From the NCBI GenBank assembly GCA_022494885.1, contig JAGVSM010000181.1, positions 62,001 through 126,000 on the forward strand: 64,000 nucleotides of DNA, in the 5' to 3' direction. Of this stretch, positions 1 to 64,000 are shown in pieces; within the stretch, counting starts at the first letter, position 1; each line of letters starts with the position of its first letter. Position numbers and translations under genes: made by a program. The DNA comes from Micrasema longulum. Taxonomy: Eukaryota > Arthropoda > Insecta > Trichoptera > Brachycentridae. The notes beneath the pieces were generated by a model. The model saw only the letters and a program-made list of their open reading frames with translations, searched no databases and had not been told where the DNA came from.

Positions 1-479
1 TCTACATAGGGTGAAATATAAACTTATGTACAAGTCACTGGGGTACTGTAAGGTTGGCAATTTATTTATTTACTTTAGAAATTAAAGCAATTTTTACTAA
101 AATGCATACGGAATATATGAGTAATAGAAACCTTAATTGGTAAAACAGTATATATACACTTGACACATAAACCTAGTAATAAAACAAAATTTAAAGTGTT
201 ACATTTTAAGGATACCACGTACAAATACGATTTATATCAAAACAAAATAATGAATCTAATAGCAATATTTAGTTGTAAAATTAAAGGCGCCAGGCAAAGA
301 GTCTGAATTTTGACTCGTCTGTTTTCTGAATTGAAAAATTGTAGAATTTCTAAATTAAAAAAAAGGATAATAAGGAAAACATTTTTAAAATTTGTTAATT
401 TTAAGAGTCATATTATTTATTAAAAGCTTGTTGTAAAAACGATTGATTTTTTTCACAATGTTTAACATTTGGACATTCT
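1..479. other. unassigned AT-rich stretch
   Basis: No coding region, repeat copy or RNA gene was recognised here. It lies upstream of the ELO exons and is probably intronic to that gene, because the missing N-terminal exons must be outside the window; that is an inference. Confidence 0.4.
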
Positions 480-880
480 TATTCTTTGTGGTGGGAGTCA
501 ACGCTTTCTGAGCTTCTGACGTCACTTCGACCGGGGAAGATCTATTGTGACATGTTCCCGTGAATAGTTCTCGCCTCCGAGCCCAGATCCGTAGAGTACC
601 GGGCTATTATGTAGGGTGCGAGCTCTTTAACATCCTCAGGTTTAACCAGTGGTCCCTCGAGGATGAGGCTCCTTTCATGATGTAAAGCCTCACATGCACA
701 TAGAATGCGTATAGGTGTTTCCTCGTCTGCACTGCAGAACCTACATCAGGAAAGTTCATTCTAGCAAGGTGTTTGTCCAATCTGCAGTGCCCTGTAAGGG
801 CTGTAGCGACAACCCCTTACTGATTTCGGCTGACCTTTATTAGGTTAAAAGCAACACTTTGCGAGTACCCTTTATCAGTT
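480..880 (-). pseudogene. non-LTR retrotransposon tail with RNase H C-terminus (relic)
   Basis: Reading the minus strand gives ALTGHCRLDKHLARMNF and then, after a small frame change, CRFCSADEETPIRILCACEAL. These match the end of the RNase H domain and the following CCHC-like segment (CRFC..EEET..H.LC.C.AL) of I/R1/Jockey-type non-LTR elements. Only the last 130 or so codons are present and the frame is disturbed, so this is a 5'-truncated dead copy. A second copy of the same family lies at 17600-17945 in the same orientation. The clade assignment is from memory of the motif. Confidence 0.6.
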
Positions 881-884
881 CCTT

Positions 885-1284
885 TACATTTGGACATACT
901 TAAACATCGTTAATAAATTAAACTACCAGGCACAAGAAGAAATATCATGTAAAATTAGATAAAACTGTTTTCAGGCGTTGCCCAATAGATGAAATAATTC
1001 AGCGAAATGAATATCACCTACATTAATAAAGGTTTCAGCTCTTTTACTTAAAAAAAAGTCAACAAATGTAAGAGCTGAGGAAATGTAGATGTTCGAACCG
1101 AGGCAGAGTGGCGAATGTTACAGTGTGTAAAGTGGCTACTTAAACCAGCCAATGACAGTTCATAAGCCCTGTAAATGCATAGACATCATTATTCCCTTCT
1201 CGAGAATGTTTTCCCTGTCTGTTGTAACAAATTTAGAGTTATTTTTAATTTGGTATTTTGAAAAGAAAAGCTCCTTTGAATGAG
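885..1284 (+). repeat. S-family fold-back repeat, diverged copy
   Basis: It shares with the other S copies the blocks GTTTCAGGCGTTGCC, GTAAAGTGGC(T/C)ACTTAAACC and TCATAAGCCCTGTAAATGC, and the inverted end that reads TCTGTTGTAACAAATTTA. From about 1078 onward it is the same sequence as 41374-41165 on the other strand, including the junction with the palindromic MITE that follows. Confidence 0.65.
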
Positions 1285-1523
1285 TTAAGCTAGGGTTTCC
1301 TAGGACAGCGGTACCCGTATCTTAACGGCCGTAGTGAACGGCGATGCGGTGGAGAGCCGTCGTAACGGTGACTAGAGAGTGGTTTTATTTTTTAACGGTG
1401 TTATCAACACCGTTTTCCTAGGAAACTACTCTCTAGTCACCGTTACGACGGCTGTCCACCGCATCACCGTTCACTACGGCCGTTAAGATACGGGTACCGC
1501 TGTCATAGGAAACCCTAGCTTTA
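1285..1523. repeat. palindromic MITE (GCTAGGGTTTCCTAGGACAGCGG family)
   Basis: The two arms (about 1287-1395 and 1415-1521) are near-perfect inverted copies, starting AAGCTAGGGTTTCC and ending GGAAACCCTAGCTT. The loop is a short second hairpin containing AACGGTGTT/AACACCGTT. It has no coding capacity. A second full copy is at 40926-41164 and a half arm at 41375-41449. Candidate target duplications are TTAA/TTAG-like and not clean, so the superfamily is not assigned. Confidence 0.8.
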
Positions 1524-1967
1524 GTACTATCTACAAGTTGGAGAGGTCAACAGCAGTTACTAGAGACCCGATACTCTGATCTGATGTATTCCAATGTAGC
1601 ATTAATTAACCTGTGCGTTGCCGGCAGTATATTTCACTTGCCATTATATCCGTAATTACATTCACTTGTTTTCATTACAAGTTTATACCACTACACGATC
1701 TCACTGCCTTTTTGTATTTAAACATGAATAAATTCAGTAATTATTTTTCAGCAGCGTACATAAGAAAGATAGACCTGACTCGGGACTGAAGCGCGACTAT
1801 TTATTTTTTTTGAAATTTCATAGTTTATAATGAAACCGTCGAAACACAAATAAAACACTATGTAGAAAGTGCGATATAAAAAGTAAGCACCATAAAGTGA
1901 TTGAGAAATAATTAAAATTAATACGAACTATGAAAGCGATTTGTCTTGGTGGGAAATTAAAAAAATG
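1524..1967. other. unassigned stretch
   Basis: No recognisable gene or repeat was seen in this AT-rich intergenic or intronic sequence. Confidence 0.35.
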
Positions 1968-2150
1968 TAACATTCACCATTCTGTCTATGTTTGAACATC
2001 CACATTTCCTCGACTCTTCCATCTGTTGACATTTGTGAAGTCAACGAGCTAAAACCTTGAATGATGATGGGGAGATTTGTCTATCTGAATTATTTCTCCT
2101 ACTAGGTAATCCAGCCTTGTCTACAAACATATTTTGAAAACATTTGTATA
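1968..2150 (-). repeat. S-family repeat, partial
   Basis: It contains the S-family block GTAACATTCACCATTCTG, then TTTGAACATCCACATTTCC and TGACATTTGTGAAGTCAA. It is about half of the full element, truncated at both sides. Confidence 0.65.
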
Positions 2151-2208
2151 TATTTTTTTTTAATTGCAAAATGCTCACTGCTATATATACTATGAACAGT
2201 GACGATAC

Positions 2209-2246
2209 GTCTGAAGAAGCAATGCAGGCATTGCTCGACTAAAAAC
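2209..2246 (+). other. hammerhead-core-like hairpin (degenerate)
   Basis: CTGAAGA is followed by an 8-bp inverted repeat AGCAATGC/GCATTGCT with a 2-nt loop and then CGACTAAAAAC. The layout CTGANGA, stem, (C)GAAA resembles the hammerhead-ribozyme core found in Penelope-like retroelements, but the GAAA box is not intact here. No stem I was found. Confidence 0.3.
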
Positions 2247-2405
2247 TTTTAAAAATTGATCGAATTAAACCATCAAACTAATTAGTCAAACCACTTAAAA
2301 TATTGCGATATTATTTGTTCTTTACCGCGAGTTAGATTCATGTTCTTATTTTGGTCAGCCAATCGGCAAACGCTGGAAGCAAACTAACTAAAAGGTGCGA
2401 CTATA

Positions 2406-2600
2406 TTGAAATATTTCATGTTTCTGGACTGGCACCTGAAGCGTAAGGTTGATGACCTTACCTTCGTGAAACAGATAATTGATTTACATTGCATTAAGTG
2501 TACTAATACAGTCCCGTATGCACCATCGGGTGCGGACAGGGGTATGATGAACGGTTATAATGATTTAAGTAACGATAAATCACCCATAATGGAAGTGGTT
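2406..2600 (+). repeat. tRNA-derived SINE (family A), 3' body
   Basis: It carries the body shared by family-A SINEs: TTTCATGTTTCTGGACTGGCA, CCTGAAGCGTAAG and GCACCATCGGGTGCGGA, ending near a GATGATG-type tail. The tRNA-like head is missing, so it is 5'-truncated. The 72-codon open frame across it is incidental. Confidence 0.65.
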
Positions 2601-2666
2601 AAAAAAATGCTTCCCTATAGATAAATGTCTCGCACGTCGCTGACTATAACTGAAAACTTTTCAACG

Positions 2667-3838
2667 CAGTAGCGAGCTTTGAAATGATTTCAGACATTTA
2701 AAATGGTGATAGCGGGGAATAACGGATTTAAAAAAATTATTTACCGGTATTTTTATATCTGTGTGTGAGGTCATATCGAAATAAATAATTTAGTTTAAAA
2801 TGTAAGTCAGAAGTATGAAAAAAATAGGGGTGTTACAGAAAAATTTTATTCTTACTTTGGTGTAGCAAAAACTTAGTTTTAGAGATACAGGACGTTAGAT
2901 TGGATGAAGTCAAAATGCAGTACTAAATTATGGGGAAAAAATATACAGGTGCAGCATGTCTAGAGCGAAAAAAAGGTTTAGGAGAGAAAAAAAAGACAAC
3001 TTTGGCTGATGTTCGATTGCTGAAGCGATTATGCCTGCAGAATCGACTCAAAAATGCAAAGGCATAAGAACTGAATTTATTTAAGCTGGTGGAGCTCCAG
3101 TTAGCGTTCGTACCATACGTCGTAGACTTTGAGGATGTGGCTTTTGGGCAAGGAGGCCTGCAACCACGCTTCTGACAGAAAAAATGCGTACCAATAACTT
3201 AAAATTAGCAAAATATGAATAAAAATTTGAGTAAAATATATACGCAAAGTTTTGTTTTCTCCGATGAGAGTAAATTAAAATTCTTTTGTTGGATGGAATT
3301 CAGTGCGTGAGACGTAGATCTGGAGAACGATCAAGTGCCAAGTGTCTTCAGCCAACAGCAGCTTGCCCACCACATACCGCATCTGAGGACTTAAGTCTCC
3401 TTGGCGGTGCTCACATACACGGAAAATTTGCTCGTTGTCAAACGAGAAAAAGTGCCCGAAAGTGCTCTCTGTAATCTGGTAGCCTTAGCATCTTTGTGCC
3501 GAAAGAAAGTAATTCAGAAGTACGTAATATGTACTTCATTGGATTGAGAAAAGAGGTCTTCAGCCAACAATGAAACATCCTGCCGGACAAATCATCTGAG
3601 GATGTTTATTTGCGGAGTAGAACATTTGGCATTCATCAATGGAACCGTAAATGCCAAAGTTTATTTTTTAAATTTGGAAGACTTTTTATTTCCGCCAATT
3701 GAATTGCATTGTTCCCATATTTCTGAGTGCATTTTTCAAGTTGACTGAAATGAAAACTAACAATAATATTAAAAATAGTGAGATACATTATAAGCAAACC
3801 ATTTTTTAGAGGTGAAAACATTTCAATGCTCGCTACTG
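2667..3838 (+). mobile_element. Tc1-like DNA transposon, dead copy
   Basis: The ends are inverted repeats: CAGTAGCGAGCTTTGAAATG at 2667-2686 and its complement with one mismatch at 3819-3838. The right end is followed by TA (3839-3840); the left flank reads CG where TA is expected. Inside, broken frames give VSVRTIRRRL, the Tc1-type FSDESK motif near 3265, then LQPTMKHPAGQIIWGC-like and INGTVNAKVYFL segments typical of Tc1 transposases. Stops and frameshifts abound and the second catalytic D (FQ.D) is not intact. The element ends only about 60 bp before an ELO exon. Family identity is secure; subfamily is not. Confidence 0.8.
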
Positions 3839-3897
3839 TATGTTTGTAAAGCTTTATAACTTTCTTAGAGAAACAATTGTCGGTTTAACGGTTCCAG

Positions 3898-4141
3898 TTA
3901 CTGACGTCCGGCTGGACGACTACGCTGACCTTCGGCTGCGAGCTGCCCGACTACACCCTGGCTCCGGAGGCCGTGAGCATGGTGACATGGATGTGGTGGA
4001 CCATGATGCTGAAGCTGGCCGAGCTGCTCGAGACGATGTTCTTCGTGCTGCGCAAGAAGGAGAGCCAGGCGTCCTTCCTGCACATGTACCACCACGTCAG
4101 CACGCTCATCATCGTGTGGATGGGCGTCAAGTACGTCGGAG
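3898..4141 (+). CDS. ELO-family fatty-acid elongase, internal exon with histidine box
   Basis: This exon encodes about 81 residues of an ELO/ELOVL elongase, the ER-membrane condensing enzyme that extends long-chain fatty acyl-CoA with malonyl-CoA. Visible motifs are LTSGWTTTLTFGC early in the exon, KLAELLETMFFVLRKK in the middle (family form K..E..DT.FFVLRKK) and the histidine box HMYHH (4081-4095), expected to be catalytic. It then continues into VWMGVKYVGG. The exon starts after a pyrimidine-poor AG at 3896-3897 and ends before GTAATC at 4142, in phase 1, which fits the next exon exactly. It is strikingly GC-rich against its AT-rich surroundings. The family aspartate before Thr is Glu here. 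The N-terminal exons are not in the window. Confidence 0.93.
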
Positions 4142-4445
4142 GTAATCAATCTGACACTACCCACTTTATACTTCTTTATTATAAATGTTTTACAAGAAGG
4201 CTAACATTTTCAATTATGATTAATTTTAATCCGCCGATTAATTGAAATCGTGACGCCATGCGTATGACGTCCACTGGGACATAAAGTACTGACGATATGC
4301 AATAAGTTTTATTACTTCCGTAGTTTGTTTTCGAGGAACGGCGAAAGACAGTGGCGCGGCGAAAAAAGGAAGGATTTGCGACAACATGACCAACAATCTC
4401 GTGAAGTATTTTCCATACAACAGGAACATGGTAGCATGCAATGCG

Positions 4446-5250
4446 TATTTATTTATTTTATAGAAACAAACAGTCAACTATGATATACTAACATAAAAAG
4501 ATACGGTTTAAAGACAGACCAGCGAAGTTTCGAAATTAAAATCAAACCTATTAGTAGTAAACAAAAGGGTGTGTTTGTGTGTATTTGTATGAAAGTAAGT
4601 GTGTTTGGGTGTATTTGTGTGGGAGTGAGTGTTCATGTGTGTGTAAGCGTGAGTATCATTAAATAGCAAGTGGGAGCGTATCGCAGCCAGAAAGAATGAA
4701 TTCTAATTTATTTTTAAATAAATTAAGGGACGTGTTAAATATATCAAGAGATGAAAAAAATGCATTACTAGAAATAGTGTTGTGCATAGTTAGTGCTACA
4801 GACTGGCAGATGGAATATGTACTTATTTCTAGTCACGAAAGGGGACATTAAGATTAATTTTGGAGAGTAGGTTAAAAGAGTCTTCTTTATTAAGAAATAA
4901 TTTATTTAAATACCATAATTCAGATATAGTGCGTCTATTTTCAAGGGTGAAAAATCCATTTTGTTTAGCAGATTGGCTGTAAGTGCAAAGCGTTTTATTG
5001 TTTTTATAATCTAGGTATTTAAAAAAAGAGTTTCGTTGTACATTTTCAATCCTTTCAATGTTTGTTACGTATAATTAAATAAACACGTTACAAGAGGGTA
5101 GAATACGGCATTTTAATTCGTGGGTAGTTGCTTTCCTAGCGTCTTTCTTACATAAATATTTGCATGTTTATCGTGATTTGCTATCTCTTAATGTATCGTG
5201 AGGGCAACGCAATATCTGTTTAAACTAAGATGCTTTTAGTTAGGAAGTAA
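4446..5250 (-). pseudogene. non-LTR retrotransposon RT tail (CR1/Jockey-like, family T)
   Basis: On the minus strand, from about 5080 downward, the reading frame gives YVTNIERIENVQRNSFFKYL, then SELWYLNKLFLNKEDSFN, NVPFR(D), TRNKYIFHLPVCSTNYAQH after a frameshift, and finally SLNLFKNKLEFILSGCDTLP before the stop near 4670. This is the C-terminal part of a non-LTR reverse transcriptase (thumb and tail). The 3' UTR holds a TG/CA-rich tract (4570-4660) and ends near 4446. A sister copy is at 43740-45062 on the other strand. Stops and a frameshift make it dead. Confidence 0.75.
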
Positions 5251-5925
5251 CGAGTCTATTTATTATACGCCGATGGCAACGTGAAAAAAAATACAGCTCA
5301 TTTACTCGGTTTGTTGACTCTTGGGTTGAGAAGTGGGAAACCTTCAGGGGTACCTACTCCAAAAGTGGTAACTTTTTTAGAGATTTTGTAGCATAGTCGG
5401 CAATCCATTATTTGTCAAAATAATGATAATAGCTTTGATGATGAATTTAATTAAGAATCAAATAAAAGAGTACAGACATAGTATTGTACACATTAACATA
5501 TATTATTTTGTTTTTGATGCATTGAAAAATAATATATATTATTAAGAAGATAAAAAAGAAAAAACCCAACAAAACTAGATAAAATTGTTTAAATATTGTT
5601 TTTAAAAGTAGGAAAACAGAGAAAAATAATATAATTTAAATTAAAGAATAGCCATTTACTTAAATAAAGTTTAAACATAAGAAAATATATATACACATGT
5701 ATAAATAGTGGGTACTCATAAATGTAACCGAAACAAGATAAAAAATAGAACAAAGTAAATCGAAAATTTCAAATCATATCTACAGAAAAAATAAAAATAA
5801 TGAAAAAAATTTATTAAAAATACCTATTAAAATTTAGGTATAAAATATGTAAATAAAATAAGAAAGAAAGAAAACGTTAAAAAAACATAATGAAAATGTT
5901 CGTGGAATTAAAATTTTGGTAATGG
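5251..5925. other. unassigned AT-rich stretch
   Basis: This is very AT-rich sequence with long A and T runs; nothing recognisable was found in it. Confidence 0.4.
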
Positions 5926-6140
5926 GGAAGAATGCCAATATTCGATATAAGTCGTCCATATAATTGGCCGAACTCGCAGTGAAAGAGGCAATGAAATCCG
6001 AAGAGTTAAATTCAATTAAAATCGCAGTTTATGAAATCATAATTTTAAAATAATTAAGTTCCTCATTGACATTTTTTTCGTATCAGCGAAACCGACCGAA
6101 AGGCCCCCAGTCTTCAAAGCGGTTTTCGGGTATGTGAAGG
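5926..6140 (+). repeat. dispersed repeat, copy 1 of 2
   Basis: About 200 bp are shared with 42840-43060, including TTCAATTAAAATCGC and TTTCGGGTATGT.AAGGAA. Its nature is unknown. It sits just before the retroelement fragment that begins near 6150. Confidence 0.5.
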
Positions 6141-6149
6141 AATTGTTTT

Positions 6150-7470
6150 TGATAACAGAGCATAGGGCGCTTTTAGATTTTCACGGTCACTATCATCTAT
6201 ACAAATGGGATGTTTTTTTGATGCCCATGAAAAATAAAAATAGTGACTTATCACTGTACAATTTTACAGGAAACATTATTATGTATGACGACGACATAAG
6301 ACTATTTTATAAAAATCAAACTGACGCATTAAAAAACAAAGACCTAACTCGTTGATTAAATGTACAAACACAAACTTACTTAAAAAAACTTACATTTTTA
6401 ATCTAGAAAAAATGACATAAAATATATGCTCACATAAATGGTGAACGACTAATTAAAACTGAACATGTTAAATACTTAGGACTTACAGTAGACAGACAAT
6501 TGACATGGACTATTTAGTAATTAAAAATAAAATATATATATTTTTATAAATGGGAGTTTCAGTCAGTATTATTGACCAGCTTATAATGTACCAGGTTTAT
6601 ATTTCACAAGTAGATTTTATTTCCTGGTTATCTTTATATTTCCTGGAAGTGTTGGGAAAGGCAGGAAATTTTGGCTGTGGACCTTTATGGGAACTTCTCC
6701 ATTTTTGCTTAATGAAAGAGAACCAGAAAAATCATTCAAGAGAAGCCAATTTAGCTAGCTAAGTGGCGACATTACAAAGTTATAAATTAAAAACTTTGTT
6801 CTGAAAACGTAAAAAAATCTAATATGTGAAGCCGATGTAAATCTAAAATATGTTATATGCAACAACTATGGGGAACAAGAAACCAAAATGACATAAACAG
6901 ACTACAAAGACAGCTAAATAAAATATTACAGTTAGTATATGACCTCCTTTATCTAACAGCAACTGGATAACTCTAACAAACTAAACAATTAAACGTAACT
7001 GAACTTTTTAAAGTAAGATCATCACTGTTTAAAATAAAGACCTCGAAATGGTAGATGAATATATATATCTTAGACATAAGATAAAACTCGGCAAAGTAAA
7101 CCAAACGGCAGAACTGCCAAGACAAAAAGGAATCCTTAGGGAGTGGTATCCAACCATAAATTAGCCACTAATGTAATTGTAGACGAAGAACTAAAACTAG
7201 TAAAAAATTGTAGTCAACATGGACATAATACGAGAATATCAGACAAATACAATATACAACTTTCTAAAACAAGACAAGGACAATCAAGACTAATGAACCA
7301 GGGACTGAAATTATACAATAAACTACCAGACAAAACTTAACAAAAGACTCAGACAAACTTTTCAAAAGATGTAAAAAATATTATTTTGAACAAAAGAGTA
7401 TAAATGAAAAATGTGTATATTATTTAATGTAATATGAATGTAATAATTTATAAATAAATTTTCAAATAAA
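6150..7470 (+). pseudogene. non-LTR retrotransposon RT relic with poly(A) tail
   Basis: Broken frames on the + strand give, in order, IIMYDDDIRLFYKNQTDAL (a decayed YADD active-site motif near 6285), HVKYLGLTVDRQLTW (near 6455), YMQQLWGTRNQNDINRLQRQ (near 6855) and HGHNTRISDKYNIQLSKTR with LKLYNKLPD (7220-7335). This is the normal order of palm, thumb and tail in a Jockey/CR1-like reverse transcriptase. It ends in AATAAATTTTCAAAT and a run of A at 7465. The stretch 6520-6780 interrupts the RT and shares a segment with 22970-23060, so it may be a later insertion. It is dead from many stops. Confidence 0.75.
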
Positions 7471-7479
7471 AAAAAAAAA

Positions 7480-7992
7480 GAATGATTTGGAAAACTTAGG
7501 AACATACTTGAAAATAAAAAGATTCCGATTTGTCTGAAAAGGAAAACTTTCGAATCATATATACTGCCAGTGACTACACCATATCCATTAGAGACCATGG
7601 CCCTCACACAAAGAAAAGTAGAAAAGCTCAAATGCACACAGCGATCCATGAAAAGATCCATGCTTGGTATAAGCCTAAGAGATAAAATAAGAAATGAAGA
7701 AATTAGGAACAGCACCAGAATAACGGATATTATGGATCGCGTAGCAGGGCTAAAGTGGCAATGGGCAGGACATGTTGCGAGACAAGACCCCACAAGGTGG
7801 ACCCCGAAAATTTTGAGATGGAGACCTCGGGAAAATAAGCGAGGCGTCGGAAGACCTAAAAAAAGATGGTCCGACGACATAGGTACTGTAGGGGGTAAAA
7901 ATTGGCTGCAAGTAGCAACCGACCGAGAAAAATAGAAGAGTATGGAGGAGGCCTATATCCAGCAGTGGAGGACAGAAGGCTAAAGAAGAAAA
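7480..7992 (+). pseudogene. RTE-like endonuclease/reverse transcriptase C-terminus
   Basis: The open frame 7570-7935 includes KLKCTQRSMKRSMLGISLRD, RITDIMDRVAGLKWQWAGHV, GVGRPKKRW and WLQVATDR; after a frameshift it ends MEEAYIQQWRTEG and stop near 7980. This is the widespread arthropod non-LTR tail (LK.AQR.MER.MLG.SLRD ... LKW.WAGH.AR). About 160 codons remain of some 900-1000. It lies between two tails of another retroelement family (7143-7470 and 7995-8215). Confidence 0.8.
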
Positions 7993-7994
7993 AG

Positions 7995-8215
7995 AACTTT
8001 TTTTATCACATACAACATTCTAAAATGAGACTGGAACAGTCGAGACTAATAAACCAGGAACTGAAATTATACAATAAACAACCAGAAAAAACTAAACAAA
8101 AGACTCTGACAACCTTTGAAAAATATGCTTAAGATATTTTTATACATGAATTTAAAAAATAATTATTTTGTTTAATTAATGTAATTCGTAATGGTTAATA
8201 AATAAATTTCAAATA
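7995..8215 (+). pseudogene. non-LTR RT tail, second copy of the 7143-7470 family
   Basis: It encodes LEQSRLINQELKLYNKQPEKT, closely matching the tail at 7270-7340, and has the same 3' UTR ending AATAAATTTCAAATAAAA. Only the last 50 or so codons and the UTR remain. Confidence 0.65.
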
Positions 8216-8834
8216 AAAAAATAAAATTGAAAAATGTTCTGGCTTCCGTTGCAAATCAAGTGTCGGAACACATTTTTATTTTATACCACACACTGAAGAT
8301 AGCCCCTACAACTGAGGTCAAAACGTCAGAACAATTTTATTCTAAAGGGGTAGATAAAATAACATCCAATATTTTAATTATTGTGAATTCACTGGAAATG
8401 AAATAGTAAACACACCCTCGCCCCTTGAGACGGGGTAGAATCTTAGCAATTACATGTTTTTTTTTTTTTTTATGTAAGCTAAAAACCATTAAACATTAAA
8501 AAATAATATAAACATCTAAACTAAACAGCAAAATAATTCCTAGTACCTCCATGATTTGAAGAAACATCAAAAAGGAAACTTAATTATTTTAACTAGAAAA
8601 AGAGATTGGTAATTACTCTAATTTGAGGAAAACATAGATGAATGAATAAGTTTTAAATTATGTGTTTATAAAAACATTATTTTTAATTAGAACATCAAAG
8701 ATTCATAAAGATCATTGAAATTAGATTTGAAATTGATGTATTAAACACGAAACATAATATTAAATAATTAAATAAGTAACTAAAAGCGAAGAGATTAATT
8801 AAATTTAAAATACTTTCCGAAAAAAATCAAATTA
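8216..8834. other. unassigned AT-rich stretch with a hammerhead-core-like motif
   Basis: At 8291-8330 the + strand reads CACTGAAGATAGCCCC, then a weak GGT-closing arm, then CAAAACGTC, a degenerate form of the CTGANGA-stem-GAAA motif discussed for 48526-48580. Nothing else was recognised. Confidence 0.3.
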
Positions 8835-9605
8835 AATTAAGACACCAAATTCAACCAAAAATTGGAAACTAGGTAATTAACAATACTTTGAGTGTGTCCA
8901 AATATATGTAGATAAGGTTAGATACCACTCCTTAAGGTTTGAAATTTATTGTAACAGAGAGGGTAAACGTTTTAGGGATAAAAGCCTTACGGCTGCTTAA
9001 GGCTGTAGTCTGGCAAAACAAACGCAAAATTAGGAAATCATACGATTTTGCCATTTTAAAACTATTTTTTTTTTAACCGCGCAATAAAAAAAAAACATAA
9101 ATTAGATAATAACAATATTTTTCAAAGGTATTTCTGTTAAAAAATATACTTAAAAGTTTTATGTAACTAATTTTTAGACCAGCAGATTACGCCATTTCAA
9201 ATTTAGACTAAACTTTGGTATCTGGGATCTTAATAAAGACTAAGTATTGAACTAAAATTTGTTGTAATAATTTAAAGATAATAAATTGAACACGAAAGTG
9301 GCCGAGGCTAAATTTTATTTTTTTGATTTTGAAAAGAAATACGAGCATTTTAAATCACATACATTTTTGGATATTTTCCTTTATTTCTACTTAAAATTAT
9401 GCCTTCGGTAATACTTGAAAAAAAAAATAAATAAATTTAAGACACCAAATTCAACCGAAAGTTGCAAAATACATAGATAATTAACAATATATTGAATGTG
9501 TCTAAATATTTGTAGATAAGGTTGGATTCCACTCCCTAAGGATTGAAATTTATTGTAACAGAGAGGATAAACATTTTTGTGATAATAGCCTAATGGCTGC
9601 TTAAT
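8835..9605. repeat. two direct repeats around a dispersed repeat
   Basis: 8835-9000 and 9435-9605 are diverged direct copies (both have GACACCAAATTCAACC, TGTAGATAAGGTT and GGCTGCTTAA). Their TTTGAGTGTGTCCAAAT block resembles the outer end of the S family. Between them, 8990-9420 matches 55080-55545 in inverted orientation, including AAATCATACGATTTTGC and ATTATGCCTTCGGTAATA. Confidence 0.6.
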
Positions 9606-9639
9606 AAGTTTTTTTTATAGAAAGAAATATTGGCGTTCT

Positions 9640-9800
9640 TATGATTTACCCAAATATTTAATTTTGAGGGCCACTTTCAACGAGTTGTAAATAACTCACT
9701 ATTAGAAAATGGAATCAAGTTGGGGTAAAGTGGGATTCGAACCAAGGAACTTTGGTACGTGAGTCCGAGACACTAGCCACAGGACCACAACCCGATTTAT
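9640..9800 (-). repeat. tRNA-derived SINE (family B)
   Basis: On the minus strand the head reads GTGGTCCTGTGGCTAGTGTC ... TTGGTTCGAATCCCACT, a tRNA-like A box and B box (GGTTCGAATCC), followed by TTTTCTAATAGTGAGTTATT in the body. Other copies are at 25586-25690 and 51505-51625. Confidence 0.7.
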
Positions 9801-9819
9801 GGTTTGTTATTGGCTAATA

Positions 9820-9935
9820 GTGGATAGTGGCCACTTAAACCAGCCCATGTCAGGTCATCAACCTTGTAAATGCCAAGACTTCCAAATTTCTTTCTCGAAA
9901 ATGTTTTCCCTGTTATGTTGTAATATATTTTTGAT
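9820..9935 (+). repeat. S-family repeat, partial
   Basis: It contains GGCCACTTAAACCAGCCCA and TTTCTCGAAAATGTTTTCCC, as in the S-family inner and outer arms. It is a fragment only. Confidence 0.6.
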
Positions 9936-10024
9936 GAAGAAATCTAAAGCCATATATGCGTATAATATACATCTTATTTTTAAATCTGGGCAATTGGACT
10001 TTGGTTGTGCAGAATAACGCTTCG

Positions 10025-10330
10025 AATTTCGTGGACTGATCGTGTGTCCAATGAAGCGGTTTTAAGCATCATAAACAAAGAGAGGGAGATGCTGACCACA
10101 GTCAAAAGAAGAAAAGCCTCATACTTTGGTCACATATTCCGCAGTAATAAGTAAGCTCTTCACCAACTTATTATGGAAGGAAATATAGAGGGCAGGGTTT
10201 GGGACGGAAAAGAGCATCATGGCTCAGAAATCTCAGACAGTGGTTCGGTGTGCCGGATGCAGCAGCGCTGATTAGACCGGCCCAGGATCCCGATGAATTC
10301 AGAATGATGGTCGCCAACCTCCAGTAGGAG
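10025..10330 (+). pseudogene. non-LTR retrotransposon tail (endonuclease-RT type)
   Basis: It encodes LRISWTDRVSNEAVL, INKEREMLTTVKRRKASYFG and HIFRSNK, then a stop and a frameshift, then GRKRASWLRNLRQWFG and FRMMVANLQ before a terminal stop near 10327. This is the conserved C-terminal signature (RISW.DRVTNEEVL ... GHI.R ... GRRR.SWL.NLR.W) of a common arthropod non-LTR family. It is dead. Confidence 0.75.
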
Positions 10331-10852
10331 TGGAGTGGCAAAAGAAGAATTGGCCAAATGATGATTTTTCTTGTTTTTGACTTGTCTGACTTTTGTTGGT
10401 TGGCTTATTATTTGATTACTGATCAGCGAGAATACGGGATTAAGCACGCTTCCGTTAATCTTTAAAATAGCTGAATTTTCGCAAAACTAATGTCCGCCAT
10501 AATTCAACTCCCAAATTACATGAAAACACGCAACAAGTATCGAATATCAGGTCACATGGGCCCCCTATGATCGAGATACGTGTAGAGTTACAAATGTATA
10601 TTTTTATAATTAACAGCTAAGACGGGATCACACGTTTGCAAATTTATTAAAAAACATAATTATTATAATTCTTTGTTTTATGGCGCCACTCGACAGCGGA
10701 GGTTTGTAAAAATCATGACAATTTTTAATTTGTCCGCAGCCGTTCTAAATAACGATTTGGTGATGTGGTGGAACCACTCTGTCCAATATTTTAGCAAGGA
10801 GGTACGTCTTCTTATTGCGATGAGTTTTCCTACAAATTTTCCTCGCATTGCA

Positions 10853-11246
10853 ACGAAGAAATTCAGCGGTTTTTTATTATTTTATTTTTTTGTCGATATA
10901 CTAACAAACTAAGGCAATGTTCTGTTTTAAATTTTTATGTAACGTATTATCAGCGCAATGATTTTTTAAAGTTTTGAATTTTTGAAATTACATCGCGTGT
11001 GACGTCTCAAGTTCTCCTCCGCTTTTAGATGAGTTCTGCTGATTCGTGAGTTAAATTACCATAAACCGAAAATTTATCACAATCATCTTATCATTAGTTG
11101 ATTCAGAAGAACTAGTGACGTCACGCAAAATATTTTTTTTCGTACATTTTCAAGAAACTTCGCCGAACAATTTAATGCTCTAATTTTTACTGCGCGTAAG
11201 AATATATTTTAATATCCAATTTCCCGTAGGGCTGAATTTCCCCCTT
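10853..11246 (+). repeat. F2 MITE-like repeat
   Basis: It shares with 20508-20871, 33995-34396, 37745-38023 (reverse) and 56004-56233 the start GAAGAAATTCAGCGGTTTT, the central GTGACGTCTCAAGTTCTC and the end GGGCTGAATTTC. The two ends form a short inverted repeat (AATGAGGAAGTTCAG type). It has no coding capacity. Confidence 0.7.
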
Positions 11247-12059
11247 CGGAATATTTCGCTCTTTTCGTATTTATTTTATTTAAACTGATTTTTTAAAAAT
11301 ATTTTATCGTTCACCACGCATGCTTGTTGCGAAAAGATAATTGTAAAAACATATATAAATACAGAATTTTACAACAGCTTTCCTACCAGGGCTCCGCGAC
11401 CTTGCTCAAATCATTTTATAAAATATATTATTTTTTTTTGTTCCTATAATTCATACACCTATACCTACAACTGTTTTTCTTTCCAAGGATTCCGCGACGA
11501 TCATTCCTGATCTCTTAGGGGTCCCGGTTGAACAGTATGCCTACCACAACATTTTGTACCCTTGAATTTGAAACTGGTAAAGCTTCGAAAGAGGATACTC
11601 TAGTCGCCTAGTCTCATACCAAAGCAACAAATGGAATATTGAATCAACAATAATTTAGTAACCCACCACGTCAGGGATCCAAATAAAAAACACTCATTCA
11701 TACATATTCCATTATTATTTTTTATTTGACTAAAAATTTTAGATAAACCCCTGTACGGATTATTTCTTCGTATAATTTGTTGATTACTTATGATTTTTTT
11801 AAACAACAAACACTAACTTCATTTACTGATTAGGAATAACTATAATCCCGGAACAAAAGTTGTTTTTTTTTATATCTTCGGGTAAATATGTACAGGAGGA
11901 TTTTTTTCGTGGTAACCAAAATTTTTTTTTGTAACTTGAGAAAAACACAAAAAAAAATGTTTTTTTTTTATTGTGAGTTAATTTGGTACAGCACCATTTG
12001 TTTGGTCACTGAAATATTGAAACAACAACATGAATACGTAGTTTTCAACTATGTCGGGC
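11247..12059. other. unassigned stretch
   Basis: No recognisable gene or repeat was found. The last part may contain the decayed 3' end of the mariner relic that follows. Confidence 0.35.
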
Positions 12060-12700
12060 AGATGTTCGCCTTTGGCCGGCACGCAAAGATGAGGCTTTTG
12101 TGGCATTTTCCATAACTTTTTCGAGCGTTGTTATGAGAATTTCTGCGATTTTTCGTATGTTGGTTCTAGGCTGCTCTAGGGTCTTGTGGCCGGTCAGCGT
12201 AAACTTTTCCCTCGAGACATCCCGACAGGAAAAAGTCCGGAGCAGTCAAATCTGGAGACCACGGTGGCCAGTCGTAATCGCTGTTTTTGGGATAAGAACA
12301 TTTGCTTTACTAATGTCCAAGTTTCGCGAGCGGTATGGCTAGTCGCGCCGTCCTGTAGAAACCAATATTCTTTTTCTTATTGAGGTTTCTGGGTGATCTT
12401 CAACATCATCCCATACGGCGGCTATAGCAAGCTACTTAGGCTCGAATGTTGTCACAGTACCGGAATTCCTAAATTCGGCCAGCAGCGTTCTTATTATCTT
12501 CGGGGGAGCACACTTTTCCCACGAGATTTACGTCTAGACGCACGCTGCGTTGACACAACTGAAGACTTATTTTGGAAATAAAATTTCGCAATTTCGGCAA
12601 ATTTCCATGGTAAAAATTGTCTTGAAATGACTCTTCCAACGCCCGCTGTCGTGAGTCGATTTGTCAACAGCCGCCATTTTTATAGCAGTTTTAAAAAAAC
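12060..12700 (-). pseudogene. mariner/Tc1-superfamily transposase relic
   Basis: On the minus strand, starting near 12590, KFYFQNKSSVVSTQRA and IIRTLLAEFRNSGTV match the N-terminal helix-turn-helix region. Next, near 12355, comes FLQDGATSHTARETWTLVK with the second catalytic Asp, then a frameshift, then DWPPWSPDLTAPDFFLSG with the third Asp and KVYADRPQDP. The order is that of the DD37-39D mariner relatives found in insects. Most of the central part, with the first catalytic Asp, is deleted. No convincing terminal inverted repeats or TA duplication were found. Confidence 0.75.
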
Positions 12701-13250
12701 CAGCCCGTATATAGCTGGTTTACAAATTTTTTTTAAGTTTTCGTCCTCAATTCCATTTCAATTAAGATAAATTATGTCAATCTATGAGTACAACGGAAGC
12801 AATATATTGGCCGATAGTCATCAGCTGACATTACAACATGCGACAGTGAATAAAGCTTATGTATTCCTACGGATTCCAAAAGCGGAAGATATTACCTATT
12901 TCTAAAATTAAATATTCGTGTATGCGCTGGATTATAAATTGTGTTGATAACTTAGCAGGGGTGAACATTACAGTTGAAATTCAAACACAGGGGTCCTTGT
13001 ATCTAGGATCGCTCGACTAAACATGAGTTTCAAGAGTGACCCGTTTCGAAACAACCCCCACTCTACTGTCGAGAAACCGAATATTTCGTCTGACCTTCGA
13101 TGACCTTAACGCAGTAGTAAATGGTGGGAGTATTTATACTATCGAATTTCTTACATTTTGAGAAAAAAAATAACTAAACAAAAAAAAAAAACAAAAAAAA
13201 CGTACAATACGTCTACTGATATATTTTAATGTAACGTTTTTTGTTCACAA
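12701..13250. other. unassigned stretch
   Basis: No recognised gene or repeat. It ends in an A-rich tract at 13168-13200. Confidence 0.35.
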
Positions 13251-13251
13251 A

Positions 13252-13479
13252 ATGATTAATGGTTATTCCTCAAAAGAGTTGACTAAAAAAGTTTTTTCTA
13301 ATCGATGTGAACACGGATATGAGACTAGAAATAAAAAAGAAGTAAGGCTGCCATTTCGTAAGAAGACAAAGACAAAGACACAGAACCCGTTGATGCACCG
13401 AGCTGTACAGTTATATTATAAGGTAATACCATTAGGAATAAAGAACAAAAAAATATTATTTAATTTAAACGAAAGTTAA
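13252..13479 (+). pseudogene. non-LTR RT C-terminal tail
   Basis: The frame encodes HGYETRNKKEVRLPFRKK and HRAVQLYYKVIPLGIKNKK before a stop. The pattern (H.Y.TRNK ... RLP ... G..LYN.LP) is the usual last segment of Jockey/CR1-type reverse transcriptases. Only about 75 codons remain. Confidence 0.65.
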
Positions 13480-14365
13480 AAAACACGTGTGCAGCAGATA
13501 AGTTGGCTCTTAAAAAGTAATTGTATACAAATTGGCTTTAAATAAGTTATTTTTTATCAAGAGTACGTTTATTGTTTAGAAATGTTCATAATTAGTATAT
13601 ATTTTGATAATAATTAGATATAAGTTAATATTAGGACATTCATGTATATTATTATGTTTGTACTAATTGAAGACTATATAAAAAAATTTAAAAAATTTCT
13701 TTATAAGGCATGCGAAAAACTTAAAAAGTGTAGTTTTTGGCATGATTTTCCAGTGAGGAATACATCATTAAACAAATCGTGTTTCAATGATTTTGATAAA
13801 ATTATAAATAAAGTTATCAGTAAAACTTGTTAGTTTAATTTTACTTTTTATTATAATTATATTGAAAAATAAAAAAGTAAGACTAAACCATGAAGTTTTA
13901 TTGATAGCTTTATTTATAATTGTATCGAAACCTAATGGTTTAATACTATGGAGTTTTATCAAGAAATATCAATAAAAAACATAAAAATTAAATCATGTTT
14001 TGTTTATAACCATAAGATGATTCTTAAATAAATAAATACAATTTTGTAAATCAAATGTATGATAATTATATAACTAAGTAAACAGTAAAACATATTCATT
14101 AAAAAAGTTGAATTTTTAAAAAGACGAAAAATATTATTAGTTTCAGTAAATATTAAGAAAAATACAATTACTAAACTAATGGCAAATTTAACCAAAAACC
14201 AGTTTTCATTGCCCTAATATGGGGAGTCAAATTTTCTATGTAATTTCAGAGGATTTTCAACAAATAAATATGAAAAAAAATACGGCAAAATTATTTAAGC
14301 ATCTATCATATTATGTTGGAATTGTTAAATGTTCGTTATATTGTTTGGTTTCATTCGTTTCGTTA
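13480..14365. other. unassigned AT-rich stretch
   Basis: This may include the 3' UTR of the preceding retroelement tail. No other feature was recognised. The left target duplication of the Transib element begins at 14366. Confidence 0.35.
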
Positions 14366-14370
14366 CATCG

Positions 14371-14409
14371 CACATAAGGACGAATGACCAATTTAGGGCG
14401 CCAAAAATA
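14371..14409 (+). repeat. Transib left terminal inverted repeat
   Basis: It starts CACATAAGGACG. If the first seven bases are read as an RSS-like heptamer, 23 bases separate it from CCAAAAATA at 14401-14409, a spacing equal to that of a 23-RSS. This is the downstream end relative to the transposase. Confidence 0.85.
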
Positions 14410-14602
14410 TAATATTGGGTTTTATTTAATATTATGATCGGAAAAGGATGAAAGATGCCTTTTTGAATAATTATCTTACAAAAAAATGCCCAATTAGGGT
14501 TATTTGGGGTTGGGTTCTCATAAATTCTAATAAAAAAAAATCATATCAATTTGATTCTGTATTCTTTAGTATATGTACATACTATACAATTTGGATAAAA
14601 TT

Positions 14603-16744
14603 CTACTGTACATCAAGATCCTCACCATCTACAACATCATCATCATCATCATCAGACATTTGATCACAGATTCCTTCATCATCACCACCATAGAAAGAAG
14701 GTAGCCTTAGCATGCTTAATACAACTTCATTCAATGGAGTTTGATTTTTTTTTGGCTTTTTTCGCTTACTTGTCACAACAGGGTCTGAAGAGACCAACAT
14801 CCAGTTAAATATATCAATATTTGTGTTAATTCTAGATGTTTTTCTAGAGTGACTACTTCTTAGTTTTTTATATTCCTTGTGTCCTGCCTCAATAACGTCT
14901 TCAGACAGTTGGCCTACTGGTAATGGTAGATATTTCATGATATCTGCCCCGTGTAATAACAATTTATGAACACTGGCACTCATTTTATACCAGCCATAAA
15001 GAGAAACAGCCATTTGAGCTGTTTCGAAACAGTATTTTTGAAATAGCTTTTCATTTACGTAATGCCCACAAGAAATAACGGAAAGCACATTCGAAAATCT
15101 TTCAATAAGTTGTTTATCAATCCCAGTTATTTGGGAAACAAGTGACGGATTTTTAAAAAACTTCCGTGCCGTGTTACCGTCATTACTGTTGCCTCCACCT
15201 TGTTTTGGTTGATCGACAACTAGGCGCATTTCTTTGTAAAATTCAGTAGCTATTTTACTTTTCCTCTCTTTTACTTTTTCTTTTGCATTTATACCTCTTG
15301 CTTGCCACTGCTTTAATTCTAATTTATATGATATATGGAGCAAATATTCATAGCATCTAAGGTGCGCATGTAACACAGAAATACCATATTTAAAGGTATC
15401 TTTATTACAAACTCTGTTTTTTAGTTTTTTAAGATTGTTTAAATCATTAGGAGTAGCTTAACATACATTGCACGCTTGCGAACTTGAGGTATTTGTCAAA
15501 ATATTGACAACCTTCCCATCTAGCATTGTACAAATAGGAATATGTTTGAATTTAAGTACTTTAGTGCCAAGAACGATTACTGATGGCTCTAATTGCAAAA
15601 TTTGTGAGTGTATTTCATTATACTCCTCTTTGACATTCTGATTATTTTCTTTTTTTATTTTGAATGAGATTGGACAGCAATATCGTGTTGACGATGGAGA
15701 CATGTTTTTCCAAAATATTTTACAACGATTAGGTTCACACATTTGCAATGGCACAATTGTACACAAAATTATATTAGAATCCGCATACTCTGAGTTATTC
15801 GCAAAATTTTGTTTATATATACTATGTCCACCGCTGCCATCTAAACCCCATTTATAATAAACATCGATAGTATCATCGCCCTCTGAAATATTTTGTAGTA
15901 TTACATCTGCTTGTACATAAGCCAGGCGTTGTGTTGTATGTATAAGAAGATCCAACAGTGGCACGACAGCCTCATTTTCAGTTATCCTTATATTTGTAGG
16001 ATAACATTTATTTTTTGCCTCTGCTATCACTTGATATGAGGGATAAATGTTAGCCCCTCTCTCTTTTGCTCCAAGTCGCATCCTTAAATAACCTTCTTTT
16101 GTCAACCCGAGATCCACCATAAAACCTAAGGCCTCTTCTGGGCTGTATGGCCTTATGGTCACAGAGGATGAAGTACATGCACCATTTCCATTTTTACAAT
16201 GTTTTGGGCGAAGATTGGATGGCCAATTTTACAACTTGAGCAGCAGTTCTTTTACCTAATATAGTTAAACTTGATGTTATTGCCGAACACAGTTTTTCTG
16301 AACTGATATCAGAAATCACTGATTTAGCATGCCTTTGTTTACTGCGCCCAGAGCTCTCATAGAATATTTTTTTTGGCCTGCCTCGCTTCTTTTCCCCTGA
16401 ACTTTTTGGCGGTAAGGATGAAAGCTGTAATGACTCCATCTTCGGGAGTTTCACTTCTTCGTCAAGCCATTTTTTATGTTTGGTGTAAAAACGCTCGTAC
16501 ATGTAGTTACAGCTACGCCATTTTGTCAAGAGCTTCGAGACAAACACTTTGACTGCTATTTTAATTTGTTTTTCACATTCTTCTGAAAACTTACTGACTC
16601 CAAACTTGTCTAATATATACATAAATGATTGTTTATTACACTTCACTGCCGATAACTTGCAAAACTGTTCATTTTTAAACACCTCAAATAGTTCTTTTCT
16701 TTTAATTTTAATTTCTTTTAGAACGGGTTCGGAACGATGACCTG
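14603..16744 (-). pseudogene. Transib transposase (RAG1-related DDE), frameshift plus in-frame stop
   Basis: Three blocks read on the minus strand. Block 1 (about 16744-16194) has GRPKKIFYESSGRSKQR and TAAQVVKLAIQSSP. It shifts frame near 16200 into block 2 (ending 15458), which has LTKEGYLRMR, NIYPSYQVIAEAK, the first catalytic Asp in KWGLDGSGGHSIYKQ, the second in CTMLDGKVVNILTNTSS, and CNVC followed by TAA. Past that stop the same frame continues ATPNDLNNLKKL into block 3 (to 14603), with GGGNSNDGNTARKFF, a VHKLLLHG zinc-site-like motif, and the third acid in SEDVIEAGHKEYKK, then HSRKTSR and an acidic tail. These match Transib/RAG1 core order. No in-frame ATG is seen upstream of block 1; TTCTTTGCAG at 16735-16744 could be a splice acceptor. 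Confidence 0.9.
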
Positions 16745-17247
16745 CAAAGAATACGCTATATTTTAAAAAGGTGGATGAAAGTGGATGTGAATTTTGTTTT
16801 TTATGCTGGTTATAATGAACTTATTCTATATATTTTCAGATCAGAGTGGAACTCGGTGGTACTTTTTTCTAAACTCAAGGGAAAGTAACCATATTAATAT
16901 TTTTTCTAAACAAAAACAGTGTTTCATAAAACACTGATAATATCTATATTACGTACAATAGTTACATAAATAATGATTGCAGATTAAAGTACTAACCTAA
17001 TACTTTAATATCCATGTTGAAAACTTTGCGATTTTAAATTAAGTAAAACAGGACAAGCGTAGTTACTCCGTCAAAAATCCAAACGCAACTGACTGGTGTT
17101 GGCCATGCCGAAGATAACCCAACTTTGCGCGCATGCGTAAATTGATATGTTGCGTGGACAAAATAAAATTATGCATCACATTGGGTATTGGTTTATTGTT
17201 AACATTTTTAGAGTATTTTTGATAAGTTTAAAGACAACATGAAATCC

Positions 17248-17286
17248 TATTATTGGCGCGCTAAATCAGTCATCCGTCCTTATGTG
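17248..17286 (-). repeat. Transib right terminal inverted repeat
   Basis: Its complement starts CACATAAGGACG and differs from the left end at five of 39 positions (13, 19, 20, 27, 35 from the tip). The nonamer-like segment is CCAATAATA at the same 23-base spacing. It lies on the 5' side of the transposase gene. Confidence 0.85.
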
Positions 17287-17419
17287 CATCGTCGAGAAAA
17301 GATCGAAGTCATTTGGATAATTTAACGATTTTACAATAAGCTAAAAGGGTCGTAGAAAGATGGTCAGATTTTTAAAAAAATTGGTGAAAAATTCGTAACG
17401 AATTATCTATTTTTCTCAG

Positions 17420-17562
17420 GTGGAATGGCCAGTTTTACACCGCTGATTAACACCTTCATTCACATAATAATGTACATCTACTACCTGGCTTCTTCCGAGG
17501 CTAGTCCAGAACTGAGGGCGAAACTCAACAAGTGGAAGATGTGGCTGACTGTTATGCAGATG
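17420..17562 (+). CDS. ELO-family fatty-acid elongase, internal exon
   Basis: This 143-bp exon encodes GGMASFTPLINTFIHIIMY, IYYLASSEASPELRAKLNK and WKMWLTVMQM. N.F.H..MY.YY and the TxxQ segment are the ELO-family motifs that follow the histidine box. The exon joins the previous one in phase 1 (GG|GT codon) after TTTTCTCAG and ends in phase 0 before GTAAGA. MQM joins VQF of the last exon to give the usual T..Q..QF sequence. Upstream it sits only 129 bp from the Transib target duplication. Confidence 0.93.
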
Positions 17563-17599
17563 GTAAGATAAATACTATTTTATTAAGAGTTACCACTTA

Positions 17600-17945
17600 T
17601 TCTTATTCTTAGAGCCGGGGTCAGTGCTATGCAAGCTCCTGGCGTCACTGCGACCTGTGAAGATCTATTGTGACGGGTCCCCGTTAATAGTTCTCGTCCT
17701 CCGAACCCAGGTCTATAAAGAGCCTGGCTACCGTGTAGAAGGCGAGAGTTTACATTTTGCTAAATCTCCCCCTCGAAGCCCAGATCCGTAAAGCGAGGTC
17801 TTTAACATCCTTAGGTTAAACCAGTGATCCCCCGAGGATGAGGCTCTTTTTATAATGTAAAGCATCACATTCACAGAGAATGTGTATAGGTGTTTCCTCA
17901 TCTGCACTGCAGAACCTACATCTTGGAAGTTTCGGAATAGTTCAT
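17600..17945 (-). pseudogene. non-LTR retrotransposon RNase H tail, second copy
   Basis: This is the same family and orientation as 480-880, sharing TGTATAGGTGTTTCCTC, CTGCACTGCAGAACCTACAT and GAAGATCTATTGTGAC. It holds only the C-terminal piece, with frame breaks, and begins 37 bp after the ELO 5' splice site. Confidence 0.6.
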
Positions 17946-19619
17946 TCTAGCAAAATATAAAACTCTATAGGGTGCGTCTTTGTATTAATATGTCAATGCC
18001 AACTTATAGAAATTCGTACACTAACATATCGTGGTTATACAAGAAAAAATGACTATTTGCAAAAATGACGAAACTGAGATTATTGACTTTTTGACATCGT
18101 ATTAGCATAATGACTGGTAAAAATGCCAAGTCGATCCGACACTCCAAAAAAATTTAGTTTTTAAAATATGTGACCATTTGATAGAAGCTCACAGATTTTT
18201 GACAGGTAAAACTGACCAAGTAAGAGTTAGTCAATTTTACTTGTAGGTAGATGTCACCAGTAAAGAGTTAGTTAGAGTTAGTAGTTAGTAAGTATACGTT
18301 TTGTATCCGACAGATATGACAGGTATTATATCACGAAAATGGCGCTACATAAATTATCCATAATTATTATGATTTTTTTATTTTTATAAAAAGTTAATTA
18401 ATAAAATTTATTCTTTAGATTATAACGTAACACTTCTTAATTATTTGTTCTTTTTGATTTGTTTCATATTTCTGTGTTTATTCAACCTTTATAAATATTA
18501 AAAAATCCCAAAAACATAATTTATAGTTATAAAATAAAATAAAATAAAACAAAACACTACCACCCTCAATGAATGAAACAAAAACGATTATCTGCAAAAT
18601 TTCATGACAAATTTTACACTCAAAATTGACTAAGTTTTTTTATTTTTTTTTATTATTTAAAAGTTATAATGTTTTGAAGTACGTTTATACTTTACATTAA
18701 AGTTGAAAGTACCGTACATATAATGTAAAATTACCAACCACCGACTTGAAAAATCTGATCTTTGAGAAGCAATTGAACTCTAAAAAAACACTAAAATGGC
18801 TCCCCTGAACATTATTGATTTTGTCACTCGGTCGATTTCTCTTGTATGCCCACGATATACGAGTATATACATACTTAGCTAAACAATTCAGTATAAACAT
18901 ATTTTTACCAACAAATGACTCTTCTGTACGCTCGGGTATATATTTTCACCGCCTCGCGTTACATTACATTAGTACAAGTATTATATCCTCCAATGGACCA
19001 AATAATTTCAGCAAATCGTGTCGCCATCACGGAACCGGAATCTGACTCGAACATTTACATACATACGTACAATACATTTTGAGTGTGAAAAATAAAACTA
19101 ACATCAATGTTTAAATGCATCGATCAAAGAGGCTATTTTTCTGTTAAACCAGAATTAACGTATGTAATAACATAAAACCGTTTTTAAGTAACGGTTGTTT
19201 ATTTTACGTTTAGGAAGAGCCAAATTTCAAAATAATACAATTCGAATAACTGCCCATATCTTTCTGTAGGGGATTACTACAAAAAAATATAAGAAGCGGA
19301 AAAGATGGGCCAAAACAGTATATCTATTTTGTTATTAGAACTTTTAAGGCATTTGTAACGTTGAAAGGAAAAAAAAAAAAATTATCAGCTAAATACAAAA
19401 TGTGTGTAGTGAGTTTTGGTAAATATATAATTAATTGAGTTTTTCTACTGACATTTCTTGGTGGAACTGCATATTAATTATAATAATTAAAATACGTACA
19501 TAGTTTCAATAAAACTAAATACGTATTTTTAATAATATAAATATATAAGTAGTTGAGTTTAAACTAGTATGTTTATAGTATCTATAAAATATAAAATTAA
19601 AATATATATTTATTTATTT
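17946..19619. other. unassigned stretch with a CR1/L2-like 3' end
   Basis: At 18338-18375 the sequence AAAATGGCGCTACATAAATT followed by ATCCATAATTATTATG matches the 3' terminus of the CR1/L2-like family seen at 49010-49080. The remainder, including 18600-19100 where TTTTACACTCAAAATTG and TTTTGAGTGTGAAAAAT form a weak inverted pair, was not identified. Confidence 0.35.
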
Positions 19620-19624
19620 ATATT

Positions 19625-19830
19625 TATACTTGGATAATTTATAAAGCGCCGTTTTTGTGAAAATCACCTCAAGGGCGCTGTACAATAAATAATATCCCAC
19701 TACGTCTTGCAGCTACAGAGCGCATGGACGGTTGGGATTCTTGTTCCTCGTCTCCAATTATGATATACAGGAGCTAGATTACAGCACGTCTTGCAGCTAC
19801 AGAGCGCATAGACATTAAGAAATCAAGCCC
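19625..19830 (-). repeat. CR1/L2-like non-LTR 3' end
   Basis: On the minus strand it ends in AGGGCGCCTT-like/GCGCTTTATAAATTATCC, as at 49010-49080. It also contains a partial internal duplication: CGTCTTGCAGCTACAGAGCGCAT occurs in two places (about 19701 and 19784) and again near 42375. Confidence 0.55.
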
Positions 19831-19916
19831 CCATTTACTTTTTTTAATATATATATTTTTATTTTTTTTTACCTTTATTGTTGTTAACAATAGGAGATGT
19901 GTAAAAATAGTATTCA

Positions 19917-20145
19917 TGTCCGGGTGGATTAAGAATACAGTTCTGTATGTGAAATAGAGCCAAATCCTTAACTTGTGTTTTGGCTCAATGGCTGCTCTCA
20001 GGTAAAAACCCTAAATAAGGAAATCTTTAGGCCCCAGGTTCGATTCCTGGGAAGGTCGACATGACATATTTCATGTTTCTGGACCGGCACCTGAAGCATA
20101 AGGCTGATCATATTATCCGGGCACGGGTATGATGATGATTTAAGG
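19917..20145 (+). repeat. tRNA-derived SINE (family A)
   Basis: A pol III B box GGTTCGATTCC lies at 20038-20048, followed by the family-A body (TTTCATGTTTCTGGACCGGC, CCTGAAGCATAAGGCTGATC) and a GATGATGATT end. Its 5' part resembles 33640 and 47130 (GAATACAGTT...GGCTGCTCTCAGGTAAAAA), so these three form a longer subfamily. The 3' part is internally deleted. Confidence 0.7.
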
Positions 20146-20309
20146 AGATATATATTAAATTGAACCAAATACTGATACTGAAAATTATTTTTCTGATGTT
20201 ATGCTGGACGTCAATCTGCGGCGGCGTCTTTTCGTTGCGCTGTCAAACAATATCGCCTTAGATGGATGATTCAATTCGTTTCAAATCCGACAAGTAAGAT
20301 TTTATATAG

Positions 20310-20458
20310 ATCAGTATCATTTCCTTTCCGCACCTAATGGTGCATAGGGCACTGTATTAGTATACCAATCGCAGCGTATCTTGATCGTTTTGTTACATGA
20401 CAGTAAGATGGTCAGTCTTACCCTTTAGGCGCCAGTCCAGGGACTATAGTCAACAAAT
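20310..20458 (-). repeat. SINE family A, 3' body
   Basis: In reverse it contains GTGCGGAAAG, GCACCATTAGGTGCGG and ATACGCTGCGATTGG with the conserved TGTAACAAAACG block. The tRNA head is absent. Confidence 0.65.
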
Positions 20459-20507
20459 CACAAAATCAGTCTAGTTTATATTTTTTATGTTAGACAGTGG
20501 TAATACC

Positions 20508-20871
20508 AATGACGAAGTTTGGTGGTTTTAAAACTTTTTTTAACTAAGCCAAAAAATTTTTTTTTTCAATTTTTGTGTTTCTGAAATAAATCTGCTTGTG
20601 ACGTCATAGGTTCTTTTCCGCTTATTCTCATTCAGTTCTTCCTATTGGCCCATCCATGACAAGTAAACCGGAAATCTTCCATAGCTCGTATCATAGGTTG
20701 ATTCATATGAACCAGTGACGTCATTCAAAGTAGTCCGTTTTTATTAAAAGGTTTTTTTTTCGTACATTTTCAGGAAACTTTTTTGTACAATTTAATGCTT
20801 CAATTTTTACCGCGCGCAAGAAAATACTTATTGTATCCAATTTCCCTGCTGAAGGGCTGAAGTTCCTCATT
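20508..20871 (+). repeat. F2 MITE-like repeat
   Basis: It starts AATGACGAAGTTTGG and ends CTGAAGTTCCTCATT, giving imperfect 15-bp terminal inverted repeats. The centre has TGTGACGTCATAGGTTC and TGACGTCATTCAAAGTAGT. This is the best-bounded copy of the family. Confidence 0.7.
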
Positions 20872-21397
20872 ATTTAAATGGACAACAATCCAATATTTCT
20901 AATGATGCTATTTTTTTATACATGAATAGTAATGTATATTTGTGATACTTCCGAAACAAATCTAAAGGTCACAGGTCACGCGGCCGAGTCGGGAGCCATA
21001 AGTAGAACCTATAAGTAGATACATCCCGACCGCAGGTTTCGGCTGAGCCGAAGTTTCGGCCGATTTTTAGTGGAAACGAAACCGCGGCCAAAACTAGTTT
21101 TACTGACCGAAACCTCGGTCGGTCATTGCAAATATACAAACCGTTATCAGAAAATAAAAAATAAAAGAGACATTTTTAATTTTAATTTAATTATGGTATC
21201 AAGTTTGCTGGACATGTTGGAGTAAGTTTTTAATGTGATTCCAATTCTTTGCTTTATTTCAAAAACAACAAAATCTGGCACTTATTGGAGTTTTGCAGTA
21301 TTTAAAAACATACCAATTAAAACACGTGTATATGGTTAAATAATGTATTTTCCCTAATTTACAAAAATAATTATTCAATTTAGGCATGTTATAGAAA
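20872..21397. other. unassigned stretch with TTCGG-rich inverted motifs
   Basis: Between 21025 and 21130, several short inverted motifs (GGTTTCGGCTGAGCCGAA, GACCGAAACCTCGGTC) suggest the end of an unidentified DNA transposon. No coding region was found. Confidence 0.35.
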
Positions 21398-21659
21398 AAT
21401 CATCATCATTCCCTATCCGCACCTAATAGTGCATAGGGCACTGCATTTGTTGACTAATCGCAGCGTATCTTGATCATTTTTTTGTTACATGAAGGTAAGA
21501 TAATCAGCATTTCGCTTCACATACTAGTCCAGGGACTATGAAATATTTTTGTATGAAAACACCCAATCAAATAAATATTTCATATTAACCCTGTCAGGAA
21601 TCGAACCCGAGACCTCTTGCACGGTAGGCCAATGTGCTGACCATTACACCACGAGGTCG
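21398..21659 (-). repeat. tRNA-derived SINE (family A), near full length
   Basis: The minus strand opens with a tRNA-like head: TGGTGTAATGGTCAGCACA (A box) and GGGTTCGATTCCTG (B box). It continues through the family body to CACTATTAGGTGCGGATAGGG and ends in a GATGATGAT tail. This and 57322-57585 are the most complete copies. Confidence 0.8.
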
Positions 21660-21722
21660 ATAGAAAAATACGACAAAATTATTCAAAATAATAATAGAGA
21701 TAGGAATATCAAGTTTTGTATT

Positions 21723-22323
21723 CTAGGGTCAAAGCACCAGTAAATGACCACCCCCCAGTAAATGACCATTGGTTAATATATCACAATAAAATAAGAATTG
21801 CTACATGTGTCCAGTCAAAAAACCTTTAACACTAGAAACTATGATAAAAGCAGTAGGCGGACACATCTTTTGGTAAGAAACAAATCTGTCCTTTTTGAAC
21901 TGTGAGTTGTCAAAAGATAATAGTGCGTCTTCCCGTTATTGTTCTGAGATTGATAGTGTTTTTATAAGGAAAGATGTGGTAAGTGTTTTATTTGATGCTA
22001 TTTCTTATGCAATTCTTTGAATACATCCATATTCTAATGTGTTGGGGGTGTTTTATAATGTTACGATGTAACTAAATCTGAGTATTATTTTTACTGGGGT
22101 AGTAGCGGTCATTCACCGGTGATTCTGCTATTTTTTAGAGTGATATTAATTATAATTGTAATACTCGTATTTCAATAAAAAAGTAAAAGTACTTAGAAAA
22201 AATAATGTGTTTTTTATTGTTTTCTTTTATTTTGTGCGCTTAAATAATAAAATGTATACCTTTAATGTGGATTTCACTACAAGCTGAACCTTAAACGGTC
22301 ATTCATTGGTGCTTTGACCCTAG
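21723..22323. repeat. non-autonomous TIR element
   Basis: The left end CTAGGGTCAAAGCACCAGT and the right end (complement CTAGGGTCAAAGCACCAAT) are terminal inverted repeats of about 27 bp with few mismatches, bracketing 600 bp without coding capacity. A related GGTCATTCACCGGTGA motif lies inside. The target duplication is unclear, so no superfamily is assigned. Confidence 0.7.
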
Positions 22324-23440
22324 ATGATATGTAGACTTATATGGCGTGATAAGCAAGAGTTAAACGCACTGTGGTATTTGACAACTTTTTAACATGATTT
22401 AAATAAGTTTTTTTTTTTTTTTGATACTGGTATATTTTGGTCTCCCATAAGCAGCTTTCTGTAATTGTGTTGGACGTAATTTAAGCATTAAGTCAGGCGT
22501 GGCGTGACCGCGTGACCCACGAGCCCACGGCCATGGTTAGCATGGTGTATAAATAATGGTACACACGCCAAGCGAAATGGCAGATAAAATAATTTCAACT
22601 TGGTTTCACAGAGTTGAATTTGAATGCAGCATGCTTGTCTATCAGAATTAGAGCGTGGTATGAGATTAATCTTTGTTGCATATTTATTGATAACATGAAG
22701 TACTCGGAAGTACAGTTCGCCAATTCGTTGAAACACAAAAATAACATCAATCATCACGCCGTTTCCATGTAGATACAAAGGATTGGACGCCACATTAATA
22801 TATCTTCGTAAACAGACCTCGCTTTCTCTACATTCACACTTCCTCGATATCTGCAGCCGTCAAAATTCTAATCTAATTTTTTTTGGTGTTCTTTCGTAGT
22901 CCATTCGCTTTTCATATCGAAGAAAGTAAACAACGAAAACAACGCAGCACAGAAAGTGGCGACATTATTGAGTCTTTTTTTTTAAATCAAAAACTTTGTT
23001 CCGAAAACGGAAAAAATTATAATGTACGAAGGCTATGAAAAACTAAAATATGTTATAATGTTATGTATATGTAATTTTTTTTTTTTTAAATGTTCTTTCA
23101 ATATTGGTATAGAACTAAATATAATTTTTAACACAAAAAAATCTCTATCTTGGAACAGGCTGAGCCATGTTAGATGGAGACTAACCAAACTGGAGGATAC
23201 TCATGTTCAAGTACTCTAGTGTTTTAATATAGATTCCCTGGTAACAAATATGTTTGTATGTGCATTAAATGTATAAATAAATCAAATAAAATGAGACAAA
23301 ATACAGACATCAACTTTACACTAGATAAAAATAATATTTTAGATTTTTTTTAATTGGTTTATGCACCAAACAAACAAAATAAACAATTTAAAAAAAATAT
23401 CAGTTCCCTGTATACAATTTTATATCTCCGTGTGCTTTTG
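22324..23440. other. unassigned stretch
   Basis: 22970-23060 shares GTGGCGACATTA and AAAAACTTTGTTCCGAAAAC with 6765-6830. 22460-22800 has higher GC than its surroundings and an open minus frame of 101 codons, but no recognisable motif and a repeat-like codon pattern. Confidence 0.35.
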
Positions 23441-23562
23441 AACTATTTTTGCACTGGACATGGCAGTATTATTCTTAGATCTTCTAGTGTTTTTTTTAAA
23501 ACTATTTTTGCACTAGATTTCTACCAGACATGGCAGTATTATTCTTAGATTTTTTAGTGTTA
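23441..23562. repeat. tandem duplication just before the last ELO exon
   Basis: Two copies of a unit containing AACTATTTTTGCACT, ACATGGCAGTATTATTC and TTAGATYTTYTAGTGTT lie at 23441-23490 and 23500-23562; the second has a 14-bp insertion. They end 37 bp before the splice acceptor at 23598-23599, so they cover the likely branch-point region. Confidence 0.8.
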
Positions 23563-23599
23563 TTTTTTTTCTCTTTAAGATCACAATTTTCATTTACAG

Positions 23600-23773
23600 G
23601 TGCAGTTCACGTTTGTATTGATACACAGCAGCCAAGCGATGCTGCCAGCATGCAAGGCTCCTCGCATCATAGTCTACATCTTCATCCCGAACATCGTTCT
23701 GGTCTATTTTCTCTTCTACGACTTCTTCAAGAAAGCCTACTCCCACCCTACCCCTGTAGGCAAAGGAAAGTAA
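23600..23773 (+). CDS. ELO-family fatty-acid elongase, last exon
   Basis: This encodes the C-terminal 57 residues: VQFTFVLIHSSQAMLP, then ACKAPRIIV, a hydrophobic membrane segment YIFIPNIVLVYFLFYDFF, and KKAYSHPTPVGKGK followed by TAA at 23771. The lysine-rich end is consistent with the ER-retention tails of elongases. The acceptor is CATTTACAG and phase 0 matches the preceding exon. With the other exons it gives about 186 residues of an expected 270-320; the N-terminal third is missing from the window. No lesion is seen, so the gene is probably functional. Confidence 0.93.
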   Translation: MQFTFVLIHSSQAMLPACKAPRIIVYIFIPNIVLVYFLFYDFFKKAYSHPTPVGKGK

Positions 23774-23900
23774 TGACGCCATAATCTCAATTCATCCAAA
23801 CTCTACCCATTCTAGGAAGGAATCCGAATCTCAAAAGGACCAAAAACTGTAAAATATTTTAAAATAAAAATATTGAATAAACAATCGAAACTGTACGTAG
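23774..23900 (+). other. ELO 3' UTR with polyadenylation signals
   Basis: AATAAA hexamers at 23863-23868 and 23876-23881 lie about 100 bp after the stop codon, a normal distance for insect mRNA. The actual cleavage site cannot be placed from sequence. Confidence 0.6.
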
Positions 23901-24610
23901 ATTCAACGTTAGCTGTTTTTTTATGTACCCGCAACCACGTGAAAAAAAATGTTAAATACCTCAATATTTTTTTTATCAATTCTTAAAATAAGTTTCTGAT
24001 GATAATTAAAAAGCTATTTCCTCGTTTCTGATATAGGACCCACCTGGGCGGATTAAATTAAGTGAATATTGTCATAGTTATCACACAAAAAAAACTACAC
24101 GACATGATATAATTCAACTATTTAAACATACTAAGAAAAAAAAACTTTGCAATGTGCAATAACTTAATTATTGACGAATTGTTTAATATGCTTTCACATA
24201 AAATAAAGTTAACCGATAACAATCAATATTTTAAATCAGAAATAAAAACTGAGTGAAGAAAATTAAGATGGAAGAAATAAAACAAATGTTACAAATACAT
24301 TTGAATATGTTTTTAAAAAATTGAACACTCCTCTTCAGAACAGGTTTCCCTAATAAGGACCCTTTAATTGCTTTTGTATATAAAAAGATATTTTATACAC
24401 GAAAGTAATTAAATTATAATAAAATAAAATTTATATAGTAAATAAAAGTATTTTCAAAATTGAAAAAAAATATATATATATTAAAAAGGGGCCAACTCCA
24501 CCAAAAGAAGATAGTTTAAACAGTTGTAGCCTTTTCGTCAAAATGGGTTCAAAAGAAGTTAGATAAAATAACTCAAAAAAATCAAAAAATATATTTTTTT
24601 ATACACATTT
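23901..24610. other. unassigned AT-rich stretch
   Basis: This lies downstream of the ELO gene. It is A/T-run-rich and has no recognised feature. Confidence 0.35.
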
Positions 24611-24617
24611 TTTTTTT

Positions 24618-24660
24618 CGCCGACCAATTTCGAAGCTACACAAGCTTCCTTGTCAAGGCA
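24618..24660 (-). other. hammerhead-core-like hairpin
   Basis: On the minus strand TTGACAAGG is followed by the stem AAGC/GCTT with loop TTGTGTA, then CGAAATTGGTCGG. A related motif in the opposite orientation lies at 24906-24940. The stem pairs with bases different from those at 48526-48580. Confidence 0.35.
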
Positions 24661-24905
24661 AACTTTACTAATCAATACTAATCATATATTTAATAGTTGT
24701 ATTACTACTCAACAAAAATAAAATTAAAAATGAAACAGGATAATATTCATAAGTAATGTACATTGAAGTACATTTAACACATTGTGTACTATTAGGGATT
24801 ATATATAAAAATAATTTTTAATGCAGACATTGTATTAATATTATTTTTGCTATGTTTTTGGGATTTTTTTTCTTAAAATGCCTAATAAAGAATATTATTA
24901 TTACA

Positions 24906-24940
24906 CCTTGATAGCTTGTGTACCTTCGAAACCGGTAGGT
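24906..24940 (+). other. hammerhead-core-like hairpin, degenerate
   Basis: It reads CTTGATAGCTTGTGTACC, then TTCGAAACCGGTAGG. It keeps GAAACCGGTAG exactly as at 48550-48560. It is followed by AACTTTCTGGTCAAACATTTT and AGTAAATGTTATGGCC, a block that also flanks the motifs at 48600 and 62345. The three therefore belong to one repeat family. Confidence 0.4.
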
Positions 24941-24944
24941 AAAA

Positions 24945-25430
24945 AATATTTAAAAAATCGCTTAAAAATTAAGTGATTAAAAACAATTATTAATATTTAA
25001 AACATTAACTTTCTGGTCAAACATTTTAGTAAATGTTATGGCCAAATATTTAATAATATTTAGTAAAAAACAAAGTTGCCCATTTTGAAGAAAACGGAAA
25101 ATTATTTCATTTTAAATTAAATTTATTTTGACTTTTTATGGTTCAACAGGCCCTGCTAGGTACACTGTCCCACTTTTTATATCTAAGCATTATAAAAATA
25201 TATTGCGTTTTTTTACTGACATTTCTTGGTGGAACTGCATTTTTAATTATAATAATAAAAAATAATTATAAAGATTATAAAAATTATAAAGATTATAAAA
25301 ATTATAAAGACTATAAAAATGTTTTAAAATGCAAAATAAAAGATTTCGCATGCGAAATATCTTCTCGTCCCACGGGAAAATGAATTACGGTAAGTAAAAA
25401 ATAAAATACAATATATCCTAAAACAACCAG
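24945..25430. other. unassigned stretch with a short tandem repeat
   Basis: 25265-25320 is a short tandem array of a 9-bp unit (ATTATAAAG/ATTATAAAA). 25215-25245 repeats TTACTGACATTTCTTGGTGG, also present near 19445. Otherwise unidentified. Confidence 0.4.
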
Positions 25431-25436
25431 CGCTGC

Positions 25437-25512
25437 TTCCGAACGCTTTGGCGGCCGTAGAAAACACTTTTATAAGATAAAATATTTTTCTACGGCCGCG
25501 AGAGCGTTTGGA
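25437..25512. repeat. short GC-rich inverted repeat
   Basis: TTCCGAACGCTTTGGCGGCC and GTAGAAAA are mirrored as TTTTCTACGGCCGC...GCGTTTGGAA around a 20-bp AT loop. It could be a tiny MITE or a single solo end; no second copy was found in the window. Confidence 0.6.
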
Positions 25513-25585
25513 ATATTACCCCTGGGGTGGTATTCTGAACGCAAAAGAGCGCCAGGTTATTTGACCAAATAATAAAAAAAAAATA

Positions 25586-25690
25586 AAGGTTGTGGTCCCG
25601 CAGCTAGTGTTGCAGACTCAGAGGTCCGAAGTTCGAACCCCACTCTACCCAAATTTGATTTTCATTTTCTAATAATGAGTTATATGCCAC
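25586..25690 (+). repeat. tRNA-derived SINE (family B)
   Basis: The head reads GGTTGTGGTCCCGCAGCTAG ... AAGTTCGAACCCCACTCTAC (B box GTTCGAACCCC), followed by TTTTCTAATAATGAGTTAT as in the other family-B copies. Confidence 0.7.
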
Positions 25691-26284
25691 TAGTTGAAAA
25701 TGGCCACCAAAATTGATATATTTGGGTAAATTGTAAGAACACAAATATTTATTTTGCTTTTAAATAAATAAAATAAAAATAATAAATGAAAAATTCGAGA
25801 TACCACAATTTACTAAAGAAAACTACGTTACGTGCACAGTATAGATAAATATAAATTAATCAGTAAATAAAACGATACATGAATGCAGTACCATTAACTT
25901 TCATATCATTATAAAATAAGGTATACATAATATATTATCTAAACCTCCCAATACACGTATCCAAAAGTCAAAGTTTTTGAGGTTGAGTTTAAACTCATAT
26001 CAAAACCTGACTAAGCCGAAGCTTCATGATAATATATAGTAAAACCCTATATGACTGAGCGCTTCAGTTGAGCTTTTGTGGGTACGCTGAGCCTTTAAAG
26101 ATTATCAGGTTGTACTTGAACAACTAAGAGTGGAATTTAGCAGTTCTTTTGAAATTGGATACAACTTTGAAACTGACGGAAAAAAATATACGTATAAGAC
26201 ATTTTCATTTAAGATACACATGAAACTATTTTTAGAGACATAATTTGACCCAACACAGCCCTTTCGACAACAAACGGGTGATGA
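25691..26284. other. unassigned stretch
   Basis: No recognised gene or repeat. Confidence 0.35.
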
Positions 26285-27279
26285 ATGATAAGCAGCGTTG
26301 CCAGACCCGATGAAGCGAAAAAAGGTAGATTCAGAAAAATAAATCGGTAGATTCGGGAGAGGGGGTAGGAGGGGAGGAGGGGGGCAAAAATAAATTTGAC
26401 AGTTGTTCGAAATTAAAACGCCGTTTTGCCTAAGGCCGTTGCTTTATGGTTGAAAACGCTTGGTAAATGAACAATTGAAAACCAAAAGGACTGCAATAAG
26501 TGAATCACCAAAATATAGTGATTTATAATGTCTTATTTTTCTTTAAAATAATGTAAATTACAATATTTCATTTCAATACTCAAATATTCATTTAAGAAAA
26601 GGAATATTTGAGTTGGTTCTTATAAAAAATAATAATATAATACATAGATTAAAATTCAAAATATTATTTTATTGAATGAATGACACAATTTTATCAAACT
26701 ATATAGTATTTTATATTATAAAACAAAGAAATAATTAACGTTTTAAAGTTCTTTCAGTGCAACTTAAAACTTAATAAAAACTGCTAACTGCTGAAGTACT
26801 GAACAAATTATTAAAACAATGATTTACTAAATTTAAATAGATATTTAACTGAAGATAAAACCATTTATATTATTTTCAATATGAAAAGTGATCCCTCTAC
26901 ATTTACACTAGAATTTAAAATAGACATTTATACATTTTTCAATAACGTCATGAAATTCTATGCCATGATTTATTTTACCATATTATATTCAACAATACTA
27001 GCCAATTACATAACTAATATATCATTCATTGTATACTTATGTACGATAGATAAGCAGTTTTTTAAATAAGCAACTGATTGCAATCGAAGTGAGCAAACAA
27101 GCAATAAATTATTATAATATGAATTCGTTTTATTTGCATTGAAATTTTGTTTTGTGGAAAAAACAAGGAAATGTATAAAAATCGGTAGAATTTCAATCGA
27201 ATTCGGCAGATTGGTAGATTGCTCCTAAAATCGGTAGATCTACCGAAAAATCGGTAGATCTGGCAACGCTGATGATAAG
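26285..27279. mobile_element. non-autonomous hAT element with 8-bp target duplication
   Basis: Target duplication ATGATAAG is identical at 26285-26292 and 27272-27279. The element (26293-27271, 979 bp) has 13-bp terminal inverted repeats CAGCGTTGCCAGA. An 8-bp duplication and a CAG..GTTGCCA end are typical of hAT. Subterminal copies of GGTAGAT (mostly ATCGGTAGAT) are clustered near both tips: 26325-26360 on the left and 27178-27260 on the right, as expected of transposase-binding repeats. The left end has a G-rich run (26358-26385). It has no transposase; the 62-codon frame at 26881 is not recognisable. Confidence 0.88.
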
Positions 27280-27724
27280 TAAAACAATTACAAGACGAAT
27301 GCAAAGGTAATGATAATAAATCAAAACCTTAAATCCGGTTTTATCCGCTTTATTCTATAAAGCACTGGCAAAATTAAACAATAGTTCCTCAGCGGAGATC
27401 CTGTTCAAAAGTTGGGGATGTTGATGTCCCCAAATAAATAAACAAGCTATCCTAACTCCCTACAAAAGGACGAAAGGGGAGCGAAGGTTGTCGGGATATA
27501 GAACTAATAGGACCGGCAGGATGATTGAACACCCACGCGAAATACTGCGATATTGAAGGAAGAGCGGGAAAAGCGTGCCGTGGAATAAAATACAGAAAAT
27601 CAGAAAGATCAAAGGGTTTGAAAAAACTTTATGATTTCTCCGTGATCAACAACAAGAAACGTTATATTCCATCAATCGTCATATTTTTTTTTAGTGATTT
27701 TAAACAAAGTAAATCAAACAAATA
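27280..27724. other. unassigned stretch
   Basis: It may hold a decayed upstream part of the retroelement that follows, but no motif was secure. Confidence 0.35.
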
Positions 27725-28370
27725 GTTCAAAGTACCGCGCTGTCAATTGTAATAGATAATGAAAAACATAATAAAGTGAGTGAAATCAAATATTTGGGTG
27801 TGACGATGGATTCAAAACTTACATTTCATCAAAACACTAAGACGGTAATGAAAAAGATTGCAAAAAAAACAATTTTGGGAAGGATTGGAAGATTTGTTAA
27901 CAAGGATTCATGCAAAATTATTATCAAACAATTATTGAAACAAACATTAACTACTGTAGCAGCATAGTATTTTTTATCAAATCACGGAAATTTAAACAAC
28001 CTTAGTATACTACAAAAGAAAGTCTTAGGAAATATTTTTTTAAAACCGATACTAAAATGTAAATTTGTAGTTAAATAAACTAAAAGTACTATCATATAAG
28101 CAAATCATATTTGACAACACGATGGCATTTGTGTATAATATCATTAATTCTAAAAACACAGAATTTTGGAATAAAATAATCAAATCCAACGTAAACATGA
28201 TCACAATACCACAGAAAATGTAAAAATCAAACTCCCATTCAGAAAAAGGCGAAGTCGCAAAATTCTACTTTATACAAAGGCAGTAAAAAAATATTATGAT
28301 ATGGGAAAAACTATGATACGAAGAAAAGAATTTAACTTCAAACAGAAGGTAAAAAATTATATGTGTTAAA
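27725..28370 (+). pseudogene. non-LTR RT thumb and tail relic
   Basis: It encodes EIKYLGVTMDSKLTFHQN and KKIAKKTILGRIGRF near 27780-27900, then after frame breaks KIKLPFRKRRSRKILLY and KAVKKYYDMG near 28225-28300, ending in a stop near 28369. IKYLG(V/I)..D..L.F and the basic tail are standard for Jockey/CR1-type RT. The TA-flanked palindromic MITE at 28421 lies just downstream. Confidence 0.7.
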
Positions 28371-28418
28371 CAACATATGTACATTGTTATTATTAGAGCT
28401 CACATATAAATATGTTTA

Positions 28419-28793
28419 TACAGGGTGTTCTTTAAACCCTGTCACATCCGAAACCACGATGATCAGTATGAGCAAGAAGACATATTGGCACATTAAAATA
28501 AATTTTTAGAACGAATAAAATTTTTAAAAATTAAATATTTAAAAAAACAAAAGGTTGCTAACTTCCGCAGGGGAGAAACGAGGGGGGGGAGGGAGGCTGA
28601 CTCACCGTTAACCAAACGGCCGCGCCCCCCTCGCTTCTCCACTGCAGAAGTAAGGAACCATTTGTTCTTTTTAATATTTTATTTTTACAAATTTTCTTCG
28701 TTCTAAATATTCTTTAAAATATGCTAAAATGTCTTCTTGCCCATACTAATCATCGTGGTTTCGGATGTGACAGGGTTTAAAGAACACCCTGTA
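28419..28793. repeat. palindromic MITE flanked by TA
   Basis: 28421-28791 (371 bp) is an almost complete palindrome starting CAGGGTGTTCTTTAAACCCTG, flanked by TA on both sides (28419-28420, 28792-28793). Each arm is about 150 bp and includes CGAAACCACGATGAT and GAACGAA; the centre is GC-rich. The TA duplication and CAGGGTG tip point to a Tc1/mariner-mobilised MITE. It could fold into one long hairpin RNA if transcribed. Confidence 0.85.
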
Positions 28794-29699
28794 TGTTAAT
28801 GTGTGCCCTGTTTTAAGATTCGAGATAAATAAAAAAGAAGTTTTTAAATTCACATATCGCAATAAAATTTACAAACTCAAATTCTATCAGAATATTTGTT
28901 TAATTTTGTGTAAAAATAACTGAAATAATTTATTTTTAAGACTGTTTCCATTCAAATAACAGTGATTTTAACTTATTTCATTATAAATTGGAAGTTAATA
29001 CTCGTTTTACGTAAAATATGCTGGAAACAGCTGTCAAATATTATTGACAGCATATGTTTTTGCAAACGATGTCGTCAGGCAAATAAAAAAATACAGATGA
29101 TTTTGGTTCGCTTTGCTCGCTAAACCGCAACTCGATAATTTTTTTCAGTATTTTTTTCGGTACTTAGAACATTTTGAATGTCACTATTTCATTTACACTC
29201 GTACATCCTTGACCTTACTTTGTGTTCTGTATTACCTACAGGGAGGATTTTAATGAAAAAGTTTCAAGGTGGCTTGATGAATGAAACAGAGAAAAACATT
29301 TGGAATTGTGGAAAAATAAGCTTTGAACGGAAATGACTGGTAAAGCGCCAATATACAACGGTGTTAAATAAACATTCCTTTGATACGTTCACAGTTTTTT
29401 TTAATACGTTTTTGCTCCTAATATAATGACGTAAATGTTATGAAGCTGGTTTTTCAACTGAATTTACTAACGAAAATAGTATTAAAATAAATACAGGAGA
29501 CACTAAAGATTTTATTTGTATTTTTTCTTTAAGAAATGTGAATATATTCGGTCATTGCTAAGAAATAATTTTAATCAAAATTTAAAAAAAATAAGGTGTG
29601 TTCCGATTTTTATGTCAGTAGTTTATTTGCAAATGGCAAAGAGTAAATGAATAAATACTTTAAAGCTACATTTACATGTACATGCATCTTCCGACATAA
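28794..29699. other. unassigned AT-rich stretch
   Basis: No recognised feature. Confidence 0.35.
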
Positions 29700-30362
29700 C
29701 ATTGTTTTCCTGAACATTAATATTTTGAGTTTGTCCAAATATTTGTAGACAATGACTGGATTTGGACAAGTGAACCAAGAAGTATAAAATACGAAAAATG
29801 GTTTCAGGCGTTGCCTAGTAGGTGAAATAATTGAGTCAGATGAATCTAACGCACATCAATAAAGAATTCAGCTCTTTGACTGCACAGACCACAGCGGATG
29901 GAAAATTTGAAGAAATATGGATGATCAAACATAGGCAAAATTGTGAATGCTACACAGTGTGTAAAGTGACCACTTAAACTGAACATTTTGTTAATTATCT
30001 CTGTATTTTAAGTATTCTTTGTATATTCTCAAATGTATAAACATTAATAAAAAAGTGTATCGCTAAGTGTTCTCGGCACGGGTAAGTGAGGTAAATAAAT
30101 AAAAAAACAAAAATAAAAACAAAACAGCCAATAACAGGTGATAAGCCCGGTAAATGCCTAGTCTTCCATATTCCTTCTCTTAAACGTTCTTCATCTCTGT
30201 TGTAATATTTTAATAAAGTTAAGTTTTCCCGGTTACGTGGGACATTTGTCAACGATGGCTATATAGTTGCTGTAGACTCGGCAACAGAGGGAAAACATTT
30301 TTGAGAAGGGAATATGAGAGTCTAGGCATTAACAGGGCTTATGACCTGTCATTAGCTGGTTT
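29700..30362. repeat. S-family repeats, interrupted and partial copies
   Basis: 29700-29990 has TTGTCCAAATATTTGTAGAC, GTTTCAGGCGTTGCCTAG and CACAGTGTGTAAAGTG. About 130 bp of foreign sequence follow, and the copy resumes at 30125-30225. A second inverted arm is at 30265-30362. Confidence 0.6.
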
Positions 30363-30364
30363 TT

Positions 30365-30660
30365 TATTTTTATTTTATTTATTGTGGATATCAACAGTAA
30401 TACATGTAAAAAATAAAATATACAGAGAATAAAACCAATGACAGTTATCCACAGATGTGCATGGAATACTCGTACAATACATGTTAGTGCGTTTGTGAGT
30501 GTAAGTGTGTGGGTGAGTGGGTGTTATAATTGAATGAGGGTGGACATGTGTGTAAATATTATTGCACAAGTGTCTAAAATAAAAAAAATATGAAGAATTA
30601 ATTATAAAGTACGATTTTATTATAGAAACTACTAGGTATTGGACCAAAATGTGTATTTTA
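30365..30660 (-). repeat. TG/CA-rich retroelement 3' UTR-like stretch
   Basis: It contains a TG-rich tract (30482-30545) resembling the 3' UTR of the family-T retroelements at 4560-4660 and 44860-44945, between A/T-rich ends. It carries no coding part. The match is weak. Confidence 0.35.
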
Positions 30661-30664
30661 AAAC

Positions 30665-31130
30665 ACGCGTTTAAGTGGCCACTTTACGTACTGTGTAACA
30701 TTCACCATTCTGCCCATGTTTGAACATCCACATTTCCGCAACTCTTCCATCTGTTGACTTTTGTGAAGTAAAAGAGCTGAAACCTTTATCATGTGTGTGA
30801 GATTTATCCGGCTGAACCGATTCACCCACTAGGCAACGCCTGAAAACAATTTTAAAAAAATTTATACTTCTTCTTTTACCAGATAGTTAATTCAACAATG
30901 TTTTAAGTATGTCCAAATGCTTGCAGACTGGCTGGATTTCCTACCTAAGGAGTTGTTCATATTTAAATTTGTTGCAAGAGAGAAGAACACGTGAATTTTA
31001 CAGTGTGTAAAGTGGCCACTTAAACCAGCCAATGACAGGTCATAAGCCCTGTAAATGCCTAGAATCCCATATTCCCTCCTCAAAAACGTTTTCTCTCTCT
31101 GTTGCAACAAATTTAAAATTTAATAAATAA
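30665..31130. repeat. S-family fold-back repeat
   Basis: It is built as two inverted halves: AAGTGGCCACTTTAC at 30673 and GTAAAGTGGCCACTTAAACC at 31009, each followed or preceded by the conserved arms (ACATTCACCATTCTGCCC; GACAGGTCATAAGCCCTG). This is the subtype ending in GTTGCAACAAATTTA. Confidence 0.7.
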
Positions 31131-31149
31131 ATCATTTTAAGAAGCAGAA

Positions 31150-31440
31150 CCCACAGTAAAAACACTGCTCAGTAATGCACGATGTTTGGAATATAAACGG
31201 AATAACCACTGACATTTTTGGCAAATCCACGGACATGATTGACCAGGTTCCTGGTACAGAGCACGCAGGCGCTGGCGCTTCCGTGCCTCGCGCCTCGCGT
31301 CATCATCAGCTCCTACAGCGGCACTCCCATCACACTCTTCCTCTCCTCCGAGATCTTGGCGAGATTCTCTCCATCCACTGTTATCTCGATGCACAGAACT
31401 GAAGCACTGCCATGTCAAAGGCCACGATCGACTCCGGGAT
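31150..31440 (-). pseudogene. GC-rich coding-like relic, unidentified
   Basis: This is the only strongly GC-rich stretch outside the ELO exons. One minus frame reads IEITVDGENLAKISEERK and SVMGVPL, a TAG stop, then ELMMTRGARHGSASACVLC, TRNLVNHVRGFAKNV and SGYSVYIPNIVHY. Another minus frame is open for 93 codons. No family was recognised. HGSASVLC and HGSASACVLC occur twice in the first frame, hinting at an internal duplication. It could be a fragment of a host gene carried or copied by a mobile element, or a retroelement ORF piece. It is embedded among S-family repeats. Confidence 0.4.
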
Positions 31441-31531
31441 AAACTTATATCCCTATAAGGATCACTTTAACTTCACTGAAACCACTTAAGATAATTAAAC
31501 CTTAAATCAATTCTAAAATGGTTAATTGACT

Positions 31532-31640
31532 TACGTTTCATCGTCATCGTTCTCATCCGCATCGAATAGTTAATATAGCATAGTTTGGTACAAAAATTAC
31601 AGCGTTTCTCGATCGTTTTTGCAAGAAGATTAGGGTGGAG
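31532..31640 (-). repeat. SINE family A, diverged 3' body
   Basis: It has CATCGTCATCGTTCTCATCC then GCATCGAATAG, ACAGCGTTTCTCGATCGTTTT, a diverged version of the family body. Confidence 0.45.
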
Positions 31641-32056
31641 ATCAAATTTTATGTCAGAAAGCTTTATAATGTTTTTTTTTTCAGAATTACACGTACAGCT
31701 TACTCGAACAAACACATTATTTCATAAAAAACAATACGCATCTATATTATTTATATTAAATCTTTAGATTAAAGAAAATATGGTTGGTTGTAGTGACTGT
31801 TGATATGAAACTGAAAATGTAGTGACTGCATGTTGAATTTAGTATTCGTATTGAGTAAATCTCGCTGAAATCACACCGTCCAGCGACCGTCCGAATCGCG
31901 TTTCGCCCAACATTGTAGGAACAGCAATGTTTGTACAGTTAAAATAACAAACATGCTACACAAATCAGCTGTTACCGACACAATATTGTAAGCTGGCCGG
32001 GTTGGGAAATTGGCATAAAGATGTTATCGATACTGTTCGATATAAAGAAAAACTTG
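31641..32056. other. unassigned stretch
   Basis: No recognised feature. Confidence 0.35.
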
Positions 32057-32412
32057 ACTTGTCCGTTAACATATTACAACAGAGATGAAGAACATTTGAG
32101 AGAAGGTAATATAGAAGTAAATAAAGGTTTCAGCTCTTTAACTTCACAAACATCAACAGATGAAAGAATTGAAGGAATATAGATGTTCAAATATAGGCAG
32201 AATGGTGAATGTTACACAGTGTGTAAAGTGGCCACTTAAACCAGCCATTGACGGGTCATAAGCCCTGTAGATGCCTGGACTTCTATATTACCTTCTCTTA
32301 AATGTTCTTCATCTCTGTTGTAATATGTTAATATAAACAGCTCCCCAGGGAGTTGAATCCAGTCCTTGTCTACAAAAATTTGGACAAACTCAAAATATTG
32401 TTAACTTGTCCG
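32057..32412. repeat. S-family fold-back element with 9-bp target duplication
   Basis: ACTTGTCCG flanks the element at 32057-32065 and 32404-32412. The element 32066-32403 starts TTAACATATTACAACAGAG and ends CTCAAAATATTGTTA. Relative to the 40092-40667 copy the left half is mostly deleted. Confidence 0.8.
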
Positions 32413-32621
32413 AATTAAAATAAAAAAAATATATATATATTTTTTTTTATTTGACACTTATATACATTTACAATATATATACATATAAGGGCGGGCATGT
32501 TGCCATAAGGCAATTTCTTCCTACCTACCCGAACCGTTCAGTTTGAGAAAATTATAAATACCTGGACATATTATTTCAGAAAAAAAGCAGATTTAAATGG
32601 ATTATTTTTTTAATAAATAGC

Positions 32622-33016
32622 ATATACAATTAACATATTACAACAGAAATGAAGAACATTTTAGAGAAGCTGATATAGAAGCCTAAGCATCTACATGGCT
32701 TATGACCTGTCATTGGCTGGTTTAAATGGCCACTTTACACACTGTGTAACATTCACCATTCTGCCCATATTTGAACATCTACATTCCTTTAATTCTTTCA
32801 TCTGTTGATGTTTGTGAAGTTAAAGAGCTGAAACCTTTATTTATGCGGGTGAGAATCATCTAATTGAATTATTTAACCTACACACTAGGCAACGCCTGAA
32901 ACTTTTTATTTTTTCCCATTTCTATACTTCTTCATGGACCAGGTGGATTTATCAACAATAATCCAGTCCTTGTCTATAAAAATTTTGACCAACTCAAAAT
33001 ATTGATGATATATAAT
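32622..33016. repeat. S-family fold-back element with near-identical target duplication
   Basis: The flanks ATATACAAT and ATATATAAT (one mismatch) bracket 32631-33007. The element starts TAACATATTACAACAGA and ends CTCAAAATATTGATG. Confidence 0.7.
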
Positions 33017-33639
33017 ATAGTTTCTATCTGCATCAGGATTTTTAAGAAAAACGAAATCAATCCTTGATTATTAAGTTTAATAAGACAATATTAGTTAAAA
33101 AAAAAGATAAAATAATGTAATTGTTTCAAACCTTTCATGTCTCAAAAAAATTATGAATCTAGATAGAACCTTGTTTCTCCAACGCGAAGATATGCCCCCA
33201 TTTAGATATATCAAAAGAATATTTTAAAAAACATTTATCAGGCTCCAAAGAGGGACGTATGCTGAGGTTCTGGCTTTTAGAACGTGATTTTCTATAATGA
33301 GTTTTTGTATTTAATTTTGTTTATATTTACACCATTTATTGTTTTTAATTTTCTATCGGTTAAATAATTTCGATGTATATATATTTGTCTTTCATAGTAA
33401 TACGATTTTCGATGTGTTATAGAATTAAGAGATATTAATTAAGTCTTAGTTATAAGCAGCTACTGACGAACTACAGTCACGTAATTCAGTAGGATTTGAC
33501 GTATTGGATTTGTTTGTATAAGAATAAATAAATATAAATAAAATGAAAAATGGTATGCATTAGTCGACAGACAATAAAATATGTAAAACGCATTTGACAT
33601 ATTCATTAATTAATAAAAAGGATGTCTTAAAGTCCGTTA
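33017..33639. other. unassigned AT-rich stretch
   Basis: No recognised feature. Confidence 0.35.
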
Positions 33640-33925
33640 GTCCGTGACTGGATGGACGAAGAAAACAGTTGTGCGTGAAATAGAGCCAGAACCCTGGACG
33701 AGTGTACTCGATGGCTACTCTCCAGTAAAAAAAACTTGAAACAGGAAATCGAGTTGAGATAGGTCCGCCTCTGAGTGTAACTGTCAAGGAGTTTGTCTAC
33801 CATTGTTCCTGGACTGAAACGTAAATCTGATCTTCCATGAAACAAAAATGATACAGATACGCCGCAATCGGAGTACCAATTCAGTGCCTTATGCACCACT
33901 GGGGGCGGATAGGAAAATGATGTCG
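33640..33925 (+). repeat. SINE family A, long subtype
   Basis: It shares GTGAAATAGAGCCA, GGCTACTCTCCAGTAAAAA with 19917 and 47130, and the 3' body CGCCGCAATCGGAGTACC and GCACCACTGGGGGCGGATAGG. The B box region is degenerate. Confidence 0.65.
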
Positions 33926-33994
33926 AAAATATTTCCAAAATTAATGATATGATTACAGAAAGCGAGTTTATTTTTTAATGCCGACTAAAATTTC

Positions 33995-34396
33995 AATGAG
34001 GAAGTTCAGTGGTTTTTTAAAAACATATTTTTTATATTTGTTGATACTACTACACCAAATTAAAAAAAAAATGTATGGATAATAATCCACGCTACAATTT
34101 TTTTAAGTTTTGAAATTATTTAGCGTGTGAAATTCTCTTCCCTTCTCGGTGAGTTCTGCTGATTGGTCAGTTGACTCACCGTAAACTGGAAATCTATCAC
34201 AACTCTCTTACCATTGGTGGATTCGTAAGAACTAGAGACGTCGTTCAAAGTAGTTTGTTTTTATTAAAATCATTTTCATTTTTTTATTCGTACATCTTCA
34301 AGAAACTCCGCCGTGCAATTTAATTTGATGCTCCAATTTTATCGCGCGTAAGAATACATTTCTGTGTTCTATTTTCCGTAGGGCTGAACTTCGTAA
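33995..34396 (+). repeat. F2 MITE-like repeat
   Basis: It starts AATGAGGAAGTTCAGTGGTT and ends GGGCTGAACTTCGTAA, with GATTCGTAAGAACTAGAGAC in the centre. Confidence 0.7.
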
Positions 34397-35015
34397 CTGT
34401 TATTACCTTAAAATCGCGTGGTGATTTTTTTTATACATATAACGCCTAATCAATCATAATGAGCAGTAAATTAGATGCATATCAAAAAGAATCAGTGGAG
34501 TCACAATTACTACTTTTTTACCAATATGGTTAAGGGTTATTTTCTAAGCTTCTCTCAAAATAAAATTAATAATATGTACTATTTCAGCTACCCGACTATT
34601 GAAATTTGAATCGGTAAAAGATCAAAGTTCTAACAATGCTGCAATTGATCTTTTATTATTTTAATATAAGCCTGAAAAGGGGTAAAGAAGAGAGGAAACT
34701 ATTAAAATATTTTCACCGACTGGTCTGGAAAACGAACATTGAACATGAATAAAAGGTTAACCGACAGAAATAATGAAATTTTTCCGTGATATTTAATTAA
34801 TATTAACATACCAATTTTCTATTAAAATACTTAATTTTTGCCATTCCACAATTTTTCAAGAGTTTAATTTAATTTAGATTTGCAGCCAAATTCAAATCAA
34901 ATTTTATGTACAAATATTTGGCACGATGTTTCGGAAAGCAAATATAAATTATTAGCTGTTCATCTCGGATTGATCGAATAAACATCATATTTGTATGGCA
35001 ATATTCCATGAAAAA
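34397..35015. other. unassigned stretch
   Basis: No recognised feature. Confidence 0.35.
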
Positions 35016-37745
35016 TAAACTCCAAACAGGCCACGGGAGTGGCGTTTTAATCGGTTCCAGGGCCTCGATTATGATGGGAATATAAAGACGGCACACCTTC
35101 ACCTTGACGGTATAGTTGAAGATAAATTCCCTCTAGCGATTATTAAGATATACTACCGATCCCCCACCATCAAGTTTTGGTTAGGTACATCGATATGAAT
35201 CAAGGGGAAGCGTACGTCACGGTACACATATCTACGCTCTAAAATGACATAGCTTCAGTATGACGTCACAGTTGAAGATAAAAGTCTCCCGACCGACTTT
35301 AAAGGTATAGTATCGATGGGGGTATCGGTACCATCATGTTTTGATGTAAGTAGATCGTTTTATACCGACGGGTCTAGAACTCCTCGATACGTTTATCTAC
35401 GCATTTAAAGTGTCAAAAATTTTGTTCCACCGAGGAATCTTTTTAAAATTATGATTTATTAAAAATTTTAATCGTTTTGAGGTTGGCAGTTTTTTTCTTA
35501 AAAGCCTATTAAAAATATGAGAGAGAAATAAGTAAGTTTCGAAGTCGAATTAAATTCTGACATAAATGTCACTTTAATAAAACGCCTAGATGTAAAAATA
35601 TTGTCGCTAGGTTCTGTCCTATTAACAAATAAGAGTATCTAGGCGTCAGACCCAGATTATATGCGTCAGAAAGTTACCACTAAATAATTAAGTTATTATA
35701 TTTTTTCCATCTGTTTTACTATCTTTCTGAGTGTATGTAACGAGACGTTAAAGGAGCCGGCTATGTAGTCGATCGGTAGATGCATACACGCAATCGTTAA
35801 GCGTACCGTCTGGGTGATTTCCAAAAGTCATGCAAAATTCGTGTTCAAGCGAGCATTTTTTGCTTGAATTGGGATTTATTGGAGTTTATAATCGCTTTGA
35901 AGTGAGCCCTTTTTATTACAGAACCCTATATAAAATATAAATGAGAATTATTTTAAATGTTAATGACGTAAGGAACGCGGACTAATTGTTTGCGGTCATT
36001 CCATTGGCTTGTTTCGATCATAAGATGTCGATATGACAAGTAGGTAGAACATACCGAGGTAAAATACAGATAGTACAGAAGTTAAGTATACCGTCTCGAT
36101 ATATACAGATGAAGATAGCGTTCATAATCGAGGCCCTGTGCCTCGAAGTGATTTTATCTCCAACTATGACGTCATACTGAAGCTACATCACTTTAGTGCG
36201 TACATATGTATACCGTGACGCACGCTTCCTCTTGTTTTATACCAATGTACCTACCCAAAACTAGAAGGTGGGGGGTGGGTAGTTTATCTTCGTAATCGCT
36301 TGAGAGAATTTGTCTTCAACTATACCGTCATGGTGAAGGTATGACGACAATATCTTCTCATCATAATCGAGGCCCTGGAGGGCAATTACAAAGGCTACCG
36401 AGACGTTATATTGAACTTCTGTACTATCTCTATCTACCTCAGTATGCACTACCGAATTTAACAAATAAATGACGCCGAAAACGTACACCGCGTTTCTTAA
36501 ATAATACAACTAAAAATAATTCTCAGTCATATTTTAAATAAGCTCCTGTGATAAAAAGTGGTCACTTCAAAGCGATTCAAATAAATCCCAATTAAAGCAA
36601 AACATGCAAGCTGGAATATGATATTATATATGTTTTTAGACTTTTGACAATTACAGAGACAGTAAGCTTAACTTTTGCCTATATTTATCTACCGAGGTAT
36701 TACAAAGCCGGCTCTTTTAACACCTTGATACGCACACTCGGGAAAATAGTAAAAAAAGGTGGAAAAATATAATAATTAAATTAATTATGGTGGGAATGTT
36801 TTTACGGCTAGACGCTCTCATATGTTAATGGGGTAACATCTAGCCAGTCCAGCTAATGCATCTAGCCGTTCAAATTCAAAACTGCGAGTTATGTCAGAAT
36901 TTAATTTGACTTCGAAATTTTCTTATTTCTCTCTCGTATTTCAAATAGGCTTTCAAAAAAAAACTGGCCATCACAGAACGATTAGAAAATGAGATAAATT
37001 GTAATTAAAGCCAAAACTGCTCGAAGGACCATTTTTCTTGTCACTTTTGATGAGTAGATATGTGTGCCGTGAGGATCAAGATACCGAGAACATACTGATG
37101 TATGTACCTACATCAAAACTTGAAGACGGAGAAAGAAGAATTTAACGTCGTTATGCAGAAAGCAGCCGGTCCACAATTTTGAAAAAAATAATAATGGCGT
37201 TATCGGGTGCAGTAAGTTTAATTCTATGTTCTGCTAAAAACAGCCAGACCGCTTTCATACAAAAAACTGTAATAATTACCTTTTAAAAAAAATAATTTCG
37301 ATCACAATTTCTCAATTCGCAGAAAAAACACCCACAGCACTAGAAAAATTTGACGGTAATTAAAAAAATCATAAAAACTGGTTAAATACATAATTAGATG
37401 CTTGTTTGTAAATATAAGAAAACTTATATATTTAGTGTACATCATTTGTCAAAGTCAAAAACATCCCAACTGTTGTGTAGATTTGATTGTTCACTCTTTT
37501 CACAAAGATGCTATTATCTCGGTTTCACTTTTCTATGGCTGGCTGCTTTCTGCATAACTACACTACATTTAAATTTATTTTTAATTATGACGTCATAATG
37601 AAAGTATGTCACTTTAGTGCATATATATGTGCCGTGGCGTACGCGTCCCCTTGGTACATATCGATGCACCTAAACAAAACTTGAAGGTGGGGGGTCAGTA
37701 GCGTATCTTCGTAATCACTTGGGAGAATTATTCTTCAACTACGAA
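35016..37745. repeat. complex 2.7-kb fold-back element
   Basis: Module A (about 240 bp) appears three times: inverted at 35050-35280, direct at 36140-36390, and direct but partial at 37570-37745. Signature pieces are CAGGGCCTCGATTATGA and TATGACGTCATA. The 35050 and 36140 copies align as inverted repeats at roughly 80% by eye. Module B (35290-36115) is mirrored by 36390-37130; paired pieces include AAAGGAGCCGGCT, TGAATTGGGATTTATT and CGAATTAAATTCTGACAT. The layout is A'-B-A-B'-(insert 37140-37560)-A. No coding region is seen. A fragment of module B recurs at 52345-52400. Confidence 0.8.
37140..37300 (+). repeat. dispersed repeat inside the fold-back
   Basis: It shares GCAGAAAGCAGCC, GGCGTTATCGGGTGCAGTAA and ACAGCCAG.CCGCTTT with 42117-42270. 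It separates the right module A from module B', so it probably inserted there. Confidence 0.65.
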
Positions 37746-38023
37746 CTACTTTGAACGATGTCACTGGTTCATATGAATCAACCAATGATAAGAGAATTAT
37801 AGAAGATTTCCGGTTTGCTTGCCGTCAATGGACCAATGGGCGGAACTGATCGAGAACAAACGAAAGAGAACATCTGACGTTACACGCGGAGTTATTTAAG
37901 AAATACGAAACTGTAAAAAATCATAGCGCTGATAATACGATAGATAAAAATGGGAAAAAAAAAATTTGGCTTAGTTTAACAAATATATATATATATATTT
38001 TAAAACCACTGAACTTCCTCATT
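37745..38023 (-). repeat. F2 MITE-like repeat, truncated
   Basis: It ends AACCACTGAACTTCCTCATT at 38023 (the family 5' tip in reverse) and is cut at 37745, where it meets the fold-back element. Confidence 0.65.
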
Positions 38024-39290
38024 CCAGGGGGATGTTTCACAGTTTTTAGGAAGTAAGCTTCATTGTAGCGTTTGTGTGTTTACCTGTGAACAAATTGGCG
38101 ACATTCCATCACAACTTTCAAACGTGATCCATCACTAAAAATTATCAAACGTGAACAAGATTTTTTTCATATAAAGCATAATATCTGTACCTCAGAGGAT
38201 AAAACACGGGAGTCCACTTTTTGCGACTTTGAAGTTAAAAATGCAGATTATTATTTATACTAGAATAAAACACGGTAGCCCACTTTCTTCATAAAAATGT
38301 TTTTTTAAAGTTAAATTAAAAATATGAAGTCCACTTTGCCCGCACTCATGGATTCGTATTTTCTTCTTTGTGAATTAAAAAAATAGTTTTTGAAGGTGCA
38401 ACGCAATTCTCTAATTCTTTGTAGATCGACTACCAGAAATATTTCGTTTACCACGGCAATTTCAACTTCCGGTAACTTGTTAGAAAAATTTTATTTTTTC
38501 ATATTTTGGTTACTTTTCCGAACAGTTTTAACTAAAACGTTTGCATTTCTTGCAATTTCACTGGGGGTTAAAAGTCTAGTCTTCAAAAGACTTGAAATTG
38601 TGTTCTATTTTTTTAATTTTAAATGTCTTTAGGCTGAACGATTTCAGAAAAAACACAATTATCAAAAATACTTATATAAATAAAAATTTTCATGAATTTT
38701 TGTAACAATTTTATATTAAAAAAATCACAAAACTAGATACAACAAACCTTCAAGAAATATTTTTAATTCTCACGTATTCGCTTCTAATAAATTATAATTT
38801 TTGAAGCAGGTATAAAAAGGCGCAATTGTAATATTTTTAATAGGTAACCATGTACAAAAAAAAGTGTATTGTAAACATAAGATTCAAAGCTATACGTTGA
38901 ATTTATTTTTTTAATCGCACTTGGTATTTGTAAAAAAATACACTTTTAAGAATTATGTAATTAACTTGTCATTTTTGTTGAGTAGATACAGTAGGTACAA
39001 ATAGTGATGGGTAAAAGACTGCTCATATATACCAAAATAAAGCTTAACGCGGTAAAAGCTCCACCGATGTTTGTATTCGGAGTCAAACATTAGAAAACAA
39101 TTCCTAATTAGTGTTCTCCCCTCACCACAAATTGGAAAAGGAATTATTTGGAAAGCCTTCGTATTTAAGTCATTATTTGTACCATGAATAAATTCTTGAA
39201 TACTCGGTGGGGCGGCTAACGTTTCGTAAGCACTTATGAAATTAATTACGTAGAATTAAGGCAATCCAAGAAAACATTATTGAATGGTGG
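38024..39290. other. unassigned AT-rich stretch
   Basis: No recognised gene or repeat in 1.3 kb. Confidence 0.35.
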
Positions 39291-39294
39291 TAGA

Positions 39295-39880
39295 TTGATT
39301 GTGTTGGGTGTGAAGGTGAAATACGGCGACGTGTTGGTATTGCCAAAAGTGCTATGAGTCGGCTGGTGAAGATTTGGAAGAATCGCAGTATAACCATCAA
39401 CATAAAAAAAAAGTGGTGAAGGCTGTGGTTTTTTCAGTGTTCATGTGCGGTGTGGAGCGTTGGACACAGAGAATTTGAAAAGAAAAAATCGAAGCTCTCG
39501 ATGTGTTTGCGGCGAATGTTGCGGATTCCGTGGACAGCCAGACGAACAAATATATCTACTCCAGGAACTAGACATAAGAGAAAGACTTACATCCATGTGC
39601 AAGAAAAGAATCCCGCAGTTCTTTGGACATATTTCCAGGGGAACTCTGATAGTTTAGAGAAAATTATCCTCCTAGTGAGTGTCGAAGGGACAAGGTCGCG
39701 TGGACGTCAGCCGACGCGATGGAGCGGCTTGGACACTGAATTATCAGAATCATCACTGACAAATGCCTACAGAAGAGCACAAGACCGTTCCCGATGGGGG
39801 GAGACTGTGCACAGATGAGGCATACCTGGAGTGATGCCCGATCCATCATCCGTTTGTCATCAAATCATTTTTAAATTTTA
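39295..39880 (+). pseudogene. non-LTR endonuclease-RT C-terminal relic
   Basis: Frames give CEGEIRRRVGIAKSAMSRL, VKIWKNRSITINIKKK and FSVFMCGVERWTQR, then MLRIPWTARRTN, ELDIRERLTSMCKKRI with QFFGHISRG, and SRGRQPTRWSGLD with YRRAQDRSRWGETV. This is the standard order of a widespread arthropod non-LTR family (CE.EI.RRI..AKSAM ... RRLLRI.WT..RTN ... FGHI.R ... RGRSPTRWSD). At least two frameshifts make it dead. Confidence 0.8.
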
Positions 39881-40081
39881 CAGAAAAAAGAGCTCTTAAT
39901 GCGCATGGAGAGAGGACCAGGGCGTATATACTCACAGGCATAGAAAATAAAAATAGACCCAGACGAAATAAAGAAAAGTGAGATAAATTTGCTTTTAGAA
40001 TCTTTTATTTTTTAAATATTTTGGTATCAAAAAAAGACTTGATTTAGTTATATTTGGTTGATATATTAAAAAATATAGTTT
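39881..40081. other. unassigned stretch
   Basis: Probably 3' UTR of the preceding retroelement; no firm feature. Confidence 0.3.
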
Positions 40082-40677
40082 ATATTGTGTTTAACATAGT
40101 ACAACAGAGATGAAGAACATTTAAGAGAAGGTAATATAGGTAAGGTCTAGGCATCTACAGGGCTTATGACCTGTCATTGGCTGGTTTAAGTGGCCACTTT
40201 ACACACTGTGTAATATTAAGCTCTCCAGGGAGTTAAATCCAGTCCTTGTCTACAAAAATTTGGACAAACTCAAAATATTGTTGATAAATCCACCTGGTCC
40301 ATGTAGAAGTATAGAAATAGAAAAATAAAATTTTCAAGCGTTGCCTAGTATGTAGGTGAAATAATTCAATTGAATCTCACCCGCATAAAGGTTTCAGCTC
40401 TTTAACTTCATAAACATCAACAGATGAAAGAATTGAAGGAATATAGATGTTCAAATATGGGCAGAATGGTGAATGTTACACAGTGTGTAAAGTGGCCACT
40501 TAAACCAGCCATTGAGAGGTCGTAAGCCCTGTAGATACCTAGACTTCTATATTACCTTATCTTAAATGTTCTTCATCTCTGTTGTAATATGTTAACGTTA
40601 ACAGCTCCCCAGGGAGTTGAATCCAGTCCTTGTCTACAAAAATTTGGACTAACTCAAAATATTGTCCATATTGTGTT
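40082..40677. repeat. S-family fold-back element, longest copy
   Basis: ATATTGTGTT is repeated at 40082-40091 and 40668-40677. The 576-bp element starts TAACATAGTACAACAGAGAT and ends CAAAATATTGTCC. Its left half (GGGCTTATGACCTGTC, AAGTGGCCACTTTACACAC) is mirrored in the right half (GTGTAAAGTGGCCACTT, AGGTCGTAAGCCCTG), so it can fold on itself. It has no coding capacity. Together with other copies it shows a 9-10 bp duplication, which is MULE-like but not proof of that superfamily. Confidence 0.82.
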
Positions 40678-40925
40678 ACTAAAATATTTAAATAGCGAAA
40701 TTCCTGCAAAAAAACTTCTTTTGCAGTTTGGCGGGAATTGAATGAATGTTAAAAAAAAATGCTTACGTTAAAAATAAAATAAAAAAACTATAAAATACAT
40801 GAGGCACGGATTGAAGAGTGAGAGATTGATTAATGACGACAGCTAACCTCCAACGATTATGTGTTGATAGTTAACAAACGGTGGGAACGTTAAATTATGT
40901 ATGAAAAACTGTCACAAATCGATGC

Positions 40926-41164
40926 TAAAGCTAGGGTTTCCTAGGACAGCGGTGCCCGTATTTTAACGGCCGTAGTGAACGGTGGTGCAGTGGACAGCCG
41001 TCGTAAAGGTGACTAGAGTGTGGTTTTCTAGGAAAACGGTGTTGATAACACCGTTAAAAAATAAAACCACTCTCTAGTCACCGTTACGACTGCTGTCCAC
41101 CGCATCGCCGTTCACTACGGCCGTTAAGATACGGGTACCGCTGTCCTAGGAAACCCTAGCTTAA
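40926..41164. repeat. palindromic MITE, second copy
   Basis: TAAAGCTAGGGTTTCCTAGG opens the element and CCTAGGAAACCCTAGCTTAA closes it. The arms mirror each other as at 1285-1523, and the central AACGGTGTTGATAACACCGTT hairpin is present. Confidence 0.8.
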
Positions 41165-41449
41165 CTCATTCAAAGGAACTTTTCTTTTCAAAATACCAAA
41201 TTAAAAATAACTCTAAATTTGTTACAACAGACAGGGAAAACATTCTCGAGAAGGGAATAATGATGTCTATGCATTTACAGGGCTTATGAACTGTCATTGG
41301 CTGGTTTAAGTAGCCACTTTACACACTGTAACATTCGCCATTCTATCTCGGTTTGAACATCTACATTTCCTCAGCTGCTGTTCACTGCATCACCGTTCAC
41401 TACGGCCGTTAAAATACGGGCACCGCTGTCCTAGGAAACCCTAGCTTTA
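41165..41449 (-). repeat. S-family segment plus half arm of the palindromic MITE
   Basis: 41165-41374 is the reverse of 1284-1078 (S-family sequence). It is followed at 41375-41449 by a single MITE arm ending CCTAGGAAACCCTAGCTTTA. The S segment is therefore bracketed by MITE sequence on both sides here, but only on one side near position 1100. Confidence 0.75.
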
Positions 41450-42116
41450 GAGAGATAAACAACGAAACATACATATGTAAAGGCGCAAAAAGTCCATTTT
41501 TGAGATTTGAAAATTTCAATTCAATAAACTGGCCGATGAACTAAAACCGAAAAGCCGAATAGTAAATCTGAAAGTGTAGCAAATTACTTGAATCCTTTTG
41601 ATAGTGATTTTTATAAATAGAGTATCTGTGTTTTATGTTTCTAATATTCTGTTTTCTTGCTATTTTGTATTGTATTAACTGAAATTATGTATTGACTAAA
41701 AAATGTTTTATTTTTATGTAACATCCTAAATTAGTTTTTTATATAACTCTTGGGGGAGGGTTACCTTATTTATGTACCTATTGTATGTTTCATTACTAAT
41801 AAAAAAATGAAGAAAATAATATATAAATATATATATATTCATTTACATACTACATTTTTATGGAAATTCTAGTATGCCACTTGCGTTCTTATCTCCGCGC
41901 AGGACAGCACTTCTAACACAAAAATCAATAATCGATAACGGCTCCGTATAAATTTATTATAGATCAAATCATCGTATCTTGCATTTAATATTTATGATGA
42001 AGATAATTTTAATTAAAAACATGAATCACCGCAACGTGTGAAAATATATTTATAAAAACGATTATCAACACAGAAGATTCTAAGAGTCTTTTGCTGTAAC
42101 TATTGATATTATTTTA
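41450..42116. other. unassigned AT-rich stretch
   Basis: No recognised feature. Confidence 0.35.
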
Positions 42117-42270
42117 TAGGCCTTTTTCATTTTAACGTAGTGATGCAGAAAGCAGCCAGTGCGCAATTTTGAAAAAAATATATATTGGCGTTATCGGGTG
42201 CAGTAAGGTCAATTTTTCTACATTCTGCTAACAGCCAGGCCGCTTTTAGTATGAAAAATTTGTAATAATC
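42117..42270 (+). repeat. dispersed repeat, copy of 37140-37300
   Basis: It shares GCAGAAAGCAGCCAGTG and GGCGTTATCGGGTGCAGTAA with the fold-back insert. It is followed by an (AT)n tract at 42276-42293. Confidence 0.6.
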
Positions 42271-42277
42271 ACCTTAT

Positions 42278-42420
42278 ATATATATATATATATAGATATA
42301 TAATTAGATAATTTATATAGCGCCATTTTTGTGAAAATCGCATCAAGGGCGCTGTACAGTTAATAAATATCCCAGTACGTCTTGCAGCTGCAGAGCGCAT
42401 GGACGGTTGGGATTCTAGCT
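42278..42420 (-). repeat. CR1/L2-like non-LTR 3' end
   Basis: It has the terminal block GATAATTTATATAGCGCCA, then TCAAGGGCGCTGTAC and the CGTCTTGCAGCTGCAGAGCG block shared with 19701. It is probably the same family as 48665-49080. Confidence 0.55.
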
Positions 42421-42639
42421 TGTGAAAATAGTGTTGATCACTAAAACGGTATTTCTCGAAACGGTTTCTTACGGGGGAGCTACGATCATCCAAAATAGGA
42501 CTATTCGTATTTGCAAAATAAACGAAAGAATTCTTAATTCAGAAAATTTATGTATTCTTTTCTTCTGTATGTTATTGCCAGTGTCAAGTTAAATGTTTAG
42601 TTATATGGATATTTTTGCACCACAACAGGCCAGGAGGCC

Positions 42640-42785
42640 CAATTACAGTGGTGAATTACATCACAAAACACCCAGGATTGAGAAAAATCACATAGATTTT
42701 TTTTTGTGTTCTCACCGGGACTCGAACTCGGAACCTTCCGTGAGCGAGTGAGTCCAGCGTCTCGACCACTACACCACGGAGGTCG
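42640..42785 (-). repeat. tRNA-derived SINE (family C)
   Basis: The minus strand opens GACCTCCGTGGTGTAGTGG with a tRNA-like A box, has the B box GAGTTCGAGTCCCGGTGAG, and continues into ACACAAAAAAAAAT and TGTGATTTTTCTC. This is a head type different from families A and B. Confidence 0.75.
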
Positions 42786-42839
42786 CCATGACATGAAGAT
42801 GAATGATAATATCCACTCGATCAATCAGACAAAGGCCTT

Positions 42840-43060
42840 CTATATAATTTGCCAAACTAACAGAAAGAGCAGTGAAAGTAGTAGAGATCGATTCAATTAA
42901 AATCGCGATATCTGAAATTGAAAATTTTAAGAAACAAACACGTTTATTGACAAAAACACGCTGCTTTTTTTGTACGATTAAAACCAATAGGTAGACCTAC
43001 TGTCTTTAAAACAGTTTCGGGTATGTAAAGGAATGTACTTTCACTGCTGTTTTCGGACGT
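42840..43060 (+). repeat. dispersed repeat, copy 2 of 2
   Basis: It matches 5926-6140 (TTCAATTAAAATCGC, TTTCGGGTATGTAAAGGAA). Confidence 0.5.
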
Positions 43061-43739
43061 CCGATATACAAATATTATAAATAATTAAGAAAAACTTTCT
43101 CAAAAAAAAAAATCGGTTTTGTTTTGGGGTCGATTTTCGTTAGGCATAATCAGTCCGACGTGCAATTGTCTTTTTCATACATAAAAACAATGTTCAACTT
43201 CACATTCCTTTTAATTGACACGCACCGTATATCCTATTAAATAAATATTATATTAAAAAATACGCGCACTTAAAAAACGATAACACGGAGAAAATTAGAT
43301 CAGACGCCTAAGTACATTAAAGTCGATTAAAAATAACTCATTTAATAACAACCAATAACAAACGAGTCAACGCACTGAAGTTCGGAAAATAACTGAAGTT
43401 AGTGATTAGTAAATTAATAATATTATATCATGTTTAATATGTAGTATAATATATGCGAGATAAGCGTAGCATAATATACATATATTGTATGTTAGCAGCC
43501 CGGGGAACTCTACTTGGGAGGTATTACTGAAATTTCACAATATTCGTTTATTTATTTATTCAAAAGATACATTTTACTAAAAAATAATAACGTATCCCGA
43601 ACTCTATGAGGCCAAGAGCCCTGTGTTGAGTTGGGTGACATGATAATGGGAAGTGGAAGCATGCGTATTATTAAACAATACAAAAAAATATATATCAATG
43701 ACGTATATTTTAATAATCATTTTGACAGTATAATGTAAT
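43061..43739. other. unassigned stretch
   Basis: No recognised feature. Confidence 0.35.
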
Positions 43740-45062
43740 TTTTTTTAACCTACTCTCCAAAATTTATCTTTATGTCCCCTTTCACCTGACAAGAAATTGG
43801 TATTTATTTCAGCTGCCAGTCTGTAGCACTAACTATGCGCAACACTCTTTTCTCTATCGTTCTTGCTCAAACTATAATGTTTTTTTTCATCTATTGATAT
43901 ATATTTTTTTATTTTTTTTATTTTTTGTTTTTTTACAATAAACATAATAATAAAACAGAGTATTAAAAAATAAAGCATAATTACATATCAATGAAATACA
44001 TATTAATAGAAAAATAGTAAACAAAAATCCCACAAAGACATGGCCTGTTCGTGGGTATACAAGAAAATGTTAATGAATTTTTGCTCCTATAATAAATATT
44101 GGACAGTTATAATATTTTTGTATAACATAAGAAAGAAAAAATAAAATATTCTGTAAAAGATAATATGGTTTTTTTTTTATAGTAATTAAAAAAGGAAATA
44201 AAAAATATTTTAAAAAGCACAAAAATATTCCTTATTAAAGGGAAACAAAATAAATCATAGAAAAAAAGAGTTCATATCTTTAGTTTGAATCCAGGATAAT
44301 GCATGTTTTTTAAAAGAAGGAAAATTTTGAATGTTTGTAATCAATGAAATATTATCAGTAAAAAAAGAATTAAAAAATTTTGGGCCTATAAAATATGCAT
44401 GTCTCTGTGCGAGCCTCGTTTTACAATGTGGTATTTCTAACACACGATTCCTTCTTTGACTTGATCTATTTGAATTACTTGTAAATAAATTTTGGTTCTT
44501 AAATATATATTTTAAATATTGAAAACAATAAATTTGTCTTAGATCTAAAAGTTTAGCTTCTTGGAACAATTGGAAAGAGGGAAAAGTGCGATTTTTGTGA
44601 AACATTGTTTTTAATATAAATTTATGAACAGTTTCTAATGGTTTAATATGATTGTTGTAAGTTCCCCTTATCTAATTATTCCATAGGAAAGCGATGACTG
44701 TACAAGTGCATAATATACCATTTTAATCGTATTTAGCTGGGCGTAAATACTATATAAAATATTTAACATGCCCCTTAATTTATTTGATAATAAATTAAGA
44801 TTCATTCTTTCTAGCTGCGATACCCTCCCACTTGCTATTTAATGATGCCCACGCTTACACACACCTGAACACTTACTCCCACACAAATACACACAAACAC
44901 ACCTCTACACTTACTTTCATACAAATACACACTAACACACCCTTCTATTTGCCACAAATTAATATGTATAATTTTTATTTCGAAACTTCACTGGTCTGTC
45001 TTTAAAATATCATTGTTGACTGTTTGTTTCTGTAAAAATATTATATGAAGAATATTAAATAA
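43740..45062 (+). pseudogene. non-LTR RT tail (family T), interrupted by another retroelement
   Basis: The + strand encodes NLLSKIYLYVPFHLTRN, QLPVCSTNYAQHSFLYRSC and SNYNVFFHLLIY up to about 43905, and resumes at about 44758 with FNMPLNLFDNKLRFILS and SCDTLPLAI before the stop. The CA-rich 3' UTR (44845-44945) and the end near 45062 match 4446-5250 on the other strand. The intervening 43908-44757 is foreign and antisense. Confidence 0.75.
43908..44757 (-). mobile_element. 5'-truncated Jockey/CR1-like retroelement inserted in the family-T copy
   Basis: The minus strand encodes GTYNNHIKPLETVHKFIL and KTMFHKNRTFPSFQLFQ, then AKLLDLRQIYCFQYLKYIF, RRNRVLEIPHCKTRLAQR and HAYFIGPKFFNSFFTDN to a stop at 44255. 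A long 3' UTR runs to a poly(A) (T-run on the + strand) at 43908-43935. It is the same family as 56318-57014, 60340-60560 and 63594-64000. The insertion breaks an aligned family-T sequence precisely; a target duplication is not clear in the T-rich flank. Confidence 0.8.
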
Positions 45063-45106
45063 ATACAAGATAAAACAAAATATACTCGCATATACATAGT
45101 TTATGA

Positions 45107-45370
45107 GTGGCTAAAATAAGTATTGTCGACAAAATCAAGAAAGGAGTTCTGTGTTGGTTTAAACATGTCGAGCGAATGAACAGCGTAAGAACGGCTAAAA
45201 ATATTAACGATACGAATGCTGATGGATGCAGAAAACGAAGAAGATCGAGAAAGACATGGCATGTCGAAAGTCGGAATAATCGGCGGGCGTGCATGAGATG
45301 TATGCATGAAGAGGAAGCGAGGTATGTATGCAAAGACAGTGATATGGCGTTCTATCCTCTTTGACTACCT
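45107..45370 (+). pseudogene. non-LTR endonuclease-RT tail
   Basis: It encodes IVDKIKKGVLCWFKHVERM, then RTAKNINDTNADGCRKRRR and SRNNRRACMRCMHEEEARYV. It is a diverged, internally deleted relative of 59170-59657 (DKIKKG.LRWFGHVERM ... RGRPRKTWHD). Confidence 0.7.
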
Positions 45371-45569
45371 CTACGGGAAAACGAAGTAATGGTTTGTTGT
45401 TTAATGACTATATTGTGCCTACTAACACAAACGAAATTTGTATGATTGATTGGTTCACCGACAGGCACTAACACACTAACACAGGGTTACAAAAAAATCA
45501 AACGCACTGTAGGGCTCCTCAGCTAGTAATTTACAGTCGTAAGCGATCTAACATGTTCAGTACTTGATA

Positions 45570-46510
45570 CAACAGATCAAATTAAATATCTTGGTGTATA
45601 CAAAGAAGAAAAGTTAAAGCGGATATACCATATTAGTGAACAATCATTTAAAAATAGCTTATTACTCAATTGTACAATCTTTGTTACAATATGGTATTGT
45701 AAAATGGGGTGGTGCATATGCCAATATATTAAGCCCTCTTAAAATAGTACAAAGATTCATTATTAAAGTAATTTTAAAGAAACCCTCAACATTCAATACG
45801 GAAAGTCTATGTAAAATATTTAAGGTTCATACAGTAGACACTCTTTATAAAATAAATTATTTCATACAAATGTATAAAGAAGGAAAAATAAAAGAATTAA
45901 AATTCCTAAATTCCACACAAGTCATGGTTAAAATAACTTTGTCTTCAAAGGTGTAAAAAATTATAATAATCTCCCCAATGGACTAAAAACTATTAAAAAT
46001 AATATATCAATAAATAAATTGAAAGCATAATTATAATAATACGCTGTATAATTTTTAGATTATTTTTGTAAATGTAAATCTTGTATAATTTTTAGTTTTA
46101 TTTTTTTTTTATAATTTATGTTTTTTTTTTTAATTAAAAAAATATTAAGCCAAATATGTCAGTATTATAAATTTTTGAAAAAGGCAGATTTGCAGTTTAT
46201 GTTAATAAAATAAAATAAAGTAAATCTAAAGAATTTTTTTGAACACGTGTAAAAACTACATTAAATTTTAATTAGTACAAATGTATTATTGTTTTTTTCT
46301 TAATATATCTTATGTTTTTATTTTTTTTTCTCATGTACTCGTATATTTAAAATTATATTAACTCTTATAAATAAACAACTACAACAATGTAAGTCACTCT
46401 ACAAGCACAAGAGTAAGTCTCCTTTTTTGAAGAGTTACAGTGATAACATTTACTAGGTGTATAAAAGTAGATCTGTATAGATTTTTTTTAAAACATGTAC
46501 CTTTTATGAA
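45570..46510 (+). pseudogene. CR1/Jockey-like RT tail with long 3' UTR
   Basis: It encodes IKYLGVYKEEKL near 45570, then AYYSIVQSLLQYGIVKWGG, ANILSPLKIVQRFIIKVIL and SLCKIFKVHTVDTLYKIN to 45945, and after a frame change GVKNYNNLPNGLK. The 3' UTR to about 46510 matches 58385-58740 in reverse (AAATAAACAACTA, TAAGTCACTCTACAAGC). It has few stops in the main 106-codon frame but lacks the catalytic palm. Confidence 0.75.
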
Positions 46511-47129
46511 ATTTATGAATAAAAAAATGTGTTATTTGCAAAAACGCCTTGATTCGAGCATACGCCCCCAAAATAATGAAGTCGAACTGAATTATCGGAG
46601 AATATTGTGACAGGTCAGACGATCATGGAGTTTTATCCTTTTATCGACTGTTAACGGTCGACTGATAATTACAGGGTTGAGAGTCCCCGTTCTATTATCG
46701 GCGGGTTAAAAAGTTATCACGATTAATTCATGTTCAGACATTGTAACGATGTAAACAACACGAATCACCTTTTAACCAGATAACAGATGATTTAAATGCA
46801 TATGTTACCAAAAGCACCTTGAGCATAATTTCATGATACACAGCAAAATAAATAAACAGGTGTGGTCAAAGAATAAACATTTTGTAGATATTAGGTTTTT
46901 ATGTTCTTAAAAAGATGCCATTTAATCTATTTAGGCACACGCGTGAACGAAAATATAGAATATTCGATATATCCGTATATTCGTTTAGCTTAAACTAACA
47001 AAATTGATAAGATAACTCGACCTAACGCAACCCAACATTACAGAAAGCCAACAAAGATTTTTTTAATAAATAATACAAGAAAACATGCATTTAAAATATA
47101 ATATTATTAAATGGATATATTTTTCTGTG
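46511..47129. other. unassigned stretch
   Basis: 46550-46760 has near-balanced composition and no repeat copy in the window; no coding motif was recognised. Confidence 0.35.
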
Positions 47130-47445
47130 TCCAGGCAGATAAAGAATACAGTTAAACAAAGGTTTGAACGAGTACTTTCGCTGTGATGGCTACTCGCAGG
47201 TAAAAATACCGAAAAAGGCAATTGAGTGGAGATAAGTTCGCCTCGTAGTGTATTGATTGGCGCATTCGCCTACCTTGTCCGAGATCCTGGGTTCGATTCC
47301 GACAGGGTGGACATGAAATATTGTTTTTAAAGTGAGTCTACAATGCAGCATTTCATTGTTTCTGGACTGGCGCATCTGAAGCGTAAGACTTTAGCTTCAA
47401 TGTAACAAAAGTGATCGAGGTACCCTGCGATTGGAGGGTAGAAAA
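47130..47445 (+). repeat. tRNA-derived SINE (family A, long subtype)
   Basis: The leader GAATACAGTTAAAC...GGCTACTCGCAGGTAAAAA matches 19917 and 33640. The head has TTGATTGGCGCATTCGCC and the B box GGGTTCGATTCC (47289-47300), and the body has TTTCTGGACTGGCGCATC. Confidence 0.75.
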
Positions 47446-48240
47446 TAATGATAGAGATTATGATGAAACAAATAAACATTCGGCAATTCGTACTGCAGTC
47501 ATAAATCTACCGTTCTGTTTATAGAGACAAATTTGATTTCAAGTATTTCTTCGGCGAATTTTCATTTATTTGTATTTTTATTTTCAGGTAAATAATATAC
47601 AGGGGAGTAATTGCCGAATTTATATTCCACTAAATATTAACTCTTGTGTGAGTGTGATGTCACACTAGTCGACATAGGACACAAGATTTGATATATCTCT
47701 CTTATTTTTTTAAATGATGAATTCGTATTTTTTGTAATCTTCAAATGGACGTATTCACACCCGATTCCGTAAATTCAAAAAATATTTAACCATGCTACGC
47801 GAAGCATGAATGTCCGCTAATTCAGCAACACATATATACAGATACCTTATACAAGACAGAGCACGAAGATAGAAGTCATAACTAGGAAGACTGAGAGGCT
47901 GTTCTGCGGTGGGTGTCATCTAAAACAGATTTAGTCTTCAGTCGGTTAATGACAATGATGAGGGACGCACGCACGTAACATGAGCGGCGTATTTGTGACT
48001 TTCAATTTATTTTGCTATAACAGAGTGAAATTATATATTTATTCCCATAAATTATTAAACAGTAGTCTCCATGTTTTTCATTTTTTTCAAATGTCTGAAC
48101 TTTAGAATATTCCGTCTTTTACTGGTGGTAAAACGATGTTACATCACCGCGTGCAAAGGGATTATTTACCACAGTCTTTTAAGAGTTAAAGAGTAAATAA
48201 TACGGAAATATTTCACATTAGGAAGGTTTTAAAAATAATG
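47446..48240. other. unassigned stretch
   Basis: No recognised feature. Confidence 0.35.
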
Positions 48241-48244
48241 TTAC

Positions 48245-48515
48245 TTTGATCAATAACCAAACAACCTTTCAATAAAGCCCATTATACGATGTTCCCTTGT
48301 AATGGTCACCCTATGGCTATTAAACTCACGCCCCTCCCTTGATGCCCTCCCTCTTTTTTCAACTATTCCTCCCACAGCATAAAATATTTTCATAACCTTA
48401 TCAGTGCATGTTTGTCCTAATCTGTGCATGTGCTTATTGAAATGCATGTCGTGTTGGATTTATATTTTTGAGCAACAACTATGGTGATGGTGTATAGTGA
48501 GTTTCGCATGTCGTT
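48245..48515 (+). repeat. half of the 62470-62725 fold-back family
   Basis: AGCAACAACTATGGTGATGG and GCATGTCGTGTTGG match the right arm of 62470-62725. The left arm is diverged (ATGTTCCCTTGTAATGG). It is followed at once by the hammerhead-like motif. Confidence 0.55.
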
Positions 48516-48525
48516 AAATTGGTGT

Positions 48526-48580
48526 CCTGACGAAGAGACTGGTACGTCTCGAAACCGGTAGACATAGAAAAGTCGGTAAG
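48526..48580 (+). other. hammerhead-core-like hairpin, best copy
   Basis: CCTGACGA is followed by stem AGAGAC/GTCTC around loop TGGTAC, then GAAACCGGTAG, and CGG at 48573-48575 can pair with CCG just after GAAA, leaving UAA. CTGANGA-stem II-GAAA-stem III-NUH is the hammerhead core. A complementary stem I is not found in the flanks, so self-cleavage is unproven. The reverse-orientation relative is at 62415-62460. Confidence 0.4.
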
Positions 48581-48664
48581 TGGTTTTATAAAAATATTTA
48601 ATAACATCTAGTAAAATGTTTGACTACAAAGTTAACTCTTTAAATATTATAACATTTTTTAACG

Positions 48665-49080
48665 GAATATCTAAGGGAACTATGCATTCCAGATGAACTG
48701 GCTGACAGGCGTCTCATGCTTAGATCAGCTACGTCTACGGCAAGAAGAAAAGTTATTATACCTCTACGCAAACAGCGCACTAAATTTAGTAAACGCGCAT
48801 TTGCGGTCGCAGGCCCTATGGCATGGAATGCTCTCCCAGCAGAGGTGCGAGGCTGTGAAAGTGAAGTGATGTTTCGGAAAAAACTTAAAACCTACTTGTT
48901 CTCTAAATCATTTGAATAAATCCGTAGCATGTGGCAACAAAATAAATTGTTTTAATTAAATTACAAATTTAACAGCTTCAATTAAATTAATTTTACAATA
49001 GAATCACTATGTAAAGCGCCCTTGAGGTATTTTCTTACGAAAATGGCTCTATATAAATTATCCATAATAATAATAATAAT
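48665..49080 (+). pseudogene. CR1/L2-like RT C-terminus with (TAA)n tail
   Basis: It encodes LCIPDELADRRLMLRSATS, RTKFSKRAFAVAGPMAWNALP and FRKKLKTYLF to a stop at 48919. RS(A)T...F..RAF..AGP.AWN.LP...R is the standard end of CR1/L2-type ORF2. The 3' UTR ends GCGCCCTTGAGGTATTTTC, then GCTCTATATAAATTATCC and an (ATA)n microsatellite, as such elements do. The tail frame is intact but only about 80 codons remain. Confidence 0.8.
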
Positions 49081-49691
49081 ATTGTATTCGACTGTTAATA
49101 TTAAACTTAATCTGAATAAAGGGCGTGTACCGAGAACCGGAAATAACAAAAAGCGTCGAGTCAGATAGTATTATAGCTTTAAATATACATAAATGACGGG
49201 AACATTAATTAATAGACTCGCGTAACACGATCAACCGAGCCGCGCAGTATACAAGGCACTGAAAGCTTAGCACAATGAGAGACATTTTCAGTTATTTCAG
49301 CGAAGGACAGTACTACCGTTTACCGCTACACGGCAGTGGCTGAGTTTCTCACGCCCAGGGTTGAAAAAGTTAGCATTGGTAAACCGACGAACGAGCTGTC
49401 ACAGGCCAGTTACTGCCATCGCGTACATATTGTACAGCGTAACTAGACTGTGGACAGTGTGTCTACAGATACTTTGTTGAATATTGCGGATGCTACGCGG
49501 AGCTAGGAAAAATGTCTTAAAAAACTCGAGTAATTGAAAATATTACGAAACAAAATCGCGATGACTATATCTTTGATGGGCGGACATAAAAGTGCTGAAT
49601 TTTGTTCATTTTGTGATTTATATGCGAAAATTTTCCTTGTACATGACTGCATCAATGGTATTAACAGTAAACTTCTACGACTACTCAAAAC
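49081..49691. other. unassigned stretch
   Basis: 49130-49510 has moderately raised GC. No motif or second copy was found. Confidence 0.35.
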
Positions 49692-50077
49692 ATAAATAAA
49701 CAACAATATTTTGAGTTTGTCCAAATTTTTGTAGACAAGGACTTGGATTCAACTCCCTGGGGAACTGTTTTTATCAACAGATATGAAGAACATTAAGAGA
49801 AGGTAGTATTGTAGGTGAAATAATTCAACTAGATGAATCTTACCCACATGTATAAAGGTTTCAGCTCTTTAACTTCACAAACATCAACATATGAAAGAAT
49901 GGAAGGAATATACATGTTCAAATATGGGCAGAATGGTGAATGGTGAATGTTACATAGTGTGTAAAGTGGCCACATAAACCAGTCATTGACAGGTCGTAAG
50001 CCCTGTAGATGCCTAGACTTCTATATTACCTTCTCCTAAATGTTCTTCATCTCTGTTTTAATATGTTAATAAATAAA
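49692..50077. repeat. S-family fold-back element with 9-bp target duplication
   Basis: ATAAATAAA is identical at 49692-49700 and 50069-50077. The element 49701-50068 starts CAACAATATTTTGAGTTTG and ends TTAATATGTTA, opposite in orientation to 40082-40677. Confidence 0.8.
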
Positions 50078-50726
50078 CAACTTTGTGCTATAAGTATGTA
50101 AATTTGTGTCATATTTTCAGTGGCTTAAATAGTACAAGATGGTCTTAGTATATTAATAGACTCATTTCTATCATTCATTGAGTGGTACAAATAGTATTAG
50201 TTAGTTCTAGTAGTATAAGTAGACCCATTTCTGTCCCATCTTTAAAGGTTTAAGTAGTATATCTGGAATATTTCTGTAATTTGTACAAATAACTTAAATC
50301 TTGCTACACAAATAAAATGATCTGTAAATAATAACCCATTTTGCAAAATAATTGGGTTCATAATAACGTTTTTTCGATCTCCTGAAAAGTTGCACAGATA
50401 TATAAGAAAACATAAATAATTATAATTATCGACAGCAAAAAAAATATTTTGTTCAGTCTTGGTAATCATAAGGGTTTTAAAGTTTTTGTTACTTAATGTT
50501 TGATCGAGCAACTTTCTGGTATTTTAAGAACCTTTTTTAATAATGAATACAAAAAAATGAACTAGATAATTTGATAAGATAATATTTTATTAGTAAATAA
50601 GTCGTGTCCGATTTTTTTTATAGAAAAGGTGTAAAAACGCATTGAAATAAAAAAATAATATTAAAAAATCGATATTTAGAGAGTTGGATTTACTTTTTTA
50701 AAATAATAATCTCAGCACAATCGGTA
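50078..50726. other. unassigned AT-rich stretch
   Basis: No recognised feature. Confidence 0.35.
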
Positions 50727-50975
50727 TTAAATTTGTTGCAACAGAGATGGAAAACATTTTTGAGTAGGAAGCAGCAGAATGGTGAATGTTACACAGGGTG
50801 TAAAAAGGTCATTTAATCCAACCAATGGCAGGTGATAGCCCTGTTAATGTCTAGAATTACATATTTCTTTCTCAAAAATGTTCTTCATCTCGATTGCAAC
50901 AAATTTACATCTAAATAACTCCCTAGGGAGGAAATCCAGTCTGCACACATTTGGACATACTCAAAACATGGTTGG
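50727..50975. repeat. S-family repeat, short copy
   Basis: It starts TTTGTTGCAACAGAGATGG and ends ACTCAAAACATGG, with a shortened centre (GGTGAATGTTACACAGGG). Confidence 0.65.
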
Positions 50976-51500
50976 ACAGTGGAGATTATTATCCACATTT
51001 TGAAATTTTGCAAATTTTGAAAGCATATTGCTATTTTTTTTCTTATAAATTTTCTTTTTACAGATAAAGAAGTGTCTCGACCCGTGTTAAATAGTTTTTA
51101 ATTTTTGGTTAAGCCCCTATTTATTTGCAGTTTATTTAACTGGGTTTACATAATATTCGGGCCCGTATTACAATTATTGAAAGATAACATTTATTATTAA
51201 CTTTATCTACAAAGTAAAATTAGATTTTGTGTATGAAAAATATAATATGAATACATTTTACTTACAGGTAACCTATGAAGATATTTTAAATTTCCTTACA
51301 AATATACACATTTTCGTACGTAAATATCGATTTTACTTTATAGACAGTCGAAGATAACTCTATTAACCTTCGATTGCAATTGCCACCTTGGTCTGTTTAA
51401 ATATATTACTTACCTACGACAGCAAATCATGATAAGATTTTACGTTTTTCTATAATAATTTTAATGCAATTTAAGAACCTTCACTAAAATTTGAACCTGG
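50976..51500. other. unassigned stretch
   Basis: No recognised feature. Confidence 0.35.
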
Positions 51501-51504
51501 TTGA

Positions 51505-51625
51505 CGTCCCGTATTCCCGTGGCTAGCGTCACGGATTCACAGATCAGAGATCCGAGGTTCGAACCCCGCTCCACCACAAATTGATTGCTATTTTCTAATA
51601 GTGAGTTATTTACAGTTCTTTGAAA
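51505..51625 (+). repeat. tRNA-derived SINE (family B)
   Basis: The head has CCCGTGGCTAGCGTCACGG and the B box GAGGTTCGAACCCCGCT; the body starts TTTTCTAATAGTGAGTTATT. Confidence 0.7.
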
Positions 51626-51696
51626 AAAGTATTTTAATCTTAATATTTGACACTGATGTGTGTCTAACTTAATTAAAGTTAAATCAGTTAACATAT

Positions 51697-52060
51697 TTTA
51701 ATTTGTTGCAACAGAGAGGGAAAACATTTTTAGGAGGGAATATGGGAGTCTAGGCATTTACAGGGCTTATGACCTGTCATTGACTGGTTTAAGTGGCAAC
51801 TTTACACACTTTGTGACATTCGCCATTCTGTCTATGTTTGAATTTCCACATTTCCTCAACTCTTCCATCTGTTGACTTTTGTGAAGTAAAAGAGCTGAAA
51901 CCTTTATTATATGGGTGAGATTCATCTGGCTGAACCAATTCACCTATTAGGCAACGCCTGAAAACAATTTTCTATTTTTATACTTCTTCTTTTACCAGGT
52001 AGTAAATTCAACAATGTTTTGAGTATGTCCAAATGCATGCAAAACATTGTTCATTTATTA
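51697..52060. repeat. S-family repeat
   Basis: It starts TTTGTTGCAACAGAGAGGG and includes GGGCTTATGACCTGTCATTG, TTAGGCAACGCCTGAAAAC and AACAATGTTTTGAGTATGTCC. It is of the GTTGCAACAAATTTA subtype. Confidence 0.7.
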
Positions 52061-52206
52061 TATATTTATGTATGTATAAATTCTTTATATTTTGTAGCAA
52101 ATTTGAAGCCATATACCAATTTGGCATATTTTTATATTATTAAATCACTCATAATAATTATCTCGATGTTTATCGACTAGCTAATTATTTCACAATTTGT
52201 CAATAA

Positions 52207-52675
52207 ACCATGATCATCATTCGCCTTTCCGCACCTTAAGGTGAATAGGGCACTGCATTGGTACACCAATCGCAGTTTATCTTTATCATGTTTTTGTTAC
52301 ATGAAGGTAAGATGATCAGTCTTACGCTGTGGGGTCAGTTTGGCGCCGCAATTATGAACGCTATCTTCATTAGTACATATTGAGACGGTATAAAATAACA
52401 CCGACATTTATGTATGAAAATAATTATTTTCGGCGGTAACCTGCAATTGAACATGTTTAGAAAAAAAAATAAACACATTATGTTGTTCATAGAGAAAACT
52501 TAATGTTACTTTGTTGAATTTATTTTGTAAAATTAAAGATAAATTTTAGCTTCCCATTAGAATACGAATATGAAATAGTAAAGTGTGAACACACCTTTTC
52601 AAATAAATATTTCATGAACCCGAGGCCTCTTGCATGGCAGGCAAACGCGATGACGACTACATCACGACGCCGACA
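52207..52675 (-). repeat. SINE family A, split by an insertion
   Basis: The 3' body (52207-52330, CGCACCTTAAGGTGAATAGGG and GTTACATGAAGGTAAGATGA) and the tRNA head (52590-52675, GAACCCGAGGCCTCTTGCAT) are separated by about 260 bp. The intervening sequence includes TATGAACGCTATCTTCAT and GAGACGGTATA, which match module B of the fold-back near 36085-36140. Confidence 0.65.
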
Positions 52676-53029
52676 ATAAATAAATATCAATAAACGCTTA
52701 CCTTAAAATATTACTAATTTCGTCAAAGATACCTTAATTTTCGATCATTAAGAAACCATCTTGCCACACACTTAACTATTATTGGATTTTCCCATAATTA
52801 AATTATATGTACGCGCCAAGCATGATGCGTTCAATTATTATTTAAGTATCTGGACTTGTATGTATAACTGCGTACAAGGACTTTTAGTCTACTTAAATTT
52901 TGCATTCGTTTCGAAATGCCCTAATACGCCGAAACAATCGTCCAATTTGTTGTTTTAAAAAATAGTGTTTGATTGAAAAAAAAAATTAATATTTACTAAG
53001 TTAGTTTATATTACAATTAGTATATAAAC
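52676..53029. other. unassigned stretch
   Basis: No recognised feature. Confidence 0.35.
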
Positions 53030-53530
53030 TTATATTTACATTTACTTTAATAACATATCTATTTACATCACCTTACAGTAAACATAACATTTATTTTCAA
53101 ATTAATTCAATCTTTTTTCATTCTTCATACATTACGCATCTCTTCATACATTTTATTATAATTGCAATTTTGTGATTCTGTGTTTTTTTTTAATGGCAGC
53201 CTTATTCTATCTTTATTTCTAGTAATATACTTATGAAAAAAAAATATTTAATACTATCTTATTGATGAAATATTTAGGCAATCGATTGTAATTTTTTTTC
53301 AATATAAAAACAAGATAAATCCGTCACTTCTTTAATGGTATCCAATTGAGTTCTTTTCGCATTTTTTTATTTTATTACTACCTTTTTTCGGTAACTATTC
53401 TCATGGTTCTATTTTGAAGAACTTCTAATTTATTTAAATTTCAGTCATTGGCTAAAAATAATACTGTAAAGTAGTAATCTATATGTGGAATAATTATAGT
53501 CGTATATTTGAGTACTACAGTATTTCTACC
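53030..53530 (-). pseudogene. non-LTR RT tail relic
   Basis: The minus strand gives IPHIDYYFTVLFLAND near 53480, LNKLEVLQNRTMRIVTEKR, KMRKELNWIPLKK, NRLPKYFINKIVL, and HKYITRNKDRIRLPLKKN near 53230. This is the usual progression of a CR1/Jockey-like thumb and tail. Several stops. Confidence 0.7.
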
Positions 53531-53621
53531 TAACACATTCCTCAATTCTACAATATAAAAGCGTACGTAATAAATAAATCGAAATATTTCGGCGAAGTGT
53601 CTTAATCATTATTTACTCATT

Positions 53622-53745
53622 ATCATCATCGTTCCCTTTCCGCACCTAATGGTGCATAGAGCACTGCATTGGTACACCAATCGCAGTGTATTTTGATATT
53701 TTTTGTCAAATGAAGGTAAGCTGGTAAGAGAGGTAAGACTGATAA
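53622..53745 (-). repeat. SINE family A, 3' body
   Basis: It has ATCATCATCGTTCCC, CCGCACCTAATGGTGCAT and CAATCGCAGTGTATTTTGA. Confidence 0.65.
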
Positions 53746-54317
53746 TTATTTACTAGCCATTCAAAAAGTTTAATACATGATATAAACCCTTTTTATCGTT
53801 TATCACTTGGTTACACGATTGTGTATAATACCAGGGGCCCCATTCTATAGCTAATTCGTTTTGTAAATTCAATCGTATCGTATGGGTGGGAACGAGAGCG
53901 AAATACGATATTGATCGCGTTACAGTGAGATAGATATATAAGAAACGAACAAACTTAAGAAACGAAATTGTGAATGGAGTACGGGCTCAGATTTAAGGGT
54001 TTTAATTATCTGGTCATATTAAGTTTAGCCTTCCTTGGAATTTTCCCCGCTTTCTTATTCACACTCGCCATAAATTTAGTCTTACTTACTTTACAGTAAT
54101 TTTGTCGCTAATCGTTCTATACGACTAAACCGTATTTTAGATCCATTAATCATCTAAATTAATGATCCGAATAATCGATTATGGAAATGAACGAATGTAC
54201 AGGATGATGCAAAATTCGAATATAATCTTATTTAGTATTTTACCTATATTTGAAATGACAAACACTTTTTAACTAATACTGCAAAATAAATTAAACTCTA
54301 ATTGAAAACATAAATTT
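53746..54317. other. unassigned stretch
   Basis: No recognised feature. Confidence 0.35.
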
Positions 54318-54540
54318 AACAGAGATGTACATAACCATCGTACACGATCTCGTAACTGTATCCATTTACCCCCTGTACACTGTACACTCCTCTAAATTCG
54401 GATTGCGGTCACTCCTTTACATTGCTTCTACTCAGTATAACCGTCTGCCTATTCACTTTAAATCAATTTCTTATCAGTCTAACGATAGTAATCATACGAG
54501 TATTACATAAAAAATCATTTCCTAAAAGTATTTCTCGATA
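54318..54540 (+). pseudogene. possible non-LTR RT tail
   Basis: Broken frames give HNHRTRSRN followed by HSSKFGLRSLLYIAST and QYNRLPIHFKSI, resembling the HNY.TR ... FG.RS..Y.A...WN.LP tail of non-LTR elements. The match is short and weak. Confidence 0.4.
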
Positions 54541-54596
54541 ACCCTCGACTTATCTTAGCTAATGTTAAATAATATATTATAATTTGTTTTTAAAAA

Positions 54597-54687
54597 GGTT
54601 TTTCATTGACAGGTCATAAGCCCTGTAGATGCCTAGACTTCTGTATTACCTTCTCTTAAATGTTCTTCATCTCTGTTGTAATATGTA
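54597..54687 (+). repeat. S-family repeat, terminal fragment
   Basis: It contains GACAGGTCATAAGCCCTGTA and ends TCTGTTGTAATATGT. Confidence 0.65.
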
Positions 54688-55079
54688 ATTATATTATGAT
54701 TTAGAAGTCGTCGATTTGTACTATTATTGAACTTGTTTGGTCAATTTTATTAAGCATTTTTGCTTTAAAATAGGTTTCCCCTAGTTAGGCAGACAGTATT
54801 ATATTCCAGAGAAATGTTTAAATATTATTATTAAATATCATTATTAATGTTGTGAGATCACCGAAAGAAACTCTGGTGGAGTGATCGAATCAAACACAGG
54901 CCGCGTAAAGTAAACATGGCGTGGTCATTTCCAGTGAGTACTTAATTACCTATATTTTCCTACCCTCGGTAGAAACTAAGTACATCAAGCATCAAACATT
55001 TCGCGGGCAGTCAACATTCCTGGCGGTTCACCGACAATGCGCTTTCATCTGACTGTCAAACCAAGAACAAAAAATTAAC
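54688..55079. other. unassigned stretch
   Basis: 54780-54825 shares ATTCCAGAGAAAT.TTT and neighbouring bases with 61805-61835. Nothing else was recognised. Confidence 0.35.
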
Positions 55080-55545
55080 ATTTTGGTGCGGCCACTTTCA
55101 TGTTAAATTTATTATCTTCAAATTACTACAACAAACTTTAGTTCGATACTTAATTATGCCTTCGGTAATATTAAAAAAAATACTGAAGTAAGTTAAAGCC
55201 TTTTTTTATAGAATTGTATTTACTTCTTATTTCCACTTTTATGTTAAATGTATTATCTTTAAATTATTAAAACAAATTTTTGTTCAACACTTAGTCTTTA
55301 TTGAGATCCTAGATACCTAAGTTAAGTCTAAATTTGAAATGCCGGAATCTGCCGGTTTAAAAGTAATTATATTTTAGAAAAAAAAAACCTTTAAGTATAT
55401 TTTTAATTTGTTTTTATCTAATTTTGTTTTTTTTTTTTTTTTATTACTGCGTGATTAAAAAAAACATTCGTTTTATAATAGCAAAATCGTATGATTTCCT
55501 CACTATGCGCGCGTTTTACCAGACTACTGCCTTAAGGTGCATGAC
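55080..55545 (-). repeat. dispersed repeat, inverted copy of 8990-9420
   Basis: It shares GCAAAATCGTATGATTTCCT, AACACTTAGTCTTTATTGAG and ATTATGCCTTCGGTAATA. Nature unknown; no coding region. Confidence 0.6.
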
Positions 55546-56003
55546 TATTACATCATCCAGTTCAATTATTCCAGCCATTTAACCTAATAAATGTATCAAT
55601 CAGGATTGAAATATTCACAAAACATTCCCAATAATTATTATTCCCGTTTCACGCAAGCATTGCCGCTTCGTTCACCCAACTACCCTTCAAAGCTTAAGAT
55701 GTGTTATACAACGATACTATAATACCCTCGGGGGTACATTACGTACTGACAGGGGTGCAATGGGGGTGGAGGATTACCTCTCCCCGGGGGGGAGTGGGGA
55801 GGGGCAAGAACTTGGCTTCAGAATATGTGTCAAGTATCGGAAGTATGGTTTCAGTAAATATACCATCGTGACGAATTGTATAAAATATTCTCCCCAAGAT
55901 ACTGTTTATTTCGTTCAATTTCAAATGTAAATGAAATGGCGGAATATATTATTTTTCGTCACCGTTCAGGCAAAAGTCACTATACCAAAAAAATGACAAA
56001 TCA
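55546..56003. other. unassigned stretch with a G-rich run
   Basis: 55755-55810 is unusually G/C-rich (CTCCCCGGGGGGGAGTGG). A 61-codon minus frame across it was not recognised. Confidence 0.35.
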
Positions 56004-56233
56004 CAAGGAGGAAGTTCAGTGTAAAAAAAAAACTATTAGTTAATAGACTATTAAACTTAGGCATTTTTTTTATAATTACAAACTGTATTATCAGCGCTAT
56101 AACTTCTCAAAGTTTTGTATTTATGAAATTACTCTGCGGGTGACGTCTCAAGTTCTCTTCCGCTTCTTCTAGTTCAGTTCTGCCGATTGGTTCGTTGACG
56201 TACCGTAAACCGGAAATCTGTCTCAATTCTCAT
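56004..56233 (+). repeat. F2 MITE-like repeat, truncated at 3' end
   Basis: It starts AGGAGGAAGTTCAGTG and includes GGTGACGTCTCAAGTTCTC. It is cut where the CR1/L2-like tail begins at about 56234. Confidence 0.65.
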
Positions 56234-57180
56234 ATCTAGGGGAACTATGCATTGCAGATGAACTAGCGGACAGGCGTTTTACGCTTAGATCAGCTACGTC
56301 TATGGCGAGAGAAAAGGTTTTTTTTTTGTTTTTTTACAATAAACATAAGTGATAAAACAGTATTAAAAAAATAAAGCATAATTACATAGTAATTAAATAC
56401 ATAATAATAGTAAAAATAGTAAACAAAAAATCCCACAAAGGCATGGCCTGTTCGTGGGTATACAAGAAAATGATAATGAATTTTTGCTCCAATAATAAAT
56501 AATGAACGGTTATAATTTTTGTGTAACATAAGGAAAAATGTAAAATATTCTGTAAAAGATTATGTGGCATTATTTTTTATAATAATTAAAAAAGGAAATA
56601 AAAAATATTTTTAAAAAAAACACAAAAATATTCATTATTGTTAAAGGGCAAAAAAATAAATCATAGAAAAAAAAGAGTTCATATCTTTACTTTAAATCCA
56701 GGATAGTGCATGTTTTTTAAAAGAAGGAAAATTTTGAAACTTTAGAATTAATGAAATATTATCAGTAAAAAAAGAATTAAATTTTTTTGGGCCAATAAAA
56801 TATGCATGTCTCTGTGCGAGCCTCGTTTTACAATGTGGTATTTCTAACACACGATTCCTTCTTTGACTTGATCTATTTGAATTGCTTGTAAATAAATTTT
56901 GGTTCTTAAATTTATATATTTTAAACATTTAAAACAATATATTTGTCTTAGGTCTAAAAGTTTAGCTTCTTGGAACAATTGGAAAGAAATAAAAGTGCGA
57001 TTTTTGTGAAGCATTAGTTTTATTATACCTCTGCGCAAACAGCGCACTAAGTTCGGTGAACGCGCATTTGCGGTCGCAGGTCTTATGGCATTGAATGCTC
57101 TCCCAGCAGAGATGCGAGGCTGTGAGAGTGAAGTGATGTTTCGGAAAAAACTTAAAACTCACATAAATAAATATTTTGTG
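56234..57180 (+). pseudogene. CR1/L2-like RT tail, interrupted by another retroelement
   Basis: 56234-56316 (GGAACTATGCATTGCAGATG, TTAGATCAGCTACGTCTATG) and 57015-57160 (ATTATACCTCTGCGCAAACA) are the two halves of the same sequence that is contiguous at 48665-48905. Between them lies a foreign antisense retroelement, 56318-57014. Confidence 0.8.
56318..57014 (-). mobile_element. 5'-truncated Jockey/CR1-like retroelement, nested insertion
   Basis: The minus strand encodes MLHKNRTFISFQLFQEAK, LLDLRQIYCFKCLKY, RRNRVLEIPHCKTRLAQR and HAYFIGPKKFNSFFTDN, then a UTR ending in a poly(A) represented by the T run at 56316-56332. It is the same family and very similar in sequence to 43908-44757. Its boundaries are given exactly by the split host repeat. 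Confidence 0.82.
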
Positions 57181-57321
57181 CCACATTTATTTTTTAAATG
57201 TTTTATATTTAATTGTATATTTATTTAATACTTTTTATTTGTTGTGCATTTTTGTTTCTAAACAGAATAAAAAAAAATAAAAAAAGCATAAAATTATTTT
57301 ATTCTATTTTATATTATTTTC

Positions 57322-57585
57322 TACACGGCTTTGTGGTGTAGTGGTCAGCGCGTTTGCCTACCATGCAAGAAGGCTCGGGTTCGATTCCTGAGATGCTTTA
57401 CATGAAACATTTATTTAAACAGGTGTTTTTACGCTAGAATATTTCATAGTTCAAGGTGACACCTGAACCGTAAGACTGATTATCTTACCTTCATGTAACA
57501 AAAATTTTCAAGATATGCTGCGATTGGAGTACAAGTGCAGTGCCCTATGCACCATTAGGTGCGGAAAGTGAATGATGATGTTTTT
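57322..57585 (+). repeat. tRNA-derived SINE (family A), near full length
   Basis: A box TGGTGTAGTGG at 57334-57344 and B box GGGTTCGATTCC at 57377-57388 sit in a tRNA-like head. The body follows with GACACCTGAACCGTAAGAC and ATTATCTTACCTTCATGTAA, then GCACCATTAGGTGCGGAAAG, ending GAATGATGATG. Confidence 0.82.
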
Positions 57586-57689
57586 TTATGTGTTGTTATA
57601 TAAATACCTAAATATCATACAAGCAAAATGTTGTTCTAGGAAGAAAAAATATATGCATGCATAGTGATAAAAATCTACTAAAACTGTAA

Positions 57690-57945
57690 ATAAATTATAT
57701 TTCAACAATATTTTGAGTTTGTCCAAATTTTTGTAGACAAGGACTGGATTCAACTCAATAGATGAAAGAATTGAAGGAATATAGATGTTCACATATGAGC
57801 AGAATGGTGAATGTTACACAGTGTATTAAGTGGCCACTTAAACCAGCCATTGACAGGTCATAAGCCCTGTAGATGCCTAGACTTCTATATTACATTATCT
57901 TAAATGTTCTTCATCTCTGTTGTAATATGTTGATAAATTATATTT
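57690..57945. repeat. S-family element with 13-bp target duplication
   Basis: ATAAATTATATTT flanks the element on both sides (57690-57702 and 57933-57945). The element (57703-57932) starts CAACAATATTTTGAG and ends GTAATATGTTG. The left-centre is deleted. Confidence 0.78.
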
Positions 57946-58129
57946 GCCTTTGGTGATTTATGGTAGTTGAGATTCTATTTAAAGTCACACCACAGATTTA
58001 CAAAAAACAACAAATAATTTCGATTTACGCATTTTTTTCTAATTAAGTAGTAAGTAACCTTGGCCACTTGTGCCTTTTAAATCATTTTACGCTTTAAATG
58101 GTATATTGTTAGGGACTTTAGCCTGAAGG
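57946..58129. other. unassigned stretch
   Basis: No recognised feature. Confidence 0.3.
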
Positions 58130-58384
58130 GTGACGGTATTATATAAATATGTACCTAAATATGAACAATACAGCAGAAAATTGAATATCCAGCATTTCAC
58201 GAATTTCATTTTGCCCCCTTCAGACAAGTCACTAGATAGTGTTTTAGAATTTACCCGCGTACTGAGAACTCTCTACAACTCCTCGGTGCGAAGTAGACTC
58301 GAGAGTGGCTGGATGATTTGGGGCCACATGAACTGGAGTACTCTCTTATGATAGAAAAAATCCAAAAGAAGTTTAAGAGATATC
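58130..58384 (+). pseudogene. non-LTR RT fragment
   Basis: It encodes LEFTRVLRTLYNSSVRSRL and ESGWMIWG, then after a frameshift MIEKIQKKFKRYL. The pattern LKTLY.SLVRS.LEY.S..W ... IE..Q.KF.R is the RT thumb region. It is cut at about 58385 by the next element. Confidence 0.65.
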
Positions 58385-59060
58385 TTTTTTTATTTTTTAT
58401 TCATAAATTTCATAAAAAGTACACGTTTTTGTAAAATTCTAAACATATCTACATACTTTTACACATCTAGTAATTGTTATTACTGCAACTCTCCAAAAAC
58501 AGAGACTAACTCTTGCGCTTGGAGAGTGACTTACACTGTTTTAGTTGTTTATTTATAGGAGTTTATATAATTTTAAATACGAGTACATACATGAAAAAGA
58601 AAAATAAAAACATGGGATATATGAAGAAAAAACATAAAACAATAATACATTCATACTAATTAAAATTTAATGTTGTTTTTACACGAGTTCAAAAAATTTC
58701 TTTAGATTAACTTTAAATTTATTTATTGATATATTATTTTTAATAGATTAAGTTCATTGGGAAGATTATTATAATTTTTTACACCTATGAAGACAAAGCT
58801 ATTTTGACCATGACTTGTATGGAATTTTAATATTATGTTGGTATCTGAGTGACTTATTCATCTCCAATTCTTTTATTTTTTATATATTTGTATACTAGAA
58901 TTTATTTTATAAAGAGTGTCTACTGTATGAACCTTAAATATTTTATATAGACTTTCCGTATTGAATGTTGAGGGTTACTTACTTTAATAATTAATCTTTG
59001 TATCTTTATACACTTAAACCGTCACCTTCATTTGTATAATTAGTATTCGCATAGTAAGGA
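58385..59060 (-). pseudogene. CR1/Jockey-like retroelement tail, inserted in the preceding RT fragment
   Basis: It begins with a T run at 58384 (poly(A) on the minus strand) and matches 45780-46510 in reverse over most of its length: 3' UTR first, then the region encoding the VHTVDTLYKI segment near 58910-58930. The coding part is decayed. Confidence 0.65.
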
Positions 59061-59156
59061 TTAATCTTTTTTGTATTAAAATCTTTAAAATTTAAAAACA
59101 AATTTTAGTTTGCAAATCAGATTACGAAAAATACAACTTTACCATTTAAATAAACA

Positions 59157-59670
59157 AGAAATATATCAATAGTTAGTTAGTATAGCGAAGCATGGAGTTG
59201 GAAAAAAAGGGACGAAAGTAGACTGAATGCTGTTGAAATGCGATCCCTCAGGCGAATGTGCGGAAAAACAATGTATGATAGGTGCCCTAATGTCGAAATT
59301 AGAGCAGAATGCAAGGCTGAGTTAAGCATTATCGACAAAATTAAGAAAGGTCTTTGCGATGGTTCGGTCATGTGGAGCGAATGAATGATGAAAGAACGGC
59401 TAAAAAGATTTATGATGCGAATGTGTCTGGTTGTAGAAGTCGAGGAAGGCCGAGAAAGACATGGCATGATCAAGTACAACAAATTCTTGAAAGTGGTCAT
59501 GTGAAAAGTCGGAATAATCGACGTGCGTGCATGAGAAGATGTATGAATGTGAAGGAAGCAAAGGAAGTGTGCCAGGACAGAGTGGTGTGGCGTTCTATCC
59601 TCTCTGCCTACCCCTCTGGGGAAATGGCGTGATGGTTAGTTAGTTAGTTAGTTAGTTAGAAATATATCAA
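59157..59670 (+). mobile_element. 5'-truncated non-LTR element with 13-bp target duplication and (TTAG)n tail
   Basis: AGAAATATATCAA is identical at 59157-59169 and 59658-59670. The insert (59170-59657) encodes SRLNAVEMRSLRRMCGKT, then after one frameshift LRWFGHVERMNDERTAKK, CRSRGRPRKTWHDQV, SRNNRRACMRRCMNVKEAK and VWRSILSAYPSGEMA, with stop at 59631. It then ends in a tandem GTTA/TTAG array. Long, perfect duplication, 5' truncation and a simple-repeat tail are signs of target-primed reverse transcription. Family: a common arthropod endonuclease-RT type. Confidence 0.85.
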
Positions 59671-60339
59671 GTCTTGTATTCTATGTCGACTCGTGTTACA
59701 CAATAGCCACACAAGAGTTAATTAGTGAGTGGAATTTTTTTGTTAATTATTGTCCAGTAAAATATACACAATTCTAAATTATGTAACTAATATTGTTGTG
59801 AAATTGCTTTATTTGATCACAAGCTACTGAAAAGCAATGCGATCCGAATCATGCCATTCTTACAAATGTAACTTAACGATTTTCCGGCCGCTTTAAGATT
59901 CCAAAAAGTTCTAAAGTACCATTTCTTTCTTTCCCAGATTAAAGATATACATTGAGCCTATTCGTGTAGTATTCAACATCTTGCAGCTATTTTCCAATAA
60001 AAGAGAATATTTTATGAGAAGGAAGACCTATTGCGAATTTTGATAACCTTTAAGGCTTGATTGAGAATTATAAACCAAGGATTCTTACAAAATCAATATA
60101 GCTGTCAGTAGAAGTGTTTGCTTTTACTTAGATACATTATTATAAAGTATTATTTGTATTTTAAAAAATAATTTGTTTTAGTTAAAAACCTATTTTATTA
60201 AATATACTAATATCAAAATTCAACTCTTCCCTCCAACCAATTATTTCAGGAAGCTGAACTTTTAAAAATACGATAAATCTATTGCCAGCAATCATTAAAA
60301 TATGTTTTTTTTCGCCAGCATGTATTTCCTAAAAAAAAT
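59671..60339. other. unassigned stretch
   Basis: No recognised feature. Confidence 0.35.
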
Positions 60340-60560
60340 AATAGATCTAGTCAAAGATCGAATAGTTTACTAGAAATCCCTTATTGTAAATCCAGACTTG
60401 GACAAAGACAATCATTTTTCATGGCTCCAAAACTGTTCAATGCATTTCATGAGGACAATTATATGATTGAGATTAATTATTTGAATTTGTTTCGATTAAA
60501 ATTTTTACTGAAATTATGGATAAAAGAGGCAGATTTAAATAGATTACATTTTAAATAGAT
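60340..60560 (+). pseudogene. Jockey/CR1-like RT tail
   Basis: It encodes RSSQRSNSLLEIPYCKSRL and GQRQSFFMAPKLFNAFH, a diverged member of the family at 43908-44757 (RRNRVLEIPHCKTRLAQR). Confidence 0.6.
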
Positions 60561-60728
60561 AGCGTATACTTTTATTATAATTTTTACGATTTTATGCGAT
60601 AAAAAATTGTATTTTTTTATTATTTTAAAGCCAATCAACAGGCTAAAGTAGCCCTAATAGATTGGCATTATTGAGTAATACTTAATCTAAACATTCTTAA
60701 AATTGACTTAATTTAACAAAGTGTATAA

Positions 60729-61019
60729 TTAACATGTCATGACATCGCGAGTCAGGAGAGACAACACCGCTTGCTTCTGAAATGCCTGCCCTTGCTGTAG
60801 GAACACATCGACAGTACCGTTCGGTGATAGTTCGTTCACTGTTCTGAGGATCCTCGGTAGAGGGGAAAAGAATCCGATGTTAGTTTTATAATTTCCCACA
60901 GCAAAGACAGGATTGGTACGCAAGTTACGGCGAGGTACATTAGGGTTAATCTGAGCAAGGATATCATGGACATCTATACAGTTAGATATTAATTTGCGCA
61001 AGAATATCAAACCAGCCAA
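60729..61019 (-). pseudogene. non-LTR RT tail
   Basis: The 96-codon minus frame reads LIFLRKLISNCIDVHDILAQ, INPNVPRRNLRTNPVFAV and FSPLPRILRTVNEL with an FLQQGQAF-type end. L.FL.K...G.ID...LL..I..NVP.R..R and .SPL.R....N are the tail signature of CR1/Jockey-like elements. Confidence 0.65.
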
Positions 61020-62340
61020 AATCCTTCTGAATTCTAAACTAAAGATATGAAAGTACTAGACGATCATAATAGTTGATTATGAAGATATATGTTCTAATAT
61101 TGGCACTTATTTTTTAATTGATTTATTGTGAATGCAGATACTTGGTAGAATTCCACAATGAAATTTAATAAGGTATCTAAAATAAAACACTTTTATTGGA
61201 TTTCATTCTACTTAAAAAAAAAAAATATGTAACGCGTTTCGTCTTGTTAGGACATTATCAAACTCCTATTTATTTTGGATTCCTTACCGAATTACAATAC
61301 TCATTTTTAAACTTTTTATATCTGTCGTATTTTTCCAGTAGCCTTTATTTCAGTTAAAAATAAAATGTACAAGCACACACAGACCATGCCTTTGTAAGAG
61401 TTTAATTTGTACTTGTAACTTATGTATATCTTTTGTAAAATGCAAAGAAAAAAAATTTAAAAATAAAAAATTTAAAATCCCCCTCATACTAGGCAACGCC
61501 TGAAAACATAAAAAAATGTATGCTTCTGCCGTCCGTACAAATAGTGCAGTATCTAAAATATTCGATATGTAGCCCGAACATTGCAAAACCATGAGCCGGA
61601 TTCAATTACATAAATTTGTAATAAATTGGTTACTTGGTTAATGTAGAGAAAAATGGGAAAATTAAATAAAACACATTATTAAATAATAAACAGTACAATT
61701 AAATATTGTATAACTGAACAATAAATTAACTAACAGGTAGTCGTGTTATTGTTTATTTTGCATAAAACTGTCTGCCTTAAAACAGGTTGCACCAGTTCGC
61801 CAGACTAGTCATAATCCAGAGAAATCTTTTACCTCAAACATGCAGTAGATTAAGAAATTGTATTTTTTGTTAATAAACCGTCATTATTATTATTATTGAC
61901 ACATGACGACATTTTGTAAAATAAAGAAACGGAATCACGAAGAAAAGATCTTTATTTAAGACTTACTCATGTATCAATATTCCTTCAGGAATTCAGTAAA
62001 ACTGCAGTAAGTAGATTTTCAGTTTATAATTATCTTTAATTTAGTTTTGTTTAAGTTTAATTTGTCTTTTAAATTTAAACATTAATCTTAATATGAAAAC
62101 TAAATCAATCTTTTAGTTTTTTCCCTTCTTTCGATACGTCAGAAGTGATGACGTGCATAGTATAACTACAGCAAAAACAACATTATTTTCTTAATATTTA
62201 AAGCATTATTGAATATTGAACTGGATTTTTATAATTGTATTTATGTGGAAAACTGATTTGGCTTTATTTTATGTTTTTTTTAAAATGTTGTGTATATTTT
62301 TTTGTATTGTTGTTGTTTTTCTGAATAAATCAACAAAAAT
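61020..62340. other. unassigned stretch with small repeat fragments
   Basis: 61226-61265 in reverse reads TTTGATAATGTCCTAACAA and GACGAAACGCGT, another hammerhead-core-like motif (stem GTC/GAC). 61492-61512 has the S-family block CTAGGCAACGCCTGAAAAC. Nothing else was recognised. Confidence 0.35.
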
Positions 62341-62414
62341 TAAAAATTAACTTTGTGGCCAAACACTTAACTAAATGTTATGAAATATTTGTAAACAACC
62401 ACTTATCGACTTTT

Positions 62415-62460
62415 CTATATCTACCGGTTTCGAGACGTACCCATCTCTTCGTCGGGAAAC
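62415..62460 (-). other. hammerhead-core-like hairpin
   Basis: In reverse it reads CCGACGAAGAGATGGGTACG and TCTCGAAACCGGTAG, the same hairpin as 48526-48580 with two changes. The flanking AACTTTGTGGCCAAACACTT and AACTAAATGTTATG block is also shared. Confidence 0.4.
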
Positions 62461-62469
62461 CAATTCAAC

Positions 62470-62725
62470 CAACATGCAAAACTCACTATATACCATCACC
62501 ATAGTTGTTGCTCAAAAATATAAAGCCAACACGACATGCATTTGTGAGGGTGTCAAAAAGTGGGAGGGACTGAACCCTCCCACTTTTTTCAACTATTTCT
62601 TCCACAACATAAAACAATTTCACAACTTAATCAGTGCATATAAGGGTTGCCCACTAAATGCATGGCATGTTGGTTTTATATTTTAAGCAACAACTATGGT
62701 GAAGGCGTATAGTGGGTTTTGTTTA
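62470..62725. repeat. fold-back element with a GC-rich internal hairpin
   Basis: The left arm (62480-62545, CACCATAGTTGTTGCTCAAA) and right arm (62660-62720, AGCAACAACTATGGTG) are inverted copies of about 65 bp. Between them 62555-62588 is a perfect 14-bp hairpin AAAAAGTGGGAGGG/CCCTCCCACTTTTT with a 6-nt loop. It has no coding capacity. Confidence 0.7.
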
Positions 62726-62937
62726 TTGGTATCCTGACAAAATTCAAAGGGGCGTGGCCAATGCAATAAAGCGTTTTCGCGGGAATCTAAAATTTTAAAT
62801 TATTTTTTTTTTGCTAATAATAAGAACAAAAAAATATCATTTTTATTCGACAGTATTTTATAGACCCTTATTAATTTAAAATTGTTAAAAGAGATATTTA
62901 CATATCTGAAAGTTTAACTACTATGAGTTAATCATAT

Positions 62938-63030
62938 AACATGTAACAAAACCGACCAAGATATGCTGCAATTTGTGCACCAATGCGGTGCCCTATGCGC
63001 CATTAGGTGCAAAAAAAGGAATGAAGACGA
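62938..63030 (+). repeat. SINE family A, 3' body
   Basis: It has ACATGTAACAAAACCGACC, GATATGCTGCAATTTGTGCA and GCGCCATTAGGTGC, with an A-rich end. Confidence 0.6.
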
Positions 63031-63593
63031 TTTTTTTAATTTTCTTAATTTTCATTGATTTTTCCGGGCGCGATTTTCATATAAATTTTTACAGTGGACT
63101 AAATAAATATTTTTTTTACTGTCAAACGCAAACTTGTCTTAAAAAGAGCCGGACGGACGTCGCGTCGCTTGAAGTGTTGTCAATACCTATATTCACCTTT
63201 AAAAACGCGTTTTCTTGTGAAATGTATAAAATACCAAATTCACACGAGCGCTAGCCTAGTGCCTCTCCTTAATTAGTTGTAATAGTAATAGTCCAGTTGA
63301 TCCAAAGGGTTCTTATATCATTGCGTCGGTATTTAGACGCATAGGTTGCATAGCTAACTTCATTTTAAATTACGATTGCTAACACTTATTTTAAAAAAAA
63401 AACCGTTATTAATTAATTTATTTAAGAACATAATTATAATACAAACATCAGGTATTTTCAACTGAGCTGAAGCTGTTTAGACTACGTAATTCAGAGAGCT
63501 TATGATCTGTTATCGGCTGGTATGATTAATCACTTTACACACGGCGTAACATTCACCATTCTGCCGATACGCAGCTGACTTACATATTTACGT
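63031..63593. other. unassigned stretch with an S-family fragment
   Basis: 63500-63565 carries a short S-family remnant (CACTTTACACAC, GTAACATTCACCATTCTGCC). Otherwise nothing was recognised. Confidence 0.4.
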
Positions 63594-64000
63594 ATGGTTT
63601 TTAAAAAAAAATCTATAAATACTTGGATTGAATATAACACTCGAATGCGTGTTGGGTCCATTATAGAGAATAAAAGGAATCGTGCGCTAGAAATACCACT
63701 TTGTAAAACGAGGCTAGCACAGAGTCACGCATATTTTATGGGCCCAAAAATGTTAAATTCTTTTTTTACTGATAATTTTCGTTAATCCCAAACTTTCGAA
63801 ATTTTCCTTCTTTTAAAAAACACGCACTATCCTGGATTCAAACTAAAGATATCAACTTAAAAGATAAGATATTTTTTGTTGCCCTTTAATAATACGGAAT
63901 ATTTTTATGTTTTTATAAATTTTTTATTACTTTTTAAATTACTTTTTAAAAAAAGCCCCTCTAACCTTTTACAGAATATTTTCTTTTCTCTTTCTTATAT
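63594..64000 (+). pseudogene. Jockey/CR1-like RT tail running off the window
   Basis: It encodes NKRNRALEIPLCKTRLAQS, HAYFMGPKMLNSFFTDN to a stop at 63785, then a UTR matching the 44150-44250 region in reverse (CAGAATATTTTCTTTTCTC-type end). It is the same family as 43908-44757 and 56318-57014, here on the + strand. Confidence 0.75.

What the first reader, a model, noticed from the sequence alone, without database searches (positions are those of the whole stretch)
14366..17291. Transib transposon with perfect target duplication and near-complete RAG1-related transposase
Both inverted ends, the 5-bp duplication CATCG and all three acidic catalytic positions (in GLDGSGG, MLDGK and DVIEAGHKEY) are visible. 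Only one frameshift (near 16200) and one TAA, replacing the residue after CNVC at 15458-15460, break the gene. Such a well-preserved copy implies recent Transib activity in this genome, and active sisters may exist. Transib is the lineage behind V(D)J recombination.
Basis: partly seen in the sequence, partly recalled or inferred. Interest (0 to 1): 0.75.

Follow-up and report, generated by a model that had tools for sequence, protein, structure and literature searches.

The report
Decayed Transib transposon in insect gene
This is a broken but well-preserved copy of a Transib "jumping gene", a distant relative of the enzyme that shuffles our antibody genes; it is a new member of a well-known family, and no working copy was seen in this genome.

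Summary
Window 14371-17286 is a 2,916-bp DNA transposon with inverted ends and a perfect 5-bp duplication, CATCG. Its minus-strand gene encodes a Transib transposase: two pieces match HzTransib (E 2.9e-61, 2.1e-27), and a family profile also finds ProtoRAG and RAG1. Added here: a predicted short first exon and 255-nt intron; an N-terminal GRP region resembling the RAG1 nonamer-binding domain, missing from the HzTransib chain; and 7-23-9 spacing in the 10 ends aligned. The assembly holds two more nearly full-length copies (97.8% and 96.2% identical), each between two CGGCG. All three are broken, each differently, with 1.1-1.6% private substitutions: a past burst, and no active sister seen, though the protein search of the assembly did not complete. 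No empty site was found; each unique flank matched only itself. The copy lies antisense in an ELO-gene intron, 128 bp before an exon. Insect Transib activity and an NBD in Transibs are already in print. Verdict: an ordinary new member of a known kind.

The parts
14366..14370 (.). target site duplication CATCG, left
17287..17291 (.). target site duplication CATCG, right
14371..14409 (+). terminal inverted repeat at the 3' end of the gene: CACATAA, 23 nt, CCAAAAATA
17248..17286 (-). terminal inverted repeat at the 5' end of the gene: CACATAA, 23 nt, CCAATAATA
16997..17015 (-). predicted exon 1 (ATG GAT ATT AAA GTA TTA G)
   Evidence: ATG and donor GTTAGT in 3 of 3 full copies, exon differing by one base in L002 and two in L003. 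In 6 relatives about 70-79% alike that cover it, ATGGATATTAAAG and a GT at the donor are kept in L009, L010 and L016 and altered in L011, L012 and L013
16742..16996 (-). predicted intron, 255 nt
   Evidence: Donor and acceptor (TTTGCAG) kept in 3 of 3 full copies; no transcript evidence
14603..16741 (-). predicted exon 2, rest of the transposase gene, broken by a frame break (about 16174-16196) and a stop (15458-15460)
16197..16382 (-). NBD-like region beginning with GRPKK
   Evidence: GRP at this place in 40 of 51 other rows, one of them the sister L002; weak collinear match to the RAG1 GGRPRQ region, 7.9 bits; none by single-sequence search
15839..15841 (-). catalytic Asp 1 (by homology)
15518..15520 (-). 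catalytic Asp 2 (by homology)
14888..14890 (-). catalytic Glu (by homology)
15461..15472 (-). CNVC, the Cys pair of the zinc-binding domain (by homology)

Best explanation
A defective full-length copy of a cut-and-paste DNA transposon of the Transib superfamily. Its source copies probably encoded a transposase of about 715-720 residues from two exons. By relationship to HzTransib and RAG1 (inferred, not tested here), the enzyme bound the two ends at CAC plus an A-rich block 23 nt further in, cut with a DDE active site through hairpins on the flanking DNA, and inserted with a 5-bp stagger, often into GC-rich pentamers. Shown: ends, duplications, gene anatomy, catalytic residues, sister copies, lesions. 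Inferred: splicing, DNA recognition by the NBD-like region, the hairpin mechanism. The copy landed antisense in an ELO-gene intron, lost its function and now decays.
For: HzTransib matches of 2.9e-61 and 2.1e-27; family profile against PDB sequences: HzTransib 7.5e-197, ProtoRAG 2.5e-16, RAG1 8.9e-12; Pfam RAG1 in 17 of 51 rows of A2 at E up to 0.01; 86 homologous proteins; a tree placing the window with P0003, P0001, P0002 and two Brassicogethes proteins, support 100/100. Perfect 5-bp duplication in 3 of 3 full copies. Private changes in the gene fall 28, 15 and 28 on codon positions 1, 2 and 3, no third-position excess.
Against: The terminal heptamer CACATAA matches the Transib consensus CACAATG (recalled) at only 4 of 7 places. 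No Pfam model matches the three window pieces above cut-off, not even RAG1. One old relative, L010, has unlike flanks (ATGTA and CGGCA). Neither splicing nor activity was tested.
Confidence: 0.97

Rival explanations
1. The family is still active: intact copies exist in other individuals or in parts missing from this assembly, and the window copy is a recent casualty.
For: Sisters 97.8% and 96.2% identical with perfect duplications; long open transposases in other data (P0001, 657 aa, 73% identical; P0003, 525 aa, 83%); recent Transib1 spread in Drosophila melanogaster is in print (PMC12230796, passages).
Against: 0 of the 3 full copies found in this assembly has an open gene; they carry 31, 31 and 46 private substitutions in 2,888 columns. 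Open point: the protein search of the assembly for further copies did not complete (last try).
Confidence: 0.2
2. A domesticated, host-serving RAG1-like gene rather than a transposon.
For: The gene is nearly whole.
Against: Ends and duplications are intact, other copies sit at other sites, reading frames are broken, and private changes show no third-position excess.
Confidence: 0.01
3. A RAG-like (RAG1L-RAG2L, ProtoRAG-type) transposon rather than a Transib.
For: Shares DDE core, CAC ends and 5-bp duplications; the family profile matches ProtoRAG at 2.5e-16.
Against: HzTransib scores far higher (7.5e-197). Apart from the transposase pieces, no unspliced open frame over 77 aa lies inside the element, which leaves little room for a RAG2-like gene; no kelch profile was run. 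The stretch between the zinc residues aligns with HzTransib without a large insertion.
Confidence: 0.01

Closest known systems
HzTransib (Helicoverpa zea; PDB 6pqn)
   Same: Transposase core alignable over 483 positions at 36.9% identity; DDE triad; 5-bp duplication (GCTCG for HzTransib in PMC1852546, passages).
   Different: Different clade; the window gene has about 180 more N-terminal residues with a GRP motif that the HzTransib chain lacks (the match starts at profile position 179; the deduced HzTransib protein has 489 aa). End sequences were not compared.
Transib-type sequences P0003, P0001 and Brassicogethes aeneus proteins P0031 and P0065
   Same: Nearest relatives, P0003 83%, P0001 73%.
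   Different: From other sources; P0031 and P0065 carry unrelated sequence fused to the Transib part.
Vertebrate RAG1 and amphioxus ProtoRAG RAG1L
   Same: Homologous catalytic core; a GRP motif in the region that the family profile aligns with the RAG1 GGRPRQ stretch (chain 3jbw, 7.9 bits, weak).
   Different: No RAG2-like partner seen; both ends spaced alike at 23 nt instead of the 12/23 pair.

Membership tests
Transib superfamily | Transposase homologous to Transib/RAG1 core | tested here: met
Transib superfamily | DDE triad in Transib context | tested here: met
Transib superfamily | 5-bp target site duplication | tested here: met
   3 of 3 full copies perfect; of three old copies with both ends, L011 and L016 match at 4 of 5 places and L010 does not match
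Transib superfamily | Ends beginning CAC | tested here: met
   9 of 10 aligned ends, the tenth TAC
Transib superfamily | Heptamer close to CACAATG (recalled consensus) | tested here: inconclusive
   CACATAA agrees at 4 of 7 places
Transib superfamily | Single gene, no RAG2-like partner | tested here: met
   Apart from the transposase pieces no unspliced open frame over 77 aa inside the element; no kelch profile run
Transib Subgroup II (PMC9435367) | No RAG2-binding alpha11-alpha12 segment in the zinc domain | tested here: inconclusive
   Indirect: aligns with HzTransib there without a large insertion; the loss in HzTransib-type Transibs is taken from the paper
Transib superfamily | Excision and insertion activity | not testable with these tools
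   No experiment; this copy is broken
RAG-like transposon (ProtoRAG type) | Paired RAG2-like gene | tested here: not met
   No open frame long enough inside the element besides the transposase pieces
RAG1 nonamer-binding domain | GRP motif followed by NBD fold | tested here: inconclusive
   Motif in 40 of 51 other rows; sequence match weak or absent; fold not predicted, tool switched off

The most novel reading that the evidence does not exclude
This insect Transib lineage keeps a complete RSS-style recognition pair, a GRP-type N-terminal DNA-binding region together with an A-rich nonamer (ACAAAAATA as the majority line of ends; CCAAAAATA and CCAATAATA in the window copy) at a fixed 23-nt distance from CACATAA at both ends, so heptamer-plus-nonamer recognition would work in a symmetric 23/23 form without RAG2 and without the 12/23 rule, unlike HzTransib, whose solved chain lacks the region.
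Probability: 0.3. Interest if true: 0.5.

Novelty: new member of a known kind. Interest (0 to 1): 0.25.

Why it matters
It adds a well-delimited family (ends, duplications, predicted exon structure, sister copies) to the lineage from which V(D)J recombination descends. Its NBD-like region and its 7-23-9 ends make a natural pair for asking how old bipartite end recognition is. Otherwise it is a normal inactive transposon.

Tried and rejected
Rejected: another DDE superfamily (no such hit in the PDB-sequence and Pfam searches), domesticated gene, RAG-like transposon with RAG2 (see rivals).

Led nowhere: viral contigs hold no stretch matching the search patterns. Single-sequence PDB search of the N-terminal piece gave one chance-level match. 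I expected the 23-nt spacer to be much less conserved than heptamer and nonamer; the contrast is small (0.87, 0.81 and 0.90 mean agreement over 10 ends), so bipartite constraint is suggested, not shown. The empty-site search of the window copy's flanks found only the occupied site (the longer right flank was swamped by a repeat). L002's left flank lies next to a high-copy repeat and gave no empty site among the 40 scored of 4,204 candidates; L003's flank search did not complete. A protein search of the assembly with P0001 did not complete in any try (first 48, last 117), so more diverged copies may be missed. Two papers asked for by id are not held, so the original Transib description and the HzTransib structure paper were not seen; the consensus heptamer and the RSS nonamer are recalled. 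The script printed a wrong left flank for L010 (a reused variable); one search gives the right one, ATGTA.

Full report
What is there. The window lies in a 584-Mb, 5,184-contig assembly. At 14371-17286 stands a 2,916-bp element between two copies of CATCG. The ends are inverted repeats: their first 39 nt agree at 34 of 39 places (counted), and an 18-nt end pattern occurs twice in the window, only at the two ends (shuffles mean 0.05).

The gene. The minus strand carries three open pieces. The C-terminal piece matches HzTransib at E 2.9e-61 and ProtoRAG RAG1L at 0.016, the middle piece HzTransib at 2.1e-27; Pfam finds nothing above cut-off in the three pieces. A profile of A2 (P0001, the L003 piece and 49 further proteins) finds HzTransib (7.5e-197), ProtoRAG (2.5e-16) and RAG1 (8.9e-12) among PDB sequences; 17 of its 51 rows match Pfam RAG1 on their own. 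A search of 5.8 billion proteins returned 86 homologs. The catalytic D, D and E are at 15839-15841, 15518-15520 and 14888-14890 and conserved in the family.

First exon. The open piece runs upstream into sequence without a convincing start. A short exon ATGGATATTAAAGTATTAG followed by GTTAGT lies at 17015-16997, and an acceptor TTTGCAG precedes 16741. The ATG, the donor and the acceptor are kept in 3 of 3 full copies; the exon differs by one base in L002 and two in L003. In six relatives about 70-79% alike that cover this stretch, ATGGATATTAAAG and a GT at the donor are kept in three (L009, L010, L016) and altered in three (L011, L012, L013). The splice model is a prediction; no transcript was available.

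N-terminal region. About 180 residues precede the part covered by the HzTransib chain. They contain GRPKK, and GRP stands at this place in 40 of 51 other rows of A1, one of them the sister L002. The family profile aligns it with RAG1 GGRPRQ, but weakly (7.9 bits), and the single-sequence search found nothing of the kind. PMC9435367 (main text read whole; supplement not seen) already reports an NBD with GRP in both Transib subgroups, so this is not new; an older paper held that the canonical Transib transposase has no identifiable domain beyond the core (PMC4411706, passages).

Ends. Ten ends from six elements (the window, L010, L011, L016, L017, L018) align without a gap over 39 nt as 7-23-9; sisters L002-L004 were left out as near-identical, L009 because its end is broken, and the other fetched loci because no end was aligned there. 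Majority: CACATAA, 23 nt, ACAAAAATA. Mean agreement is 0.87, 0.81 and 0.90, a small contrast. The nonamer agrees with the RSS nonamer ACAAAAACC (recalled) at 5-7 of 9 places, the heptamer with CACAATG (recalled) at 3-4 of 7. PMC8355894 (passages) describes symmetric Transib ends with 20-22-bp spacers and some with 12/23 asymmetry.

Copies. One search lists 28 matches in the assembly (a lower bound by the tool's own note). Three copies are near full length: the window, L002 (97.8%) and L003 (96.2%). L004/L005 are pieces of one rearranged copy; L006/L008 (read again as L018) and L007 are older partial copies; most of the rest are 70-81% alike, and at least L010, L011 and L016 are internally shortened. 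Flanking pentamers: CATCG twice at the window copy; CGGCG twice at L002 and at L003; CGGCG on the one resolved side of the C968 copy; CGACG on the one resolved side of L018. Old copies: CCCCA/CCCTA (L011) and CAGCG/CAGCA (L016) differ by one base each; L010 has ATGTA/CGGCA, no duplication. Five-bp duplications are usual for Transibs: 532 of 533 hopper insertions in PMC3276498 (passages).

State and age. The three full copies are all broken, each in its own way: the window by a frame break near 16174-16196 and the stop at 15458-15460, L002 by a frame break and a stop further on, L003 by three frame breaks and two small in-frame deletions. Private substitutions are 31, 31 and 46 in 2,888 columns, that is 1.1, 1.1 and 1.6%. 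With a recalled insect rate of about 3e-9 per site and generation this is some 3.5 to 5.5 million generations (inference, rough). Private changes in the gene fall 28, 15 and 28 on codon positions 1, 2 and 3, without a third-position excess. The 70-81% copies point to earlier activity of the same or a related family.

Place. An ELO-family gene lies on the plus strand: a predicted exon at 3898-4141 and the next at 17420-17562 (joined translation ELO E 3.4e-32). The element sits antisense in the 13.3-kb intron between them, its right duplication ending 128 bp before the second exon. Any effect on splicing is untested.

Relatives. A tree of 36 rows puts the window with P0001, P0002, P0003 and two proteins of Brassicogethes aeneus (a beetle, recalled), support 100/100, away from HzTransib.

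Assessment. Its stronger claim, recent activity with possible active sisters, is not borne out by the copies found in this assembly. Transib activity in insects is documented: Transib1 spread through Drosophila melanogaster in 2013-2016 (PMC12230796, passages). The element is a new member of a known kind.

Noticed in passing
window 3898-4141 and 17420-17562, +: Two predicted exons of an ELO (very-long-chain fatty-acid elongase) gene, with the Transib antisense in the 13.3-kb intron between them.
   Followed up: partly
window about 17595-17900: Interspersed repeat of about 300 bp just after the ELO exon, with very many copies in the assembly (4,205 candidates, 40 scored, 39 of them this repeat at 81-88% identity).
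   Followed up: partly
L002:1100-1442: A second high-copy repeat, showing no significant similarity to the first, lies beside the Transib copy on C1137 (4,204 candidates, 40 scored).
   Followed up: partly
window 7486-7935 (+), 39420-39818 (+), 44255-44671 (-): Open frames of 132-149 aa that look like decayed LINE reverse-transcriptase pieces (by eye, recalled motifs); no Pfam match at E up to 0.01.
   Followed up: partly
P0031, P0065 (Brassicogethes aeneus): Annotated proteins that fuse Transib sequence to unrelated sequence, P0031 to a TTF/hAT-type part by its listed name and domains; possibly gene-prediction artefacts across nested elements.
   Followed up: no
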